A stretch of 64,000 nucleotides of DNA, taken from contig NZ_AP024871.1 of the NCBI RefSeq assembly GCF_024346875.1, positions 1,488,001-1,552,000 of the forward strand, read 5' to 3'. Shown in pieces: positions 1 to 64,000 of the stretch (positions are counted from its first letter, which is position 1; every line of letters begins with the position of its first letter). The position numbers and the translations under genes are program-made. This DNA is from Vibrio gallicus (GTDB taxonomy: Bacteria > Pseudomonadota > Gammaproteobacteria > Enterobacterales > Vibrionaceae). The notes below the pieces were generated by a model that saw nothing but the letters and a program-made list of their open reading frames with translations, did not search any database and had not been told where the DNA came from.

Positions 1-486
1 TTTTTGCTTTAAAATCAAGTCAACGGCACTTTGATATGCTTGTTGTTCACTTTGATTATCAGAATACTTACCTGTTGAATCGGGTTCTGCTGCTGGTTGT
101 GGGGCAACCTTAGGTTTGGCAGCCTCTGAACGAACCTTATCTAGTTCAATAAACAGCTCTCGCTGGCGGTCGACTAGCTGTTGCATTTGGTGTTGATTTT
201 TCTCTAACGCGCCGTGCAACTCGCTTATCTCGATAGACATATCATCTACCTGTTGTTGCAAGCCCGCTTGAACTCGATTGCTGTTGCGCAGTAGACGCTC
301 TAATCGCTGTACGTCGGTTTCTTTTCGGCTCGCTGAAGTACTAGATGAAGTCGTGCTTGTTGTAGAGACACTGGCTTGGTTAGTAGATGAGCTAAGATCA
401 GAAACTGGAGCCGGTGCGGCAGACGCGAAGCCTGCCACACTAGCAAGTAACGTAAGCGTAATCGCTCGCTTGTTACTAATTAACAT
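1..486 (-). CDS. cpoB: CpoB (YbgF), Tol-Pal associated periplasmic protein, 3' part missing
   Basis: This is the N-terminal 162 codons of CpoB; the gene runs off the left edge. CpoB works in the periplasm and coordinates peptidoglycan synthesis with Tol-Pal driven outer membrane constriction. The start is the ATG at 486. A signal peptide is visible (basic LISNKR, a hydrophobic stretch, ASA cleavage region near residue 23). A Ser/Thr-rich linker follows. Residues about 58-110 form a Gln/Leu-rich coiled coil (VQRLERLL onwards), which in the family makes the trimer and binds TolA. The last visible residues (QQAYQSAVDLI) begin the TPR domain. It is the last visible gene of the tol-pal operon, 16 bp after pal. 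Confidence 0.93.
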   Translation of the reverse strand, partial: MLISNKRAITLTLLASVAGFASAAPAPVSDLSSSTNQASVSTTSTTSSSTSASRKETDVQRLERLLRNSNRVQAGLQQQVDDMSIEISELHGALEKNQHQMQQLVDRQRELFIELDKVRSEAAKPKVAPQPAAEPDSTGKYSDNQSEQQAYQSAVDLILKQK

Positions 487-502
487 GTTTACTACCTTTC
501 GA

Positions 503-1060
503 TTAGTAAACTAGAACCGCACGACGGTTCTGTGCATAAGCTTCTTCAGATTGGCCTAGTTCTAGAGGCTTCTCTTCACCGTAGCTTACGATAGAGATTT
601 GGTCAGCTTGAACACCTGACGCTTGAAGATATTTAGAAACTGCTGTTGCACGACGCTCGCCAAGTGCGATGTTGTACTCAGGTGTACCACGCTCATCAGC
701 GTGACCTTCGATAGTCACTTTAACATCTGGGTTTTCACTTAGATATTGTGCGTGAGCTGACAACATTTCTTCGTATTTTGCGCTGATAGTTGAGTTATCA
801 AATTCGAAGTAAAGAGTTGAAGTTTCAGCAAGTGCTTTTTGCTTCATTTCACGCTCTGCTGCAAGTTGCTCTTCTTCAGTCATTGGCGAAACAACAGTGG
901 TATCTGTAGCTTGTGCATTTTCATTACCAGCTGCTTGTTGTTGATTGTTAGTTTGTTGAGCATCAGAAGCATCTGTTGCATCATCTGATGAGCTACAAGC
1001 TGTCATAGCTAGAACTGGTAGTGCGATTAGCAGACCCTTTAAAACCTTGTTAAGTTGCAT
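503..1060 (-). CDS. pal: Pal, peptidoglycan-associated outer membrane lipoprotein
   Basis: Pal is an outer membrane lipoprotein that binds peptidoglycan and is recruited to the septum by TolB. The 185-residue protein has a lipoprotein signal with lipobox MTAC (Cys22), an acidic and Gln/Asn-rich linker to about residue 70, and then a C-terminal OmpA-like domain. That domain carries the family motif [12 protein letters not shown], whose Asp and Arg contact diaminopimelate. Length and order (tolB upstream, cpoB downstream) match the family exactly. Confidence 0.97.
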
Positions 1061-1095
1061 GTTTTCTTTTCCTTTTCGTATAGAAAGTAGCTAAG

Positions 1096-2445
1096 TTACA
1101 AAAATGGTGACCAAGCAGGAGCTCGAACGCGCCCGTTTGTAGCTGGAAGCCTGGCCTTAAAGCGGCCATCGATAGAGACCATCGACAACACATTATTTTT
1201 ATTATACATAGAGCTGTATATCACCATTCCGCCGTTTGGCGCAATGCTTGGAGACTCATCCAAGAGTGTTTTAGTTAAAACTTGAACAGCTCCGGTCTCC
1301 AAATCTTGTTTTGCCAAATTAAATCCTGAGGCACTTTGATTAACCATAATCATAAAGCGGCCATCTGGTGTGATTTGACCACCCAAGTTTTGATTCCCTT
1401 GCCAAGTAATTCGCTTGGTCGCTCTTGAATCCAAATCTACTTTATAAATCTGAGGCTTACCACCTCTATCAGAAGTGAATATTAGTGATTTGCCATCTGG
1501 GTACCAAAACGGTTCAGTATTGTTTGCTCTACCGCGCGTAATCTGCTTAAGCTTTCGGGTTGCCAGATCAAGGGTATAAACCTGTAAACTGCCAGATTTA
1601 GACAATACGATGGCCAAGGTTTTTCCGTCTGGTGAAAAACGTGGAGCACCGTTATGGCGTGGGAAAGAAGTCAGCTTTTCACGCTTGCCGGTATAGATAT
1701 CCATCATGAATATCTCGGCACGACCATTTTGGAAGCTTACATAAGCAAGCTTACGACTATCTGGGGACCATGCTGGCGACATCAAAGGTTGCTTTGAGCG
1801 TAAAACCAAACGCTCGTTGTAGCCATCGTAATCTGCGATGCGCAATTGATAAGGATATTTGGCTTTATCGTTAATAACGACATAGGCAATACGCGTTAAA
1901 AATGCACCTTTCTCGCCAGTAAGTTGCTCATAAACCAGATCAGAAATACGGTGCGCGTATTCACGCAATCTAGGACCGGGAACCGTGGCAACCTTGTTAA
2001 ATAGAATATGGTCTTGAGATAAAACCAGGTTGCCATCTTTTAGGGATTTCGATTTCCCTTTGGTCAAACTGCCGCGCACAATATCAATCAGCTTGTAATT
2101 AACTCGATACTTACCGTCAGCTGTTTTGGTAATGGTGCCTGTCAGTAGTGAGTCCACGCCCATCGATGACCATGCTGAATAGTTAATATCAGTATCAGTG
2201 TATGGCGTTTGGGGCATTTGACCGACAGCAACTGGGCTAAACTTACCACTACGTTGTAGATCAGAGGCAATCACCTCACTTACATTGTGTGGCAGTTTTC
2301 CAGGGCCGTCCCATTTAAATGGTACGATAGCAATCGGACGAGCAGAGTTTATCCCTTCGGTAATCACTAACTCTAATGAGGCATGGGCATAATTTGCCAT
2401 ACCAATAAATAGCATTGCGCTAATAAATAAACGTCTTATCACCAT
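1096..2445 (-). CDS. tolB: TolB, periplasmic beta-propeller of the Tol-Pal system
   Basis: TolB is the periplasmic protein that links TolA to Pal. I chose the ATG at 2445 (449 residues). A longer reading from 2466 would overlap the end of tolA, and the start at 2445 gives a normal signal peptide ([10 protein letters not shown], cleavage near AHA). The N-terminal domain (to about residue 180) is followed by propeller blades with repeated SPDG/SPDS motifs, for example [11 protein letters not shown] and [11 protein letters not shown]. It sits 7 bp after tolA and 35 bp before pal. Confidence 0.95.
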
Positions 2446-2452
2446 ATAATCC

Positions 2453-3508
2453 TTAATCAGGTGCAACGGTCAACCGAATACTCTTCAGTTTTTCAGCCAC
2501 TGCTGGGTCTTTAGGTAGAGGGAAGCTATTCACCTGCGCAATGGCGCGGTGGGTTGCGCTGCACAAGGTTCGGTCACCCGAGATTGTCTTCACATCGCTA
2601 ACAATAGCGTTCGAACCCGTCGCAATTAAACGCAAGTCAACCTGACATGTTTTACCGCGATAGGAGTCCTCAACTAAAAGCTTTTGTTGAATCATCTGTT
2701 TGTAAATAGAGCCGTAACGACTTAACTCATCCGCGATAAAGCGGTTCTTAGCCGCAGAGTTGCTTTGCGACTCTTGCTCTAAGCCTGAGAATATATCGTT
2801 AAGCGCAGCTTCTTGTACTTTACGCTCTTTTGCTGCCTGCTCAGCCCGTGCTTTTTCTTTTCTAGCTCGTTCAGCAGCAGCCTTGGCTTCTTTCTCTTTA
2901 GCAATGCGCAATTGCTCTGCTTTACGCGCTTTTTCAATGGCAACTTTAGCGGCTTTCTCTTTGGCAATTCGAGTTGCTTCCGCTTTTGCGGCTTTTTCAG
3001 CTTCGCGTTTTGCTTTTTGTTGAGCCTGCTTTGCCGCCTTCTCTTTCTCTAATCGATGTTGCTCAGCTTTGTTAGCCGCGGCCTGTTTTTGTTTACGGTC
3101 GGCTTCAGCTTTCTTTGCTTGTTGCTCGGCTTGTTGGCGCTGCTTCTCTTTTATAATCCGCTGCTGCTCAGCTTCGCGCGCCTTTTTAGCCGCGGTTGCT
3201 TTATCTTGAGCTAAACGACGAATGCGCTGCTCTTCTGCCTTACGGTTTTTCTCTAGCTGTTCACTCTGTTTACGCAGCTTTTCGACACGTTGCTGTTCTG
3301 CTTTTTTGGCGGCATTGCGCTCAGCGCGGATCTTATTCGCTTGCTGCGAGATCACACTTGGGTCTATCACCACCGCCTGCACCATATTTGGTGTTGGCTT
3401 GGGCTTTGACATATTAAAGTTAGTTCCCCAAATCAACGCCACCAGCAGCAGTAAGTGCACAGCTCCTGATATCACCAATGATCTAACGAACTTTTTGTCT
3501 TTTTTCAT
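2453..3508 (-). CDS. tolA: TolA, inner membrane to periplasm spanning protein
   Basis: TolA is energised by TolQR and reaches across the periplasm to Pal/TolB and CpoB. The 351-residue protein has one N-terminal membrane segment (residues about 11-30), then a very long Lys/Ala/Glu-rich helix (about 50-245) with KAE and AKEK repeats, and a C-terminal globular domain with two cysteines (KTCQVDLRL and TLCSATHRA) expected to form the family disulfide. The low-complexity helix creates several open frames on the opposite strand that are only shadows. Confidence 0.96.
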
Positions 3509-3520
3509 GTGCGCCGGTAT

Positions 3521-3964
3521 CTATCCTTTGATATCCGTTAACAAACCCACTTTTTCAATGCCAGCTTGATTGAGTTCATCCAATACCAATACCACATCCG
3601 CGTAAGCGGTTTTGGCATCGCCACCTACCGCAACCGGAGAGTTAGGTGAAACCTGACGTTCCGCTTTCACTCGTACGATAAGGTCATCTAAGCTCATGCC
3701 ACGCTGAACTTCTTCATCGTTAACACTCAGCCCGAGCTGACCATCTTTGTTTATCTCAACAATAATAAAGCTAGCGTCACCATCGCCTGCCAATTCAGAA
3801 GCAGGCTTAGCCGAGGTTGTTTTTGGTAGATCAACGTCGACGCCTTGGGTGACAAATGGAGAGGTCACCATGAAGATGATCAACAATACCAACATCACAT
3901 CAATGTAGGGTACTACGTTGATCTCTGCGGTCATCTTACGTTTTTTTGGTTGATAACCTGCCAT
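3521..3964 (-). CDS. tolR: TolR, proton-channel subunit of the Tol motor
   Basis: TolR, with TolQ, forms the proton-driven motor in the inner membrane that energises TolA (ExbD family). The 147-residue protein starts with a basic cytoplasmic tail, then one membrane helix at about residues 20-38 that contains the essential aspartate (Asp22 in [11 protein letters not shown]). A periplasmic domain follows. It lies 3 bp after tolQ and 12 bp before tolA, so the three genes are probably translated together. Confidence 0.97.
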
Positions 3965-3967
3965 AGA

Positions 3968-4651
3968 TTACGCCTTATCACTCATCGCTTGACGGTGCAA
4001 GATAGCATGGAATTCTTCAGAAAAAGTGGCGTATGAATGCTCTAGTTTACCCACTCGATTACTCAGGCGGTTGTAGAACATAACCGCAGGGATCGCCGCA
4101 AACAGCCCCATTGCAGTAGCAATCAATGCCTCTGCAATACCAGGCGCAACCATAGCTAAAGTCGCTTGCTTAACCTGCCCTAGCGCGATAAAGGCATGCA
4201 TAATCCCCCAAACCGTACCGAACAGTCCGATATAAGGACTGATCGAACCAACAGTTGCTAAGAATGGTAGGTTGGTTTCAAGGTCATCTACTTCACGAGC
4301 AACCGCAACGCGCATCGCACGTCCCGTACCTTCCATAATAAAGTCTGGTGACTCAACATTGGTACGACGCAAACGAGCAAACTCAGAGAAGCCTGCATAG
4401 AAAATCTCTTCGATACCAGAGATGTTCTCTTTGCGCGCTTTTACCTCTTGGTATAATTTACCAAGGTCTTTACCAGACCAGAACTTATCTTCAAAGGTTT
4501 GCGTTTGAGAGTATGCAGTCGAGATGATCTTACTGCGGTTGATAATCATCGCCCAAGATGCAATAGACATCCCTACTAGGGTTAGCATTACCAGTTGAAC
4601 CAGAAAGCTGGCTTCTAAAATTAGGTCAATAAAATTGATATCCGCATTCAC
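3968..4651 (-). CDS. tolQ: TolQ, stator subunit of the Tol motor
   Basis: TolQ is the polytopic inner membrane partner of TolR (MotA/TolQ/ExbB family). Three membrane segments are visible near residues 15-35, 135-155 and 170-192. The conserved stretch [19 protein letters not shown] marks the second segment region. The length of 227 residues is typical. The ATG at 4651 is separated from the ybgC stop by a single base, which suggests translational coupling. Confidence 0.97.
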
Positions 4652-4652
4652 G

Positions 4653-5072
4653 TTACGAAAACTCCGAGATAATAAAATTTGGAATTGCAGTTGGCTTCAT
4701 TTTTGATGTATTAATACATGCTACCCGAACCACTGCCCTGCACAATACCTTCCCATCGAGATTGACTATCTCTTGACAAAAATCCAAAGAGACACGTTTT
4801 AATTGCGAAACGTGTGTTTTTACCGTCAATTCTTGGTCGAGTTGTGCACCCTGTAAAAAATCGATATCCATATGCTTAACAACAAAACCCAGTTGTTGTT
4901 CTAATAAGAGCTGCTGACTCACGCCCTTGGCTCTTAATAATTCAGTTCTTGCTCGTTCAAAGTATTTTAAATAATTTGAATGGTATACGATCCCACCGGC
5001 ATCGGTATCTTCATAGTAGATACGGATGGGCCAATCAAATGTCGAGTTCTCATTTGTAGAGGTTGTGGTCAT
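4653..5072 (-). CDS. ybgC: YbgC, acyl-CoA thioesterase of the tol-pal operon
   Basis: YbgC is a cytoplasmic hot-dog fold acyl-CoA thioesterase that opens tol-pal operons and has been linked to phospholipid metabolism. The 139-residue protein carries the 4-hydroxybenzoyl-CoA thioesterase motif [16 protein letters not shown] near residues 19-34, which includes the catalytic Asp. It is the first gene of the operon. The 258 bp between it and cydX hold its promoter and the cyd terminator; the ybgE gene that lies here in E. coli is absent. Confidence 0.94.
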
Positions 5073-5294
5073 AGGCTTTGCATATACCTGAATATAATAA
5101 ATTTCTCTTATATTAAATCAAACCACATTCTTGATTTATGTGACACGTTTTTTTGATAAACACATGACTTTTGTACGCTAGTTGACCATTTTTCTCGCAA
5201 ATTGAACCGCAACTAGCAATGTCAAACCTTACCCTATGTAAATATGTAACAAAATCCATTTGTTCACATCAATTCGAATATTCATTCAGCCATA

Positions 5295-5321
5295 TAAAAA
5301 GGCCCCCAATTCTGGGAGCCT
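5295..5321 (-). terminator. Rho-independent terminator after cydX
   Basis: Read on the minus strand, a GC-rich stem (GGCTCCC paired with the GGGGGCC side) is followed by TTTTTAT. It lies just 10 bp after the cydX stop and ends the cydABX transcript before ybgC. Confidence 0.8.
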
Positions 5322-5330
5322 AATGGATTA

Positions 5331-5441
5331 TTAATCTATTTTATCTTGGTCCATCATCTCTGTGTGTTCTAACCACAGCGCATTGATGATACCAAAAGCA
5401 CAAGCTAGTAACACACCTAGAATCCAAGCGAAATACCACAT
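5331..5441 (-). CDS. cydX: CydX, small subunit of cytochrome bd oxidase
   Basis: A 36-residue single-span membrane protein that begins MWYFAWILGVLLAC and continues AFGIINALWLE, the recognised CydX (YbgT) signature. CydX sits beside CydA and is needed for a stable, active bd oxidase with its haems. The ATG at 5441 follows the cydB stop at 5454 by 12 bp and is preceded by an AAGGAG ribosome binding site. It is too short for usual ORF length cut-offs. Confidence 0.95.
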   Translation of the reverse strand: MWYFAWILGVLLACAFGIINALWLEHTEMMDQDKID

Positions 5442-5453
5442 GTTTTGTACTCC

Positions 5454-6590
5454 TTAATAAAGTGAATTCTTGTTTTCTTCGATGAACTTATCATCCAAAC
5501 GACCAAACATCTTGTAGTAACTCCAAGTGGTATAAGCCAAGATAATTGGCACCATAACAAACGCTACAACCGTCATTATGTTTAGGGTTAATTCACTTGA
5601 GGTTGCATCCCACATAGTCAAACTCTGAGATGGATTCAGGCTAGATGGCATCACAAATGGGAACATAGAAAGACCCGCAGTGAAAATAATGCCCGCATTA
5701 CCTAAGCTTGAGAACACGAATGCAAATCCGCCACGCTCAATACGAGACATCAAGGCTGCAAGTAGTGGCATCGCCAAACCTATAATAGGTGCGGCCCACA
5801 TTGCAGGGTATTTGGCGAAATTATTCATCCAAGCACCCGCTTCTACAATAACCTCTTTAGTGAGTGGGTTTGACGGCCCTGCTAAGTCCATTTGACTGGC
5901 AACCACATACCCATTCAGGCTTTGGATCCAAACGCCTGCGATAGCAAACAGTGCAACCGTTGCAATCCCCATTAACTGTGCCACGGTACGCGCACGTTTA
6001 TGGACATCAGCAGTCGTTTTCATCTGTAACCATGTCGCACCTTGTAGAATAATCATAGCTAAGCTAACTAATCCACATAACAGTGCAAATGGGTTAAGCA
6101 AACCAAAGAATGACCCATGGTAAGTAGGCATCATAAAATCAGTCAGCTGAAATGGTATGCCTTGCAGCAAGTTACCAAATGCCACACCAAATATAATCGG
6201 CGGAACAAAGCCACTAATGGCAATACAGATGTCCCAGCTATTACGCCATTTCGGGTCTTCAATCTTAGAACGATAATCCAATCCTAGCGGACGCAACCAC
6301 AGTGCGGCTAGAGTCAGAATCATAGCAAAATAAAACCCTGAAAAAGAGACCGCATAAACCAAAGGCCATGCCGCAAACAACGCGCCACCAGCGGTGATAA
6401 GCCATACTTGGTTGCCATCCCAATGGGGGGCAATTGAGTTGATCATCACGCGGCGTTCGCTATCATTTTTGCCGATGATAGGAACCAGTGCCCCTACTCC
6501 CATATCAAATCCATCGGTAACGGCAAAGCCAACGAGCAATACGCCAACTAGCAACCACCAGATAAATCGTAAAACTTCATAATCAAACAT
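5454..6590 (-). CDS. cydB: Cytochrome bd ubiquinol oxidase subunit II
   Basis: CydB is the second large subunit of the high-affinity quinol oxidase that reduces oxygen to water at low oxygen. The 378-residue protein has about eight to nine membrane helices. It starts with the typical DYEVLRFIWWLLVG and has the GFDMGVGALVP and HWDGNQVWLI motifs. It is 15 bp downstream of cydA and 12 bp upstream of cydX, so the three form one transcription unit. Confidence 0.97.
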   Translation of the reverse strand: MFDYEVLRFIWWLLVGVLLVGFAVTDGFDMGVGALVPIIGKNDSERRVMINSIAPHWDGNQVWLITAGGALFAAWPLVYAVSFSGFYFAMILTLAALWLRPLGLDYRSKIEDPKWRNSWDICIAISGFVPPIIFGVAFGNLLQGIPFQLTDFMMPTYHGSFFGLLNPFALLCGLVSLAMIILQGATWLQMKTTADVHKRARTVAQLMGIATVALFAIAGVWIQSLNGYVVASQMDLAGPSNPLTKEVIVEAGAWMNNFAKYPAMWAAPIIGLAMPLLAALMSRIERGGFAFVFSSLGNAGIIFTAGLSMFPFVMPSSLNPSQSLTMWDATSSELTLNIMTVVAFVMVPIILAYTTWSYYKMFGRLDDKFIEENKNSLY

Positions 6591-6605
6591 ATTTACGCTT
6601 CCTTA

Positions 6606-8195
6606 TTACGCTTCTACTTGGCGTTCAACGCGAGATTGTGCGTCTTGATTGCCTTCTTGTTCGAAGTGATAACGTCCTGTTTTCAGGCTACTTGGACCCT
6701 TGCGAGCAAACTTAACCATTAGATAAGCTTCTGCAATTAGGAATACAGTGTATAGAGCTATAATGGCAATTAGGGAGCTCCACAATTGACCAACCGTTAG
6801 CGCAGATGCCGCTACACTGGTAGGCAATATTTCACCCACAGCCCATGGCTGACGACCAAATTCTGCAACAAACCAGCCTGCTTCAATCGCAATCCATGGT
6901 AGTGGAATACTCCATAGTGCAGCTTTAAGTATCCAAGGCTTCTGTTGGATTTTTTGGCGACAAGTCTGAACAAAGGTAAGACCAAACACCAATAGCATGA
7001 TAACCCCACAGCCAACCATAATACGGAATGACCAGAATAGTGGCCAAACGGTAGGGATAGTGTCATCCGCAGCAGCTTGGATCTGATCTTCGGTTGCATC
7101 AACAACCTTGTCGGTATAACGCTTAAGTAGTAAGCCATAACCAAGATCATGCTTCACATCATCAAATGCGGCTTTATTCTCTTCGCTGCGATCTCCGCCA
7201 CGTAGTTTTTCTAAAAGCGCATAGGCATTCATACCATTACGAATACGATCAACGTTTTGTTCACGAAGATCACGTAGGCCTGTTACCTGCGTATCGAGTG
7301 AACGGGTTGCAATAATACCCATAGCGTATGGGATCTTAATCGCATAATCCGTTTCCATTGTTTCTTGATTTGGAATACCAAATGCGGTGAACGCTGCTGG
7401 AGCTGGCTCGGTATGCCACTCGGCTTCAACCGCTGCTAGCTTCACTTTTTGTACTGCGCCCATTTCATAACCCGACTCATCACCAAGGACCAGAACAGAA
7501 AGAATGGCTGCCATACCAAAAGAAGCGGCAATCGCAAACGAACGACGAGCAAATGCTACATCACGACCTTTGAGTAGATAGTAAGAACTAATGCCCAGAA
7601 CGAACATCGCACCTGCGGTATAGCCTGACGCTACAGTATGTACGAATTTAACCTGAGCGACTGGGTTTAGAATCACCTCGGAGAAACTCACCATTTCCAT
7701 ACGCATGGTCTCGAAGTTAAACTCCGCGCCCACTGGGTGTTGCATCCAACCGTTGGCAATCAGAATCCAAAGCGCAGAAAAGTTTGAGCCAATTGCAACT
7801 AACCAAGTCACACATAAGTGCTGACGCTTAGATAGGCGATCCCAACCGAAGAAGAATAATCCAACAAAGGTGGATTCTAAGAAGAAAGCGACTAAGGCTT
7901 CAATCGCTAATGGTGCACCGAATATATCACCTACATAGTGAGAATAGTAAGACCAGTTCGTTCCAAACTGGAACTCCATGGTAAGGCCGGTAGCAACGCC
8001 GAGAGCGAAGTTAATACCGAATAATTTGCCCCAAAACTTAGTCATATCCTTGTAAATCTGCTTACCTGTCATCACGTAAACGGATTCCATAATAGCAAGC
8101 AAGAAGGCCATACCTAAGGTAAGAGGGACGAATAGAAAGTGATACATTGCTGTCAGCGCAAACTGCAGCCGCGACAGATCAACTACATCTATCAT
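6606..8195 (-). CDS. cydA: Cytochrome bd ubiquinol oxidase subunit I
   Basis: CydA carries haems b558, b595 and d and the quinol site. The 529-residue protein has the N-terminal [20 protein letters not shown] segment with a haem-ligand His near residue 18, a long periplasmic Q-loop (about residues 255-380), and the family hallmark [12 protein letters not shown] near residue 445. The length matches the long Q-loop E. coli type. The ATG at 8195 has a GGAG site upstream. An FNR-type site lies about 190 bp before the start. Confidence 0.97.
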
Positions 8196-8381
8196 AAGAG
8201 CTCCTTGAGTGTCTTCCTAGACACAGGTTAAATCAAATAAGGAGTTGTTAACGTAGTGTTTTAATTATTAATCTTGGTGAAATCAATGGTTAAAACGTTG
8301 TTAAGCAACTTCTAATATACCTGGCCGTAATACTAAAGGTTTCGCTCGTTTGTTTCAAAGGCTTTATTTGCGATTTTGTCC

Positions 8382-8395
8382 TTGATTTACATCAA
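8382..8395 (-). promoter_or_regulatory. FNR-type binding site upstream of cydA
   Basis: The sequence TTGATTTACATCAA is an exact match to the FNR consensus TTGAT-N4-ATCAA. It lies in the 332 bp between cydA and ruvB, about 190 bp before the cydA start. The cyd operon is a known FNR and ArcA target in enterics. The rest of this gap is AT-rich and I see no other clear site except the ruvB terminator. Confidence 0.7.
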
Positions 8396-8495
8396 GAATA
8401 ATGAAGTGAACTGACTGGCATTATTGACCTAAATTAAGGATATGCCAAAAACTGTGATGAAGTTAACACTGGATACTCAGTTAAAATAAGACAAT

Positions 8496-8518
8496 TAAAA
8501 AGGGGCTTACAGCCCCTT
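8496..8518 (-). terminator. Rho-independent terminator after ruvB
   Basis: On the minus strand GGGGCT-GTA-AGCCCC is followed by TTTTTAATT. It begins about 10 bp after the ruvB stop and separates the ruv genes from cydA. Confidence 0.85.
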
Positions 8519-8527
8519 AACAATTAA

Positions 8528-9538
8528 CTACTTTTCTACATCAAACCCGAAATGCAAATACGCCCTTTCGGTAACAATTCTGCCCCGTGGGGTGCGTTGT
8601 AAATATCCTTGCTGAATCAGATATGGCTCAAGAACATCCTCGATAGTGTCCTTTTCCTCACCAATTGCAGCTGCCATATTGTCTAACCCAACCGGGCCGC
8701 CCGAAAATTTCTCTATAATCGCTAACAATAACTTGCGATCCATATAGTCAAACCCGAGGCTATCGACATCTAGCATATTAAGAGCTTTATCCGCTGTATC
8801 ATCATCAATATGACCATTGCCTTTGACTTCAGCGTAATCTCTAACCCGACGCAGTAAACGGTTGGCAATACGAGGCGTGCCACGAGCTCGTCTGGCAACC
8901 TCTAGCGCCCCTTCAGAAGCCATGGAAAGATCTAAGCAATCGGCACTGCGTTGAACTATGTGTTGCAGATCTTCAATCTTATAGTATTCAAGCCTTTGTG
9001 TGATGCCAAAACGGTCGCGCAGCGGTGAGGTCAATGAACCTGCTCGTGTAGTTGCACCGATAAGAGTAAAAGGTGGGAGATCGATTTTAATTGAACGAGC
9101 GGCAGGTCCCTCGCCTATCATAATATCAAGCTGATAGTCTTCCATTGCCGGATATAGCACCTCTTCAACCACTGGGCTTAAGCGATGGATTTCGTCGATA
9201 AATAAAACATCATTCTCTTCGAGGTTAGTCAGCAGTGCGGCCAAGTCCCCTGCTTTTTCGAGTACAGGGCCTGAAGTGGTGCGGATACTCACTCCCATTT
9301 CATTGGCGACAATGTTGGCAAGCGTAGTCTTACCCAGACCTGGAGGTCCAAAAATAAGTAAATGATCTAACGCCTCACCACGCATTTGTGCAGCCTTAAT
9401 GAAGATCTCCATCTGGCTACGTACATGGTCTTGGCCTCGATAATCCTCAAGCTTTTTGGGACGAATAGCTCTGTCTATTGCTTCTTCATCTTTAAAAACA
9501 GGACTGTCGGCTGCGATTAATCGATCCGCTTCTATCAT
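8528..9538 (-). CDS. ruvB: RuvB, Holliday junction branch migration ATPase
   Basis: RuvB is the AAA+ motor that pulls DNA through the RuvA-bound Holliday junction. The 336-residue protein has the Walker A motif [12 protein letters not shown] at about residues 63-74, the Walker [11 protein letters not shown] near 113, sensor 1 region GATTRAG, and the C-terminal winged helix ([12 protein letters not shown]). It starts 2 bp after the ruvA stop, so ruvAB is one unit, as in enterics. Confidence 0.98.
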
Positions 9539-9540
9539 AC

Positions 9541-10155
9541 TTATACCATAGCTCTTAGAGCTTCTTTAATCAGCATTTCACTGCTCATATCTGGCTTAGC
9601 TATTTGAGAGATCACTTTAGACGCTATCTGAGGTTTGTAGCCTAACGCAAGCAATGCGCTAACTGCTTCTTCCACAGCCGCATCATCGCGCGATTGATGG
9701 CTATCAATTGGAGCGGCATCCGTAGCCGGTGTAAAGAGATCTCCTGCTCCCCAGCCTTTAAGGCGGTCTTTCATCTCAACCACCAGGCGCTCAGCAGTCT
9801 TTTTACCAACTCCTGGCAGCTTAACTAGCGTTGAGATATCTTCATTCTCTACACAACTTACAAATTGTGACGCAGTCATTCCAGATAAGATACCTAGCCC
9901 TAGTTTTGGGCCTACGCCATTGGCTTTGATCACTTCTCTAAATAGTGCGCGCTCAGAAACCGTGTTGAATCCATACAATAATTGAGCATCTTCACGTACT
10001 ACAAAATGTGTATATACAATTGCTTCTTGTCCTACATCAGGCAGCTCATAAAAACAGCTCATTGGCATTTGAACTTCATAGCCAATACCGGAGACTTCAA
10101 TCAATAATTCTGGTGGCTGCTTCTCTAAAAGAGTGCCTCGTAAACGTCCTATCAC
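9541..10155 (-). CDS. ruvA: RuvA, Holliday junction binding protein
   Basis: RuvA binds the four-way junction and loads RuvB. The 204-residue protein has the N-terminal OB fold ([12 protein letters not shown]), tandem helix-hairpin-helix motifs ([13 protein letters not shown] and [13 protein letters not shown]), and the C-terminal RuvB-binding domain ([14 protein letters not shown]) after a flexible linker. A LexA-like operator lies about 50 bp upstream, so ruvAB probably has its own SOS promoter apart from ruvC. Confidence 0.98.
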
Positions 10156-10201
10156 TGCATATTTCCAATTGGGATAACTCTATCCAAAGATGATAATAAA
10201 T

Positions 10202-10221
10202 AACTGGACGGATAGCCAGTA
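10202..10221 (-). promoter_or_regulatory. LexA-type SOS operator upstream of ruvA
   Basis: The dyad CTGGCTATCCGTCCAG (minus strand) has the CTGG-N8-CCAG form, which is also the form of the E. coli ruvAB SOS box. It is flanked by TA and TT. A candidate -35 (TTGTAA) precedes it and an AT-rich -10 region follows, so a bound repressor would cover the promoter. Confidence 0.65.
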
Positions 10222-10265
10222 TTACAAGAAAGGATTTAGATGAAGGTGCATAGCAAAAGAAGAGA

Positions 10266-10787
10266 TTAACGGTAACGACCACGCCTTGCTGAGGTTGCAC
10301 GACCCGCTAAGGCGACTAAGGTTTTATTGGTGTTTGCGTGACATATAGCGACACCAAGCGCATCGGCAGCATCGGCTTGTGGCTTAGCTGGCAGGCTTAG
10401 CATCTGCTGAACCATATGTTGCACCTGAGCCTTATCCGCGCCACCAGTTCCAGTGACTGCTTGTTTTATAAGCCGGGCTGCGTATTCAAACACAGGCAGA
10501 TCCGCGTTAACTGCCGCCACGATAGCACTGCCCCTCGCTTGCCCAAGTTTCAGAGCAGAATCTGCATTTTTGGACATAAACACTTGCTCAATAGCAAACA
10601 CTTCAGGATTAAACTGGGTAATGATTTCACTCACCCCAGCATAGATCTGCTTTAAGCGCCCTGGAAGCTCTTTTTCAGAGGTGCGAATACACCCGCTCCC
10701 CATATATTGAAGCTTTCTGCCAGTTTGGCGAATTACCCCATAGCCAGTAATTCTAGAGCCCGGATCTATCCCTAAGATAATGGTCAT
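10266..10787 (-). CDS. ruvC: RuvC, Holliday junction resolvase
   Basis: RuvC cuts Holliday junctions symmetrically. I chose the ATG at 10787 (173 residues), which gives the family start [16 protein letters not shown] with the catalytic Asp7; a longer reading from 10829 would run into the aspS terminator. Other catalytic acidic residues lie in FAIEQVFM (Glu) and in [14 protein letters not shown] near the C-terminus. A GAGAAG ribosome binding site precedes the start. It is 110 bp upstream of ruvA, separated by the SOS operator. Confidence 0.96.
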
Positions 10788-10815
10788 TATTACTTCTCGT
10801 TTATACGATTGAGAC

Positions 10816-10845
10816 AAAAACTCCCGCAATCGCGGGAGTTTTTTA
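10816..10845 (-). terminator. Rho-independent terminator after aspS
   Basis: The minus strand reads ACTCCCGC-GATT-GCGGGAGT followed by TTTTT. The stem is nearly perfect and is flanked by A and T tracts on both sides. It ends aspS and leaves only 28 bp before the ruvC start, so ruvC is expressed either by read-through or from a promoter within the hairpin region. Confidence 0.85.
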
Positions 10846-10872
10846 GGTCAGTAATATTTATATTACTTCAGC

Positions 10873-12648
10873 TTATTCTGCATCTTTTTTAGCAGCAGTC
10901 ACTGCAATAGCGAGCTCTTGAAGAGCCGCTGGATTCGCTAGACTTGGAGCGTTGGTCAATAGACATGCGGCTGCGGTCGTTTTAGGGAATGCAATCACGT
11001 CACGAATATTATCTGTACCACATAAAAGCATTACCAAGCGATCCAAACCAAATGCTAAACCAGCATGCGGTGGTGTACCGTATTTAAGCGCGTCTAACAA
11101 GAAGCCAAACTTAAGCTGTTGCTCTGCTTCATCGATACCTAGGATATCAAATACAGTAGCTTGCATTTCGGCGTTATGAATACGCACTGAACCGCCACCA
11201 ACTTCGTAGCCGTTGATAACCATATCGTAAGCATCAGAGTTCGCAGCCGCAGGATTTGCTTTAAGCTCTTCAGGAGACACACCTAATGGAGAGGTGAATG
11301 GGTGATGCATTGCATGCAAGTTACCTTCGCCGTCTTCTTCAAACATTGGGAAATCAACAACCCACAATGGTTTCCATGCAGAGGTATCTGTCAACTCAAG
11401 GTCTTGACCCACTTTTAGACGCAGTGAACCCATAGCTTCAGCCACAACATTTGCTTTATCTGCACCAAACAAGATGATGTCACCTGACTGTGCATCAGTA
11501 CGCTCTAGAATGCCATTAATAACATCTTGGTTTAAGAATTTAGCAACCGGAGACTGGATACCTTCTAGGCCAGCTTCAAGGTCATTCACTTTCATCCAAG
11601 CAAGGCCTTTAGCGCCGTAAATACCAACAAATTCAGCGTAGCCATCGATTTGCTTACGAGTCAGTTTAGCACCACCTGGTACGCGCAGAACCGCAACGCG
11701 ACCCTTTTCATCGTTTGCAGGGCCAGAGAACACCTTAAACTCAACGTCTTTTACAAGGTCTGCAACGTCAACCAACTCCATTGGGTTACGAAGGTCTGGC
11801 TTGTCACTACCAAAACGGCGAATCGCTTCACTAAATGGCATAACTGGGAACTGACCTAGGTCGATATTCAGCAGTTCTTGCCACATTTCACGAATCATTT
11901 TTTCAGTGGTTGCACGCACTTGGTCAGCTGACATGAAAGAGGTTTCGATATCTATCTGAGTAAACTCTGGCTGACGGTCAGCGCGTAAGTCTTCATCTCG
12001 GAAACACTTAACGATTTGATAGTAACGGTCAAAACCTGACATCATCAGAAGCTGTTTGAAAAGCTGTGGTGATTGAGGAAGTGCGTAGAAGCTACCTTTA
12101 TGCACACGGCTCGGTACCAAATAATCACGAGCACCTTCTGGCGTCGCTTTAGTCAGTACTGGTGTTTCAATATCTAAGAAATTGTTTTGGTCTAAGAAAC
12201 GACGTACAAAGCTTGATGCTTTAGCACGCAGTTTAATACGATCGCTCATTTCAGGGCGACGTAAGTCTAGGTAACGATACTTAAGACGTTGCTCTTCAGA
12301 GTTCTTTTGATTGAAATCCAAAGGAAGAACATCTGAACGGTTAATGATTTCAAGACCAGTAGCAAGCAGTTCAACCTCGCCAGTTGTCATCTCTTTGTTG
12401 ATTTGACTCTCTGGGCGTGCACGAACTTCACCGGTTAGCTTAATGCAGAATTCATTACGCAACTGGTTCGCGGTTTTGAATACATCAGCCATATCCGGAT
12501 CAACAACAACCTGAACGATACCTTCACGATCACGCATATCGATAAAGATAAGACCGCCTAAATCACGACGACGGTTAACCCAGCCGCACAATTCTACCGT
12601 TTGTCCCACAAGGGATTTGTTCAGTTGACCACAATAATGGCTACGCAT
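10873..12648 (-). CDS. aspS: Aspartyl-tRNA synthetase
   Basis: AspRS charges tRNA-Asp. I use the ATG at 12648 (591 residues; E. coli 590), which gives the standard start [19 protein letters not shown]. The N-terminal OB-fold anticodon domain ([19 protein letters not shown]), the class II catalytic core with motif 2 ([18 protein letters not shown]) and motif 3 ([15 protein letters not shown]), and the bacterial GAD insertion (about residues 290-420) are all visible. It is monocistronic, ended by its own hairpin. The yebC gene often found between aspS and ruvC is absent. Confidence 0.98.
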
Positions 12649-12844
12649 ATTCAATTTCCTGAATGTTTCTAAGTTAAAGGTATCTATCCAATTCAAACCA
12701 TAATTTACAGTTCAAATTGAGATAGGTGCTCAAGAGCATCCGTTCTTGGCACAATTAGTTGGTATTTATACTTTGAATCAGTCTCAAAATCGACCATCTA
12801 ATCAATTTTTTATGGGTTATCACGGTGTATTGCTCTGTTTTTAA

Positions 12845-13672
<828 letters not shown>

Positions 13673-13724
13673 AAAACCAACACCAATTAAACACAGCAAC
13701 CGTTATGCAAAAAGATACATATCA

Positions 13725-13737
13725 TTGCAATTTGCAA
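13725..13737 (+). promoter_or_regulatory. LuxO binding site upstream of the Qrr RNA
   Basis: TTGCAATTTGCAA is a perfect dyad matching the LuxO operator form TTGCA-N3-TGCAA known from Vibrio qrr promoters. It lies about 80 bp upstream of the sigma-54 promoter elements, the usual position of an enhancer for this activator. Confidence 0.8.
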
Positions 13738-13813
13738 TAGCATTCTGCGACGACCGCCAAGAGTTTTTCTTTAAGCCTTTAAAAACAGTATGTTAAATTT
13801 ACATATTGAAAGT

Positions 13814-13829
13814 TGGCATATCAAATGCA
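13814..13829 (+). promoter_or_regulatory. Sigma-54 promoter of the Qrr RNA
   Basis: TGGCATATCAAATGCA has the invariant GG (13815-13816) and GC (13827-13828) separated by exactly 10 bp, as required for a -24/-12 sigma-54 promoter. Transcription would begin near 13840, the start of the first Qrr stem. LuxO is a sigma-54 activator, so the two sites fit together. Confidence 0.85.
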
Positions 13830-13839
13830 TAATAGATAG

Positions 13840-13947
13840 TGATCCTTTTAAGCCGAGGATCACCTAGCCAACTGACGTTGTTAGTGGACGATATTTTGTC
13901 CACAAAAATACATGCCAACTCTTATCATTATGGGTTGGCTTTTTTTT
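13840..13947 (+). ncRNA. qrr: Qrr quorum-regulatory small RNA
   Basis: This is a Hfq-dependent Qrr RNA that in Vibrio controls luxR/hapR-type master regulator mRNA and other targets at low cell density. The 5' hairpin TGATCC...GGATCA (13840-13861) is followed by the highly conserved core CACCTAGCCAACTGACGTTG, the target-pairing region. A second stem pairs GTGGAC (13884-13889) with GTCCAC (13898-13903). The 3' terminator pairs GCCAAC (13914-13919) with GTTGGC (13934-13939) and ends in eight T. The length of about 108 nt fits the family. The luxO gene is not in this window, so this is probably not the luxO-adjacent copy. Which Qrr number it is cannot be decided here. Confidence 0.93.
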
Positions 13948-13992
13948 GCGTTGTATTCTAGGAATGCTTTGGACATAGGCTATAAACTGCCC

Positions 13993-14424
13993 GGTAGCCC
14001 ACCTGACGAAGTATTAACATCACTTATCGCCACATCGATTCACCGCTACATCGAATCCGCAATATCTCTTTCAACACATATCTTGGAATGAAAAACCCGA
14101 GACACTACAGACCCCGGCTTAAAAGACCACCGGGGAGACGAGAGTATTGAGTATAGAGGTGAGCTTTTAGCTATCAGATGGCGCACCTAACGAAGTATTA
14201 ACGCCACTCATCGCCACATCGATTCACCGCCCCATCGACTCCGCTATATCTCTTTAAGCACATATCTTGGAATGAAAAACCGAGACACTACAGACCCCGG
14301 CTTAAAAGACTACCGGGGAGACGGGAGTATTGGGTATAGCGATAAGCTTTCAGGTAGCGCACCTTACGAAGTATTAACGCCACTCATCGCCACATCGATT
14401 CACCGCTACACCGATTCACCGCCC
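13993..14424. repeat. Imperfect tandem repeat array, about 180 bp units, two and a half copies
   Basis: The phrase CGAAGTATTAAC recurs at 14007, 14191 and 14367, giving unit lengths of 184 and 176 bp. Each unit has CGCCACATCGATTCACCGC about 20 bp later. The two full units also share a block with a GC-rich hairpin CCCCGG...CCGGGG (14112-14135 and 14294-14317) and the sequence ATATCTTGGAATGAAAAA. The third copy stops after about 70 bp, next to the torA terminator. No coding frame is conserved between units. I do not recognise the element; it could be a Vibrio interspersed repeat or a non-coding RNA precursor. Confidence 0.85.
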
Positions 14425-14429
14425 CCATC

Positions 14430-14460
14430 AAAAAAGCCAGAAGACTCTCCTTCTGGCTTT
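14430..14460 (-). terminator. Rho-independent terminator after torA
   Basis: On the minus strand AGCCAGAAG-GAGAGT-CTTCTGGCT is followed by TTTTTTG. The 9-bp perfect stem lies 30 bp after the torA stop and ends the torECA transcript. Confidence 0.9.
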
Positions 14461-14487
14461 AAACAACATGACTGGCTATTCCGGTGC

Positions 14488-16956
14488 CTAAGACACTTCT
14501 AAAGGCCCTCCAAAGGCTGTAACTGGTGGTGCCTTACCTTTAAACTTCTCAAAATCAACTAAACAGGTGTTGGCGGATGTAGCTTGTGCCAGTTCTGATG
14601 ATGGAATATCTTGAGTTAATGTATTTGGATCACCATAGGTATCGATGGCACCGATTTTCTCGTTCAAAGGACCATACCAAGCACCTTCCTCGATTCGAAT
14701 AACCCCCTCAGGATAGGAACTCGATACTACGGCACCTGCTAGGAGTTGACCACGGTCGTTGAACACCCGCACAAGATCGCCATCTTTAATGCCTTTTGCT
14801 TTGGCGTCCGCTGGATTCATGTAGCAAGGCTCGCGCCCTTGTACAGCATAGGTAGCTCGGAACTCTTCTGATTCACACATCTGTGAGTGCAAACGCTTAT
14901 CGGGGTGGCACGACTGTAACCAGAATGGATGTTTATCAGAGCCTGGCCCACCGTGCGAACGCTCTGATTTTTCAAACCACATAGGGTGATTTTGGCAATG
15001 CTGGTAGCCAAAACGGCCAATGGTGCGGCTTGAGATTTCAATAAACCCAGAAGGCGTACCTAAAGCGTTAATTTCAGGGTCTTCACGGAATGCAGCGTGT
15101 CGAGTCCATGATTTTCCTTTACCAGCGAAATCAAGTAAGCCTTTTTCCCAAAACTCTTCAAATTCTGGCATCTCAAAACCGCTATTCTTGGCTTTACAGC
15201 CATCATAGAGGCTCTTAACCCACTCCATTTCACTCATGCCACGGGTGTAATCTTTATCACGCCCCCAGCGAGCGGTGAGTTCAGTCATGATGTCAAAGTC
15301 TGTCTTCGATTGGAATTGAGGGTCAACAAGCTTGTGCATCGCAACCAAACCGCGGCCAGAATATGCACCATAGCCATCAATATCATTACGCTCAAATTGA
15401 GTACATGCGGGCAAGACAATATCAGAAAAACGACAGGTCGCCGTCCATGCAAAATCAATAGTCACCAGTGTTTGCAGATTCTTGAACGCCTTCTTCATCT
15501 TGTTACGGTCTTGATGATGATGCCACGGGTTATTACCACTGATAACCATCATCTTAAACCCAGGTAACGTGACCTCTTTACCATTGGCTTGGATTTTTTT
15601 ACCCGGTTCGAGCAAGCTATCAACCCAACGAGATACAGGGATAACACTGCTGTACTGTTTGAAGTCTTTATTAGTATGTTTGGGCTCTTGTCCCTTATCA
15701 ATATTGAGTGGGAAAGCGCCCGGAGCGCCAAAGCCTGTTGAAGGAACACCGATACCTGAATAGTGGTGTCCATATGATACCCCACCACCAGGCAGACCGA
15801 TTTGCCCTATCATCGCAGCTAGAACAGCCCCCATCCAATAAGGTTGTTCACCATGTTCCTGACGCTGAATACACCAGCCAAACAGGATTTGGGTACGACC
15901 TTTTACCAACATACGTGCAAATTCACGTATCTTGTCCGCAGGAACGCCACAGATTTGAGCTGCCCATTCAGGGGTCTTTTCTACTTTGTCTTTACTTTCA
16001 CCGGTCAGATAAGGAACGAATTCTTCGAAACCTAAGCAATACAGGTCAATGAACTTCTTGTCGTAAAGCTCTTCTTTATAGAGGGTGTGCGCAATACCTA
16101 ACATGAAAGCTACGTCGGTTTGCGGGTTTACATATAGGTGTTCGTTACCAAGGAAATGCTGAGTTTTGTTCTTAACTGGGTCAACTGAAATTACGTTAAT
16201 CCCTTTACTTGCCACTTTCTCCTTCAATTGCTCTAAGTATTCAAAAGATTCATGCGTTTCACACGTCCAACCTACTTGAAGGTTTTTAACCGGATCGTTG
16301 GCCCAAATAATAATGTTGTCACTATGTTCAAGGATCAGATCCCAAGATGTACCTTGTGCGTACACCTCAGTCGAACCAAGTACATAAGGTAAAATGGTTT
16401 GGCCGGCGCCGGTTGAGTAGTCTCCAACCTTCTTAAGTGAATACCCGTGCAGCCCTACTGCGCGTTGCATATGGTTGTTACAGCTGTGCATTTGACCGGT
16501 TTGACGCCAACCAGTTTGACCAGCATGCAAGGCCCAAGGGCCGTAGTCTTTCTGAACACGCTCTAACTCACGGTAGAAAAGGTCTAACGCCTCATCCCAT
16601 GTCACACGCACAAAGCGGTTATTACCACGGGTTTCTCCTGAGTACTTATGCTTTTTAAGCCAGTCTAGACGCACCATTGGGTAACGCACTCTCGACGGAC
16701 TATAGATAATCCCCTTAATGCCGTTTAGCATTTCGGTTGGATGCTTATCGACTTCAATCGGTTTGATTTCCTGAACCTTACCTGCCCAAATTCTGGCTCT
16801 AAAAGCACCCCAGTGAGAGCCACTGGTCTTCCATACCCCGTCTGTCGTTTCAGCGGCATTCACACCACTTGAAACCAAGAGGCTTGGTCCAATAACAGAA
16901 GCGGCTGCCCCAGTAGCACCTAAACCTTTTAGAAAGCTTCTTCTTGATAATGACAT
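14488..16956 (-). CDS. torA: TorA, trimethylamine-N-oxide reductase, molybdenum catalytic subunit
   Basis: TorA reduces TMAO to trimethylamine in the periplasm during anaerobic respiration. The 822-residue protein begins with a Tat signal peptide ([10 protein letters not shown] twin-arginine motif, cleavage near VNA). The body is a DMSO/TMAO reductase-type molybdopterin enzyme, with the substrate-site stretch [22 protein letters not shown] and the C-terminal cofactor-binding domain ([23 protein letters not shown] region). It follows torC by 19 bp. Its dedicated chaperone TorD is encoded separately at 28.2 kb. Confidence 0.95.
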
Positions 16957-16975
16957 TGTTTCTCTCCGCCGGAAT

Positions 16976-18160
16976 TTAGTGTTGCTGATCTGAGAAATCA
17001 GATGAATGTTTCTGTAGATACTTCAATACCAAAGCCGAGCTATCCGTATCGAGGTTTACAAACGCAGACATACCATTGAACATGCCCGGCCACGCATTCG
17101 CGGTGAAGTGGGCTGGAGCGGGTTGAGTATGGCAGGTTGAGCAATTCGTCTGATAGGACTCTCCTGCTTTATCCCATATCGCATCGTAACCTTGCACCAG
17201 TGACTCTGGTTTCATCCATACAGTCGCCACGACACGCCCCCAAGGAAGGCCTGTCAGCTCATCTTCTTTCTCTTCAAAGCTTTGTACAATCTTGTCGTTT
17301 TGAGCAGATTCTTTCATTAATGACGCAACTGGAATATTCATCCCGAAGTCTTCTTGAATCACTCGACCAAAGCCTTTGTCTTTACGCCAGCCAGAGATTT
17401 CTACCTGAATTGCACTGTCTGTAACTTGAATTACTTTGACCTCAGATGCTGGGTTTAGCAAACCGGCTTCAGCGCTAAGGGCTTTATCTTCATACACAGG
17501 AAGATGACGAACTGACACATAGGTACCGTCTTTAGCAAATGATGTTGAATGCGCTACTTGCTCAAGCTCACCAATCATACCGCCTGAACTGTCCATATTT
17601 TTTGGAAGGTGGTGGGCAATACCTTTATGACAATCTAAACAGCTTTGATCACGAGCAGCTGCTTGTTTCATTTGAATACGAGCGGTTGGTGACATCTGTT
17701 CGAAATCCATAAACTCGTATTGGTGACAGTTTTTACATTCCGCAGATTTGTTAGCAGAAAAACGGTCCCATTCATGCCTTGCAAGCGCAAAGCGACGAGC
17801 TTCAAATTTTTCAGGAGTTCCAAGGTCGCCAAACAGTTGTGCATACACTTCTTTGGATGCTTGCATCTTACGCGCTACTTTATCGGTCCAATTGTGCGGA
17901 ACATGACAATCAGGACATGTTGCCCTAACCCCTGCATTGTTTTTCCAGTGCACCGTTTCTTGCAATTCTGGATAGACATTATCTTCCATTGTGTGGCAGC
18001 TAATACAAAACTCCTCTGTATTTGCCACCTCTAGAGCGGTATTAAATCCACCCCAAAATATAACACCAGCTATAAAGCCGCCGAGAGTCAGTACGCCCAA
18101 GCTAATATGCTTAGCTGGTCGACTCATCGTATTCCACATCTTCATGATCAGTGATTTCAT
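16976..18160 (-). CDS. torC: TorC, pentahaem c-type cytochrome of the TMAO respiratory system
   Basis: TorC is a membrane-anchored cytochrome that passes electrons from menaquinol to TorA. The 394-residue protein (NapC/NirT family) has an N-terminal anchor (about residues 17-38). Five CXXCH haem motifs are visible: CISCH, CPDCH, CKNCH and CLDCH in the NapC-like part, and CSTCH near residue 342 in the C-terminal domain. The fifth, distal haem is what separates TorC from tetrahaem NapC. It lies between torE and torA. Confidence 0.95.
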
Positions 18161-18201
18161 GCTTATCTCACTTATTCGGATTTAAGTTCATTGCTTGTAT
18201 A

Positions 18202-18378
18202 TCAACCATGCACACCGGGTGGACCCCAAACGAACATTTGTAACATCCACACGCTAAATCCGTACCCGCCGACAAAAATGACACTCAAAATTGGGAATAA
18301 CACGACGGCGATAAAGAAGAAGGATTTCCACTCTAGCGAGCGTTGCTCCTGATCAGGAATGCTTTTCGAATCACTCAT
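18202..18378 (-). CDS. torE: TorE, small membrane protein of the tor operon (NapE family)
   Basis: A short protein (58 residues from the ATG at 18378) with a charged N-terminus and one hydrophobic segment (FFFIAVVLFPILSVIFVGGY). It belongs to the TorE/NapE family that opens torECA and some nap operons; its role is not well known. I prefer the 18378 start because AAGGCAAG lies at a normal distance upstream; an upstream start at 18414 would add 12 residues. Confidence 0.85.
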   Translation of the reverse strand: MSDSKSIPDQEQRSLEWKSFFFIAVVLFPILSVIFVGGYGFSVWMLQMFVWGPPGVHG

Positions 18379-18823
18379 AGTAACTTGCCTTGCATTGATT
18401 AATGGACCTGTCAAAACAGGATAAATATAATAAGAAATTTAGACCAAATTTTTCAAAAAGTGCAGGTCAATCACATTCATTTATCGATCTCCTTTCCATT
18501 CACAACTACAGCCGTATGTTCATCATAAAAATGCTAGGCAGAGATGTAAGTAAATGTAACTCGCTATCTAATAAGAAATAATAGTCCACAAACTCACTAG
18601 GTGGGTAAAACGTAAAAACGTCCCTTCGTTTATCCACAGTTATTGTGGATAAAAACGCCTAAAGCCGATGGGTTATAGGATGCGAGATAGTCAACAGGAA
18701 TTATTAGTTTTTTTGTTTTCCAGTATGAACAAGCCTTAGCTAACGTTTTTATTAATTAGCAGTTGCCAGTCGTTTAATGCAGGTCTACTGTGGAGTTAAA
18801 GATACAGAAGAAAAAGAGAACTT
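18379..18823. other. Intergenic region between torE and a TIGR02647-like gene
   Basis: This 445-bp AT-rich gap separates two divergent genes and should hold the torECA promoter. The only strong signal I see is the pair of DnaA boxes at 18630-18652. A sequence TGTTCATCAT (18517-18526) is only loosely like a TorR box and I do not call it. Confidence 0.6.
18630..18652. promoter_or_regulatory. Pair of facing perfect DnaA boxes
   Basis: TTATCCACA (18630-18638) and its reverse complement TGTGGATAA (18644-18652) face each other with a 5-bp spacer. Both match the strongest DnaA box TTATNCACA. The arrangement also makes a 9-bp inverted repeat that could fold as a hairpin. It could be a DnaA binding or titration site, or could control one of the flanking genes. 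Confidence 0.6.
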
Positions 18824-19057
18824 ATGAAATTTGATCAATTACTTATCGATGAACTAAACCTACTACTTCAATTCGACCTAAGCAGTTCAGCCACTGGTAT
18901 TAAGGTGCATTCTGATGCGCCGCAATCGACTCAACAAGCGGTTGCTAGATTGTTTGAGAAAGAGCTATGTACACTGCAAGATGGCGGGTATCTCACCACT
19001 GAAGGCATTGCGATAGCTGAGCAAGCTGAAAAAATACTGCGTGTATTAAGCCACTAA
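18824..19057 (+). CDS. TIGR02647 family small protein, function unknown
   Basis: A 77-residue acidic protein that starts MKFDQLLIDELNLLLQFDL and contains LFEKELCTLQDGGYLTTEG, which I recognise as the TIGR02647 family of gammaproteobacteria (sometimes labelled DNA-binding). It has no signal peptide or membrane segment and looks all-helical. An AAGAGA site precedes the ATG. It is 19 bp upstream of the epimerase-like gene and may be co-transcribed with it. The function is unknown. Confidence 0.8.
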   Translation: MKFDQLLIDELNLLLQFDLSSSATGIKVHSDAPQSTQQAVARLFEKELCTLQDGGYLTTEGIAIAEQAEKILRVLSH

Positions 19058-19076
19058 TCTACACAAAGGTAACATA

Positions 19077-19919
19077 GTGGGTGCTACCCTAATTATTGGT
19101 GCTGGATGGCTTGGTCGCCCTCTGGCACTTTTTCTATCTAAGCGTAGCTCGATAGTCCATGTGACCAACCAATCGCTATCAGGGGTCAGCTCTAGCCGTG
19201 ATCTTGGCCTTAAAGCTCATCACCTATCTCTGCCCGTAGATGATATTGCACTATTGTCTCAGTTTCTAATTCAGCATCAGGTCACAACTATTGTTGGCTG
19301 CATCACTCCAGGCTTTCGAAAAACACTTGATTTGGCCAGCGTAGATTGGGATAGCTATGCCCATAAATGGCAACAAATCTGCCAAGGAGCCACTCAGGCG
19401 GGTGTAGACAAGCTAGTTATGATAAGTTCAAGTGCGGTATATCCAAGTACAGAAGGTTCAATGTGCGAGTCCGATGCCAGCTATCTATTGGCAATGCACA
19501 GCCAAGATTTTTCACATAAAAGTAAAGCCCTACTCAAAGCAGAGCAGCAGGTGATCAATAGCGGATTGGATTATGTAGTTATAAGGTGCAGTGGGCTTGT
19601 TAATCAGCAGCGTCACCCCTCGCGCTTTGTTCAGCGCTTAAAATCAGTGAGCCGCAAAGCGCCTGCTAATATGCTTCATCAACAAGATGCGATCGGGCTA
19701 ATAAGCTTTGCTATAGATAAGCTATCTAGACAAATCATAAATGCCTCAACCCCAAACACCTGTAGTAAAGCTGAGTTTTATCAAGCGGCACTCAATGCCG
19801 TGCAAAGCTCTGTGATATTACCTGAGATTGTTGACACCCCAGATAAACACATTGATAGCCAACTGTCACAAAAGCTGGGATACCGCTATCACTTCCAACA
19901 CACACTTGATGTGTTATAG
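19077..19919 (+). CDS. NAD-dependent epimerase/dehydratase-like protein
   Basis: A 280-residue protein of the extended SDR superfamily. The N-terminal TLIIGAGWLGRPLALFL is a Rossmann nucleotide-binding loop (GxGxxG-like). The segment MISSSAVYPS is the usual region of the SDR catalytic Ser, but the YxxxK motif is not in its standard place, so the activity cannot be named. The start is a GTG at 19077 with an AAAGGT site 5-10 bp before it. It ends at a shared bidirectional terminator facing mukB. The substrate is unknown. Confidence 0.75.
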   Translation: MGATLIIGAGWLGRPLALFLSKRSSIVHVTNQSLSGVSSSRDLGLKAHHLSLPVDDIALLSQFLIQHQVTTIVGCITPGFRKTLDLASVDWDSYAHKWQQICQGATQAGVDKLVMISSSAVYPSTEGSMCESDASYLLAMHSQDFSHKSKALLKAEQQVINSGLDYVVIRCSGLVNQQRHPSRFVQRLKSVSRKAPANMLHQQDAIGLISFAIDKLSRQIINASTPNTCSKAEFYQAALNAVQSSVILPEIVDTPDKHIDSQLSQKLGYRYHFQHTLDVL

Positions 19920-19947
19920 CCTAGCCAACTATCCACGAAATTAAATG

Positions 19948-19980
19948 AAAAAAATGGGAGGCTTTCGCCTCCCATTTTAA
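19948..19980. terminator. Bidirectional terminator between the epimerase-like gene and mukB
   Basis: AAAATGGGAGGC-TTTC-GCCTCCCATTTT (19951-19978) is a 12-bp perfect stem flanked by A and T tracts. It can end both the plus-strand epimerase-like gene (stop 19919) and minus-strand mukB (stop 19982). Confidence 0.9.
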
Positions 19981-19981
19981 T

Positions 19982-22900
19982 TTATATCAGTTCTGCTTCA
20001 TCAATGATCTGCGACGGTTCATTTACCTGACCAAAGCCTCTAAGCCCAACCACATGCACATGTTCGTGGTCTTTAAATACCTTCCGAACCAGCTTGTAGG
20101 TGGTGCCTTTTTCAGGGCTAATGTTTTCCGGTGCGGCGATCAATAGCTGCATATTAAGGCGCTCACACAACTCGAATAAGGTAGCAATCGACTTCGCATC
20201 CAAACGTGCCGCTTCATCGAGGAACAATAGACGACAAGGTAGAATATCCTTGCTACGCAATCGACGAGATTCCTCTTCCCAGCTCTGGATAACCATCAGC
20301 AAGATAGACTGACCAGTACCGATAGCCTCACCTGTAGATAGCGCTCCGGATTCAGCCTGTAGCCACCCTTCTGAGCCACGGTTAACCTCAACACCCATTT
20401 CAAGGTAGTTTCGGTAATCCAATAGCTCTTCACCAAAGACTTGTGGTGAGCGTTGACCAACATCAATATGTGGGTTCACGCGTTGGAACAATTTAGCCAT
20501 TGCCTCAGAGAAGGTTAAACGAGAGTTCTCAAACAACTGCTGATGGCTTTTCTGTGGATTGGCTAAGCTATCAAGCAAGATTTGATGGCTCTCGCGAATA
20601 TTAACATTCAAACGCACCCCTTTAACCTGACCGAAGTAAATGTTGGACAAGCCTTGGTTTAGAATTCGAATTCGATTCTGTTCACGTGAAATCGTCTTGT
20701 TAATAATACTCGATACAGATTCTGAGCTAATCGCTAAACGGCCTTCGCGTTGAGTAAGCTCTTCGGTTAAGCGAGCAAGCTCGACTTCCATCTCTTCAAT
20801 AGCTTCAACCGGGTCATCTGTACGGATGATATCTTGGCGAATACGCTCACGCAGATATTGGTATACCGCAATATAGAACAGTACCTTACGCTCTGGGTAT
20901 GCGGTATCTTCAGATGCACGTAGTGTATCTCGAAGCTCCTCATCATTAGCAACGGCAAGACGCAATGAACCCAATGATTTATCTGACATTGAACGCAGTT
21001 CGCCTTCGGAAAGATAAGCTAACTCACGTTTGTGTAGGCGTCGCTCAACATCATGCTCACGCGCTAGCTTCAATACTGAACACCAGCCAGCTTTGGCGGT
21101 GACCACGAAGCGGCGCAATTCTTGGTACTCTTTTTGGTGCTTCTTAAGTGCCTTAGTTCCACTCTTAAGCTCAAGCTCAGTCGCGGTAACAACCTTCGAC
21201 AATTCAGTTTGGCGAACGCGGGAGATCTCAATCCCCTCATGTAGCTCTTGCTTACGTGCTGTTGCACGGTCAAGGATAGCCTCATCAAGCACAATGCCTG
21301 CGCCTGATAGCTCCAGTTTAAACTCTTGAACCGTTTCTGTTTTCGCTTGATGTGAGCTTTTTAACGTCGCCAATAGTTGATTATATTGGCTGTGCTGTTG
21401 CTGAGCCTGTTTATAGCCGTCGCGTGCTTTCTCTTTTTGCTGCTCGGCAATAACCAGTTTTGCTTTTAGCTGTTCACTTAACTCACTGCTTTTCTCTAAC
21501 AGTTTTTCAGAATCAGCATAGCCAAAGTGCGCCCTGCGCTCTAAAACATTAGATAGAGCGAAAGATTGGGTTTTCAACTGCTGCAGCTGAGCATCAACTT
21601 GTTGGTATTGCTGTTCAATCGCATCAAATTGCTCAGGATCGACTGCCAATGCAGAAACCAGCGGACGAAGCTTGTCCGCTACCGCTTGGTAGCGGTCTAA
21701 ATACGCTTTGCTATCTACAAGCTCATCCACTCTTGATTGAACTTCTAATACTCGCTCACTTAGGGTCTCATCACTAAGTAAATCAATACGTGGTGCTAGC
21801 TTATCTAGTAGGCTCAATGCTTGCTTAGCTTTTACTATGCCTTGCTTGTGCTCTGCTTCTTTCGTTTCAATAACATTGAGCTCACCCATGACTGCGTTGC
21901 GCTGGATACGAAGCTGTGCAATGGCATCTTCAGGGTTTGATTCAAAGGCTACATGTACATGGTTAGCCACAAAATCATTAAATGCTTGATATAGTCGCTG
22001 CGCTTTTTGCGCATCAAATGATGCCTTAGCGTGTGATTCGACAAGGTCATCACGTTTCTCGCGCAGCACCTCTAAACGCTGTTCACGAGCAGCTCGGCCA
22101 AATAGAGGAACCGTTGGGAAGCGAGAGTAACGCAATTGCTGCTGGCTCACTTTAACGCACACCGCACCTTCGAACTCTTCTACCTCAAACAGGCTATCGT
22201 CAAAGGCATCCACATCCCCTTCAATAATATACACATCTTCCGGGCAGTCATCGAACTCGACCAAGCGCTCTTTTACGCCATCGAGATCAGAGACCACAAT
22301 CGCGTGACGCGCCGGACCATACATCGCACTGAAATACGGTGCATCGGCGAACGTAATGTCATCGTAGATCTCTGAAAGGAGTACGCCACCTAAAGAGTCA
22401 GCCAGTGCTTTTAATCTAGGATCGTTGGCACCACCTGGTGCTGCTAGCGCTTCTAACTCTTTCTCAACTTGGTTACGCTCTAGCGCCAAGGCATCTTTGT
22501 GTGATATGGCACGCTTTTCATCTTCTAGAACCTGCTGCATGGTCGCCATGACCTGCTGAGCGTCATTCAATGGCGCGTCGGTACTTTCACGTAGATTATA
22601 TAGCGCTTCATTGGCCTTAAACCACGCCGGTGCAATACCTTCAAAGCGTGAAATATCACCTGTTAGTTTTTGCTCTTCACGACGCAGATCAACCAAGCGC
22701 TCACGACCTTGCTCTAGATGAGCTTCATTTTGGTCAATGGCTTCATGTTGACGCGCTTGCTCAGTTTCAACATCGACCTCATCATGGATCTCAGTCGATG
22801 CTAACGCATTGTATTCTTTAACACTTTTCTGAACCTGAGATTGCTGTTGCAGGCGTTTATTGAGATCCCTAGCTTGTGACTGCCAGTGAGACAATTGCGC

Positions 22901-24436
22901 CGCTTCATGTTTAGCAGCTTGCATTTTTTCAAGCACGCTGCGCGCTTGTTGCTGCGCATCACTGCGCGCACAATCTGGCACGATTTGTTTTAACAGATCA
23001 TACGCTTTGGCAAACTGCTCAACCCCAGCAGAATTGATGTCCAGCTTATGCTTTAGTGACAGCAAGGTTTGGGTTTGTTGAGTTTGTTGGGTCTCAAAGT
23101 CGCTCAACAGCTGTGGGATATTATCAACACTTTCAATTTCAATTCCGCACAGCGTTCTTGCATCATGCAAGGCTTTAACCGCTTGTTGATATTGCAGTGC
23201 TCGGGTTTGTTGTACATCCAGTGCTTGTTGATAATCCGCCAGCTGAGACTTCAGGCTATCAACCTCTGCCTCGGTAAGCTCCATCTGCTGTTCATTGCTA
23301 ACTAGAGACTCATATGCCTCTTCGACTACCATCACCTGCTCTTCAAGTCGGTCACTCAGTTCAAGCAAGTCTTCTTCATAGCGCTCAATTTTCTGCTGCT
23401 GTTGCAGCGCATTTTGCACCAACTGTAAGTAATCGCTTGCGGCTTGATGGTCCTGCTCTAGTGCTGAATATTGCTCAACAAACTGATTTAGTTGCTGCTG
23501 AGTTTCATTAAGAAGCTTATTGTTATCAATGATCTGTTGGCGACCATTTAGCAGTTCTTTACGAATAGATAGTGTCGCTTCTAGCTTACTACGGCGCTGA
23601 TTAGCGTGACGCATATAATCGGCGGCCACATAGTTGGTGGACTCAGTTAGCAAATGCTTAAACAGGTCACGATCCGACTGGGTATTCTTGATTGCTTCTA
23701 AGGTGATACGGTTTTCACGCAGGGCCGATTCCATATCTTGGAACGCCTTTTTAACCCCACCATTTTGTGGCAATAGATAGTCACGTAGTGAGCGAGTAAT
23801 CGTGCTAGAGATGCCACCGTATAGCGATGCCTCTATCAAGCGATAAAATTTAGACCGGTCACCGGAATTACGAAGTTTTTTCGGAATCACACCGCTATCA
23901 AACATCTGGGTGTGGTAATCAGTGATAGAGTTAAACGCCTTAAATTGTACGCCTTCTATATCCGCGACGCGCTCTTTCACTTCGTTTAACTGCAATACCT
24001 TAGCTTGGGTATCACTGACCGACTGAATGAACAGCTCCGATGCCTTAATATGGCTCGGTAGGCCTTGTACAACAAACGGCTTAATATCTACTTTTTTATC
24101 ACGACCGGCGACTTGCTGTAGCTTTACTGCGAAGATAAGGCGTTGTTTACGCGAGTTCACAACCTCTAAAGCGGAGTAGCACACACCCGCTTGTAGCTTA
24201 CCGTACAAGCCTTTATCTCTCGATGCCTGCGAGCTTCCCGCTTCGGTGGTATTTCTAAAATGTAATAGACTTTGGTCAGGAATAAGGCTAGTAATAAACG
24301 CCGCCATGGTGGTCGATTTACCCGCACCATTGCCGCCCGAAAGTGTGGTGACCAGATTATCGATATCAAAGGTACGCGCAAAAAAGCCGTTCCAGTTAAT
24401 CATGGTCAGTGATTGATATTTTCCTCTTTCAATCAT
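19982..24436 (-). CDS. mukB: MukB, chromosome condensin SMC-like ATPase
   Basis: MukB is the SMC-like subunit of the MukBEF condensin that organises and segregates the chromosome. The 1484-residue protein has the N-terminal head with Walker [11 protein letters not shown] (near residue 34), two long coiled coils, a hinge domain at about residues 660-780 ([18 protein letters not shown] onwards), and the C-terminal head with the signature [12 protein letters not shown] and Walker [12 protein letters not shown]. Its ATG overlaps the mukE stop by 4 bp (ATGA), so the two are translationally coupled. Confidence 0.98.
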
Positions 24437-25119
24437 GCCTGTTCCTCACTCTCATCTAATAGACTGTTTTGTTCTGTTTTTTGTTCGACCACGGCTTCAC
24501 CATCACGGATCAATCGCAACTGAGCTTGTTGTACATCATCGCCCACACGCACATCAGCACCAAAGCGGAATACCGCCTCGCTGATACGGAATTTTTCACC
24601 TTCACCTACCGGTAATAACATTCCAATACGCTTTAATCGACGTAGCGAAGTACGCACTTTATCGTATAGCTTTTCTTTATCTAGATCGGTACCGGTTGCT
24701 TTATGGGTGACAAACTTCATTAGCGCTTTGTGCTCGGCAATACTAAGTAGCTCTTCAAACAACTCATGGTTGCTAAAGATACCCTCTTGAGCTAAGCGTT
24801 CAGGGCTTAGATAAAGGAAACACAATACCTTACCCACCAGCATATCTAGCTCTGACAATACGCTACGGCCAATCAGCGCCGTTGAACGAGGTCGAAGGTA
24901 GAAAAACCCTTCCGGTGCTTTAACCAGTTCGACGTTATATCGTTGATAAAACAGAGCTAAATCCGTTTCAAAGTCACACAACAGTGCGTAGTTATCCATA
25001 TCGTCTTGTGTAATATGACGACCAGAGCGCAATAGACTGTCTAAACCCGGAAATAGTGGGTTTGCAATTGCTTTAGCCAGTTCTTCTGGCATGTAATGTT
25101 CAGAATTTATTGATGACAT
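24433..25119 (-). CDS. mukE: MukE, condensin accessory subunit
   Basis: MukE is a winged-helix protein that binds the kleisin MukF. I chose the ATG at 25119 (228 residues; E. coli 234). It gives the family start [20 protein letters not shown] and has an AAGGTAC site upstream. A reading from 25179 would add 20 residues that do not fit the family and lie inside mukF. The conserved core [20 protein letters not shown] is present. It overlaps the mukF end by 20 bp and mukB by 4 bp. Confidence 0.96.
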
Positions 25120-26449
25120 TTGCTTGTACCTTTGCGCCATATTCATTGATTGACTGCCAGTCTGGCTGAATAGCGGCATAGTCTTGTTCTGAGTATCCTA
25201 AGCGAACGGCTTGATCAACTACCATTCGAGCGAGATCAAAATGTTTAGTCAGCGGATAACGAGCCAGATAATCTTTTAGTATCGAGCTAAGATCAATATT
25301 TGACCCCTGCTGTTTATGTTGTAAAAGCATCGCTTTGACGTGCTCTGCCAACTCGTTGGTTACCTGCTGAATTTCTTGATATTCCACCTCTGGTGGCAAT
25401 ACACCAAGGGCTTCATCATTTTTCAATACCAAGGACTCATCACGCAGATCGCGTAATCGCTCGGCATCGGCATAAGTCAGTAGCCATGATTGAGAACCAA
25501 AATCTTGTATCGATTGACGCAGCCTTTGGCTAAACGCTCGGTTCTTATCCATATCAATGGCGGTACGGATAAATTTATGCACATGGCGGTCATAACCAAT
25601 CCATAGGTCGATTGACTGTTGACCCCAGCTCACAATGCGATCCAGCTTCATTTGTAAGCTGAAAAGTACCGCATCGATAAAATCTAATTCATCTTGACCA
25701 TATACCATCTGCTGCAGTTCGAGCAGCTGAGATTGCAGCTCATCACCGGCAGCTTGCAGGGACGATTGGAGCTCAGTTAAGGTGTTAGAAGTCGCCGATA
25801 GCAGCCCTTCACACTGGTGAATGGCTTCACGCCAATCTTGATTCAACAATGCGGCTATTTGCTGTTTTACCTGCGATTGCTCTTCGTCCATCACCCTTTG
25901 GTTGAGGTCTATCTGATCAAAGATCTCACCCACGGTATATTTTAAAGTGCCATACACGTCTCGACGCCACTCTTCACCAGAAAGATCACCTTCCGCAGCT
26001 TGGTGGGCATTGGCCAATTCTCTACCCGCTAAAATCAGTTGTACTGATAGCTTAAGCTTTGAGAATTGACGATGACGCATATAATAATCACTGATCCCCA
26101 TAGCCAAAGGTGACAAGCGATAAATGCTGCCTCCCTCTTGGTCATCGGCATTAAAGCGATTCAATAGGCGCTGACTAACAAGGTCATTGATGGCGTTGTT
26201 GGCCTTAAATAAATTGTTCCCTTTAGTTTGGGAATCACTCGAATATTGTCCTTGCACGATAGCAAATGCATCATGCAGTTCACCCTCGCCCAACTCACCA
26301 TCGAATCGCTCTTGGCTCAATAACGCGATTGAGACCAAAAAACTTAACCGTTCGCTAGTCAGATTTAATGAAAAATCGTGCTGTTTTACCCAGCCCACCA
26401 GCTCATCTACTGACAGCTGATCGTTACTTTGTTGTTCTGCTTGGCTCAT
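25100..26449 (-). CDS. mukF: MukF, kleisin subunit of the condensin
   Basis: MukF is the kleisin that bridges MukB heads and dimerises through its N-terminal winged helix domain. The 449-residue protein (E. coli 440) has the N-terminal [15 protein letters not shown] region, a middle helical bundle that includes long heptad stretches (about residues 180-270), and a C-terminal MukB-binding domain. It follows cmoM by 15 bp and precedes mukE with overlap, so cmoM-mukFEB is one operon, as in E. coli. Confidence 0.97.
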
Positions 26450-26464
26450 TCCGATCCTTGCTTA

Positions 26465-27241
26465 TTACTTCTGAACCCAAACGTGTATATATCTGCCCAT
26501 AGACAGATATGGTTCAGTTCGGCATAACTGCTGTTCAAGCTCCAATAATTGTTGTGGGGTGTATTCACCTACGTATTCGCTAAAGCCGACGTAATCATGA
26601 AAACAGCGAATCCCAGACTTACCACATATCGTGAGGCCACTCTCTTCTAGCCACTGGTAAACATCCGTTGGAATGAGTCCCTTTTGTGGCTGAAGCTTAA
26701 ATCTTTTACGGTGCGGCATTCCCTGCAAAACATGCGGAATATTGCCACACACTACATTCTTCATCACCAATCCATGCTGGTTATAAAACATAATTGACGC
26801 CATTCCATTCGCGACCAATAGCGTCATCAATTGCTTTAGTACCGCTTCAGGCTCTGCTAACCACTCCATTACCGCATGAAATAAGATAAGGTCTACCGGC
26901 TCATCTATATGTTGATGCAGTTCCTGTATTGGAGCATGAATAAATGTGTACTGTTCGAGTAAACCTTGCTTTACAATCTCTTGCTTGGCAAGCGCTAACA
27001 TCTCACTAGATACATCACACAGAATGACCTTGTGTCCGAGCTTGGCAAGTTTTTGTGACATTTGCGCTAACCCGCCCCCCGCATCAACCACTGTCAGCGA
27101 TTTCGAATCTGACTCGATTTGAGATAGAATATGGTTTAAATCTTCCCAAACAACTGTCTGCCGAATATTACCCTTGTCAGAACCGTAGATATTCTGAGCA
27201 AATTTGTGGGCTATGTTGTCGAAATTGCGGTCTTTTGTCAC
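26465..27241 (-). CDS. cmoM: CmoM, tRNA 5-carboxymethoxyuridine methyltransferase
   Basis: CmoM (formerly SmtA) methylates cmo5U34 in some tRNAs to mcmo5U, acting after CmoA and CmoB. The 258-residue class I methyltransferase begins TKDRNFDNIAHKFAQNIYG, a family hallmark. The SAM motif is VVDAGGGLAQMS (near residue 50), with motif II VILCDVSSEML. It is the first gene of the mukFEB operon and is divergent from elyC across 156 bp. Confidence 0.95.
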   Translation of the reverse strand: MTKDRNFDNIAHKFAQNIYGSDKGNIRQTVVWEDLNHILSQIESDSKSLTVVDAGGGLAQMSQKLAKLGHKVILCDVSSEMLALAKQEIVKQGLLEQYTFIHAPIQELHQHIDEPVDLILFHAVMEWLAEPEAVLKQLMTLLVANGMASIMFYNQHGLVMKNVVCGNIPHVLQGMPHRKRFKLQPQKGLIPTDVYQWLEESGLTICGKSGIRCFHDYVGFSEYVGEYTPQQLLELEQQLCRTEPYLSMGRYIHVWVQK

Positions 27242-27397
27242 GGTAGGTATGTGGTTAAGTAATCAAGTTTGGTATTGTGTCACAAGAAGACGAAGAATAA
27301 AGAGCAAGCGCTTTAAGTGGCGAATATTTGAGCTTAAAACGAAGTGTTTTTACACACAACTCTTTGCTAAATACATTTAGGATATAATGTTGTAACC

Positions 27398-28165
27398 ATG
27401 TTTGAACTTAAAAAGCTCATTTCCGCATTTTTAATGCCATTACCCGCTATGTTGATCATTGGCTTCATAGGATTGGCAATGGTAATGTTTACTCGTAAGC
27501 ATAGATCCGGCTCTATCTTGATACTCATCTCTTTGGCCTCGATCTTCGCTATCTCTTTTCAACCAATCGCAACCTCGCTACTTAAGCCTCTTGAACGAAA
27601 GTACACCGGATTTCTGCCGACTACCCAAAATGTTGACTATGTTATGGTACTAGGCAGTGGACATGTGGTTGATCCTGAGATCCCTCCAACCTCTGAGCTG
27701 AGTCGAACGGCTTTGATGCGTCTTTCAGAGGGAATTCGTATTTTACGCATGTATCCTGGTAGCAAGTTGATCCTATCGGGATATGGCGGTGGTAGTAAAA
27801 TCAGCCAAGCACGTATGATGGCAAAGGTTGCCCTAGCGTTAGGTGTCGCAAAACCCGAAATCATATTGCTTGAAACCGCGCAAGATACCTGGGAAGAAGC
27901 AAGGCAAGCCAGCGCCTTTGTTGGGCATACGAATCTTGTACTAGTTACCTCAGCCAGTCATATGGAGCGTGCAATGGGCGAATTTAACGCAGCCGGTATT
28001 ACGCCTATCCCTGCACCGACCAATTATCTTGCTCACTCCAACATTACTCAGCCTTGGGTAAAATATACGCCCCAAGCTCGTTATCTTGAGCAAACCGAGC
28101 GCTATTGGCACGAAACCCTTGGAACTTGGTGGCAAGCGATTCGCAACCTTGCCAGTAAACAGTAA
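27398..28165 (+). CDS. elyC: ElyC, envelope biogenesis factor (DUF218)
   Basis: ElyC (YcbC) is an inner membrane protein needed for normal envelope and lipid carrier metabolism in E. coli. The 255-residue protein has two N-terminal membrane segments (about residues 12-32 and 38-58) and then a periplasmic DUF218 domain, with the motifs VMVLGSGH, LSRTALMRLSEGI and the acidic/arginine pair in ETAQDTWEEAR. The gene is divergent from cmoM, the same neighbourhood as in E. coli. A TATAAT box lies about 15 bp before the ATG. Confidence 0.92.
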   Translation: MFELKKLISAFLMPLPAMLIIGFIGLAMVMFTRKHRSGSILILISLASIFAISFQPIATSLLKPLERKYTGFLPTTQNVDYVMVLGSGHVVDPEIPPTSELSRTALMRLSEGIRILRMYPGSKLILSGYGGGSKISQARMMAKVALALGVAKPEIILLETAQDTWEEARQASAFVGHTNLVLVTSASHMERAMGEFNAAGITPIPAPTNYLAHSNITQPWVKYTPQARYLEQTERYWHETLGTWWQAIRNLASKQ

Positions 28166-28229
28166 CTCAACCATAATTTACGCATACGGGAACATTGATT
28201 GATACAAACCAAGGTACGTGTGCTTTCTT

Positions 28230-28877
28230 ATGCAAGAAATAAAACGATTTAATGAACAACGAGCTGAGATTTACTGGTGGTTTTCTAGCCTTTTTTCAAA
28301 AGAGTTGACCCAACAAGATCTCAACGCATATCAAACCCCAGAGGTTCGCGGTTTTCTGCAAGGGCTGGCTGATAATAAAGAGCTAAAAAACTCAACTGAT
28401 AAGGTTATCGACGCCCTTAATCGACTGCAAGATAGAGAAGATGCTCAGTTAGAACTGTCTGCTGATTTTTGCGACTTGTTCCTTACATCAGATAAGCACG
28501 CTGCACTGCCATATGCGTCAATTTATCTTGATGAAAGTAAGCTTCTCAATGGTAAACCTGCCCAAGATATGGCTGAACTGATGCAAAATAAAGGGATTGC
28601 AGTAGACAATAACTTTAATGAGCCTGCTGACCACCTTGCAATTGAGCTCGACTTTTTAGGGAATATGATTATTCGCTCTAACGAGTTAGAGCAAGAGGCT
28701 CACTTAGAAACTGCATTTACAGAGCAGAAACACTTTATCGATAATCACCTATTAAGCTGGATACCTCAGTTTTCAGAAAACTGCACTCAATTTGATAGCT
28801 TTGGCTTCTATGCCGCTGTAGCAGAGCTATTAGTTAATTTTTGCGAACTGGATAACCGCTACTTAGCGGCAAACTAA
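28230..28877 (+). CDS. torD: TorD, chaperone for TMAO reductase TorA
   Basis: TorD binds the TorA twin-arginine signal and helps insert the molybdenum cofactor in the cytoplasm. The protein has the family motif [16 protein letters not shown] near residue 130 and the typical [18 protein letters not shown] end; length is 215 residues from the ATG at 28230. A GTG at 28218 would add four residues but is only 3 bp from the AAGG site, so I prefer the ATG. It is 10 kb away from torA and on the opposite strand, not in the torECA operon. Confidence 0.92.
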
Positions 28878-28937
28878 ACCTTCTCACTTTTGCTAGAAAT
28901 GAATTGTCACTCACTTCATTTCTAGCTAGACTGCGCT

Positions 28938-28953
28938 CCGCAAACGATTGCAC
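28938..28953 (+). promoter_or_regulatory. PurR operator (PUR box) upstream of purR
   Basis: CCGCAAACGATTGCAC matches the PUR box core GCAANCGNTTNC at every fixed position; only the two outer bases differ. It lies about 94 bp before the purR ATG, consistent with autorepression. Confidence 0.65.
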
Positions 28954-29046
28954 TACTATTATTATAACCAAATCGCCTTATGTTATTGTTATCAATAACC
29001 AAGGCTATTTAGGTGTACCCCTACAATTGATGTTACAAGGTAAAGC

Positions 29047-30060
29047 ATGGCTACCATTAAAGATGTAGCAAAACTCGCTGGTGTTTCGACAACCACAGTT
29101 TCGCACGTAATAAATAAGACACGTTTCGTAGCAGAGACCACTCAAGAGCGCGTGCTCGAAGCAGTAAAAGAGCTAAATTATGCTCCAAGTGCGGTAGCCC
29201 GTAGCCTGAAGTGTAATACGACTCGCACTATTGGTATGCTCGTTACCCAATCGACTAACCCCTTCTTTGCTGAAGTGGTGGATGGGGTTGAAAGCTATTG
29301 CTATCGCCAAGGCTATACCTTGATTCTATGTAATACTGGCGGTATTTACGAAAAGCAACGTGACTATATTCGTATGCTAGCTGAAAAAAGAGTCGATGGC
29401 CTATTGGTCATATGCTCTGATCTTACAGAAGAGCTAAGAGCAATGCTTGATGCTCAACCTAACATTCCTAAAGTGGTAATGGATTGGGGCCCTGAAACAT
29501 CAAAAGCCGATAAAATCATCGATAACTCAGAAGAAGGTGGCTATCTTGCAACCAAGTACCTTCTTGAAATGGGGCATAACAAGATAGCATGTTTGAGTGG
29601 ACAAGTCGAAAAACTGGCATGTATCGAAAGGGTGTCTGGCTATAAAAGAGCTCTAAATGAAGCCAAGGTTGACTTTAATCCACAATATATCATCGAAGGT
29701 AACTTCGAATGTGATACCGCGGTTGAAGCAGCCAACAAACTGGCGGCTATGCCCGAGTCATCACGTCCAACTGCGGTATTTTGTTTCAACGATATCATGG
29801 CGCTTGGTTTGATTAGTGGCCTGCTTGAGCATGATATTAAAGTGCCACAAGATATATCCGTTGTTGGCTATGACAATATCGACCTTGCTGCGTATTTCGC
29901 TCCACCGCTCACGACCATCCACCAGCCAAAACGCCGTGTGGGTAAAACCGCGTTTGAGATCTTATTGCAACGCATTAACGATAAAGAGCACGAGCGCCGT
30001 GAATTTAAGATGCAACCAGAGCTTGTTGAGCGTAAGAGTGTAAGAAACCTCAACGCATAA
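29047..30060 (+). CDS. purR: PurR, purine repressor (LacI family)
   Basis: PurR represses purine synthesis genes when bound to hypoxanthine or guanine. The 337-residue protein begins with the LacI-type helix-turn-helix ([20 protein letters not shown], residues 3-22) and hinge (PSAVARSLK). The ligand domain follows, with the PurR-like stretch [20 protein letters not shown]. The whole length resembles Vibrio and enteric PurR. A PUR box lies upstream and a terminator downstream, so it is monocistronic. Confidence 0.94.
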
Positions 30061-30081
30061 TTCGTTTATGCAGCGCCATAG

Positions 30082-30117
30082 AAAGCTTCATTCCATATTG
30101 GGTGAGGCTTTTTTTAT
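30082..30117 (+). terminator. Rho-independent terminator after purR
   Basis: AAGCTTCA pairs with TGAGGCTT (one G-T pair) around a loop that can pair further, followed by TTTTTT. It lies 22 bp after the purR stop. Confidence 0.7.
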
Positions 30118-30215
30118 GTCATCGGCTGCAATAATTTCGATAATAATTACCGATAATTGAAATTTTTGTGGGGGTTATTCTGTCTTTATAATTAACCAAA
30201 CATTTCACGAGCATA

Positions 30216-30893
30216 ATGATGAATAAGAAATTGATTATTGGCGTAATTTTAGTGGCTGTGGTTGTTTTGCTAGCCGTCAATTTTGGGCAGTATCTGACCC
30301 TCGAAAATGCCAAGGCACAGCAAGCTGCCCTAAATAGCCATATACAGCAAAACTTTAGGATATCTGCCGCTATCTATTTTATTGGCTATATTTTTATTAC
30401 CGCTTTTTCAATCCCTGGGGCTGCGGTTGTTACCCTATTAGGCGCGGCACTATTTGGTTTTTGGACGAGCCTGCTACTGGTATCATTCGCCAGCACTATA
30501 GGGGCAACACTTGCCTTTTTAAGCAGTCGTTATCTATTGCGTGATTGGGTACAGTCTAAGTTTGGTAATAAGCTTGATACCATCAATAAAGGTGTGGAGA
30601 AAGATGGCGCTTTCTATCTATTTTCATTGCGCCTTATTCCCGTATTTCCATTCTTCTTGATCAACCTATTGATGGGACTCACCCCTATCAGCATGGGTAA
30701 ATTCTATATTGTGAGTCAATTAGGTATGTTAGCTGGCACTATGGTGTATCTTAACGCAGGGACACAATTAGCTGAAATAGACAGCCTTTCCGGTATTGTG
30801 TCTCCGACTGTATTGGCATCATTTGCTCTACTTGGTCTATTCCCATTAATAGCGAAATGGGTGATGAATAGGCTTAGACCTAGCACCTGCTAA
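30216..30893 (+). CDS. TVP38/TMEM64 family (VTT domain) inner membrane protein
   Basis: A 225-residue membrane protein with about five hydrophobic segments. The VTT (formerly SNARE-associated) domain is visible: FSIPGAAVVTLLGAALFG near residue 66 and SLRLIPVFPFFLINLLMGL near 138. Related DedA/VTT proteins transport lipids or maintain proton motive force, but the role of this subfamily is not known. A flavin oxidoreductase often found next to such genes is not here. It is followed 42 bp later by the DUF2007 gene. Confidence 0.85.
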   Translation: MMNKKLIIGVILVAVVVLLAVNFGQYLTLENAKAQQAALNSHIQQNFRISAAIYFIGYIFITAFSIPGAAVVTLLGAALFGFWTSLLLVSFASTIGATLAFLSSRYLLRDWVQSKFGNKLDTINKGVEKDGAFYLFSLRLIPVFPFFLINLLMGLTPISMGKFYIVSQLGMLAGTMVYLNAGTQLAEIDSLSGIVSPTVLASFALLGLFPLIAKWVMNRLRPSTC

Positions 30894-30935
30894 TCGCACT
30901 AGTGCTTTACCATCAACCCCCTTCGGTAAACTAAA

Positions 30936-31256
30936 ATGAAGATATTTATTGCCAGTAATCCACCTGAGGCACACTTTATCAGTGAGCTTTTAATTGCCGA
31001 AGGGGTTGCCGTTGAGGTTCGTGGTGAGGGGCTCTTTGGTTTACAAGGAGAGTTGCCATTCGATGAGTCTACTCAGCCTTATGTGTGGCTATCCGACCCC
31101 AGCTTACTGGATAAAGCCCAAGCGGTAATACAAGCATACTCCCAGCAGGGTAACTATCAAGATTGGACCTGCCCTCATTGCAGTGAAGTCAATGAAGGGC
31201 AATTTGCCTTATGCTGGCAGTGCTCGAATAGTAACCCCGATCAGGCTACAGATTGA
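30936..31256 (+). CDS. DUF2007 domain protein with zinc ribbon
   Basis: A 106-residue cytoplasmic protein. Residues 1-68 match the DUF2007 signal-transducer-like fold (KIFIASNPPEAHFISELL, with the LFGLQGELPF stretch). The C-terminus has a CPHC...CWQC pair (residues about 79-95), a likely zinc ribbon. Its stop overlaps the end of the convergent hydrolase gene by 16 bp. The molecular function is unknown. Confidence 0.85.
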   Translation: MKIFIASNPPEAHFISELLIAEGVAVEVRGEGLFGLQGELPFDESTQPYVWLSDPSLLDKAQAVIQAYSQQGNYQDWTCPHCSEVNEGQFALCWQCSNSNPDQATD

Positions 31257-32047
31257 ATAAAGGCTATCGACTCTCGATTAAAATGAAGGGGCTTTTCTAC
31301 ATTACATACATGGCCACAATCTTCTATCTCAATAAGCTTACTGTGCTTATGCACCGATACCATCTCCTTTACCGGCTTAATAAACATATAGTCTTTATCG
31401 CCCATTAGATACAAGGTTGGGATATCGAGCTCTTTTTCTTTAAAGTAACGCATCAGAGGATTGACCTCAGCGGCCAGTTTAAACCAACGTTTAAACTCTT
31501 TCTGGCACAACTTACGTGCTTCGCCAATAAACATATGCCTTGACTCTACCTGTCCTTTTTGCGGCATGATGATCCACGCAAACAGGCTATACAACCACAT
31601 ATACGGAATAATGTGTTTGCTAAGATCTCCAAGCTTTACTAGAAATTGAGAGCGTGCATCAAAGCGAGTTATCGCACCACCAAGTACCATCGAACGCACT
31701 CGACCTGAAGCAATTTCCGCCATATTGCGTACAATTATGGTGCCAAGGGACATACCGACAAAATGCGCTGAGGCGATCTTTAAGTGGTCTAATACTGCAA
31801 CAATATCCTTGGTAACCGCTTCAAACGTATAACGCTTACTCATGATCTCTTTAAGCAGGTTATTTGACTTCCCATGGCCACGAAGATCGACCAATAGCAC
31901 ATTAAAGTGTTGTTTATAAGCCTTGATCTGTTTAAACCAAATCGATGAACTTCCCCCTGCACCATGCACAAAAACGACCCACTCCTTAGAAGAAGGATGG
32001 GGAAAGGCTTTATGAAATAGTAAAGGTGAAGTAACGGCAGAATTCAT
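31241..32047 (-). CDS. Alpha/beta hydrolase
   Basis: A 268-residue alpha/beta hydrolase. The oxyanion-hole motif VHGAGGSSSIW is near residue 30, and the nucleophile elbow HFVGMSLGTI (Ser near residue 99) is present. The acid is likely in LMGDKDYM and the catalytic His in EDCGHVCNVEKP. There is no signal peptide. The substrate cannot be told from the sequence; it might be an ester or lipid. It is monocistronic and converges on the DUF2007 gene with a 16-bp overlap. The gap of 149 bp upstream to the lipid operon has nothing clear. Confidence 0.85.
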   Translation of the reverse strand: MNSAVTSPLLFHKAFPHPSSKEWVVFVHGAGGSSSIWFKQIKAYKQHFNVLLVDLRGHGKSNNLLKEIMSKRYTFEAVTKDIVAVLDHLKIASAHFVGMSLGTIIVRNMAEIASGRVRSMVLGGAITRFDARSQFLVKLGDLSKHIIPYMWLYSLFAWIIMPQKGQVESRHMFIGEARKLCQKEFKRWFKLAAEVNPLMRYFKEKELDIPTLYLMGDKDYMFIKPVKEMVSVHKHSKLIEIEDCGHVCNVEKPLHFNRESIAFIQSVA

Positions 32048-32196
32048 TTAACACGCGAATAAGTCATACAATTATAGAGAGGATACTATCATATTTAGGT
32101 AATGGTAAAGCATTACCAAACTCACAATTGTAAGAAATCATTAGTTATAAGGGGCTATACCATTTATATGGGTGCTAGCTAAACTTTAATAAACCA

Positions 32197-32721
32197 TTAC
32201 TGCTTATCAAAAAACAGCGTAAGGCGTCCAAATTCAATGCCAAACTTTTTAATTGATGTGAGATTGAATACCCGCTTAGCGTCTTGTCGATAAAGCCAAT
32301 CATCAAAGGCAACGGTCACTAATGAGTCCCCACGTGGTAGCTCAAAATCATAAACCCAGTGCAATGCATTGCCGATTTCTTCACCCGTTGCGACACCTAC
32401 GATATCATCAGCCTTGCCTTGATAGGTACCATCTTCAAGACGGGTAATAACCCAAACTCGTGTGCTTCGCTCCCCATCATCAAATTCAAACTGCTCATCT
32501 AGCGTCAATACATTGCCATCAACAACACCATTGAGCTTTACTGAGAAGCGTCGAGTCTGTTTACCGCTGCTATCTTGTATCATTCCCCAAGCGTCAACCC
32601 GTCCCTCAAAGTACTGAAACAGCTGAAACTTAGGCGTACTGCTATGGTAATCACTGAGTTCTGCACTACAGCCGATAAGTAGACTCACCCACACGATGAG
32701 CCATCCCTTTAATATCTTCAT
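32197..32721 (-). CDS. DUF3833 lipoprotein, last gene of the lipid-modification operon
   Basis: A 174-residue predicted lipoprotein: signal WLIVWVSLLIGC with lipobox LIGC at about Cys18. The rest is a beta-rich DUF3833 domain (FEGRVDAWGMIQDSSGKQ, YDFELPRGD). It overlaps the upstream gene by 4 bp. DUF3833 proteins are found in operons with cyclopropane-synthase-like enzymes in many proteobacteria; a role as a lipocalin-like lipid carrier is only a guess. Confidence 0.85.
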   Translation of the reverse strand: MKILKGWLIVWVSLLIGCSAELSDYHSSTPKFQLFQYFEGRVDAWGMIQDSSGKQTRRFSVKLNGVVDGNVLTLDEQFEFDDGERSTRVWVITRLEDGTYQGKADDIVGVATGEEIGNALHWVYDFELPRGDSLVTVAFDDWLYRQDAKRVFNLTSIKKFGIEFGRLTLFFDKQ

Positions 32722-33266
32722 TGATTTAGCCCTATCAATTGCGCTCGATGGTCTGGGTATTCTGTTTTAGGGGATAACCAAATCGCCACAAAGGCATCAT
32801 TAAATGCTTCTTGCTCAATCTTACCCACCATTCTTCCATTTCGTTTTTGCTCATAATAGTAAAAGACACCACTACTGCCATTACTGACATACACTAGCCG
32901 ATCCCCCTTTTTTATCTCAGGATAAATCGTCGCCAGCTTTATCTCCCATTGACTAAAATCAGCCTGCTTATACCCAAGATGCAGCCACTGCTTGCGCGTT
33001 TCTTTTAAGAGATGTGCTTTAGCGATGTTTCGCTGATAGTGAATGGAAAGCGCAATAGGATGAGGCGTGACGTCATCACTTAAGGTGTATCGCCCGTGCG
33101 GCGCTTTTAGCTCTGAGGTGTATACATCAAAAAACAGAAAATCAAGCTGTGCTGAGCCGACCGTTGGCCAAGCCTGCCAGCGCTGGGTTGTTTTTACATC
33201 ACTGGCTGCGACCACAGTTGAGAGCCCTAGACTCAGTAGACCGAATAACCGAAATGCCCATTTCAT
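32718..33266 (-). CDS. Chalcone isomerase-like periplasmic protein
   Basis: A 182-residue protein with a signal peptide (cleavage near VVAAS) and the chalcone isomerase-like (Chalcone_3) fold: VGSAQLDFLFFDVYTSELKA and the YVSNGSSGVFYYYE region. In bacteria such proteins are not flavonoid enzymes; some bind fatty acids. It lies 23 bp after the DUF2878 gene and overlaps DUF3833 by 4 bp. Confidence 0.82.
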   Translation of the reverse strand: MKWAFRLFGLLSLGLSTVVAASDVKTTQRWQAWPTVGSAQLDFLFFDVYTSELKAPHGRYTLSDDVTPHPIALSIHYQRNIAKAHLLKETRKQWLHLGYKQADFSQWEIKLATIYPEIKKGDRLVYVSNGSSGVFYYYEQKRNGRMVGKIEQEAFNDAFVAIWLSPKTEYPDHRAQLIGLNQ

Positions 33267-33289
33267 AGCTCACCTCTACCACAATCAAC

Positions 33290-33787
33290 CTAGACAATTA
33301 AGCGCCGTTTTCTCAGTGATACCACCAGCAATGACATCAAAACGCTCCATTCTACTATCAGCACCAGCAAGGTGAATGTATTGCCTTGAGGCCAGATAAC
33401 CGCGCCCAGTTTAGCGCCAGCAAAATAACTGCCCGCCGCCCCTAATGCACTTATTATTGATACGGCCCAGATAGGATAAAGGGTCAAAATAGTTTTCATT
33501 TGATAGGCATACCACACAAATATTATCCACAGCGCAATCAGCCATAACGGAATAAACGGTGTAGGAAATGTAAATAGCCCCAGATAGGCATTGCCCCAAT
33601 CAAGCACAACACCCAATACAACGAAACAGCTCAACCACCCCATTGCTAACTCTCGTCGTACAACGCTGAATGCCAACGTTGCCACAATAGCAAACCAAAG
33701 TAATAGGAGCGTCGAATCGCGTCCAATCACAGCTAAAAACCACAGTGATTGAAACCACAGAGACTTAACCACCAGAACCTTATTCAT
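33290..33787 (-). CDS. DUF2878 integral membrane protein
   Basis: A 165-residue hydrophobic protein with about five membrane segments, of the DUF2878 family (WGNAYLGLFTFP and PLWLIALWIIFVW stretches are typical). It starts 5 bp after the CFA-like gene stop. The function is unknown; the family is found almost only in this operon type. Confidence 0.83.
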   Translation of the reverse strand: MNKVLVVKSLWFQSLWFLAVIGRDSTLLLLWFAIVATLAFSVVRRELAMGWLSCFVVLGVVLDWGNAYLGLFTFPTPFIPLWLIALWIIFVWYAYQMKTILTLYPIWAVSIISALGAAGSYFAGAKLGAVIWPQGNTFTLLVLIVEWSVLMSLLVVSLRKRRLIV

Positions 33788-33792
33788 GTTTA

Positions 33793-35028
33793 TCAGCTCT
33801 TACGAAAAGTAAGGTGAACCGTACTGATTGATCGGGCGAGGAATCCGCCTTCACAGTAGCAAAGATAATAGCGCCACATACGCTTGAATCTGTCATCAAA
33901 TCCAAGCTCACTCAGCTCTCTATCAGCATGGTTAAAGCGCTCCCGCCACTCCCTTAAGGTATAAGCGTAATCAATACCAATATCATACAGGTCTTCAATC
34001 ACCAGTTGGCTATGCTTGGTGGTTTGCTCTAGAAGGTAGCTTACCGAAGGCAGAAAACCACCAGGAAAGATGTATTTTTGAATAAAATCGACACTATTGC
34101 TATATGATTCAAAGCGCTGATCAGCAATAGTGATGGATTGAATCGCAACTCTACCACCGGGTTTTACTAGCGCATTACATTTATCAATATATGACGCTAA
34201 GAACGCACGCCCAACTGCTTCTATCATCTCTATTGAAACTAATTTATCGAAGGTGCCTTCTAATAACCGATAATCTTTTTTCAATAGCGTAATCTTGTGT
34301 TGCAGCCCCTCTTGCTCAATACGTTGCTGAGCATAATCGAACTGCTCATCAGAAATGGTGGTCGTCGTAACATGGCAGCCAAAATTCTTAGCCATGTAAA
34401 TTGCCATTCCTCCCCAACCCGTTCCTATCTCTATCACTCTATCACTGGCTTGCAACTGTAACTGTTCGCACAACCGCTGCATTTTATTTTGTTGCGCCTG
34501 CTCCAAGGAATCGTCTTTATTGAGATATAACGCTGAGGAGTACAACATTTCATTGTCTAAGAAACGCTCATACAGGGAATTACCCAGGTCATAATGCGCT
34601 AATATATTCTGCTTTGCATTGCGCTGAGTATTTCTATTTTTCCAGTGTCCAATGAGGTTTGCAAAGCGGGTGAACACGCCCATACGACCATTAATATGGT
34701 CCAATTTAGCGGTATTTTTTGCCATTACTTGCATTACAGCTACAAGATTTGGACTCTCCCAGTCGCCATCAATGTAAGCTCGGGCAGCGGCGATACTGCC
34801 ACCTTTCAACATTCTTAAATAGAAATCTGGGGTTTGTACTTCCACCACCCCTACAACCTCTGCATCAGACTGACCAAAATTAAACTGTTCTGCTTGTGGT
34901 CCAAACACCTCAACTACAGATAATTTGCCCCATCGTAACGATTTAAGTTGCTCCATGATAAAGGCGCGAGCCGCTTTTTGAATGCCCGACAGCTCGGTAG
35001 TTACCATCATAGATTGTGAATTGCTCAT
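33793..35028 (-). CDS. Cyclopropane-fatty-acyl-phospholipid synthase-like methyltransferase
   Basis: A 411-residue SAM-dependent methyltransferase of the CFA synthase family. It has an N-terminal lipid-binding domain (about residues 1-130), NILAHYDLGNSLYERFLD, the SAM motif VIEIGTGWGGMAIYMA (near residue 197), and VSIEMIEAVG. The C-terminal YTLREWRERFN and WRYYLCYCEGGF segments are also typical. It may make cyclopropane or methyl-branched/furan fatty acids; in Rhodobacter a relative (UfaM) methylates vaccenoyl chains. It is the fifth gene of the operon. Confidence 0.92.
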   Translation of the reverse strand: MSNSQSMMVTTELSGIQKAARAFIMEQLKSLRWGKLSVVEVFGPQAEQFNFGQSDAEVVGVVEVQTPDFYLRMLKGGSIAAARAYIDGDWESPNLVAVMQVMAKNTAKLDHINGRMGVFTRFANLIGHWKNRNTQRNAKQNILAHYDLGNSLYERFLDNEMLYSSALYLNKDDSLEQAQQNKMQRLCEQLQLQASDRVIEIGTGWGGMAIYMAKNFGCHVTTTTISDEQFDYAQQRIEQEGLQHKITLLKKDYRLLEGTFDKLVSIEMIEAVGRAFLASYIDKCNALVKPGGRVAIQSITIADQRFESYSNSVDFIQKYIFPGGFLPSVSYLLEQTTKHSQLVIEDLYDIGIDYAYTLREWRERFNHADRELSELGFDDRFKRMWRYYLCYCEGGFLARSISTVHLTFRKS

Positions 35029-35045
35029 GAAAAAAGCCTCCTGCC

Positions 35046-35795
35046 TTACGACAAATTTTGGTTATTATTTTTGGTCGGATTAGGATAAAAAGGGGCGCGT
35101 TTCAAGAACAGCTTCAACGCATGCCAATATATTCCAACTATCACTTTTACTGTCATTATTGGTGTTGAGATCAACATTCGAAGCATATTTTTTGAGTTAA
35201 ATTCGATGCCCTTTAATGCCATGGTCGCATCGAACTCTTTAATTTGTTTATGGCACTCTAAGTGAACCAACAAGGTTCGTTCTCCCCTTGCCAAGCGCCA
35301 CTGATAGACTTGATCAATTGGGTTAAATGGAGAAACATGAAACGCCTTTTGATGACGCCAATTAGTACGATTTTCCCCAGCGTCTGCATCCAATGCATAG
35401 TAGTGCCGCTGATTCCAGGGTGTATTGCTTACTTCCGCCAAGAGATAGCGCCAAACCCCTTGTTCATCATAGACATAATAAAAATTAACGGGACTAAAGT
35501 AGAACCCAAGATATCTAAGGTGACAGACCGCCTCAACCCGTCCATTAAATTGCTTACCCGTCAATTCATAGACCTTTCCCTGCACTGCTTTTTTAAGACA
35601 GCCTTCACCTAAATAATCGCTACGCTTAAAACGCGCCCAGTGATACCAGCGATCACCAAATCCCCATACCTGCTGTTTGAGGCTCTCTAACTCATCCACG
35701 TCGATACAGGGCATAAATAACGCATAATTTAACTGATGCTTTACAGGAGAAAAGCGTCTATGACGCACATCCCCACACATTATTTGACTGCTCAT
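35046..35795 (-). CDS. DUF1365 family protein
   Basis: A 249-residue DUF1365 protein. The family start CGDVRHRRFSPVKHQLNYAL and the motif RYLGFYFSPVNFYYVYD are clear, as is the EVSNTPWNQRH region. DUF1365 genes almost always lie between a flavin oxidoreductase and a CFA-like gene, as here, and are thought to act on acyl chains. It overlaps the oxidoreductase stop by 4 bp and precedes the CFA-like gene by 17 bp. Confidence 0.9.
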   Translation of the reverse strand: MSSQIMCGDVRHRRFSPVKHQLNYALFMPCIDVDELESLKQQVWGFGDRWYHWARFKRSDYLGEGCLKKAVQGKVYELTGKQFNGRVEAVCHLRYLGFYFSPVNFYYVYDEQGVWRYLLAEVSNTPWNQRHYYALDADAGENRTNWRHQKAFHVSPFNPIDQVYQWRLARGERTLLVHLECHKQIKEFDATMALKGIEFNSKNMLRMLISTPIMTVKVIVGIYWHALKLFLKRAPFYPNPTKNNNQNLS

Positions 35796-37075
35796 GCCGC
35801 TTGTTCCTTTGCATCACATGTGGTTGTGTGCTCAACCCCCTTTACTACTTGCAGAGCACTAAACACCCCATCTTCATGGAAACCATTTCTCCAATATGCA
35901 CCGCAAAACCAGCTATTGTTCTTGCCTTGAATCCGTTCAGCTTGTTGTTGCGCGGCAATAGATGTTGTTGAAAATACTGGATGGTCATAGCTAAAGCGGC
36001 GCAGTACCTTAGATTCATCAATCATGGCGCTGTTATTTAGCGACACGCAGAAGGTGTGTGTCGATGAGATGTGTTGCAGAATATTCATGTTATAAGTAAG
36101 CGTTGGAAGACGTTCAGCTTGGTCTTGCCCCCCTTGCAGATAGTAGTTCCATGATGCCCACGCCAGCTTACTTTTTGGAAGTAATTTGGTATCGGTATGC
36201 AATATCACTTCATTGGTTTGATAAGCCATAGCAGACAATAATTCTTGCTCGTGGCTCGTGGCTTCATCACCGAGTATCTGTAGCGCTTGATTGCTATGGC
36301 AAGCAAATATCACCTGATCAAACTCATGCCATTGCTGGTTAACCAGCAACCGCACGCCGTGGATATTGCGCTCTACCTTTTGCACTGGGCTAGATAATAA
36401 GATTCGTTCACGAAAGCCCTCTGTTAAGGGGTCGATATAAGCGCGAGATCCCCCCTTAACCACATACCATTGAGGGCGATTTTTTATATCCAGCAAGCCG
36501 TGATTAACGAAAAACTGCAAAAAGAAACGTAGAGGAAACCCTCTCATATCGGCAAGGGTAGATGACCAAATAGCCGCGCCCATAGGCAGGATATAGTTGT
36601 CACAAAAATATTCACTGAACTGATGCTGCAACAAAAAATTACCCAGTGTTTCTTGCTCTGCTATGTCTTGCGTTACAACACTCTTCGCCAGTTTATTAAA
36701 GCGCAGTATCTCCAAAATAAAGGCGTAAAACTTAGGGTTAAACCAATTACGTTTTTGCGCAAACAGGTTCGATAACGAATGACCATTGTACTCTAGGCCA
36801 TTGTTATCATTGCGCACACTAAAGCTCATCTGCGTTGGCTTACCTTCAACCCCAATCTCTTCCATCATTTGTATGAAATTTGGGTAGGTTCGGTCGTTGT
36901 AAACGATAAATCCAGTATCTACCGCATACTGTTTGCCTTCTACTGACACATCCACTGTTGCAGTATGTCCACCGATGTAATCATTAGCTTCAAATAAGGT
37001 TATCTGGTGCTGTTTATGTAAGCGATAACCGCATGTCAATCCTGATATACCGGTTCCGATAATAGCAATCTTCAT
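35792..37075 (-). CDS. FAD-dependent oxidoreductase (amine oxidase-like)
   Basis: A 427-residue flavoprotein. The start at 37075 gives KIAIIGTGISGLTCGYRL, the dinucleotide-binding GxGxxG motif, and TLFEANDYIGGHTATVDV for the next FAD motif. Another reading from 37120 would add 15 residues inside the SDR gene. The C-terminal WFCGAYWRNGFHEDGV closes the FAD site. Relatives in Rhodobacter (UfaD) act as fatty acyl desaturases. It lies 11 bp after the SDR gene. Confidence 0.9.
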   Translation of the reverse strand: MKIAIIGTGISGLTCGYRLHKQHQITLFEANDYIGGHTATVDVSVEGKQYAVDTGFIVYNDRTYPNFIQMMEEIGVEGKPTQMSFSVRNDNNGLEYNGHSLSNLFAQKRNWFNPKFYAFILEILRFNKLAKSVVTQDIAEQETLGNFLLQHQFSEYFCDNYILPMGAAIWSSTLADMRGFPLRFFLQFFVNHGLLDIKNRPQWYVVKGGSRAYIDPLTEGFRERILLSSPVQKVERNIHGVRLLVNQQWHEFDQVIFACHSNQALQILGDEATSHEQELLSAMAYQTNEVILHTDTKLLPKSKLAWASWNYYLQGGQDQAERLPTLTYNMNILQHISSTHTFCVSLNNSAMIDESKVLRRFSYDHPVFSTTSIAAQQQAERIQGKNNSWFCGAYWRNGFHEDGVFSALQVVKGVEHTTTCDAKEQAA

Positions 37076-37086
37076 CCTTGTTATTC

Positions 37087-37809
37087 CTATATCAGTTTTT
37101 GAGAAATTATCGACTGCCACGCATATGGAAGCGCTCCTATAAAACGTAGCAGTAAAGTAAACCGCTTCGGAAAATAGATGGATTTTTGCCCGGCATCAAT
37201 GCCGCGCATTATCTCTTGCGCTGCACGCTCAACGGATACCATCATTGGCATTGGGAAGTCGTTTTTATTGGTCAAAGGGGTTTTTACAAAACCTGGATAG
37301 ACAGTAGAGACTCGAATTTTTTTTGGTGCGAGATCGAGCGCCAAAGTGCGAGCTAAATAACTCACCGCAGCCTTAGACGCTCCATATGCCTCAGCCCGAG
37401 GAAGAGCCATTTCACTGGCAATTGACCCGACTATAACCACATTATGACCTGCACTCCAAGAGGGTTGGCACGCCTCAACGCAATTGGCGAGCCCAACTAC
37501 GTTGATATCGATAACACGCTTAAATAGCGTGGCGTCCATCACGCCATCATTGATATATTCGCAGTCACCTGCGTTGAGTATCCACGTGGTTGGTAAAGGA
37601 GTCAGGTCGGCAAGCTTGCGCTTGGTCTGAGGAAGGTCGGTGATATCAAAAGCCAAAGGTAGAATGTTGGCATTCGAGTCCGCCATCTGTTGCAACTTGT
37701 CTTGGTTGCGCCCACAAGCCCAAACGGTATCGCCTTGAGAGGCGTAACGATGGGCCAGCTCCTCACCAATACCTGAGGTTGCACCTGTGACAAGATATAC
37801 CGCGCTCAT
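37087..37809 (-). CDS. Short-chain dehydrogenase/reductase
   Basis: A 240-residue classical SDR. The cofactor motif is TGATSGIGEELAHRYA (residues 8-23), NAG is present (WILNAGDCEY), and the catalytic triad SIAS...AYGASKAAV gives YxxxK. It overlaps the upstream SnoaL-like gene by 4 bp. The substrate is unknown; the setting suggests a fatty acyl or lipid substrate. Confidence 0.9.
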   Translation of the reverse strand: MSAVYLVTGATSGIGEELAHRYASQGDTVWACGRNQDKLQQMADSNANILPLAFDITDLPQTKRKLADLTPLPTTWILNAGDCEYINDGVMDATLFKRVIDINVVGLANCVEACQPSWSAGHNVVIVGSIASEMALPRAEAYGASKAAVSYLARTLALDLAPKKIRVSTVYPGFVKTPLTNKNDFPMPMMVSVERAAQEIMRGIDAGQKSIYFPKRFTLLLRFIGALPYAWQSIISQKLI

Positions 37810-38225
37810 TGTCCTAACCTCTTTTTTATTCCCTTGATAATAGAGCCAAGTAGCGGCAGGTGCTCATACAACATCTCTCCCATATCAAAGTAGTCGCGAT
37901 GATGAATAATTTTCCCATCAGCAAATCTTAGGTGACTGATACCATTAACCGCTACTTCACTGCCACCTTTGAGTTTGGGATGACGCAGATACATCACCCA
38001 CACAATAAATCCTGAATCAAGAGACTGGTGAGAGCTTTGAATATCAAAACGGCATTCAATAACGTTCTGGTATAGATTTTCAAAGTACAGTGCAAGGGCA
38101 TCCCAGCCATCTAATCGGTGCGCAGCATCTTCAAACACCACATCTTGGTGATAGATACTGGTTAGGCTATGTAGCGTATCTTTGTTGAGCTTTTGATACA
38201 CATCGGCAACGGTTTCAACATTCAT
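37806..38225 (-). CDS. SnoaL/NTF2-like protein, first gene of the lipid-modification operon
   Basis: A 139-residue NTF2-fold protein (SnoaL-like). The IYHQDVVFEDAAHRLDGWDAL segment and FADGKIIHHRDYFDMGEML are typical of the family, which includes isomerases and ligand-binding proteins. It leads the eight-gene operon and overlaps the SDR gene by 4 bp. The candidate ECF promoter is about 75-100 bp upstream. Confidence 0.85.
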   Translation of the reverse strand: MNVETVADVYQKLNKDTLHSLTSIYHQDVVFEDAAHRLDGWDALALYFENLYQNVIECRFDIQSSHQSLDSGFIVWVMYLRHPKLKGGSEVAVNGISHLRFADGKIIHHRDYFDMGEMLYEHLPLLGSIIKGIKKRLGQ

Positions 38226-38297
38226 GCGTTTATCCTTGTAGTCATTATTGGCGCCATATCCATGGCTATATCTTATCTGCGTGTCTGCAATTAAAGA

Positions 38298-38326
38298 TAA
38301 CTACGTGTTTATTAACAAATAGATCA
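38298..38326 (-). promoter_or_regulatory. Candidate ECF (RpoE/ChrR-type) promoter of the eight-gene operon
   Basis: On the minus strand TGATC (38322-38326) and TAGTTA (38298-38303) are separated by 18 bp. The spacing and -35 match the TGATC-N18-TA form described for the ECF sigma factor of the ChrR singlet-oxygen system. It is between the htpX terminator and the SnoaL-like gene. No ECF sigma gene is in this window. I found it by eye and the -10 is weak evidence alone. Confidence 0.5.
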
Positions 38327-38327
38327 A

Positions 38328-38362
38328 AAAAAAAAGCTTGGTCACGTAAACCAAGCTTTTTT
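38328..38362 (-). terminator. Rho-independent terminator after htpX
   Basis: AAAAAGCTTGG-TCACGTAAA-CCAAGCTTTTTT gives a stem of 11 bp with T tract on the minus strand. It lies about 27 bp after the htpX stop and insulates the following operon. Confidence 0.85.
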
Positions 38363-38387
38363 ATCAACTAATGCATAATCCAGATAT

Positions 38388-39263
38388 TTAAAAACTTTGC
38401 GTATTTCTCAACGCTTCGATGCGCTTATCCAGAGGTGGATGCGACATCAATAATTCAGTCATGGTACGCTTGCCATTGATGCCAAACGCCATCATTGAGC
38501 CTTCAAGTTGTGGTTCGTGACTGGTTTTTAAACGCTCTAATGCTGCGATCATCTTATGCTTGCCCACCAAGTGCGCTGCGCCCGCATCGGCATGAAATTC
38601 ACGCTTACGGCTGTACCACATAGTGATGAAGCTGGCTAAGAAACCAAATACCAATTCAAGCACCATAGACACCCCAAAGTACACCATCATATTCGAACCA
38701 CCCTCGCCCTCTTCATCGCCATTATTGGCCACAATATTGGCAATAAAGCGAGAGATGAAGATAACAAAGGTATTCACAACACCTTGCATCAGCGTCATGG
38801 TAATCATGTCACCATTAGCTATATGGCTGATTTCATGGGCAAGTACCGCCTCAGCTTCATCTTGAGTCATGCTGTTAATTAGACCGCTAGAAACCGCAAC
38901 CAGAGAATCATCGCGTTTAGCACCCGTTGCAAATGCGTTGATGTCTGGCGAGTCATAAATGGCTACAGTTGGCATACCAATGCCTGCCTGATTAGCTTGA
39001 CGAGAAACCGTTTCTATCAGCCAATGTTCTGTTTTATTACGTGGACTTTCAATAACCTGCCCACCAACAGAACGCAGGGCCATGCCTTTTGACATCAATA
39101 GCGAAATAAAGGAACCACCAAAACCAAACACTGCTGCCAACACCAATAGGCCTGACAGGCTGCCTGATTGAATTCCAGTAAAGGCATAAACGAGGTTGAG
39201 TACCACACTCAACACCGCGATTACAGCTAAGTTAGTCAGTAAAAATAACGCTACGCGCTTCAT
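38388..39263 (-). CDS. htpX: HtpX, inner membrane zinc protease
   Basis: HtpX is a membrane metalloprotease of family M48 that removes misfolded membrane proteins together with FtsH. The 291-residue protein has four membrane segments (about 5-25, 33-53, 158-178, 192-212), the zinc motif HEISH (near residue 142), and the third ligand Glu in FHADAGAA. A candidate sigma-32 promoter lies upstream and a hairpin ends the gene. Confidence 0.97.
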
Positions 39264-39321
39264 TCAATATCTCCAAGTAAGAAGCCAAATTAGTGAGCCT
39301 TTGCTCACCCGCTACTATATA

Positions 39322-39348
39322 GATAAGGGCAGTTAAACAAAACTCAAG
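39322..39348 (-). promoter_or_regulatory. Candidate heat-shock sigma-32 promoter of htpX
   Basis: On the minus strand CTTGAG-N13-CCCTTATC resembles the sigma-32 consensus (CTTGAA, about 13-15 bp, CCCCATNT), five of six bases in the -35. It starts about 60 bp before the htpX ATG. htpX is a heat-shock gene in E. coli. Confidence 0.4.
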
Positions 39349-39543
39349 ACCCGTAACAAATTGCAACAAAATTAGAGGTGAGCTTGCAACTTTGAATTTA
39401 ATTGCGATTAACACTTGCTTAAAATCAAAGAAATGGTTTAAAAAGTAATGAGGGAGTTTGAGTGATTTTTGTTCTTTTGCGATCACCCAACAGTCAACCT
39501 AGCTTTAACTCCTAATTAAAATAACTATGTAAGGAAACTTGTT

Positions 39544-39705
39544 ATGTCACAGAACACTCATCAGATGGCACTAGATTTACTCCAATATCATTTAGGGCTC
39601 AGTGAAGAAGAAGCCCGAAAACAACTCGGATTTGAAGACCAAGATACCAAAAAACTGCAACAGCGAATTGCCCAATTTCAAGAAGGCGTCGAACAGACCC
39701 ACTAA
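39544..39705 (+). CDS. Conserved small protein of unknown function, 53 residues
   Basis: A 53-residue acidic protein that starts SQNTHQMALDLLQYHLGLSEE and continues with an Ala/Gln/Glu-rich helix. It has an AAGGAA site 9 bp before the ATG at 39544, so translation is credible. It has no signal peptide or membrane segment and is predicted to be helical. It sits between htpX and bioD. I cannot name a family. Confidence 0.7.
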   Translation: MSQNTHQMALDLLQYHLGLSEEEARKQLGFEDQDTKKLQQRIAQFQEGVEQTH

Positions 39706-39734
39706 TGCAATATCGAACATATACGGTATCGATA

Positions 39735-39764
39735 CAAAAATGGCGCAGAATTTACTCCGCGCCA
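39735..39764 (-). terminator. Rho-independent terminator after bioD
   Basis: On the minus strand TGGCGC...GCGCCA with a partly paired inside is followed by TTTTTG. It lies about 22 bp after the bioD stop and ends the bioBFCD transcript. Confidence 0.7.
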
Positions 39765-39785
39765 TACTCGCTCAATAACCACTGA

Positions 39786-40463
39786 TTAGATAATAGTGTC
39801 TAAATCAATATATTGGCTCAGGTCCTTTTTCAAGGCCCCGGCTACATACGGGATTTCGGCTATCTTTGGGGCATCAATATTTTGTTCTAGAAAGGTAATA
39901 ATCTCTCGATAATGCTCTTCAAAAGGGTTTACTCGGTTAGCCACCCAGCCAATGAGTTGTAGGCCATCATTTTTTATCGCTTGCGCAGTTAACATTGCGT
40001 GATTCAAGCAACCCAGCTTAACACCAACCACTAACACCACTGGCAGTTTCTCTGTCACTACCCAAGACGACAGAAAGTCTTCATCTGAGATAGGCACATA
40101 CCATCCACCCGCACCTTCAACTAAAACCAAGTCTGCAGCCTGTTGATGATGCGCTAATTGCTTGCTTAATACCTCGCAATCAATCACTGTGGCGTCGAGT
40201 TTTGCCGCTATATGTGGCGATGCAGGAGCGGTTAACACAACAGGATTAACCTGCTTATAATCGAGTTTGGTACTTGCCGCTTGCTGGAGATAAAGTGCAT
40301 CGCTATTGCGCAGACCTTGTTCGGTAGGCTCAGCTCCTGCCGCAACAGGTTTATAGCCGATGGTTGATATTCCGCGCCCATTGAACGCTTGGAGCAGCGC
40401 TCTTGATACGACCGTTTTCCCTACATCTGTATCGGTACCGGCAATAAAAATTGTTTGATTCAT
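39786..40463 (-). CDS. bioD: BioD, dethiobiotin synthetase
   Basis: BioD closes the ureido ring of dethiobiotin from 7,8-diaminononanoate, CO2 and ATP. I use the ATG at 40463 (225 residues), which gives QTIFIAGTDTDVGKTVV with the GTDTDVGKT P-loop, and overlaps the bioC stop as ATGA. A start at 40484 would lie in bioC. VLVEGAGGWYVPI is the typical family motif. It is the last gene of the bioBFCD operon. Confidence 0.97.
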   Translation of the reverse strand: MNQTIFIAGTDTDVGKTVVSRALLQAFNGRGISTIGYKPVAAGAEPTEQGLRNSDALYLQQAASTKLDYKQVNPVVLTAPASPHIAAKLDATVIDCEVLSKQLAHHQQAADLVLVEGAGGWYVPISDEDFLSSWVVTEKLPVVLVVGVKLGCLNHAMLTAQAIKNDGLQLIGWVANRVNPFEEHYREIITFLEQNIDAPKIAEIPYVAGALKKDLSQYIDLDTII

Positions 40464-41242
40464 TGATAAATAATCCCTAAACATACTTGATACGTCGCCG
40501 GTATTTGTTGTCCCTGTTGATGCATAGCTTGATAGTGAGCATCAACCTGTTGCAAAACCCTAGGTTTCGTCAGTCCTGGACTTCTACCTGAGACTTGGTT
40601 TGCACCAATTCCCTTAAGATCTCGCATTAACTGCAAAGCAGTGGGATACCATAGCGTCACTACGGGAAAGTCTACGCGATAGCGTGATGCTCCCGATTGA
40701 GCAAGCGCAATTTTTATCTGCTTTTTGGTAAGAAAAGTGTTTATATGTCGTTGTTTATTAACCGCATACCACGCTTGTTTAAGTTCGATAAGGCTCCCTT
40801 CGGCCAAGGTTGAAAATACCACTTTCCCGCCTGTCGCGCAGACGCGTTGCATCTCATGTAGAGGGGCATTTAAGGTATCACACCACTGCAACGCCAAACT
40901 CGACACCACTAAATCAAAGCTGTTATCTGAAAATGGAATACTTTGCGCATCTCCTAGCTGATAGTGGGCCTTACTGTCTAGACGCAATTTGGCTTGCTCA
41001 AGCATAGCCGAAGAAATATCTAAACAGGTTACTTTGGCGCCTCGCTCAAGCAACCTTTGTGCAAAGTACCCTGTGCCGCATCCCACATCGAGCGCCTTAA
41101 TACCCTTAAGATCATTTGGCAGTACATCCATAAGCCGCTCTACCACATCTCGCTGAAACTGGGCATGTTTGTCATATTGAGAAGCGGCTTTTCCAAAAGC
41201 TTGAGCAATATTCAACTTGCTCGGGTGTTGCATGATACTCAC
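40460..41242 (-). CDS. bioC: BioC, malonyl-ACP O-methyltransferase
   Basis: BioC methylates malonyl-ACP so that fatty acid synthesis can make the pimelate chain. The 260-residue protein has IAQAFGKAASQYDKHA near the start and the SAM motif ALDVGCGTGYFAQRLL (near residue 50). The start is GTG at 41242, overlapping the bioF stop (GTGA) and preceded by GGAG at 8 bp; an ATG at 41233 is an alternative. It is between bioF and bioD. Confidence 0.94.
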   Translation of the reverse strand: MSIMQHPSKLNIAQAFGKAASQYDKHAQFQRDVVERLMDVLPNDLKGIKALDVGCGTGYFAQRLLERGAKVTCLDISSAMLEQAKLRLDSKAHYQLGDAQSIPFSDNSFDLVVSSLALQWCDTLNAPLHEMQRVCATGGKVVFSTLAEGSLIELKQAWYAVNKQRHINTFLTKKQIKIALAQSGASRYRVDFPVVTLWYPTALQLMRDLKGIGANQVSGRSPGLTKPRVLQQVDAHYQAMHQQGQQIPATYQVCLGIIYQ

Positions 41243-42402
41243 TTCGCATTCTCCGTAGTTAGTAGTGTGGCGTGCAGTGCACTAACGAGTTCAGAGAGTT
41301 GATTTGTCGAATGGCTTGCACTGAGGGTAATACGAATTCTTGCCATATTGGTAGGTACAGTTGGTGGGCGTATTGCGGTAACCCACTGCCCGCGATCTCG
41401 CAAACATTGAGCCAGATTGAGCGCCTGATCACTGCGACCGATAAGTAAGGGCTTTATCGGGGTATGGGTTTGAACAAACCCCTCTACCTGAGACATATTT
41501 TTATCAAAATAGTCTTGAAGCTCATGCAGTTTATCTCTGCGCCATTGCTGTTTGCGCACCATATCAATGGCGTGAGTTAGGGTTGCGGCCTGCGCCGGCG
41601 GCATAGCCGTTGAATAAACGAAGTGACGCGCAAAATTATTTAGATAATCAGCTGTTTGTGTGTCACATAATATCGCCGCCCCAGAAATACCTAATGCTTT
41701 GCCAAAGGTAACCACCAGTATTTGTGGTCGAATGCCCGCTAGGTGGCAGCTTCCACGGCCTTGCTCCCCTAAAACACCGATACCATGCGCATCATCGACC
41801 ATCAACCAAGCGTTGTGCAGATTGGAGAGCGACGCAATATCTGCCAGTGGCGACATGTCGCCATCCATACTGAACACCCCTTCGGTGACCACTAAACTGC
41901 TTTCAACTTTGCCTAACACCCGGGAGAGATGAGACATATCGTTGTGGGGATAACGGCGCATATTCGCACTACTTAGCATCCCTGCTTCTATCAACGAGGC
42001 GTGATTGAGCTTATCTTGGATAACAGTATCGCCCTCTTCAAGTAGAGCAAAAAGTAGCGCTTGATTGGCACTAAATCCTGAATTGAATAATACTGCGGCC
42101 GGGTAATCTAACCAATCACACAACGCTTGTTGCAGGTTAAGGTGCGCGTAACTCTGCCCTACTACCAGTGGTGAAGCTGCGCTCCCACAGCCATAACGCG
42201 CCAGATTCTGCTGCCAACAACTTATTAGCCCTTTATCTGCTGCCAAGCCGAGGTAATCGTTACTGGAAAAGTTATTAAACGACTGCTGTTGATGGTGAAG
42301 CTGACTACGATTTCCAGCGTCGATAGCTTCAACCTTACGTTCTAAACCTAATGCTTGTCGCCGCTTAATCTGCTCTGCGATTCGTTGTTTAAACGCTGGC
42401 AT
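41239..42402 (-). CDS. bioF: BioF, 8-amino-7-oxononanoate synthase
   Basis: BioF condenses pimeloyl-ACP with alanine using PLP. I chose the ATG at 42402 (387 residues; E. coli 384), which overlaps the bioB end by 14 bp. A start at 42447 would add 15 residues inside bioB. The motif [16 protein letters not shown] and the PLP lysine in [14 protein letters not shown] are clear. It is the second gene of the operon. Confidence 0.96.
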
Positions 42403-43441
42403 CGTAAAATAGATCATCCGCGGTTGGACGTGCCGCAACACGCTCAATTACTTGGTCTAGTAAGTCGCTTTCCTGAACCTGATCGGGCTTTTGAGAAACC
42501 GCTTGGCTATTAATACCTAACTTTTTAAACAGCTGCATATCACTGTCTTCATCTGGGTTAGGTGTGGTCAACAGTTTGCAACCGTAAAATACCGAATTAG
42601 CCCCTGCTAAGAAGCACAATGCTTGCATCTGCTCATTCATTTTCTCACGACCAGCCGATAAGCGAACCGCAGACTCAGGCATCATGATACGAGCTGCCGC
42701 AATCAGTTTAATGAACTCGAACGGCTCCACATCTTGCGCCTCTTCTAGCGGCGTCCCCTTAACCTTGACTAGCATATTAATAGGCACGCTCTCAGGGTGT
42801 ACCGGCAAGTTAGCCAGCTCTGACAATAACCCAGCGCGATCGGCCAATCCTTCGCCCATACCAATAATTCCACCAGAGCAGATCTTCATCCCAGAATCGC
42901 GTACATGGGCCAGGGTATCTAAACGGTCTTGATAGGTTCGGGTGGTGATGATATTGCCGTAGTATTCTGGTGACGTATCAAGGTTGTGGTTGTAGTAATC
43001 AAGCCCTGCTTGTGACAGCTCATTGGCTTGTGCCGGGGTCAACATACCTAAGGTCATGCAGGTTTCAAGACCCAGCGACTTCACGCCTTTAATCATGTCA
43101 GTCAATAGCGGCATATCTCGGGACTTTGGGTTCTTCCATGCAGCTCCCATACAAAAGCGCGTTGAGCCTGATTGTTTGGCTTTTTGTGCAGCTTCTAAAA
43201 CCTTTTCAACCTCCATCAAACGCTCTTTATCAACATCGGTACGGTAATGAGCACTTTGTGGACAATATTTGCAGTCTTCAGGACACGCACCGGTTTTAAT
43301 TGATAGCAAGGTGCTGACTTGAACATAGTTAGGCTGTTGAAATTGACGGTGGATAGTTTGCGCTTGAAACACAAGATCCATGAAGGGTTGGGCTAATAAT
43401 TGTTGAACCTCATCAATGGTCCAATCGTGACGTATTTGCAC
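42389..43441 (-). CDS. bioB: BioB, biotin synthase
   Basis: BioB is a radical SAM enzyme that inserts sulfur into dethiobiotin. The 350-residue protein has the CxxxCxxC motif in [16 protein letters not shown] (near residue 55), which binds the SAM cluster. The [2Fe-2S] ligands lie further on. It starts with GTG at 43441, 7 bp after AAAGGAG. It is the first gene of bioBFCD and diverges from bioA. Confidence 0.97.
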
Positions 43442-43497
43442 TTAAGTGCTCCTTTACCTGATTTGATCACTTGGCTAGTCTATCGGCAATAGGTACA

Positions 43498-43530
43498 CTG
43501 TCAACAAATCAAAACCATAAAAGTTTACTA
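43498..43530. promoter_or_regulatory. Candidate BirA operator between bioB and bioA
   Basis: CTGTCAACA and AGTTTACTA form an imperfect inverted repeat with a 15-bp spacer; it resembles the BirA operator TTGTAAACC-spacer-GGTTTACAA. It lies in the 110 bp between the divergent bioB and bioA genes. The match is partial, so confidence is moderate. Its right edge abuts an in-frame ATG at 43531, which bears on the bioA start. Confidence 0.5.
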
Positions 43531-43551
43531 ATGCACACAAATCAAACAAAT

Positions 43552-44835
43552 ATGGATTTATCGTTTGATAAACAACACCTTTGGCACCCATACACCTCTA
43601 CCTTGTCGCCACTTACTTGTTATGGGGTGAAGTCCGCATCTGGTGTCCATATTACGCTGCAAGACGATACACAGCTTATCGATGGGATGTCTTCATGGTG
43701 GGCCGCAATTCATGGCTACTCTAACCCACAGCTGAATCAAGCTGCACACCAGCAAATCGATAGCATGTCCCATATTATGTTTGGAGGTCTCACCCACCAG
43801 CCAGCCATTGACCTAGGTAAGAAGCTCCTTGAGCTTGTCCCTGATAATTTACAGCATATTTTTTTAGCCGATTCAGGCTCTGTAGCGGTCGAAGTAAGCC
43901 TCAAGATGGCATTGCAGTATTGGCACTCTTTAGGTGAGCCTCGCTCAAAGTTTCTTACCCTTAAACACGGTTATCACGGAGACACCTTTGCCGCCATGTC
44001 GGTTACCGACCCCGATAATTCCATGCATTCCCTATATAAAGGCTTTCTGCCTGAACACATTTTTGTAGAATCGCCTACGATTGGCTTTTTCGATACATGG
44101 CACGACGATGACATCAAGCCATTTCAAAGCGCACTACAGCGTCACCATCAGCAGATCGCGGCGGTTATTCTAGAGCCGATTGTGCAGGGCGCTGGAGGCA
44201 TGAAACTGTATCATCCCAATTATTTAAAGGCGGTGCGTGCACTGTGTGACAAATATGGGGTGTTATTGATTGCCGATGAAATAGCAACAGGCTTTGGTCG
44301 AACTGGAAAGATGTTTGCGTTGCAACATGCTGACATTGAGCCCGATATACTGTGCGTGGGTAAAGCCCTAACCGGTGGCTATATGACGCTCTCGGCCACC
44401 CTTACCAGCAAATCCGTTGCGGATACGGTATGTGCAGGGGAAGCTAAATGTTTTATGCACGGTCCGACTTTTATGGGCAACCCTTTGGCTTGTTCTGTTG
44501 CTAACGCCAGTCTTAGTATTTTGCAAACAGGGCAATGGCAAGAACAGGTAGCCAGCATCGAGCGTCATTTTGCGAAGGCGCTACCTAAGCTGCGACAGCA
44601 TGCCATGGTAAAGGACATACGCTATCTCGGCGCGATTGGGGTTGTTGAAACCCATCACACTGTAAATATGGAAGCTATCCAAGCACACTTTGTTAAACAA
44701 GGGGTATGGATTCGACCATTTGGCCGACTGATATACATGATGCCGCCTTATATCATCAAGCATGATGAACTGGCGCAGCTCATAGATGCAATAGATAGCG
44801 CACTGCAAAAACCGGAATGTTTCAATTTACAGTGA
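43552..44835 (+). CDS. bioA: BioA, adenosylmethionine-8-amino-7-oxononanoate aminotransferase
   Basis: BioA makes 7,8-diaminononanoate with SAM as amino donor and PLP. The start at 43552 gives DLSFDKQHLWHPYTSTLSP, which aligns with the E. coli start. Earlier in-frame ATG at 43531 lies right beside the operator and would have no leader, and one at 43471 is upstream of it. The motif DGMSSWWAAIHGY and PLP lysine region CVGKALTGG are present. Length is 427 residues. The start is less certain than the identity. Confidence 0.92.
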   Translation: MDLSFDKQHLWHPYTSTLSPLTCYGVKSASGVHITLQDDTQLIDGMSSWWAAIHGYSNPQLNQAAHQQIDSMSHIMFGGLTHQPAIDLGKKLLELVPDNLQHIFLADSGSVAVEVSLKMALQYWHSLGEPRSKFLTLKHGYHGDTFAAMSVTDPDNSMHSLYKGFLPEHIFVESPTIGFFDTWHDDDIKPFQSALQRHHQQIAAVILEPIVQGAGGMKLYHPNYLKAVRALCDKYGVLLIADEIATGFGRTGKMFALQHADIEPDILCVGKALTGGYMTLSATLTSKSVADTVCAGEAKCFMHGPTFMGNPLACSVANASLSILQTGQWQEQVASIERHFAKALPKLRQHAMVKDIRYLGAIGVVETHHTVNMEAIQAHFVKQGVWIRPFGRLIYMMPPYIIKHDELAQLIDAIDSALQKPECFNLQ

Positions 44836-44898
44836 CACACAGCACTTAACGACGCGACTCACCCACCGTTGTAACGCCTTATATCGCACGATGAGCCT

Positions 44899-44924
44899 AA
44901 AAAAAGCCCTGCTTGGCAGGGCTA
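44899..44924 (-). terminator. Rho-independent terminator after the 150-residue membrane protein gene
   Basis: On the minus strand AGCCCTGC-CAA-GCAGGGCT is followed by seven T. It starts 6 bp after the stop of the gene at 44930. Confidence 0.88.
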
Positions 44925-44929
44925 TCCTA

Positions 44930-45382
44930 TTAATCGTCACCAAGGGCTCGATAAATCTTGCCGACTATGGTTTCTGCTATCAAGATGACAAACACTACGA
45001 CAAAGAACGCCATAATCCCGTTCCAAGGCCCAGAAAATGATACTGCATCCCCAAATACCACATCGATTGCGCCAAGCATCACAAACTTAGAGCCCACTAA
45101 AATAATATAGGTACTCACCCCGCGATATATCTTAGGTGCGGTGCCCGGTTTGGTTTTAAAATAGGCGGCTAATCTATGTTCTAACCCAATAGAAAGCTTA
45201 AGTAGCAGCTGTAACAAGATAGCGGCGCCAAGGGATACCGTAAATGAAGAAATGTTGACGTAATGCCAATACTCCTCCAGCAGGTTAAGTACCGTTAAAT
45301 CCACTAAAATTGCCAGCGTATAACCAACGAATAGCTTTTGCGGAGTGCTAAAGTACTCCAATCCTTGTTTCTTCTCTTCCAT
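44930..45382 (-). CDS. Uncharacterised membrane protein, 150 residues
   Basis: I do not recognise this family. The protein has four hydrophobic segments at about residues 18-36, 43-63, 88-106 and 118-140, short basic or acidic loops (RLAAYFKTKPGT), and an acidic N-terminus. No signal peptide is seen. It is monocistronic between bioA and serS with its own terminator. A transport or channel role is possible but not supported. Confidence 0.75.
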   Translation of the reverse strand: MEEKKQGLEYFSTPQKLFVGYTLAILVDLTVLNLLEEYWHYVNISSFTVSLGAAILLQLLLKLSIGLEHRLAAYFKTKPGTAPKIYRGVSTYIILVGSKFVMLGAIDVVFGDAVSFSGPWNGIMAFFVVVFVILIAETIVGKIYRALGDD

Positions 45383-45469
45383 GAGAACATCCTGTAATAA
45401 AATAGTTACCTAGATGTTATACATCCTAAGGCTATGAATTCCAAGTGTTTCTAGGCATTATTCTACACA

Positions 45470-45495
45470 TAAAAAAACCGACCCTAAGGTCGGCT
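45470..45495 (-). terminator. Rho-independent terminator after serS
   Basis: On the minus strand GCCGACC-TTA-GGGTCGG is followed by TTTTTTT. It lies 20 bp after the serS stop. Confidence 0.9.
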
Positions 45496-45515
45496 TTTAT
45501 CATTGCACTATCGGA

Positions 45516-46841
<1,326 letters not shown>

Positions 46842-46906
46842 TTAGTGAATTCTTAAGCCGTTTAGGCTCAAGAGATAAATTGAGTGCTAAAGATATCGAA
46901 AAAACA

Positions 46907-48253
46907 CTATTTTTTGTAGCGCTTTTGCGTGCTTTTTTGGTCTAAAGAGTCGAGATAGTTTAGCTTTTCAGCAATTTTTGTCTCTAATCCTCGATTTTGA
47001 GGATAGTAGTAGCGACGAGACTCCAGTTCAGGAGGGAAATAACACTCTCCGGCGGCATAGGCTCCCGGTTCATCATGGGCGTATCTATACTCAGCGCCAT
47101 AGCCTAAATCTTGCATCAACTGAGTCGGTGCGTTACGCAGATGATGCGGCACCTCTAAATCAGAGGTTTGCTTGGCATCATCTAGTGCCTGTTTCCACGC
47201 GGTATATACTGCGTTACTTTTCGGCGCACATGCTAAATATACCACCGCTTGAGCCAAAGCACGCTCTCCTTCGGCAGGACCAATACGGGTAAAACAGTCC
47301 CATGCATTAATCGCAACTTCCATCGCTCTAGGGTCTGCATTGCCAATATCTTCAGAAGCGATAGCCAACAGACGACGAGCAATATACAGTGGGTCACAAC
47401 CAGCACTGAGCATTCTAGCACTCCAGTACAGTGCACCATCGGGGCTAGAGCCGCGAATAGACTTATGAACCGCTGATATCAAGTCATACCAAATATCGCC
47501 TTTGTTATCGAAACGAGCGACTTTTTCACCCGCCACTTGAGCCAGAAGCTCAAGGTCTATCTGCTTGATCCCATCTTTCTCGACCGCCATATCAAATAGC
47601 AGCTCAAGATAATTGAGAGCCATTCGCGCATCGCCGCTTACAAGCTCTGCTAAGCGCTTGTCACTTTCATCTATAAAGTTGGCTTGAAGTTGCCCTAGTC
47701 CGCGCTCTTTATCACGTAAAGCTTGATGAATAACCTCTAGGATATCTTGTCCATCAAGGGACTGAAGTTTATATACCCGAGCCCTTGATAACAGTGCGTT
47801 ATTTAACTCAAAGGAAGGGTTTTCAGTGGTCGCACCGATAAAGGTCACCGTACCATCTTCGATATGTGGCAAAAATGCATCTTGCTGGCTTTTATTAAAG
47901 CGATGCACCTCATCCACAAACAAAATGGTGCGAGAACCCATTAATTGATTGTCTTTTGCTTTCTCTATCGCCGCACGGATCTCTTTTACCCCTGAGGTGA
48001 CAGCAGATACGCGCTCTACCTTGGCATTGGCATAGCCTGCGGCAACCTCAGCAAGGGTTGTTTTCCCCGTGCCTGGTGGTCCCCATAAGATCATGGAGTG
48101 CAGCTGACCTGAACGGAGCGATCTTGCAAGAGGTTTATCGGGATGTAAAACGTGTTGCTGACCGATATATTCTTCTAGAGTACGAGGTCTCATCCTGGCC
48201 GCTAATGGACGAAAATCATCCCCTGATGAGAAATCTAACTGATAATTACTCAT
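46907..48253 (-). CDS. rarA: RarA (MgsA), replication-associated AAA+ recombination protein
   Basis: RarA is an AAA+ protein related to clamp loaders that acts at stalled replication forks. The 448-residue protein has IGQQHVL, the Walker [14 protein letters not shown] (near residue 57), the Walker [13 protein letters not shown], and sensor GATTENPSF. It is 15 bp after lolA; ftsK-lolA-rarA-serS is a conserved order in gammaproteobacteria. Confidence 0.96.
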
Positions 48254-48268
48254 AGCAAGCGCCCTGCT

Positions 48269-48871
48269 CTAGTTGCGTTGATCGTCAACCTCAACGCCAT
48301 TTGGGATCTCAAATACAAACCGTGATTTGGCCGGAACCTCATTCTTATAGTGATTAAAGGTAAACTTAGAGCGTTGACCATCTTGTTCAATCACATCAAA
48401 ACCTGCGATGGTTCCTGCGGCGTTGATATCTATCTGAAACTGCCCTTGGGTACTATTTGGATCCGTTGGAGTGAGCGTAAAGCTGTCATCATTTTGTATA
48501 ACGTTATACTTATCCCAATCGCTAGCTTGATTGCGAGTAAGTAGCACAAAAGGGGTTTGCTCTGTCGCTTGTTGCTGCCAGTAAATACTGACCTGCTCAA
48601 CAAATGGCGTGTAGTACCATAGCGTTTTACCATCTGAGACTAAGATGTTCTCATCGGGCTTTTCAGTGGTCCAACGGAACAAGCTAGGTCGTGCAATTTC
48701 AACCTTACCCGTCCCTTGCATAAGGACTTCGTTGTCTGGACTCACTACAGTTTGCGCAAAATTAGCACTAAAACCGTCGGTCTTTGCCAACCGAGTAACC
48801 AAAACGTCTTGGGCTGATGCCCAGACGTTTACTGATACCAATGCCAATAAGGCAACGAAAATCTTGTTCAT
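48269..48871 (-). CDS. lolA: LolA, outer membrane lipoprotein carrier
   Basis: LolA carries lipoproteins from LolCDE across the periplasm to LolB. The 200-residue protein has a signal peptide (cleavage near NVWA) and the LolA fold, including [20 protein letters not shown], with the conserved Arg near residue 67. It begins 12 bp after the ftsK stop. Confidence 0.96.
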
Positions 48872-48883
48872 TATATTGGATAC

Positions 48884-51800
48884 CTACATATCTTTAATTG
48901 GTGGTGGTGCAATAACTTCACGATTACCATTATGACCTGGTGCACTAACAATACCCTGAGCTTCAAGCTGCTCAACAATGCGCGCCGCACGGTTATAACC
49001 AATTTTAAAACGGCGCTGTACACCCGATACTGAGCCACGGCGAGTCTCTGTAACGTGCTCAACAACCTGATCAAATAGTGGATCAATGTCCTGGTCACCG
49101 TCTGGTTTTTCTCCCGGCAGTAAAGTGTCAGCAGATTGATCCGCTTTAGTAATTGCCTCGATATACTGCGGTTTGCCGCGCGCTTTCCAATCATTAACGA
49201 CTGCATGTACATCATCATCGGATGCAAATGCGCCATGTACACGAGTAGTATGGCTTGAGCCTGGTGGTAAATACAACATATCACCCATACCTAACAGTGA
49301 TTCTGCCCCACTTTGATCTAAGATTGTTCTTGAGTCAGTTTTAGTCGAAACGGTGAATGCAACACGCGTTGGGATATTGGCTTTAATAAGTCCGGTAATA
49401 ACGTCTACCGATGGGCGTTGAGTTGCAAGGATCAGGTGGATACCGGCCGCACGTGCTTTTTGAGCAATACGCGCGATAAGTTCTTCAACCTTCTTACCAA
49501 CTACCATAATCAGGTCAGCGAATTCATCCACCACAACTACGATATATGGCAATTTTTCCAGAAGCGGGGCTTCTTGGTCCATACTATCGCCTGGCTGCCA
49601 TAGAGGATCAGGAATAGGGTAACCTGCATCCGCTGCCATCTTAAGCTTGTCGTTGAAGCCTTTAAGGTTACGCACCCCAAGTGCAGACATAAGTTTGTAG
49701 CGACGCTCCATCTCACCCACACACCAACGCAGGGCATTAGACGCATCCTTCATATCTGTCACAACCTCTGACAGTAGGTGCGGGATACCTTCGTAGATAG
49801 ACAGCTCTAACATCTTAGGGTCAATCATGATGAAACGTACATCATCTGGTGTTGATTTATACAACATACTCAGAATCATAACGTTTACACCCACAGATTT
49901 ACCCGAGCCTGTGGTCCCTGCTACCAATACGTGTGGCATTTTTGACAGATCGCCTACCACAGCATCACCAGCAATATCTTGCCCTAGCACAACCGCTGTC
50001 GGTGATGGATTTTCAGTAAATGTTGGACTACTGATTACATCCGATAGATACACGGTTTCGCGCGACATATTAGGCAGTTCAAGGCCAACATATGGTTTAC
50101 CCGGTATTACCTCAACAACGCGCACTGCCAAAGCAGATAAAGAGCGCGCTAGGTCCATAGATAGGCCCGAGATACGCGATACCTTAACTCCTGGGGCAAG
50201 ATCCAACTCAAAGCGAGTAATTACTGGCCCTGGGAATATACCCACGACGGTAGCTTTGATTTTGTAGTCCGCCAGTTTTGATTCAACTAGGCGAGCAATA
50301 TTTTGCAGCGCTTCCCTATCGATATTATTCTCACGCTTTTCAGGATGATATAACAATTCCAAGGTTGGCATTGGGCTGGTTGGTTTTGGTAGATCAGCAT
50401 CTTGTCGTATCAAGAATGGATTCTGTGATGCTTGATTACGCGCTTGAACCTTAGCCACTTCAGCTGCAAATGCAGCTGCATCGCTATTTGGTTGAGCTGG
50501 CACCGCTTCTGAAGCAACGCCTTCTTCCTCAGCTTCCTCAGTGCCTTGTTCGGCAATTGGTTCAGCAGTAGGCTGTGGCGCCACTTGTTGCGGCATAGCT
50601 TGCTCTGGCATAGCTTGAGGTGCATCTGCTACGATAATTCCAGCTTCAGGTATTGGTTGTTGTGCTTCAGGCTGTGGTTGTGGCTCGACTGCAACTTGCA
50701 CTGGCTGCTCAACCTCAGCGGCAGGCTCAACAAGCATCGGCTCAATTTCAGGCTGCGGCATCGTAACCGACTGAGTTGATTTTGATACAGATTCATCATC
50801 TACCAGATCCATGCTAATTACTGGCTCTGGCTTGACCTCATCTTCGATATCAAAAGTGAACTCTTTTTCGTCAGATTGTGATTCAGCCGGTATTGAAATT
50901 GAATCATGGGTAACAATTGGCGCTGGTACTACCGGCGCCACTGGTGCACTGGCCACTGTTGTTGCGGCAACCAAAGGTTCAGTAATATTCGGTGCATCAA
51001 ATAGCGGATCAACTGCTGCTGGCTCAGATGTTGAAGATGCAACTGGCGCTGGTTGCGGTTCAATGTGCGCGGGCGCAGTTTCAATCTGGGCTTGATGAAC
51101 AGCAGGTTCATCGCTTGCTACATAATCGTTCGCCAATTGTGCATCTTGCTCAAGTTGCTGAATTGGAGCGTTCAGATTATTGGTGCGATCAAACGCCACG
51201 TTTTGTTGTGTCTGCACATCGTTAGGAACGTATATTTTATACTCTTCTTCCTCCTTGGAGGCAGAATCAAGAGCAGCATTTGATACAGAGAAGTCACGTA
51301 ACAACGGATCATCGCTATCTGCATCGGATTTGACATCACTATCTAGCGTCGTATCCGCATATACAAGGTTTTGATCATCTAAGCGGGTTGGCTCAATCAC
51401 TTGTTCTTTGTTACCACGAACAAAGTTTAACATCTTGGCCAGCAGCTCCATGGTCGATTGACCGATAGACTCAACAATCGACAACCAAGAAATCCCTGTA
51501 AATAAGGTAAACGCTGCGCCCCACAAAAATAGGAGTGCCAGAGTTGTCCCTAAAGGATTAAGTGTCGGAAGTGCCAAGCTTGTGATCACGTCACCGATGA
51601 CACCACCGGACGAAAAGTACCAGATATCATCAAAGTTGATATCCGCTAAACCACAGCTTGTGACAATCAAGAAAGCACCGCCCAGCAGACGAGTACCCCA
51701 TAGCATAAAGTCCACCGTTTCATGTGGTCTACGCTTGCGGAAGGTCGTCCAAGTGAGCAATATCAGCGCAGGCGGCAACACATAGGCAAGTACACCGAAA

Positions 51801-52060
51801 GAGAACAGCAAAGTGTCCGCAATCCATGCGCCAAATAAACCACCGGCATTTTGCACTTCCCCACCCCACGCAGTCTGAGACCAGGAAGGATCGGCTTGGC
51901 TAAAGGTTAATAGGGCTACAGCCATCAATACGGCTAGTAAGACACCTACAATAAAGCACCCTTCTCTCAAACGTTGGCCCCCGTTCAATTGCGGGTTAGT
52001 TTTAGAGGGTGAAGTGTGAACTATAGTTCGAATTTTGGAGTTTCTTTTCAACATATCCAT
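48884..52060 (-). CDS. ftsK: FtsK, DNA translocase of the divisome
   Basis: FtsK pumps DNA at the septum and activates XerCD at dif. I use the ATG at 52060 (1058 residues); an ATG two codons later or a TTG at 52078 are possible. Four membrane segments lie in the first 200 residues. A Pro/Gln/Glu/Ala-rich linker spans about residues 220-560. The motor domain has Walker [14 protein letters not shown] and Walker [11 protein letters not shown], and the C-terminal gamma domain contains [19 protein letters not shown]. Confidence 0.96.
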
Positions 52061-52161
52061 TGTGCGCAGATACAACAAGAGCGGCCATTGCCGCCCAAGA
52101 AAAATTCATTTAAACACATGCAGAGGTAAAAACCCAAGTCAAACCTCTGTCAAACATAGAA

Positions 52162-52653
52162 TTAACGAGTTTTAATAACCAACTGGTTGCTCTGTTTGAC
52201 CTCTTCCATAACCACATAGGTACGAGTGTCATTCACTCCCGGCAGTCGCAGAAGCGTATCACCTAGCAATTTGCGGTACGCCCCCATATCCGATACGCGG
52301 GTCTTTAAAAGATAGTCAAAGTCGCCAGAAACAAGGTGGCATTCTTGGATATCGTCAAGTTTTTGAACTGCGGTATTGAACTGTTCAAATACGTCCGGTG
52401 CACCACGGTTAAGGGTGATTTCTACAAAAACGAGCAGTGATGCATCAAGATATTGTGGGTTAAGTTGGGCTGTATATCCAAGGATATAGCCTTGACGCTC
52501 AAGACGGCGAACCCTTTCTAAACAAGGGGTTGGAGATAGACCGACACGTTTGGACAGCTCTACATTTGAAATGCGCCCATCTTTTTGTAGCTCATTTAAG
52601 ATATTTCTGTCTATACGGTCCAACTCCTTGGACGGCTTATTTACTTCTAGCAT
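52162..52653 (-). CDS. lrp: Lrp, leucine-responsive regulatory protein
   Basis: Lrp is a global regulator of amino acid metabolism. I use the ATG at 52653 (163 residues; E. coli 164); a reading from 52674 adds 7 residues. The helix-turn-helix (NVELSKRVGLSPTPCLERVRRL, residues about 29-50) and the RAM domain with ECHLVSGDFDYLLK are almost identical to enteric Lrp. It diverges from ald over 157 bp, so Lrp may control ald. Confidence 0.96.
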   Translation of the reverse strand: MLEVNKPSKELDRIDRNILNELQKDGRISNVELSKRVGLSPTPCLERVRRLERQGYILGYTAQLNPQYLDASLLVFVEITLNRGAPDVFEQFNTAVQKLDDIQECHLVSGDFDYLLKTRVSDMGAYRKLLGDTLLRLPGVNDTRTYVVMEEVKQSNQLVIKTR

Positions 52654-52810
52654 GGTTTTGCTCCATTTATTCACTTCCTTGCAACAATATACACTACATT
52701 TATAGCATATTTAGCATCAAATTTTAGTTAAAACAGCTTATACTAGTCATTAATTTCGTGATAAACGCAATACCCTAGAATCAATAACTATAAAAAAATA
52801 AGGAGTCAGA

Positions 52811-53935
52811 ATGATCGTTGGCATCCCTAAGGAAATTAAGAACCACGAATACCGCGTTGGTATGGTTCCAGCCAGTGTCAGAGAAGTCATCTCACACGGA
52901 CACCAAGTCATAGTTGAAACCCAAGCCGGATCAGGTATAGGTTTCCGCGATGAAGATTATATCGCCGCAGGTGCATCCATTCTTCCAACTGCTGCCGAAG
53001 TTTTTGCTCAGGCAGAAATGATTGTTAAGGTCAAAGAGCCTCAAGCAATCGAACGAGCTATGCTTCGCCAAGGGCAAATACTGTTTACTTATTTACACTT
53101 AGCTCCTGATTTTCCACAAACAGAGGAACTAATCAATAGTAAAGCCATTTGTATTGCTTATGAAACAGTTACAGATCACTTAAATCAACTTCCGTTGCTT
53201 GCACCTATGTCTGAAGTTGCTGGTCGTATGGCAATTCAAGCCGGCGCACAAGCCCTTGAGAAATCCAATGGCGGACGCGGATTACTGCTTGGTGGTGTTC
53301 CCGGCGTTGAGCCAGCCAAGGTTGTTATTGGTGGTGGCGTAGTTGGCTCTAATGCTGCTCGTATGGCGGTTGGTATGCGTGCGGATGTCACGATTCTTGA
53401 CCGAAGCCTGCAAGCCCTACGCGCACTAGATGAAGAGTTTCAAGGGCGTGCAAAAATGGTTTATTCCACCGAAGAAGCGCTCTCTCGCCATGTAACAGAG
53501 GCTGATCTTGTTATTGGTGCGGTGCTTATTCCAGGAGCCGCAGCCCCTAAATTAGTGACCAAAGAACATATTAAGGCGATGAAAAGTGGCGCCGCTATAG
53601 TCGATGTGGCTATCGACCAAGGTGGTTGCTTTGAAACCTCGCACGCGACCACCCACGCCGAGCCTATCTATATCGTTGATGATGTCGTCCATTATTGCGT
53701 GGCAAACATGCCAGGTGCGGTTGCACGCACCTCAACTTACGCGCTCAATAACGCTACCCTGCCCTATATCTTGAAATTGGCAGACAAGGGGTATCAGCAA
53801 GCACTAAATGAAGACCAAGGCTTCCTAAATGGCCTTAACGTTATTCATGGTATGGTGACGTGCAAAGAAGTTGCGCAGAACTTTAATCTTGAATATGTCG
53901 ATCCTGCGCAGGCAATTGCCATAGTAAATCGCTAG
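52811..53935 (+). CDS. ald: Alanine dehydrogenase
   Basis: Ald interconverts alanine and pyruvate with NAD+ and ammonia. The 374-residue protein has [17 protein letters not shown] near the start (the Arg and Lys are substrate residues), the NAD motif [16 protein letters not shown] (near residue 172) and [20 protein letters not shown]. An AAGGAG site precedes the ATG. It is divergent from lrp, the usual Vibrio arrangement, and its stop overlaps that of the next gene by 3 bp, tail to tail. Confidence 0.96.
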
Positions 53936-55140
53936 GTTTTCACTTCATCCAGCAACGCCGCCTGTATTAATATATTGCGCGGCGTTATTTTTTTATCGCA
54001 AAACTGACTTAAGCTGACAGCATAACCTTGCTCTTGTAAAAATAAGGCTTTATCAAACACTAGCCACATTTCAAGGGGTCTCAAGAACACTTGCTGCACT
54101 AAGCTTAATCGCTCCATTTCCAAAAACCGTGCTTGACCCATTTGCTCAAATTTATCCCACTCTGCCAACGGGAGATCAAAACCTTTGGTTTTCGCTGCCC
54201 AATGACAAAATGCCTCAAAGCCATGTTGCAGCTGAGACTTCTTAATACTGGGGATCGGTTGATAGTGCTGCGTCTTGGTAAGGGACGTGAGTAGCTCATC
54301 TAAACCAAGTCGATACACCATTTCCAATTGCCTGTGGCGCAGTACACGCTCACCGCCCGTCACCGTTTCTTGCAACGGAATACGCAGCTCGCTCTTGGAT
54401 AAATGTAAACTCGATAACCGCCCTAAATCAGATAGCGGTTGATAGCTATCATCCCGAATAAGGTGGTAACAGCAAGGGGCAATAGATAGGTTTGCTATTT
54501 GTGCTCGGCTACCTTGCTTCATTAGCTCTACATGCAAGTCACCGCAAGCGTGCAGTGCTACCGCGTGTAGCGGTGGCGAAAATAAATGGTGTTTGTCACA
54601 ACAAAATGCGTCCCCTTGAACGAAGTTCAGCGGTAAGTTGAGCTTATTCGCTTCATGTTGTCCCTTATGGCACAGAGCATGTTGCCATTCAAAGCTGGTG
54701 ACAGATTGTTGGGTGCCTGCGGCGAGCATCCGGCCTAAGAAACCTTTACCCGCGCACCATTCTAACCAGTATTGCCCTTGATGATGACTGACTGCCGCCG
54801 AGCCCATAGCCTCGATTTGGCTTAGCTTTCGCCCCGGGATACCACTTGCTTGGTGCACATCAAGTTTTAGCTGTTGCGATTGGGTTGGGGGAATATCACA
54901 CAGATCCGTCAACTGCTCACAGCACTCAATATAGGCTGCAAGTTTATCGATAAGCTCACAAGGGTTGAGCTTTAGTTGCTGCACCTGCTGCAGATCTAGC
55001 TGGTTCAGCCAAACAAATAATCCGCTACTATCGGACTGAAATCGCGATAGTCCGTCTCGACTCTCATGAAACGGCTCAAAGCGCCAATAGTGTTGATACT
55101 GGCGCAAAAGGTTATCTAAGGTAGCAAAGCTCTTTCGCAT
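53932..55140 (-). CDS. SAM-dependent methyltransferase, METTL25/RRNAD1-like
   Basis: A 402-residue protein. The central part has a SAM motif WLEWCAGKGFLGRMLA (near residue 130). AVALHACGDLHVELM and the cysteine motif IAPCCYHLI follow, as in the METTL25/RRNAD1 methyltransferase domain (PF13679). A role as a 23S or other RNA methyltransferase is possible but unproven. The ATG at 55140 is preferred to the TTG at 55161. It converges on ald and follows cysB by 24 bp. Confidence 0.8.
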   Translation of the reverse strand: MRKSFATLDNLLRQYQHYWRFEPFHESRDGLSRFQSDSSGLFVWLNQLDLQQVQQLKLNPCELIDKLAAYIECCEQLTDLCDIPPTQSQQLKLDVHQASGIPGRKLSQIEAMGSAAVSHHQGQYWLEWCAGKGFLGRMLAAGTQQSVTSFEWQHALCHKGQHEANKLNLPLNFVQGDAFCCDKHHLFSPPLHAVALHACGDLHVELMKQGSRAQIANLSIAPCCYHLIRDDSYQPLSDLGRLSSLHLSKSELRIPLQETVTGGERVLRHRQLEMVYRLGLDELLTSLTKTQHYQPIPSIKKSQLQHGFEAFCHWAAKTKGFDLPLAEWDKFEQMGQARFLEMERLSLVQQVFLRPLEMWLVFDKALFLQEQGYAVSLSQFCDKKITPRNILIQAALLDEVKT

Positions 55141-55164
55141 GGTATTGTTAAGTACCGACAAACG

Positions 55165-56157
<993 letters not shown>

Positions 56158-56328
56158 TTACGTTTTATATGATGAATAGTTATAACGCTATTTGAAAAAA
56201 TTAGACAGAAGTTTTACTTATATAACCAAATATATTGATGATATTTAAACAACAACCACATATTCAATAGCTGACACCAAGCATAGTTTTGGTTAGGCTA
56301 GCTATTATTTACTATTGAATTCAGTTAC

Positions 56329-57093
56329 ATGTATCAATCACTCTTGACCCCAATCAAACAGTTTCTTAACTGTGAAACCCCGCAGGCCTGGCTTGATGAG
56401 GCCCAAAAACCACAACAACTGTCAACAGTGCTTATTGACCATTTGTTGTGTGAGCTGAAAGCTGCGCAATCTGCTATGTACCTTATTAGAAAATATGCCG
56501 CTGATGGTGAGAGTAAACAGCAGCTCTTAGCCTGGTTTCAGCCATATGAAGACTTTGCTTATCGTGGGATAGGTAATCTGGACTCACTCAAGGGCAAGAG
56601 TAATATCTCCAAGGCTATTATCGCCAAATCAAACTCCCCTTATTCGCAGAGCTTGATCGACAAAATGGTGCTACTTATCAAAGAGGAGCTGCACCACTTT
56701 TATCAGGTGCTGGAGATCATGACCCGCCGTAATATTGAATACCATCCAATCAGTGCTGGGCGCTACGCCAAAGGATTATTGACCCATGTACGTACCTATG
56801 AACCACAGACTCTGATTGATAAACTCATTATTGGCGCATTTATTGAGGCAAGATCGTGTGAACGCTTTGCAGCGCTCGCTCCTTTTATGGACGATGAGAT
56901 TGCCAATTTTTACGTATCGCTGCTGCGTTCTGAATCAAGGCATTACCAAGACTACCTAGCCCTTGCACAGCAAATCTCAGAGATAGATATCCAGCCGCGC
57001 GTAGAATTTTTTGCCCAGCAAGAAGCAAAGCTTATCTTAAGCAAGGATAGCGAATTTAAGTTTCACAGTGGTGTGCCAGCACTAATAAACTAA
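56329..57093 (+). CDS. miaE: MiaE, tRNA-2-methylthio-N6-isopentenyladenosine hydroxylase
   Basis: MiaE is a non-haem di-iron enzyme that hydroxylates ms2i6A37 of tRNA. The 254-residue protein has LCELKAAQSAMYLIRKYA, IKEELHHFYQVLEIM and FIEARSCERFAALAPF, which supply the Glu and His iron ligands (E...EExxH...E...ExxH; last in RSESRHYQDYLA). It is divergent from cysB. The IS605-type element begins within tens of bases after its stop. Confidence 0.95.
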   Translation: MYQSLLTPIKQFLNCETPQAWLDEAQKPQQLSTVLIDHLLCELKAAQSAMYLIRKYAADGESKQQLLAWFQPYEDFAYRGIGNLDSLKGKSNISKAIIAKSNSPYSQSLIDKMVLLIKEELHHFYQVLEIMTRRNIEYHPISAGRYAKGLLTHVRTYEPQTLIDKLIIGAFIEARSCERFAALAPFMDDEIANFYVSLLRSESRHYQDYLALAQQISEIDIQPRVEFFAQQEAKLILSKDSEFKFHSGVPALIN

Positions 57094-57106
57094 GCTAAGT
57101 GAACTA

Positions 57107-57134
57107 CTCAGCGACAGCATAGCTGATCACTGAG
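57107..57134 (-). repeat. Right-end hairpin of the IS605-type element
   Basis: Imperfect palindrome, outer arms CTCAG/CTGAG and inner arms CAGC/GCTG. It overlaps the last codons of tnpB. Its partner at 58831-58854 differs mainly at the loop (ATA against AGA). Confidence 0.75.
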
Positions 57135-58386
57135 CTTCTAAGGCAGTTAAGCAAACTGCCTTTTCTGTTTCCTCAGCTCCCAAAGACAACTTTGCCAATG
57201 CAAAGACTTTCGTTTTAACGCCTGATTTCTGCTGAGTGCTGGTTGATCTAGTCAACCTGACGACAGTTCCATTCGCCATTAAATCAGATTCACCTATCCG
57301 TTGTACTGCTATTGCAGAGGAATAGTCTCGATCACTAAAAGTGCCGCAACTAATGCAGGTGAAATGTCTGTCTTTCAACCTCAATCTATGATGTTGACCG
57401 CAGTGTGAGCACACACCCGTTGTGCGTTCAAACCGACCAATCTCATGATGTATACCACCTCTCAGCTCAATTTTGTATTTCGCTAAGTCAGATATAAGCC
57501 CCATGATGTTGTCAGCAATCATCCTGCCGTTGAATTTTTGCATACCCGCCACATTTAGGTCTTCAAACACTACAATATCGCTTTCGTTGGCTATCCGATG
57601 AGCGGTTTTATGTGCGAAGTCCATTCGTTTTCTAGCGATTGAACCGTGAAGATTATTTAGACGGGATTTTGTTTTCTTCCAGCGAGCAGAACCTTTCTTT
57701 TTTCTAGAAAGCTGTCGCTGTAATCTAGTTAGTTTCTGCTTTGCTTGTTTTAAGTATTTCGGGTTATCAACCGTTAAACCATTAGATCCGACAACGGTTT
57801 GCTTTGAGTTGATGTCGTATCCCGCAATGCTTTTTAGTACCTTCTTCGCTTCGTCACACACCACTTCTTGTGTGAGGCTAACCTCCCACTTCCCGTGTCG
57901 GTATTGGACTGTCGCTGTTTTAATTGAGCTAACTAACTTACGGTGCAAGACAATAGGAACAGCCCCAACTTTTGGCAAAGTAATAGTGCCGTTCTCAACT
58001 CTAATGCAGTTGTTATTATTTACTGAGCGGTAGCTGTCATTGTGTTGCTTCTTAACTCGATAGCTAACCTTAAACTTTGGGAAGTGTTGGTGGGACTTCT
58101 TTGATGTTCCATTTTTTAACGCTGCGTCTAGGTCTCTGGCGACTTGCTGTGCCGCCCCTGAGTCAAGTGCTTTAACCCATGAAAACTCAGGCAACTTCTT
58201 AATTTCCTTAATCTTCGAAGCCATTTCATTGTAGAAAGAAAATGTCTTATCGACTTCGTATTGACGCTGATTCTCAGACAACAGGAAGTTCCATAAACCA
58301 CGGGCATATGAGCCAAACTCGACGAGTTTTAACTCTTGCTGTGGGCTAGGTTTTAACCTGAAATTGTATCTAAGCGTCTTTTTCAT
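57127..58386 (-). CDS. tnpB: TnpB, RNA-guided nuclease of the IS605-type element
   Basis: TnpB is an RNA-guided DNA nuclease (ancestor of Cas12) that uses an omega RNA from the element right end. The 419-residue protein has an N-terminal recognition part (TLRYNFRLKPSPQQELKL). The RuvC motifs are AGYDINSKQTVVGSN (Asp), VVFEDLNVAGM (Glu) and DRDYSSAIAV (Asp), and a zinc ribbon CSHCGQHH...CISCG precedes the last. All three catalytic residues are present, so it looks active. Confidence 0.93.
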   Translation of the reverse strand: MKKTLRYNFRLKPSPQQELKLVEFGSYARGLWNFLLSENQRQYEVDKTFSFYNEMASKIKEIKKLPEFSWVKALDSGAAQQVARDLDAALKNGTSKKSHQHFPKFKVSYRVKKQHNDSYRSVNNNNCIRVENGTITLPKVGAVPIVLHRKLVSSIKTATVQYRHGKWEVSLTQEVVCDEAKKVLKSIAGYDINSKQTVVGSNGLTVDNPKYLKQAKQKLTRLQRQLSRKKKGSARWKKTKSRLNNLHGSIARKRMDFAHKTAHRIANESDIVVFEDLNVAGMQKFNGRMIADNIMGLISDLAKYKIELRGGIHHEIGRFERTTGVCSHCGQHHRLRLKDRHFTCISCGTFSDRDYSSAIAVQRIGESDLMANGTVVRLTRSTSTQQKSGVKTKVFALAKLSLGAEETEKAVCLTALEAQ

Positions 58387-58423
58387 ATACTGTATATTAA
58401 TACAGCATATGGAGGTGTCAAGT

Positions 58424-58819
58424 ATGGAGTATCAACGAAATTCGCACTGTAAGTTTCTAATAGCTATTCATCTCATTTTGGTGGTTAAATATAGGAAGAA
58501 ACTACTCAAAGGAGGGTTAGGCTTGGTGATGAAGAACTCTCTAATGTCACTCTCTCAAAATTCTGAGTTCGAAATTGAGCAAATGGAAGTAGATCAAGAT
58601 CATTTACATATCTTAATGACTATCTCTCCACGATACTCCATAAGTCAGCACGTTAGAAGAATTAAGCAACACACAACTAGAGTTGTGTGGCAACTGCATC
58701 CTAAGTTAAAGCGGCAATTCTGGAAGGAGAAAACATTCTGGTCTGATGGTTACTTCGCTTGCTCAGTTGGAAACGCCAGTGCTGAAACTGTTAGGAAATA
58801 CATTCAAGATCAGGGCTAG
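58424..58819 (+). CDS. tnpA: TnpA, Y1 HUH transposase of the IS605-type element
   Basis: TnpA is the single-strand transposase of the IS200/IS605 family. I chose the ATG at 58424 (131 residues), which starts EYQRNSHCKFLIAIHLI; 58364 would run over the tnpB start. The HUH motif is DHLHILM near residue 63. The nucleophile Tyr is in VRKYIQDQ near the C-terminus. The gene is divergent from tnpB with 37 bp between starts. Confidence 0.88.
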   Translation: MEYQRNSHCKFLIAIHLILVVKYRKKLLKGGLGLVMKNSLMSLSQNSEFEIEQMEVDQDHLHILMTISPRYSISQHVRRIKQHTTRVVWQLHPKLKRQFWKEKTFWSDGYFACSVGNASAETVRKYIQDQG

Positions 58820-58830
58820 GCGATTCATCC

Positions 58831-58854
58831 CAGCGACAGCAGAGCTGATCACTG
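58831..58854 (-). repeat. Left-end hairpin of the IS605-type element
   Basis: Imperfect palindrome CAG...CAGC-AGA-GCTG...CTG, the same sequence orientation as the right-end hairpin. It is 12 bp after the tnpA stop. Confidence 0.75.
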
Positions 58855-58875
58855 AGTTTTCTCGCCCAAAGCGCT

Positions 58876-58911
58876 ATAAAAAAGAGCTGAGTCTATTACA
58901 ACTCAGCTCTC
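58876..58911 (-). terminator. Rho-independent terminator after the yjiG-like gene
   Basis: On the minus strand AGAGCTGAGT...ACTCAGCTCT is followed by TTTTTTAT. The 10-bp stem lies 45 bp after the yjiG stop. Confidence 0.85.
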
Positions 58912-58955
58912 TAAATAGCGCATCTTAGAACCGGATAAGTTCTATAGCGTGACGG

Positions 58956-59423
58956 TTATACGAAAAAGTTCATCACGAACATAGCGCCGAAAGCGTTCAG
59001 AACTGATATGGCAATCATAGGCGGAATATAACGACCTTCAGTACCGATTGGACCTAAGATACGCCCCATGTATTGAACTTGCGAACCCATTAGGTAAATG
59101 GCAGGTGCTAAGATAGCAATGTGTGAGCCGTCTAGAATACCTTGGTCAAATAGCGTAATTACAACCCCAACCGCTCCCCCCATAGACATCCACGCGCCAA
59201 TCAATACCGCTGCCGCCTCTCCTGGTAGATTAAACAGCGCCATAACTGGCGAGAATACTGTTCCCATAAGAGCAAGGGCGCCGGTAATTTGTAGCGCCTT
59301 AATGATGACAAATGCCATCAAAACGTTGGGTACCGTTGATGTGGTGGCAATAACCCAGCCTTTTTTAGCACCCTCAACAAAGATATCAGTCACCATTGGG
59401 TTTCTAGCTTTTACTTCGCTCAT
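58956..59423 (-). CDS. yjiG: YjiG-like inner membrane protein (nucleoside recognition/gate domain)
   Basis: A 155-residue membrane protein with about four segments, of the YjiG family. It has the gate domain features STVPNVLMAFVIIKALQITGAL and SVLNAFGAMFVM. Proteins YjiG and YjiH are predicted together to form a transporter or a permease-like complex; the substrate is unknown. It overlaps the yjiH stop by one base. Confidence 0.85.
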   Translation of the reverse strand: MSEVKARNPMVTDIFVEGAKKGWVIATTSTVPNVLMAFVIIKALQITGALALMGTVFSPVMALFNLPGEAAAVLIGAWMSMGGAVGVVITLFDQGILDGSHIAILAPAIYLMGSQVQYMGRILGPIGTEGRYIPPMIAISVLNAFGAMFVMNFFV

Positions 59424-60163
59424 TATGCTGCTCCTTGTTGAAGTTCAGGTTGTGCTTTCTTGTCATCGTCAGATGATGGCTTGCCTTCGGTAATATTTAG
59501 ATAGATACGGAATAAGTTAGCGCCTACAAACTTGAAAGCAAACATAACTACAACGGCCAAACCAATTGAAGACGATACAGCTAAAGAGCCGTCTGCCAAT
59601 GTAAGGGTAAACAGCACTGCGCCAGAAGAGAAAAAGTTAACAATGGTTGCGCCTGCGGTAAACTGAAACATGGTAAATACGTCAACTTCACGTTTGGTCA
59701 ATCGCTTTTCATCTTTTAACTGACGCGTCATTGCCGCACCTGCATCGGTGCTTTGTAGTGATGCAATCAAGGCTAAGCCAGAACTGCCAGGTACACCCAT
59801 CAAAGGACGCAATAATGGGGTTAATAACTTACGCGCTGCATCAAGTGCACCATAGTGCTCCAATACATTAATAACACCCAGCGCAAACATAACCGTTGGA
59901 ATTAAGGTTAGGGCAAAGATAAAGCCATCACGAGCGCCACTGCCACCACTACCACGTAATGATGTAGTTGCAACTTGAACGCCATCCGCTGTTTCAGTGA
60001 CATTATGTGCCACTTTACCAAATGAGCCATTTAGAGTGGTGAAATCGAGTACACCATACCATTCAGTGGACTTCATTAACCCTGAGAAGAACACGATGGC
60101 AAATGCAAGTGCTACGTAGCACCCCCAGGTTACCTTTCGTGATTTTAAAGCCGAGTCGGACAT
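59423..60163 (-). CDS. yjiH: YjiH-like inner membrane protein
   Basis: A 246-residue membrane protein with about six segments and a gate domain (VMFALGVINVLEHYGALDA, SLQSTDAGAAMTRQLK). It pairs with YjiG. It lies downstream of a perfect 9-bp inverted repeat that may be an operator. Substrate and regulation are unknown. Confidence 0.85.
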   Translation of the reverse strand: MSDSALKSRKVTWGCYVALAFAIVFFSGLMKSTEWYGVLDFTTLNGSFGKVAHNVTETADGVQVATTSLRGSGGSGARDGFIFALTLIPTVMFALGVINVLEHYGALDAARKLLTPLLRPLMGVPGSSGLALIASLQSTDAGAAMTRQLKDEKRLTKREVDVFTMFQFTAGATIVNFFSSGAVLFTLTLADGSLAVSSSIGLAVVVMFAFKFVGANLFRIYLNITEGKPSSDDDKKAQPELQQGAA

Positions 60164-60263
60164 AAATACCTCTTATTTTTCTTATATAGAATGTGCGATT
60201 AGAGTCTGACCGATCCTTTTATATTCTTTTATGATCTCCCTCAAAGACCAATAAATACGGGGT

Positions 60264-60287
60264 TTTTGATATTAATTTATATCAAAA
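60264..60287. promoter_or_regulatory. Perfect inverted repeat upstream of yjiH, possible operator
   Basis: TTTTGATAT-N6-ATATCAAAA is a perfect 9-bp inverted repeat with a 6-bp spacer, about 100 bp before yjiH. It does not have the spacing of FNR or CRP sites. It may be the operator of an unlinked regulator. Confidence 0.45.
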
Positions 60288-60489
60288 TATGTGAAATGAA
60301 TCATTTTCTTACATTTGTTTTTAGGTAAACGGGCGGAATATTCAACTGATTTTATGCATTACGCCAAGCTTATATATGAGCCTAATTGCATGCGGAGGGA
60401 TTTTGTACTGCTGACCGAGTTCGATAAGCGCCACGCCGTCAGCCGCCTATTAAGCGTAAAAGTCGCCAATGCAACTCAGTTTGAGGCAT

Positions 60490-60527
60490 TAAAAAAGGCT
60501 CACAACTTAATAAGTTGTGAGCCTTTG
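60490..60527 (-). terminator. Rho-independent terminator after pyrF
   Basis: On the minus strand AAAGGCTCACAACTTA pairs with TAAGTTGTGAGCCTTT, followed by a T tract. It lies 17 bp after the pyrF stop. Confidence 0.9.
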
Positions 60528-60544
60528 TAAAACCCGACTACCTA

Positions 60545-61234
60545 TTATAGGGTGGCGTTGATTTCAGCCAGTACTTGAGCCGGATCGTTAGCTTGTGTAA
60601 TTGGACGTCCGATTACCAGATAATCAGAGCCTGCTGCCATTGCATCGACTGGGGTCATAATACGCTTCTGATCCCCTACCGCAGCCCCAGCTGGGCGAAT
60701 ACCTGGAGTAATAAGCTTAAACTCTTTACCCAGCTCTGTTTTTAGAAAACTGGCTTCTTGAGCCGAACATACTACGCCGTCCAAACCGCTATTTTTAGTC
60801 AAGCTTGCCAAGCGAAACACCTGTTGCTTAGGTTCAACATCAAGGCCAATACCAGACAGATCTGATTGCTCCATACTGGTCAAAACCGTAACACCAATTA
60901 AAAGTGGGCGGTCTTTACCGTAAGGTTCAAGGATTTCACGAGATGCAGTCATCATGCGCTCCCCGCCACTGGCATGAACATTTACCATCCACACACCAAG
61001 GTCAGCAGCGGCCTTAACCGCCTTTGAGCAGGTATTGGGAATATCATGAAACTTGAGGTCAAGGAACACTGAAAAGCCACGACTATGAAGCTCACGAACG
61101 AATTCTGGGCCAAACAGAGTAAACATCTCTTTGCCTACTTTTAAGCGACAAGAAGCAGGATCGATTCGGTCAACAAAACGCAACGCGTCGTCTTTCTTAT
61201 CGTAATCTAAGGCAACGATAACTTTTTGGTCCAT
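60545..61234 (-). CDS. pyrF: PyrF, orotidine 5'-phosphate decarboxylase
   Basis: PyrF converts OMP to UMP, the last step of UMP synthesis. I use the ATG at 61234 (229 residues), with GGAG at 7 bp; a start at 61261 adds 9 residues. The catalytic [10 protein letters not shown] (Asp/Lys) is near residue 60, and [20 protein letters not shown] binds phosphate. It is 105 bp downstream of lapB. Confidence 0.97.
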
Positions 61235-61339
61235 TTGGGGTCTCCATCGTTTGGGCATCATAGAAAAAACGCGCTTATTCTAACTGTGAAAGCGCGTAAT
61301 TGTTAGGAAAAACAGATATATAAAGCCGTTTTTTAAAAA

Positions 61340-62509
61340 CTACTCACCATCAAGCCCACGAATAGGCTTTATCTTGCCCCAACTACGACAAGATGGGCAA
61401 TGCCAATGCAGTGCATGAGTAGAGTAACCACATTGACGACAGCGATGTTGAGGCTTTATCTTGAGTTGCTCGCCAACCATCGCTTGCAGGGTTGTTAAGC
61501 TCTCTTTTGCGCTGCCCTCTTCTGCCTCTGCAATATGGTAGTCAATTAATCGATAAAAGCCCTTCATTGTTGGGTTCTTCGCTAATTGATGGCTCAAAAG
61601 CCGCTGTCCAGCTTCTGTACCTTCATGTTGCGCTACAACCTGAGCTAACATCAGATCCACCGAAACACCCGCTTTCTTTTCAGTACAGCTGCGTAGGAAT
61701 TCAACTAAGCGCTCCTCTTGTCCGGTGTGATAATGACAATCGGCAAGATTTGGCAGTATTTCACTAATAAAATCAACATCTTGCTCTAATACAGCCTCTA
61801 GGTATTGAGATGCTTTAGCGTATTCTTCAGATTCTAGATAGGTTCGACCGAGGGCAATATTTGCCCGCACGCATTTTGGGTCTTCCGACAAGGCTTTCTT
61901 ATGGTACTGAATGGATTTTGAAGGCTTACCAAAGGCTTTCTCGTGTAAAGCAAGCTCGCAATAAAAATGCGCAATACTGGTCTTCATGCGATGTTTGCCC
62001 ATCTTCACCAACAGTGTCGCGTAGTGAATCGCCTTGGGCCACTCTTTGGTTTGCTGGTAGATAGCAACTAGCTGCTGTAAGGCTAACTCTTTGTGCTCCG
62101 GCTCATCCGACAGTTGTTCGAATATTTTTTCAGCGCGATCGAGAAAACCGGACGCGGTGTAATCTCGAGCTAATTGAGCAAGGGCTATATTCTTTTGATC
62201 TATGGTGAGCTCGGTACGAGCAATGAGACTTTGGTGAATACGGATCGCCCTGTCTACCTCCCCTCTTGAACGAAAAAGGTTACCGAGGGCTAGGTGCGTA
62301 TCAATGGTTTCATCGTCAATTTGTAATAACTCGATAAAGTGATCAACGGCTTTATCTGATTGCTCAGAAAGCAGCATGTTAAGACCACGAACATATTGAC
62401 GGGAGATCTGATTAGACTGTCTCTGACTTTCTTGACGCGCACTGCGTTGCCCCATGTACCAACCATAGGCAGCTGCAATCGGAAGAAGTAAAAACAGTAA
62501 CTGAAGCAT
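61340..62509 (-). CDS. lapB: LapB, regulator of lipopolysaccharide assembly
   Basis: LapB (YciM) controls LPS synthesis with FtsH and LpxC. The 389-residue protein has an N-terminal membrane anchor (residues 2-17), TPR repeats (for example ALGNLFRSRGEVDRAIRIH) over about 40-320, and a C-terminal rubredoxin-like zinc domain CRQCGYSTHALHWHCPSC. The order lapA-lapB-pyrF is conserved in enterics. It is 8 bp after lapA. Confidence 0.96.
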   Translation of the reverse strand: MLQLLFLLLPIAAAYGWYMGQRSARQESQRQSNQISRQYVRGLNMLLSEQSDKAVDHFIELLQIDDETIDTHLALGNLFRSRGEVDRAIRIHQSLIARTELTIDQKNIALAQLARDYTASGFLDRAEKIFEQLSDEPEHKELALQQLVAIYQQTKEWPKAIHYATLLVKMGKHRMKTSIAHFYCELALHEKAFGKPSKSIQYHKKALSEDPKCVRANIALGRTYLESEEYAKASQYLEAVLEQDVDFISEILPNLADCHYHTGQEERLVEFLRSCTEKKAGVSVDLMLAQVVAQHEGTEAGQRLLSHQLAKNPTMKGFYRLIDYHIAEAEEGSAKESLTTLQAMVGEQLKIKPQHRCRQCGYSTHALHWHCPSCRSWGKIKPIRGLDGE

Positions 62510-62517
62510 AATTTATG

Positions 62518-62820
62518 TTATTTCAACGATTCTTTTGCTTCAGTAAGTTGAGAACTTGGCTTAGTCCCGACCACTGGAGTGAGTTTTTTAAGTTGTCGTT
62601 TCAGTTTGCGCACTTGTAACTGCGAACGAAACTGCATCGAGCCGAAAATAATACCGGAAATGACAAAACCCACCACGAACACGCCACCAATTAGCGATGA
62701 TAGGTGGAAATTACCTTCTGCTATGAGGTAATTAAAGGTTACAACTTCTTGGTTTTGAGCGCCAAGCGCCAAAGCAATCAGAAATAGAGCCAATGCTAAT
62801 GCAATTTTTAGGATTCTCAC
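62518..62820 (-). CDS. lapA: LapA, lipopolysaccharide assembly protein (DUF1049)
   Basis: LapA (YciS) is a 100-residue inner membrane protein with two segments (about residues 4-22 and 43-63) and a C-terminal basic helix (SQLQVRKLKRQLKKL). In E. coli it partners LapB. It is the first gene of lapAB-pyrF and follows ihfB by 182 bp. Confidence 0.95.
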   Translation of the reverse strand: MRILKIALALALFLIALALGAQNQEVVTFNYLIAEGNFHLSSLIGGVFVVGFVISGIIFGSMQFRSQLQVRKLKRQLKKLTPVVGTKPSSQLTEAKESLK

Positions 62821-62954
62821 TCAAATATCCTTTTACAACAAGAAACATCTCTCGATTATGCAGGAAATCCCCCCATGACACCATGAAAATATTATCCTCC
62901 ATTTGCAAGAATGTTACGCCTATCCAAACCCACTAAGTTACGGTTTTATATATA

Positions 62955-62985
62955 CAAAAAAGCGACACTATTACAGTATCGCTTT
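62955..62985 (-). terminator. Rho-independent terminator after ihfB
   Basis: On the minus strand AGCGATAC...GTGTCGCT is followed by TTTTTT. It lies about 20 bp after the ihfB stop. Confidence 0.8.
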
Positions 62986-63002
62986 GTTATTAAAACAGGG
63001 AA

Positions 63003-63287
63003 TTACAGACCGAGGTTTACTCTTTCACGAAGTTCTTTACCCGGTTTAAAGTGAGGAACGTATTTGCCCTCTAATTCAACCTGGTCGCCCGTCTTAGGGT
63101 TTCGGCCCACTCTCGGTTCACGATAGTGCAAAGAGAAGCTGCCAAAGCCTCGTATTTCGATGCGTTCACCACTTTCAAGGGTCTCTGCCATGTGTTCTAT
63201 AATATCTTTTACTGCGTCTTCAATCTCTTTAGCAGATAGATGTGTTTGTTCTGCACACAGTCTCTCTATTAATTCAGATTTAGTCAT
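63003..63287 (-). CDS. ihfB: IHF beta subunit
   Basis: IhfB pairs with IhfA to bend DNA at specific sites. The 94-residue protein has the HU/IHF motif [30 protein letters not shown], and [18 protein letters not shown] before it. Order rpsA-ihfB is standard. It lies 73 bp after rpsA and has its own terminator. Confidence 0.97.
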
Positions 63288-63307
63288 AGTGTCCCTCTTT
63301 TAATAAT

Positions 63308-63334
63308 AAAAAAAGGGAGCCTAACGGCTCCCTC
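63308..63334 (-). terminator. Rho-independent terminator after rpsA
   Basis: On the minus strand GGGAGCC-GTTA-GGCTCCC is followed by seven T. It lies between rpsA and ihfB. Confidence 0.9.
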
Positions 63335-63360
63335 TTAGCGATTACTTAATGAATAAGTAA

Positions 63361-64000
63361 TTATTCGCCTTTCGCAGCCTTGAATGCATCAGCCATTGCA
63401 GAACCGAACGAAGACTCATCTTGCTTGTTCAGTGAAGCCATAGCTTCTTGCTCTTCCGCTTGATCTTTAGCTTTGATAGATAGGTTGATTACGCGGTTCT
63501 TACGGTCTACACCGGTGAACTTAGCTTCAACGCTATCGCCAACGCTTAGGATTAGAGACGCATCTTCAATACGGTCACGAGATACTTCAGAAGCACGGAT
63601 GTAACCTTCAACGCCGTCTACAAGTTCAATTGTAGCACCTTTTGCGTCTACTGCAGAAACAGTACCGTTAACTAGAGTACCTTTCTTGTTATCAGCTAAG
63701 TAGTTGTTGAACGGGTCGTTTTCCATTTGCTTAACGCCAAGAGAAATACGCTCACGCTCTGCATCTACTGCTAGAACTACTGCAGAGATTTCGTCGCCTT
63801 TCTTGAATTCGCGAACTGCTTCTTCACCAGTAACATTCCAAGAAATGTCAGATAGGTGAACTAGACCGTCGATGCCGCCTTCAAGACCGATGAAGATACC
63901 GAAGTCAGTGATAGACTTGATCTTACCAGTTACTTTATCGCCTTTAGCTTGCGCTTCAGCGAATGACTGCCAAGGGTTAGCTTTACACTGTTTCAGACCT
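63361..64000 (-). CDS. rpsA: 30S ribosomal protein S1, 3' part only
   Basis: RpsA binds mRNA on the 30S subunit. Only the last 213 codons are in the window; the start is beyond the right edge. Two S1 RNA-binding repeats are visible: one begins [20 protein letters not shown] and ends near [17 protein letters not shown], the next begins [17 protein letters not shown] and ends near [10 protein letters not shown]. An internal Met at 63726 is not the start. Confidence 0.97.

Follow-up and report, generated by a model that had tools for sequence, protein, structure and literature searches.

A complete qrr gene lies between cmoA and torA

The window analyzed here is a stretch of 64,000 nucleotides from Vibrio gallicus. 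Between cmoA and the convergent torA it carries a genuine Qrr small RNA gene, a member of Rfam family RF00378 (Table 1). When the window was searched with cmscan against all of Rfam, this family gave the sole match over the gathering threshold, with a score of 94.0 bits (gathering score, 50; E value, 1.4e-16) and at full length (model positions 1 to 108). Stem-loop 1, the pairing core, the second hairpin, and a terminator stem with eight T residues were all found. A reading made from the letters of the window (here called the sequence-only reading) had proposed a complete Qrr gene beside cmoA, with core, stems, terminator, −24/−12 element, and LuxO dyad, and had named a search with the Rfam Qrr covariance model as the check. 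That search recovered the gene over the gathering score, and each of the proposed parts was present, with the predicted +1 in register with the Rfam match. The Qrr terminator was absent from the output of a simple terminator scan, probably because that scan takes loops of 3 to 8 only.

Table 1. Features of the qrr locus in the window
Feature	Coordinates	Strand	Basis or remark
cmoA, upstream neighbor of qrr	12944..13672	+	NCBIfam CmoA equivalog, 404.9 bits (cut-off 285)
LuxO-type dyad TTGCAATTTGCAA, putative upstream activating site	13725..13737	+	Pattern match; block partly conserved across 11-species alignment
Predicted sigma-54 −24/−12 element TGGCATATCAAATGCA	13814..13829	+	Pattern match; predicts +1 at 13840
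qrr small RNA gene	13840..13948	+	RF00378, 94 bits, E 1.4e-16
Region I, stem-loop-1 arm and loop, CCTTTTAAGCC	13844..13854	+	Exact complement of aphA leader
Region II, ATCACCTAG	13859..13867	+	Complementary to AGGTGA of aphA leader
Conserved pairing core CCTAGCCAACTGACGTTGTTAGTG	13863..13886	+	Identical in 10/11 lineage species
Second hairpin GTGGAC...GTCCAC	13884..13903	+	G-C for A-U double change relative to other species
Terminator stem GCCAAC...GTTGGC plus T8	13914..13947	+	Rfam match, pairing analysis
torA, convergent downstream neighbor of qrr	14488..16956	−	NCBIfam TorA, 1535 bits (cut-off 1465)

The region upstream of the gene was scanned with consensus patterns for LuxO and sigma-54 sites. 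The LuxO pattern TTGCANNNTGCAA had 2 matches in the window against 0.25 expected, and the relaxed sigma-54 pattern TGGCAYNNNNNNTGCA had 2 against 0.48 expected. A stricter sigma-54 pattern (TGGCAC-N4-TTGCW, at most 2 mismatches) had no match at the qrr promoter. Sigma-70-like matches at 13806 to 13833 and 13813 to 13840 overlap the sigma-54 element, the region containing five such matches with 1.6 expected. The dyad and the −24/−12 element are each weak alone; their weight comes from their order and their spacing ahead of the Rfam match. The GG and GC of TGGCATATCAAATGCA are 12 bp apart, which places +1 at the first base of that match, and TGGCA-N7-TGCA is kept upstream of qrr in all 11 species compared. 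Being in order and in register with the Rfam match, the two elements make a convincing predicted promoter, and LuxO would bind at the dyad.

The gene is the only qrr in the genome and lies far from luxO

The V. gallicus genome (G000) comprises two contigs of 3.518 Mb in all and is 99.92% complete. The cmoA-linked gene is the only Qrr in it over the cut-off. A lenient search (E up to 1) returned five further weak matches, the best at 31.1 bits against a cut-off of 50, and the same threshold also gave matches in 4 of 14 control genomes. The sequence-only reading had placed luxO outside the window, correctly (it is ~700 kb away), and had concluded that this was probably one of the additional Qrr genes. 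By sequence type that description fits, the RNA bearing region I and resembling Qrr2-5. As a statement of copy number it is rejected, since no other sequence in the genome exceeds the cut-off and there is no room for a qrr1 between uvrB and luxO.

That interval defines the position of the qrr1 class, which is not the position of the cmoA-linked gene. It measures 12 bp in V. gallicus (and 35 bp in the lineage genomes G122 and G128), which leaves no space for a canonical qrr1; qrr1 is therefore absent, not merely outside the window. That the cmoA-linked gene is a qrr1 that has moved is doubtful, because its stem-loop 1 is full, whereas a shortened one was read in the three qrr1 copies at uvrB-luxO (G292, G303, and G310). 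This argument is weakened by the single qrr1 of other genera, which is also nearer to qrr2-5 according to PMC3262071. The luxO gene itself lies on contig 1 at about 804 kb and is followed by luxU. LuxO scores 802.8 bits with the NCBIfam model (cut-off, 800), and LuxU is divergent, with 73 bits against a cut-off of 140.

HapR/LuxR is missing from the lineage with the cmoA-linked qrr gene

Qrr RNAs are best known for switching off the regulator HapR/LuxR. The best match of the NCBIfam HapR model in V. gallicus scores 59 bits against a cut-off of 350; no hapR/luxR mRNA for Qrr to repress was found in this genome, a result that bears on the function of the RNA and not on its family membership. Among 227 Vibrio genomes, 14 are without a clear HapR: 12 have no match at 1e-10 (G122 and G128 included), and V. 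gallicus (8e-16) and G313 (8e-18) have weak ones, the next weakest match in the set being 2e-63. Qrr is present in all 14. Exactly one copy was found in 11 of them (G000, G122, G128, G172, G180, G191, G210, G211, G254, G277, and G313), and in every one of these 11 genomes the 3' end of cmoA lies at most 1.5 kb upstream of the Qrr on the same strand. Of the remaining three, G292 and G310 are split into many contigs and have 3 and 4 Qrr, respectively, and G296, which is 73% complete, has a single Qrr, beside uvrB. Coordinates identify G172 as V. breoganii FF50, G128 as V. halioticoli NBRC 102217, and G277 as Vibrio sp. UCD-FRSSP16_30; the V. gallicus Qrr belongs to the V. breoganii/V. halioticoli (Halioticoli) lineage. 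The sequence-only reading was right about a Qrr gene beside cmoA, and the absence of HapR/LuxR from the lineage was out of its sight from the window.

The Qrr core was found at 3 of 80 named cmoA loci, those of V. breoganii, Vibrio sp. UCD-FRSSP16_30, and V. halioticoli, all of this lineage; most of the loci were covered with 6-kb flanks, and it is in these 80 that HapR-bearing vibrios were checked for a Qrr at cmoA. The remark of the sequence-only reading that qrr lies where cmoB follows cmoA agrees with this set, as cmoB is next after cmoA in 76 of the 80 loci and not in the V. gallicus window. CmoB is encoded neither in the 64-kb window nor in the stretches examined of L067, L068, L069, and L096. 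In the last of these, from Vibrio sp. qd031, cmoA adjoins torA, with no Qrr. PMC10162802 reports Qrr opposite luxO in 20 of 21 representative taxa having LuxO; V. breoganii, which appears in a table of that paper, is likely the exception.

The site of hapR was read in four HapR-bearing relatives (G020, G074, G077, and G132) and in 5 of the 11 lineage genomes (V. gallicus, G122, G128, V. breoganii FF50, and Vibrio sp. UCD-FRSSP16_30). In the relatives, hapR adjoins what we take to be hpt, and its other flank is presumably lpd in three of them and an aconitase-like gene in G074, identities assigned from the sequences. All five distinct lineage genomes have lpd and hpt as direct neighbors, with no hapR between them. 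The lpd-hpt gap of G122 is about 930 bp and contains a short transposase-like open frame (L205, 2497 to 2748). This frame sits at the place of hapR in other vibrios and, judged by eye, presumably is a fragment of an IS200/IS605-type transposase.

The 59-bit match in V. gallicus is a TetR regulator on contig 2 (L153, 1438 to 2028) with a HapR-like N-terminal part, over which its likeness to HapR/OpaR amounts to 59 to 73 bits. It might stand in for HapR, and the canonical logic would then persist, with Qrr controlling this replacement. In the leader of the gene, the 8 nt of TAGGTGAT at −108 to −101 are indeed complementary to Qrr. However, pairing just as good was seen for 14 of 56 control leaders and for 42 of 200 shuffles (the controls are the leaders, in the window, of mechanically called ORFs of at least 120 amino acids, scored with the V. 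gallicus Qrr and with a flat value for G-U stacks). Moreover, Qrr is found in all 11 lineage genomes, whereas in 9 of them the HapR model, although able to detect L153, gives no match at 1e-10. We regard control of this regulator as the role of Qrr as very unlikely.

Qrr and its promoter are conserved across the lineage

In the alignment of 11 species, stem-loop 1, the core, and the −24/−12 element are near-invariant and the LuxO block is partly kept, while the intervening bases diverge. Over the 11 species (9 distinct rows), 99.4% of stem cells are paired, compared with 21 to 48% for slid controls, and changes on both sides occurred at 3 of 20 stem pairs. Further pair types, one of five covariation measures, were not above shuffles. 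The V. halioticoli Qrr (L046, 1501 to 1599) still scores 71 bits, although 14 alignment columns are missing from it, among them the 5' arm of the second hairpin and the 3' part of the core with TTAGTG.

In a 17-row tree, the LuxO proteins of V. gallicus, G122, and G128 group together (support, 100/100) on a long branch, which suggests that the relay may be under relaxed constraint. The Qrr could accordingly be the left-over of a decaying quorum-sensing circuit, with LuxO, LuxU, and Qrr drifting and the conservation being historical. A missing HapR, a LuxO that evolves fast in the lineage, a divergent LuxU, and the second-hairpin deletion of V. halioticoli all speak for such decay. However, the −24/−12 element, stem-loop 1, and the core have remained near-invariant in 11 species while the bases between the promoter blocks diverged, paired positions change together, and 6 of the 6 aphA leaders found match the RNA (see below). 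These points make decay an unlikely explanation.

The aphA leader contains an exact complement of Qrr region I

In V. harveyi, both region I (AGCC) and region II (ACCU) of Qrr are needed to activate aphA, their pairing partners GGCU and AGGU lying some 130 nt before its start, and repression of luxR and luxO is described as affected by region II only (PMC3262071). AphA itself was identified by its match to PDB chain 1yg2, "gene activator AphA" (E value, 3.8e-76). Region I and GGCTTAAAAGG, which stands at −125 to −115 of the V. gallicus aphA gene, are exact complements, and the aphA leaders of G122 and G128 contain a 12-nt Qrr complement at −120 to −109. GGCTTAAAAGG is present in all six lineage aphA leaders that were found (G000, G122, G128, G172, G211, and G254), the aphA of G313 being outside the 100-kb stretch examined. 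It is preceded by AGGTGA in five of the six leaders and by GGGTGA in G122. The location matches that of the proven V. harveyi site, and a complement of regions I and II about 130 nt upstream of the start is present as predicted for an RNA that may activate aphA.

When leaders were ranked by their best uninterrupted duplex with Qrr, aphA beat all 56 control leaders for G000, G122, and G128, and composition-shuffled aphA leaders did as well in 3, 0, and 0 of 200 cases, respectively. The aphA leaders of other vibrios (G020, G012, G025, and G112) were not singled out, with 6, 6, 6, and 10 of 56 controls as good, because their sites are interrupted; the uninterrupted-duplex method therefore rewards exact matches only. 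With a loop-tolerant duplex (duplexfold), aphA was not above the controls, 50, 24, and 29 of 56 being as good for G000, G122, and G128.

The leader of luxO was also compared with Qrr. A match of 7 to 9 nt at −10 to −2, in the ribosome-binding site, occurs in 6 of 8 other vibrios and in none of three lineage members. The luxO leaders of G122 and G128 have a 6-nt match with G-U near the ribosome-binding site, and in that of V. gallicus 11 nt at −26 to −16 can pair, G-U pairs included, a match that 13 of 56 controls equal. Qrr control of luxO may thus not be wholly gone in the lineage.

Copies of GGCTTAAAAGG outside qrr and aphA were found at four other places in 400 kb of sequence, two of them in the leader of a bioH-like gene, and at at least one place in 1.54 Mb of loci (L106; first match per strand and locus). 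The two leader copies lie just upstream of the gene, in sense orientation, in V. breoganii (L252, 16627) and G313 (L264, 6902). This leader is a possible further target of Qrr.

Beyond region II, where the core has no pairing with aphA, its nucleotides are nearly invariant, which makes further Qrr targets likely. It could be argued that the circuit acts mainly on such other mRNAs contacted by the core, with the match to aphA of minor weight: this part of the core is near-invariant with hapR absent and the usual luxO site absent, and the bioH-like leaders of V. breoganii and G313 share GGCTTAAAAGG. Against this, none of the lineage aphA leaders found lacks the exact site, which sits ~130 nt ahead of the start, as the proven V. 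harveyi site does. We consider a minor role for aphA quite improbable, somewhat more so than decay of the circuit.

The interval from the qrr terminator to the 3' end of torA contains three imperfect direct repeats (13979 to 14457) with a 119-nt unit and a spacing of about 180 bp, the second and third being 84% and 61% identical to the first. Region I of Qrr is complementary over 10 nt to GGCTTAAAAG, which occurs in the repeat region at 14116 and 14299 and has no other plus-strand copy in the window. In 10 of 10 relatives, the 1.5 kb following qrr does not contain the repeat core, and a reading of the repeats as a Qrr sponge was set aside for that reason.

Discussion

We propose that the lineage has a LuxO-Qrr-AphA circuit without a HapR branch, in which the sole Qrr is mainly an activator of aphA, and we assign this reading a probability of about 0.7. 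The proposal builds on observed gene content, gene positions, conservation, and complementarity: hapR and the luxO-linked qrr1 are missing, the usual luxO-leader match of 7 to 9 nt is absent from the three lineage members read, and a region-I-bearing Qrr and its aphA match remain, which argues for aphA as the main target. From the motifs, phospho-LuxO from the distant luxO-luxU operon, downstream of presumed input kinases, would bind the dyad and drive sigma-54 transcription of qrr at low cell density. Qrr, presumably dependent on Hfq, would then open aphA translation through pairing with the leader, activation being the supposed direction of regulation. No HapR would be left for Qrr to repress. 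We would go further, with a confidence only slightly better than even, and suggest that this quorum-sensing circuit represents a third type among the Vibrionaceae: Qrr has outlived HapR/LuxR, and AphA, as sole terminal master regulator, is linked directly to LuxO by one relocated, region-I-bearing Qrr.

The gene is a new member of a known small RNA family, and what is new is the circuit around it. Qrr2-5 of V. harveyi and Qrr2-4 of V. cholerae share with it a full stem-loop 1 that includes region I, the core with region II, the second hairpin, the terminator, the sigma-54 promoter, and the LuxO site (PMC3262071). In contrast to these, the V. gallicus Qrr is single, lies on the larger contig beside cmoA and not in a set with qrr1, and is found in a genome with no HapR/LuxR over the model cut-off. 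Qrr1 of V. harveyi and V. cholerae shares the region II core and the promoter type with it, the full loop of the V. gallicus RNA setting it apart from the shortened form in the luxO-linked qrr1 genes of G292, G303, and G310. The single Qrr1 of Aliivibrio fischeri is likewise the one Qrr of its genome. However, the published single-Qrr class has qrr next to luxO and no Qrr-controlled aphA (PMC3262071, PMC8043402), and A. fischeri has LitR, whereas in V. gallicus HapR/LitR is missing, Qrr is away from luxO, and aphA has a site. The V. gallicus Qrr is thus unusual as a sole copy, away from luxO, that has been kept where HapR/LuxR was not found.

PMC8043402 recognizes two groups of Vibrionaceae, those having a single qrr, upstream of luxO, and those having several, which always include qrr1 there. 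By its gene content, the lineage is an exception to this split. PMC3262071 describes the Qrr-aphA interaction as absent from Qrr1-only species and control of aphA by pairing as limited to multi-Qrr vibrios; if the predicted pairing is real, the lineage is an exception to that rule as well. Among the matches listed in an open-licence literature search, no paper was found on a cmoA-linked Qrr or on HapR loss in the lineage, and none contained both "cmoA" and "Qrr".

The lineage separates, in nature, the Qrr-to-AphA arm from the Qrr-to-HapR arm, so that one can ask which density-dependent traits need AphA only. It suggests that conservation of Qrr is independent of HapR, and it provides an aphA-Qrr pair with an exact match of 11 to 12 nt.

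A mirror image is given by G030, G074, G077, and G080, in which HapR is kept and LuxO and Qrr are lost. Their HapR scores 290 to 320 bits (under the cut-off, at full length), and neither LuxO at 1e-150 nor Qrr over the cut-off was found in them. V. rumoiensis is listed without LuxO in a table of PMC10162802, from which we infer that these four genomes belong to the Rumoiensis clade.
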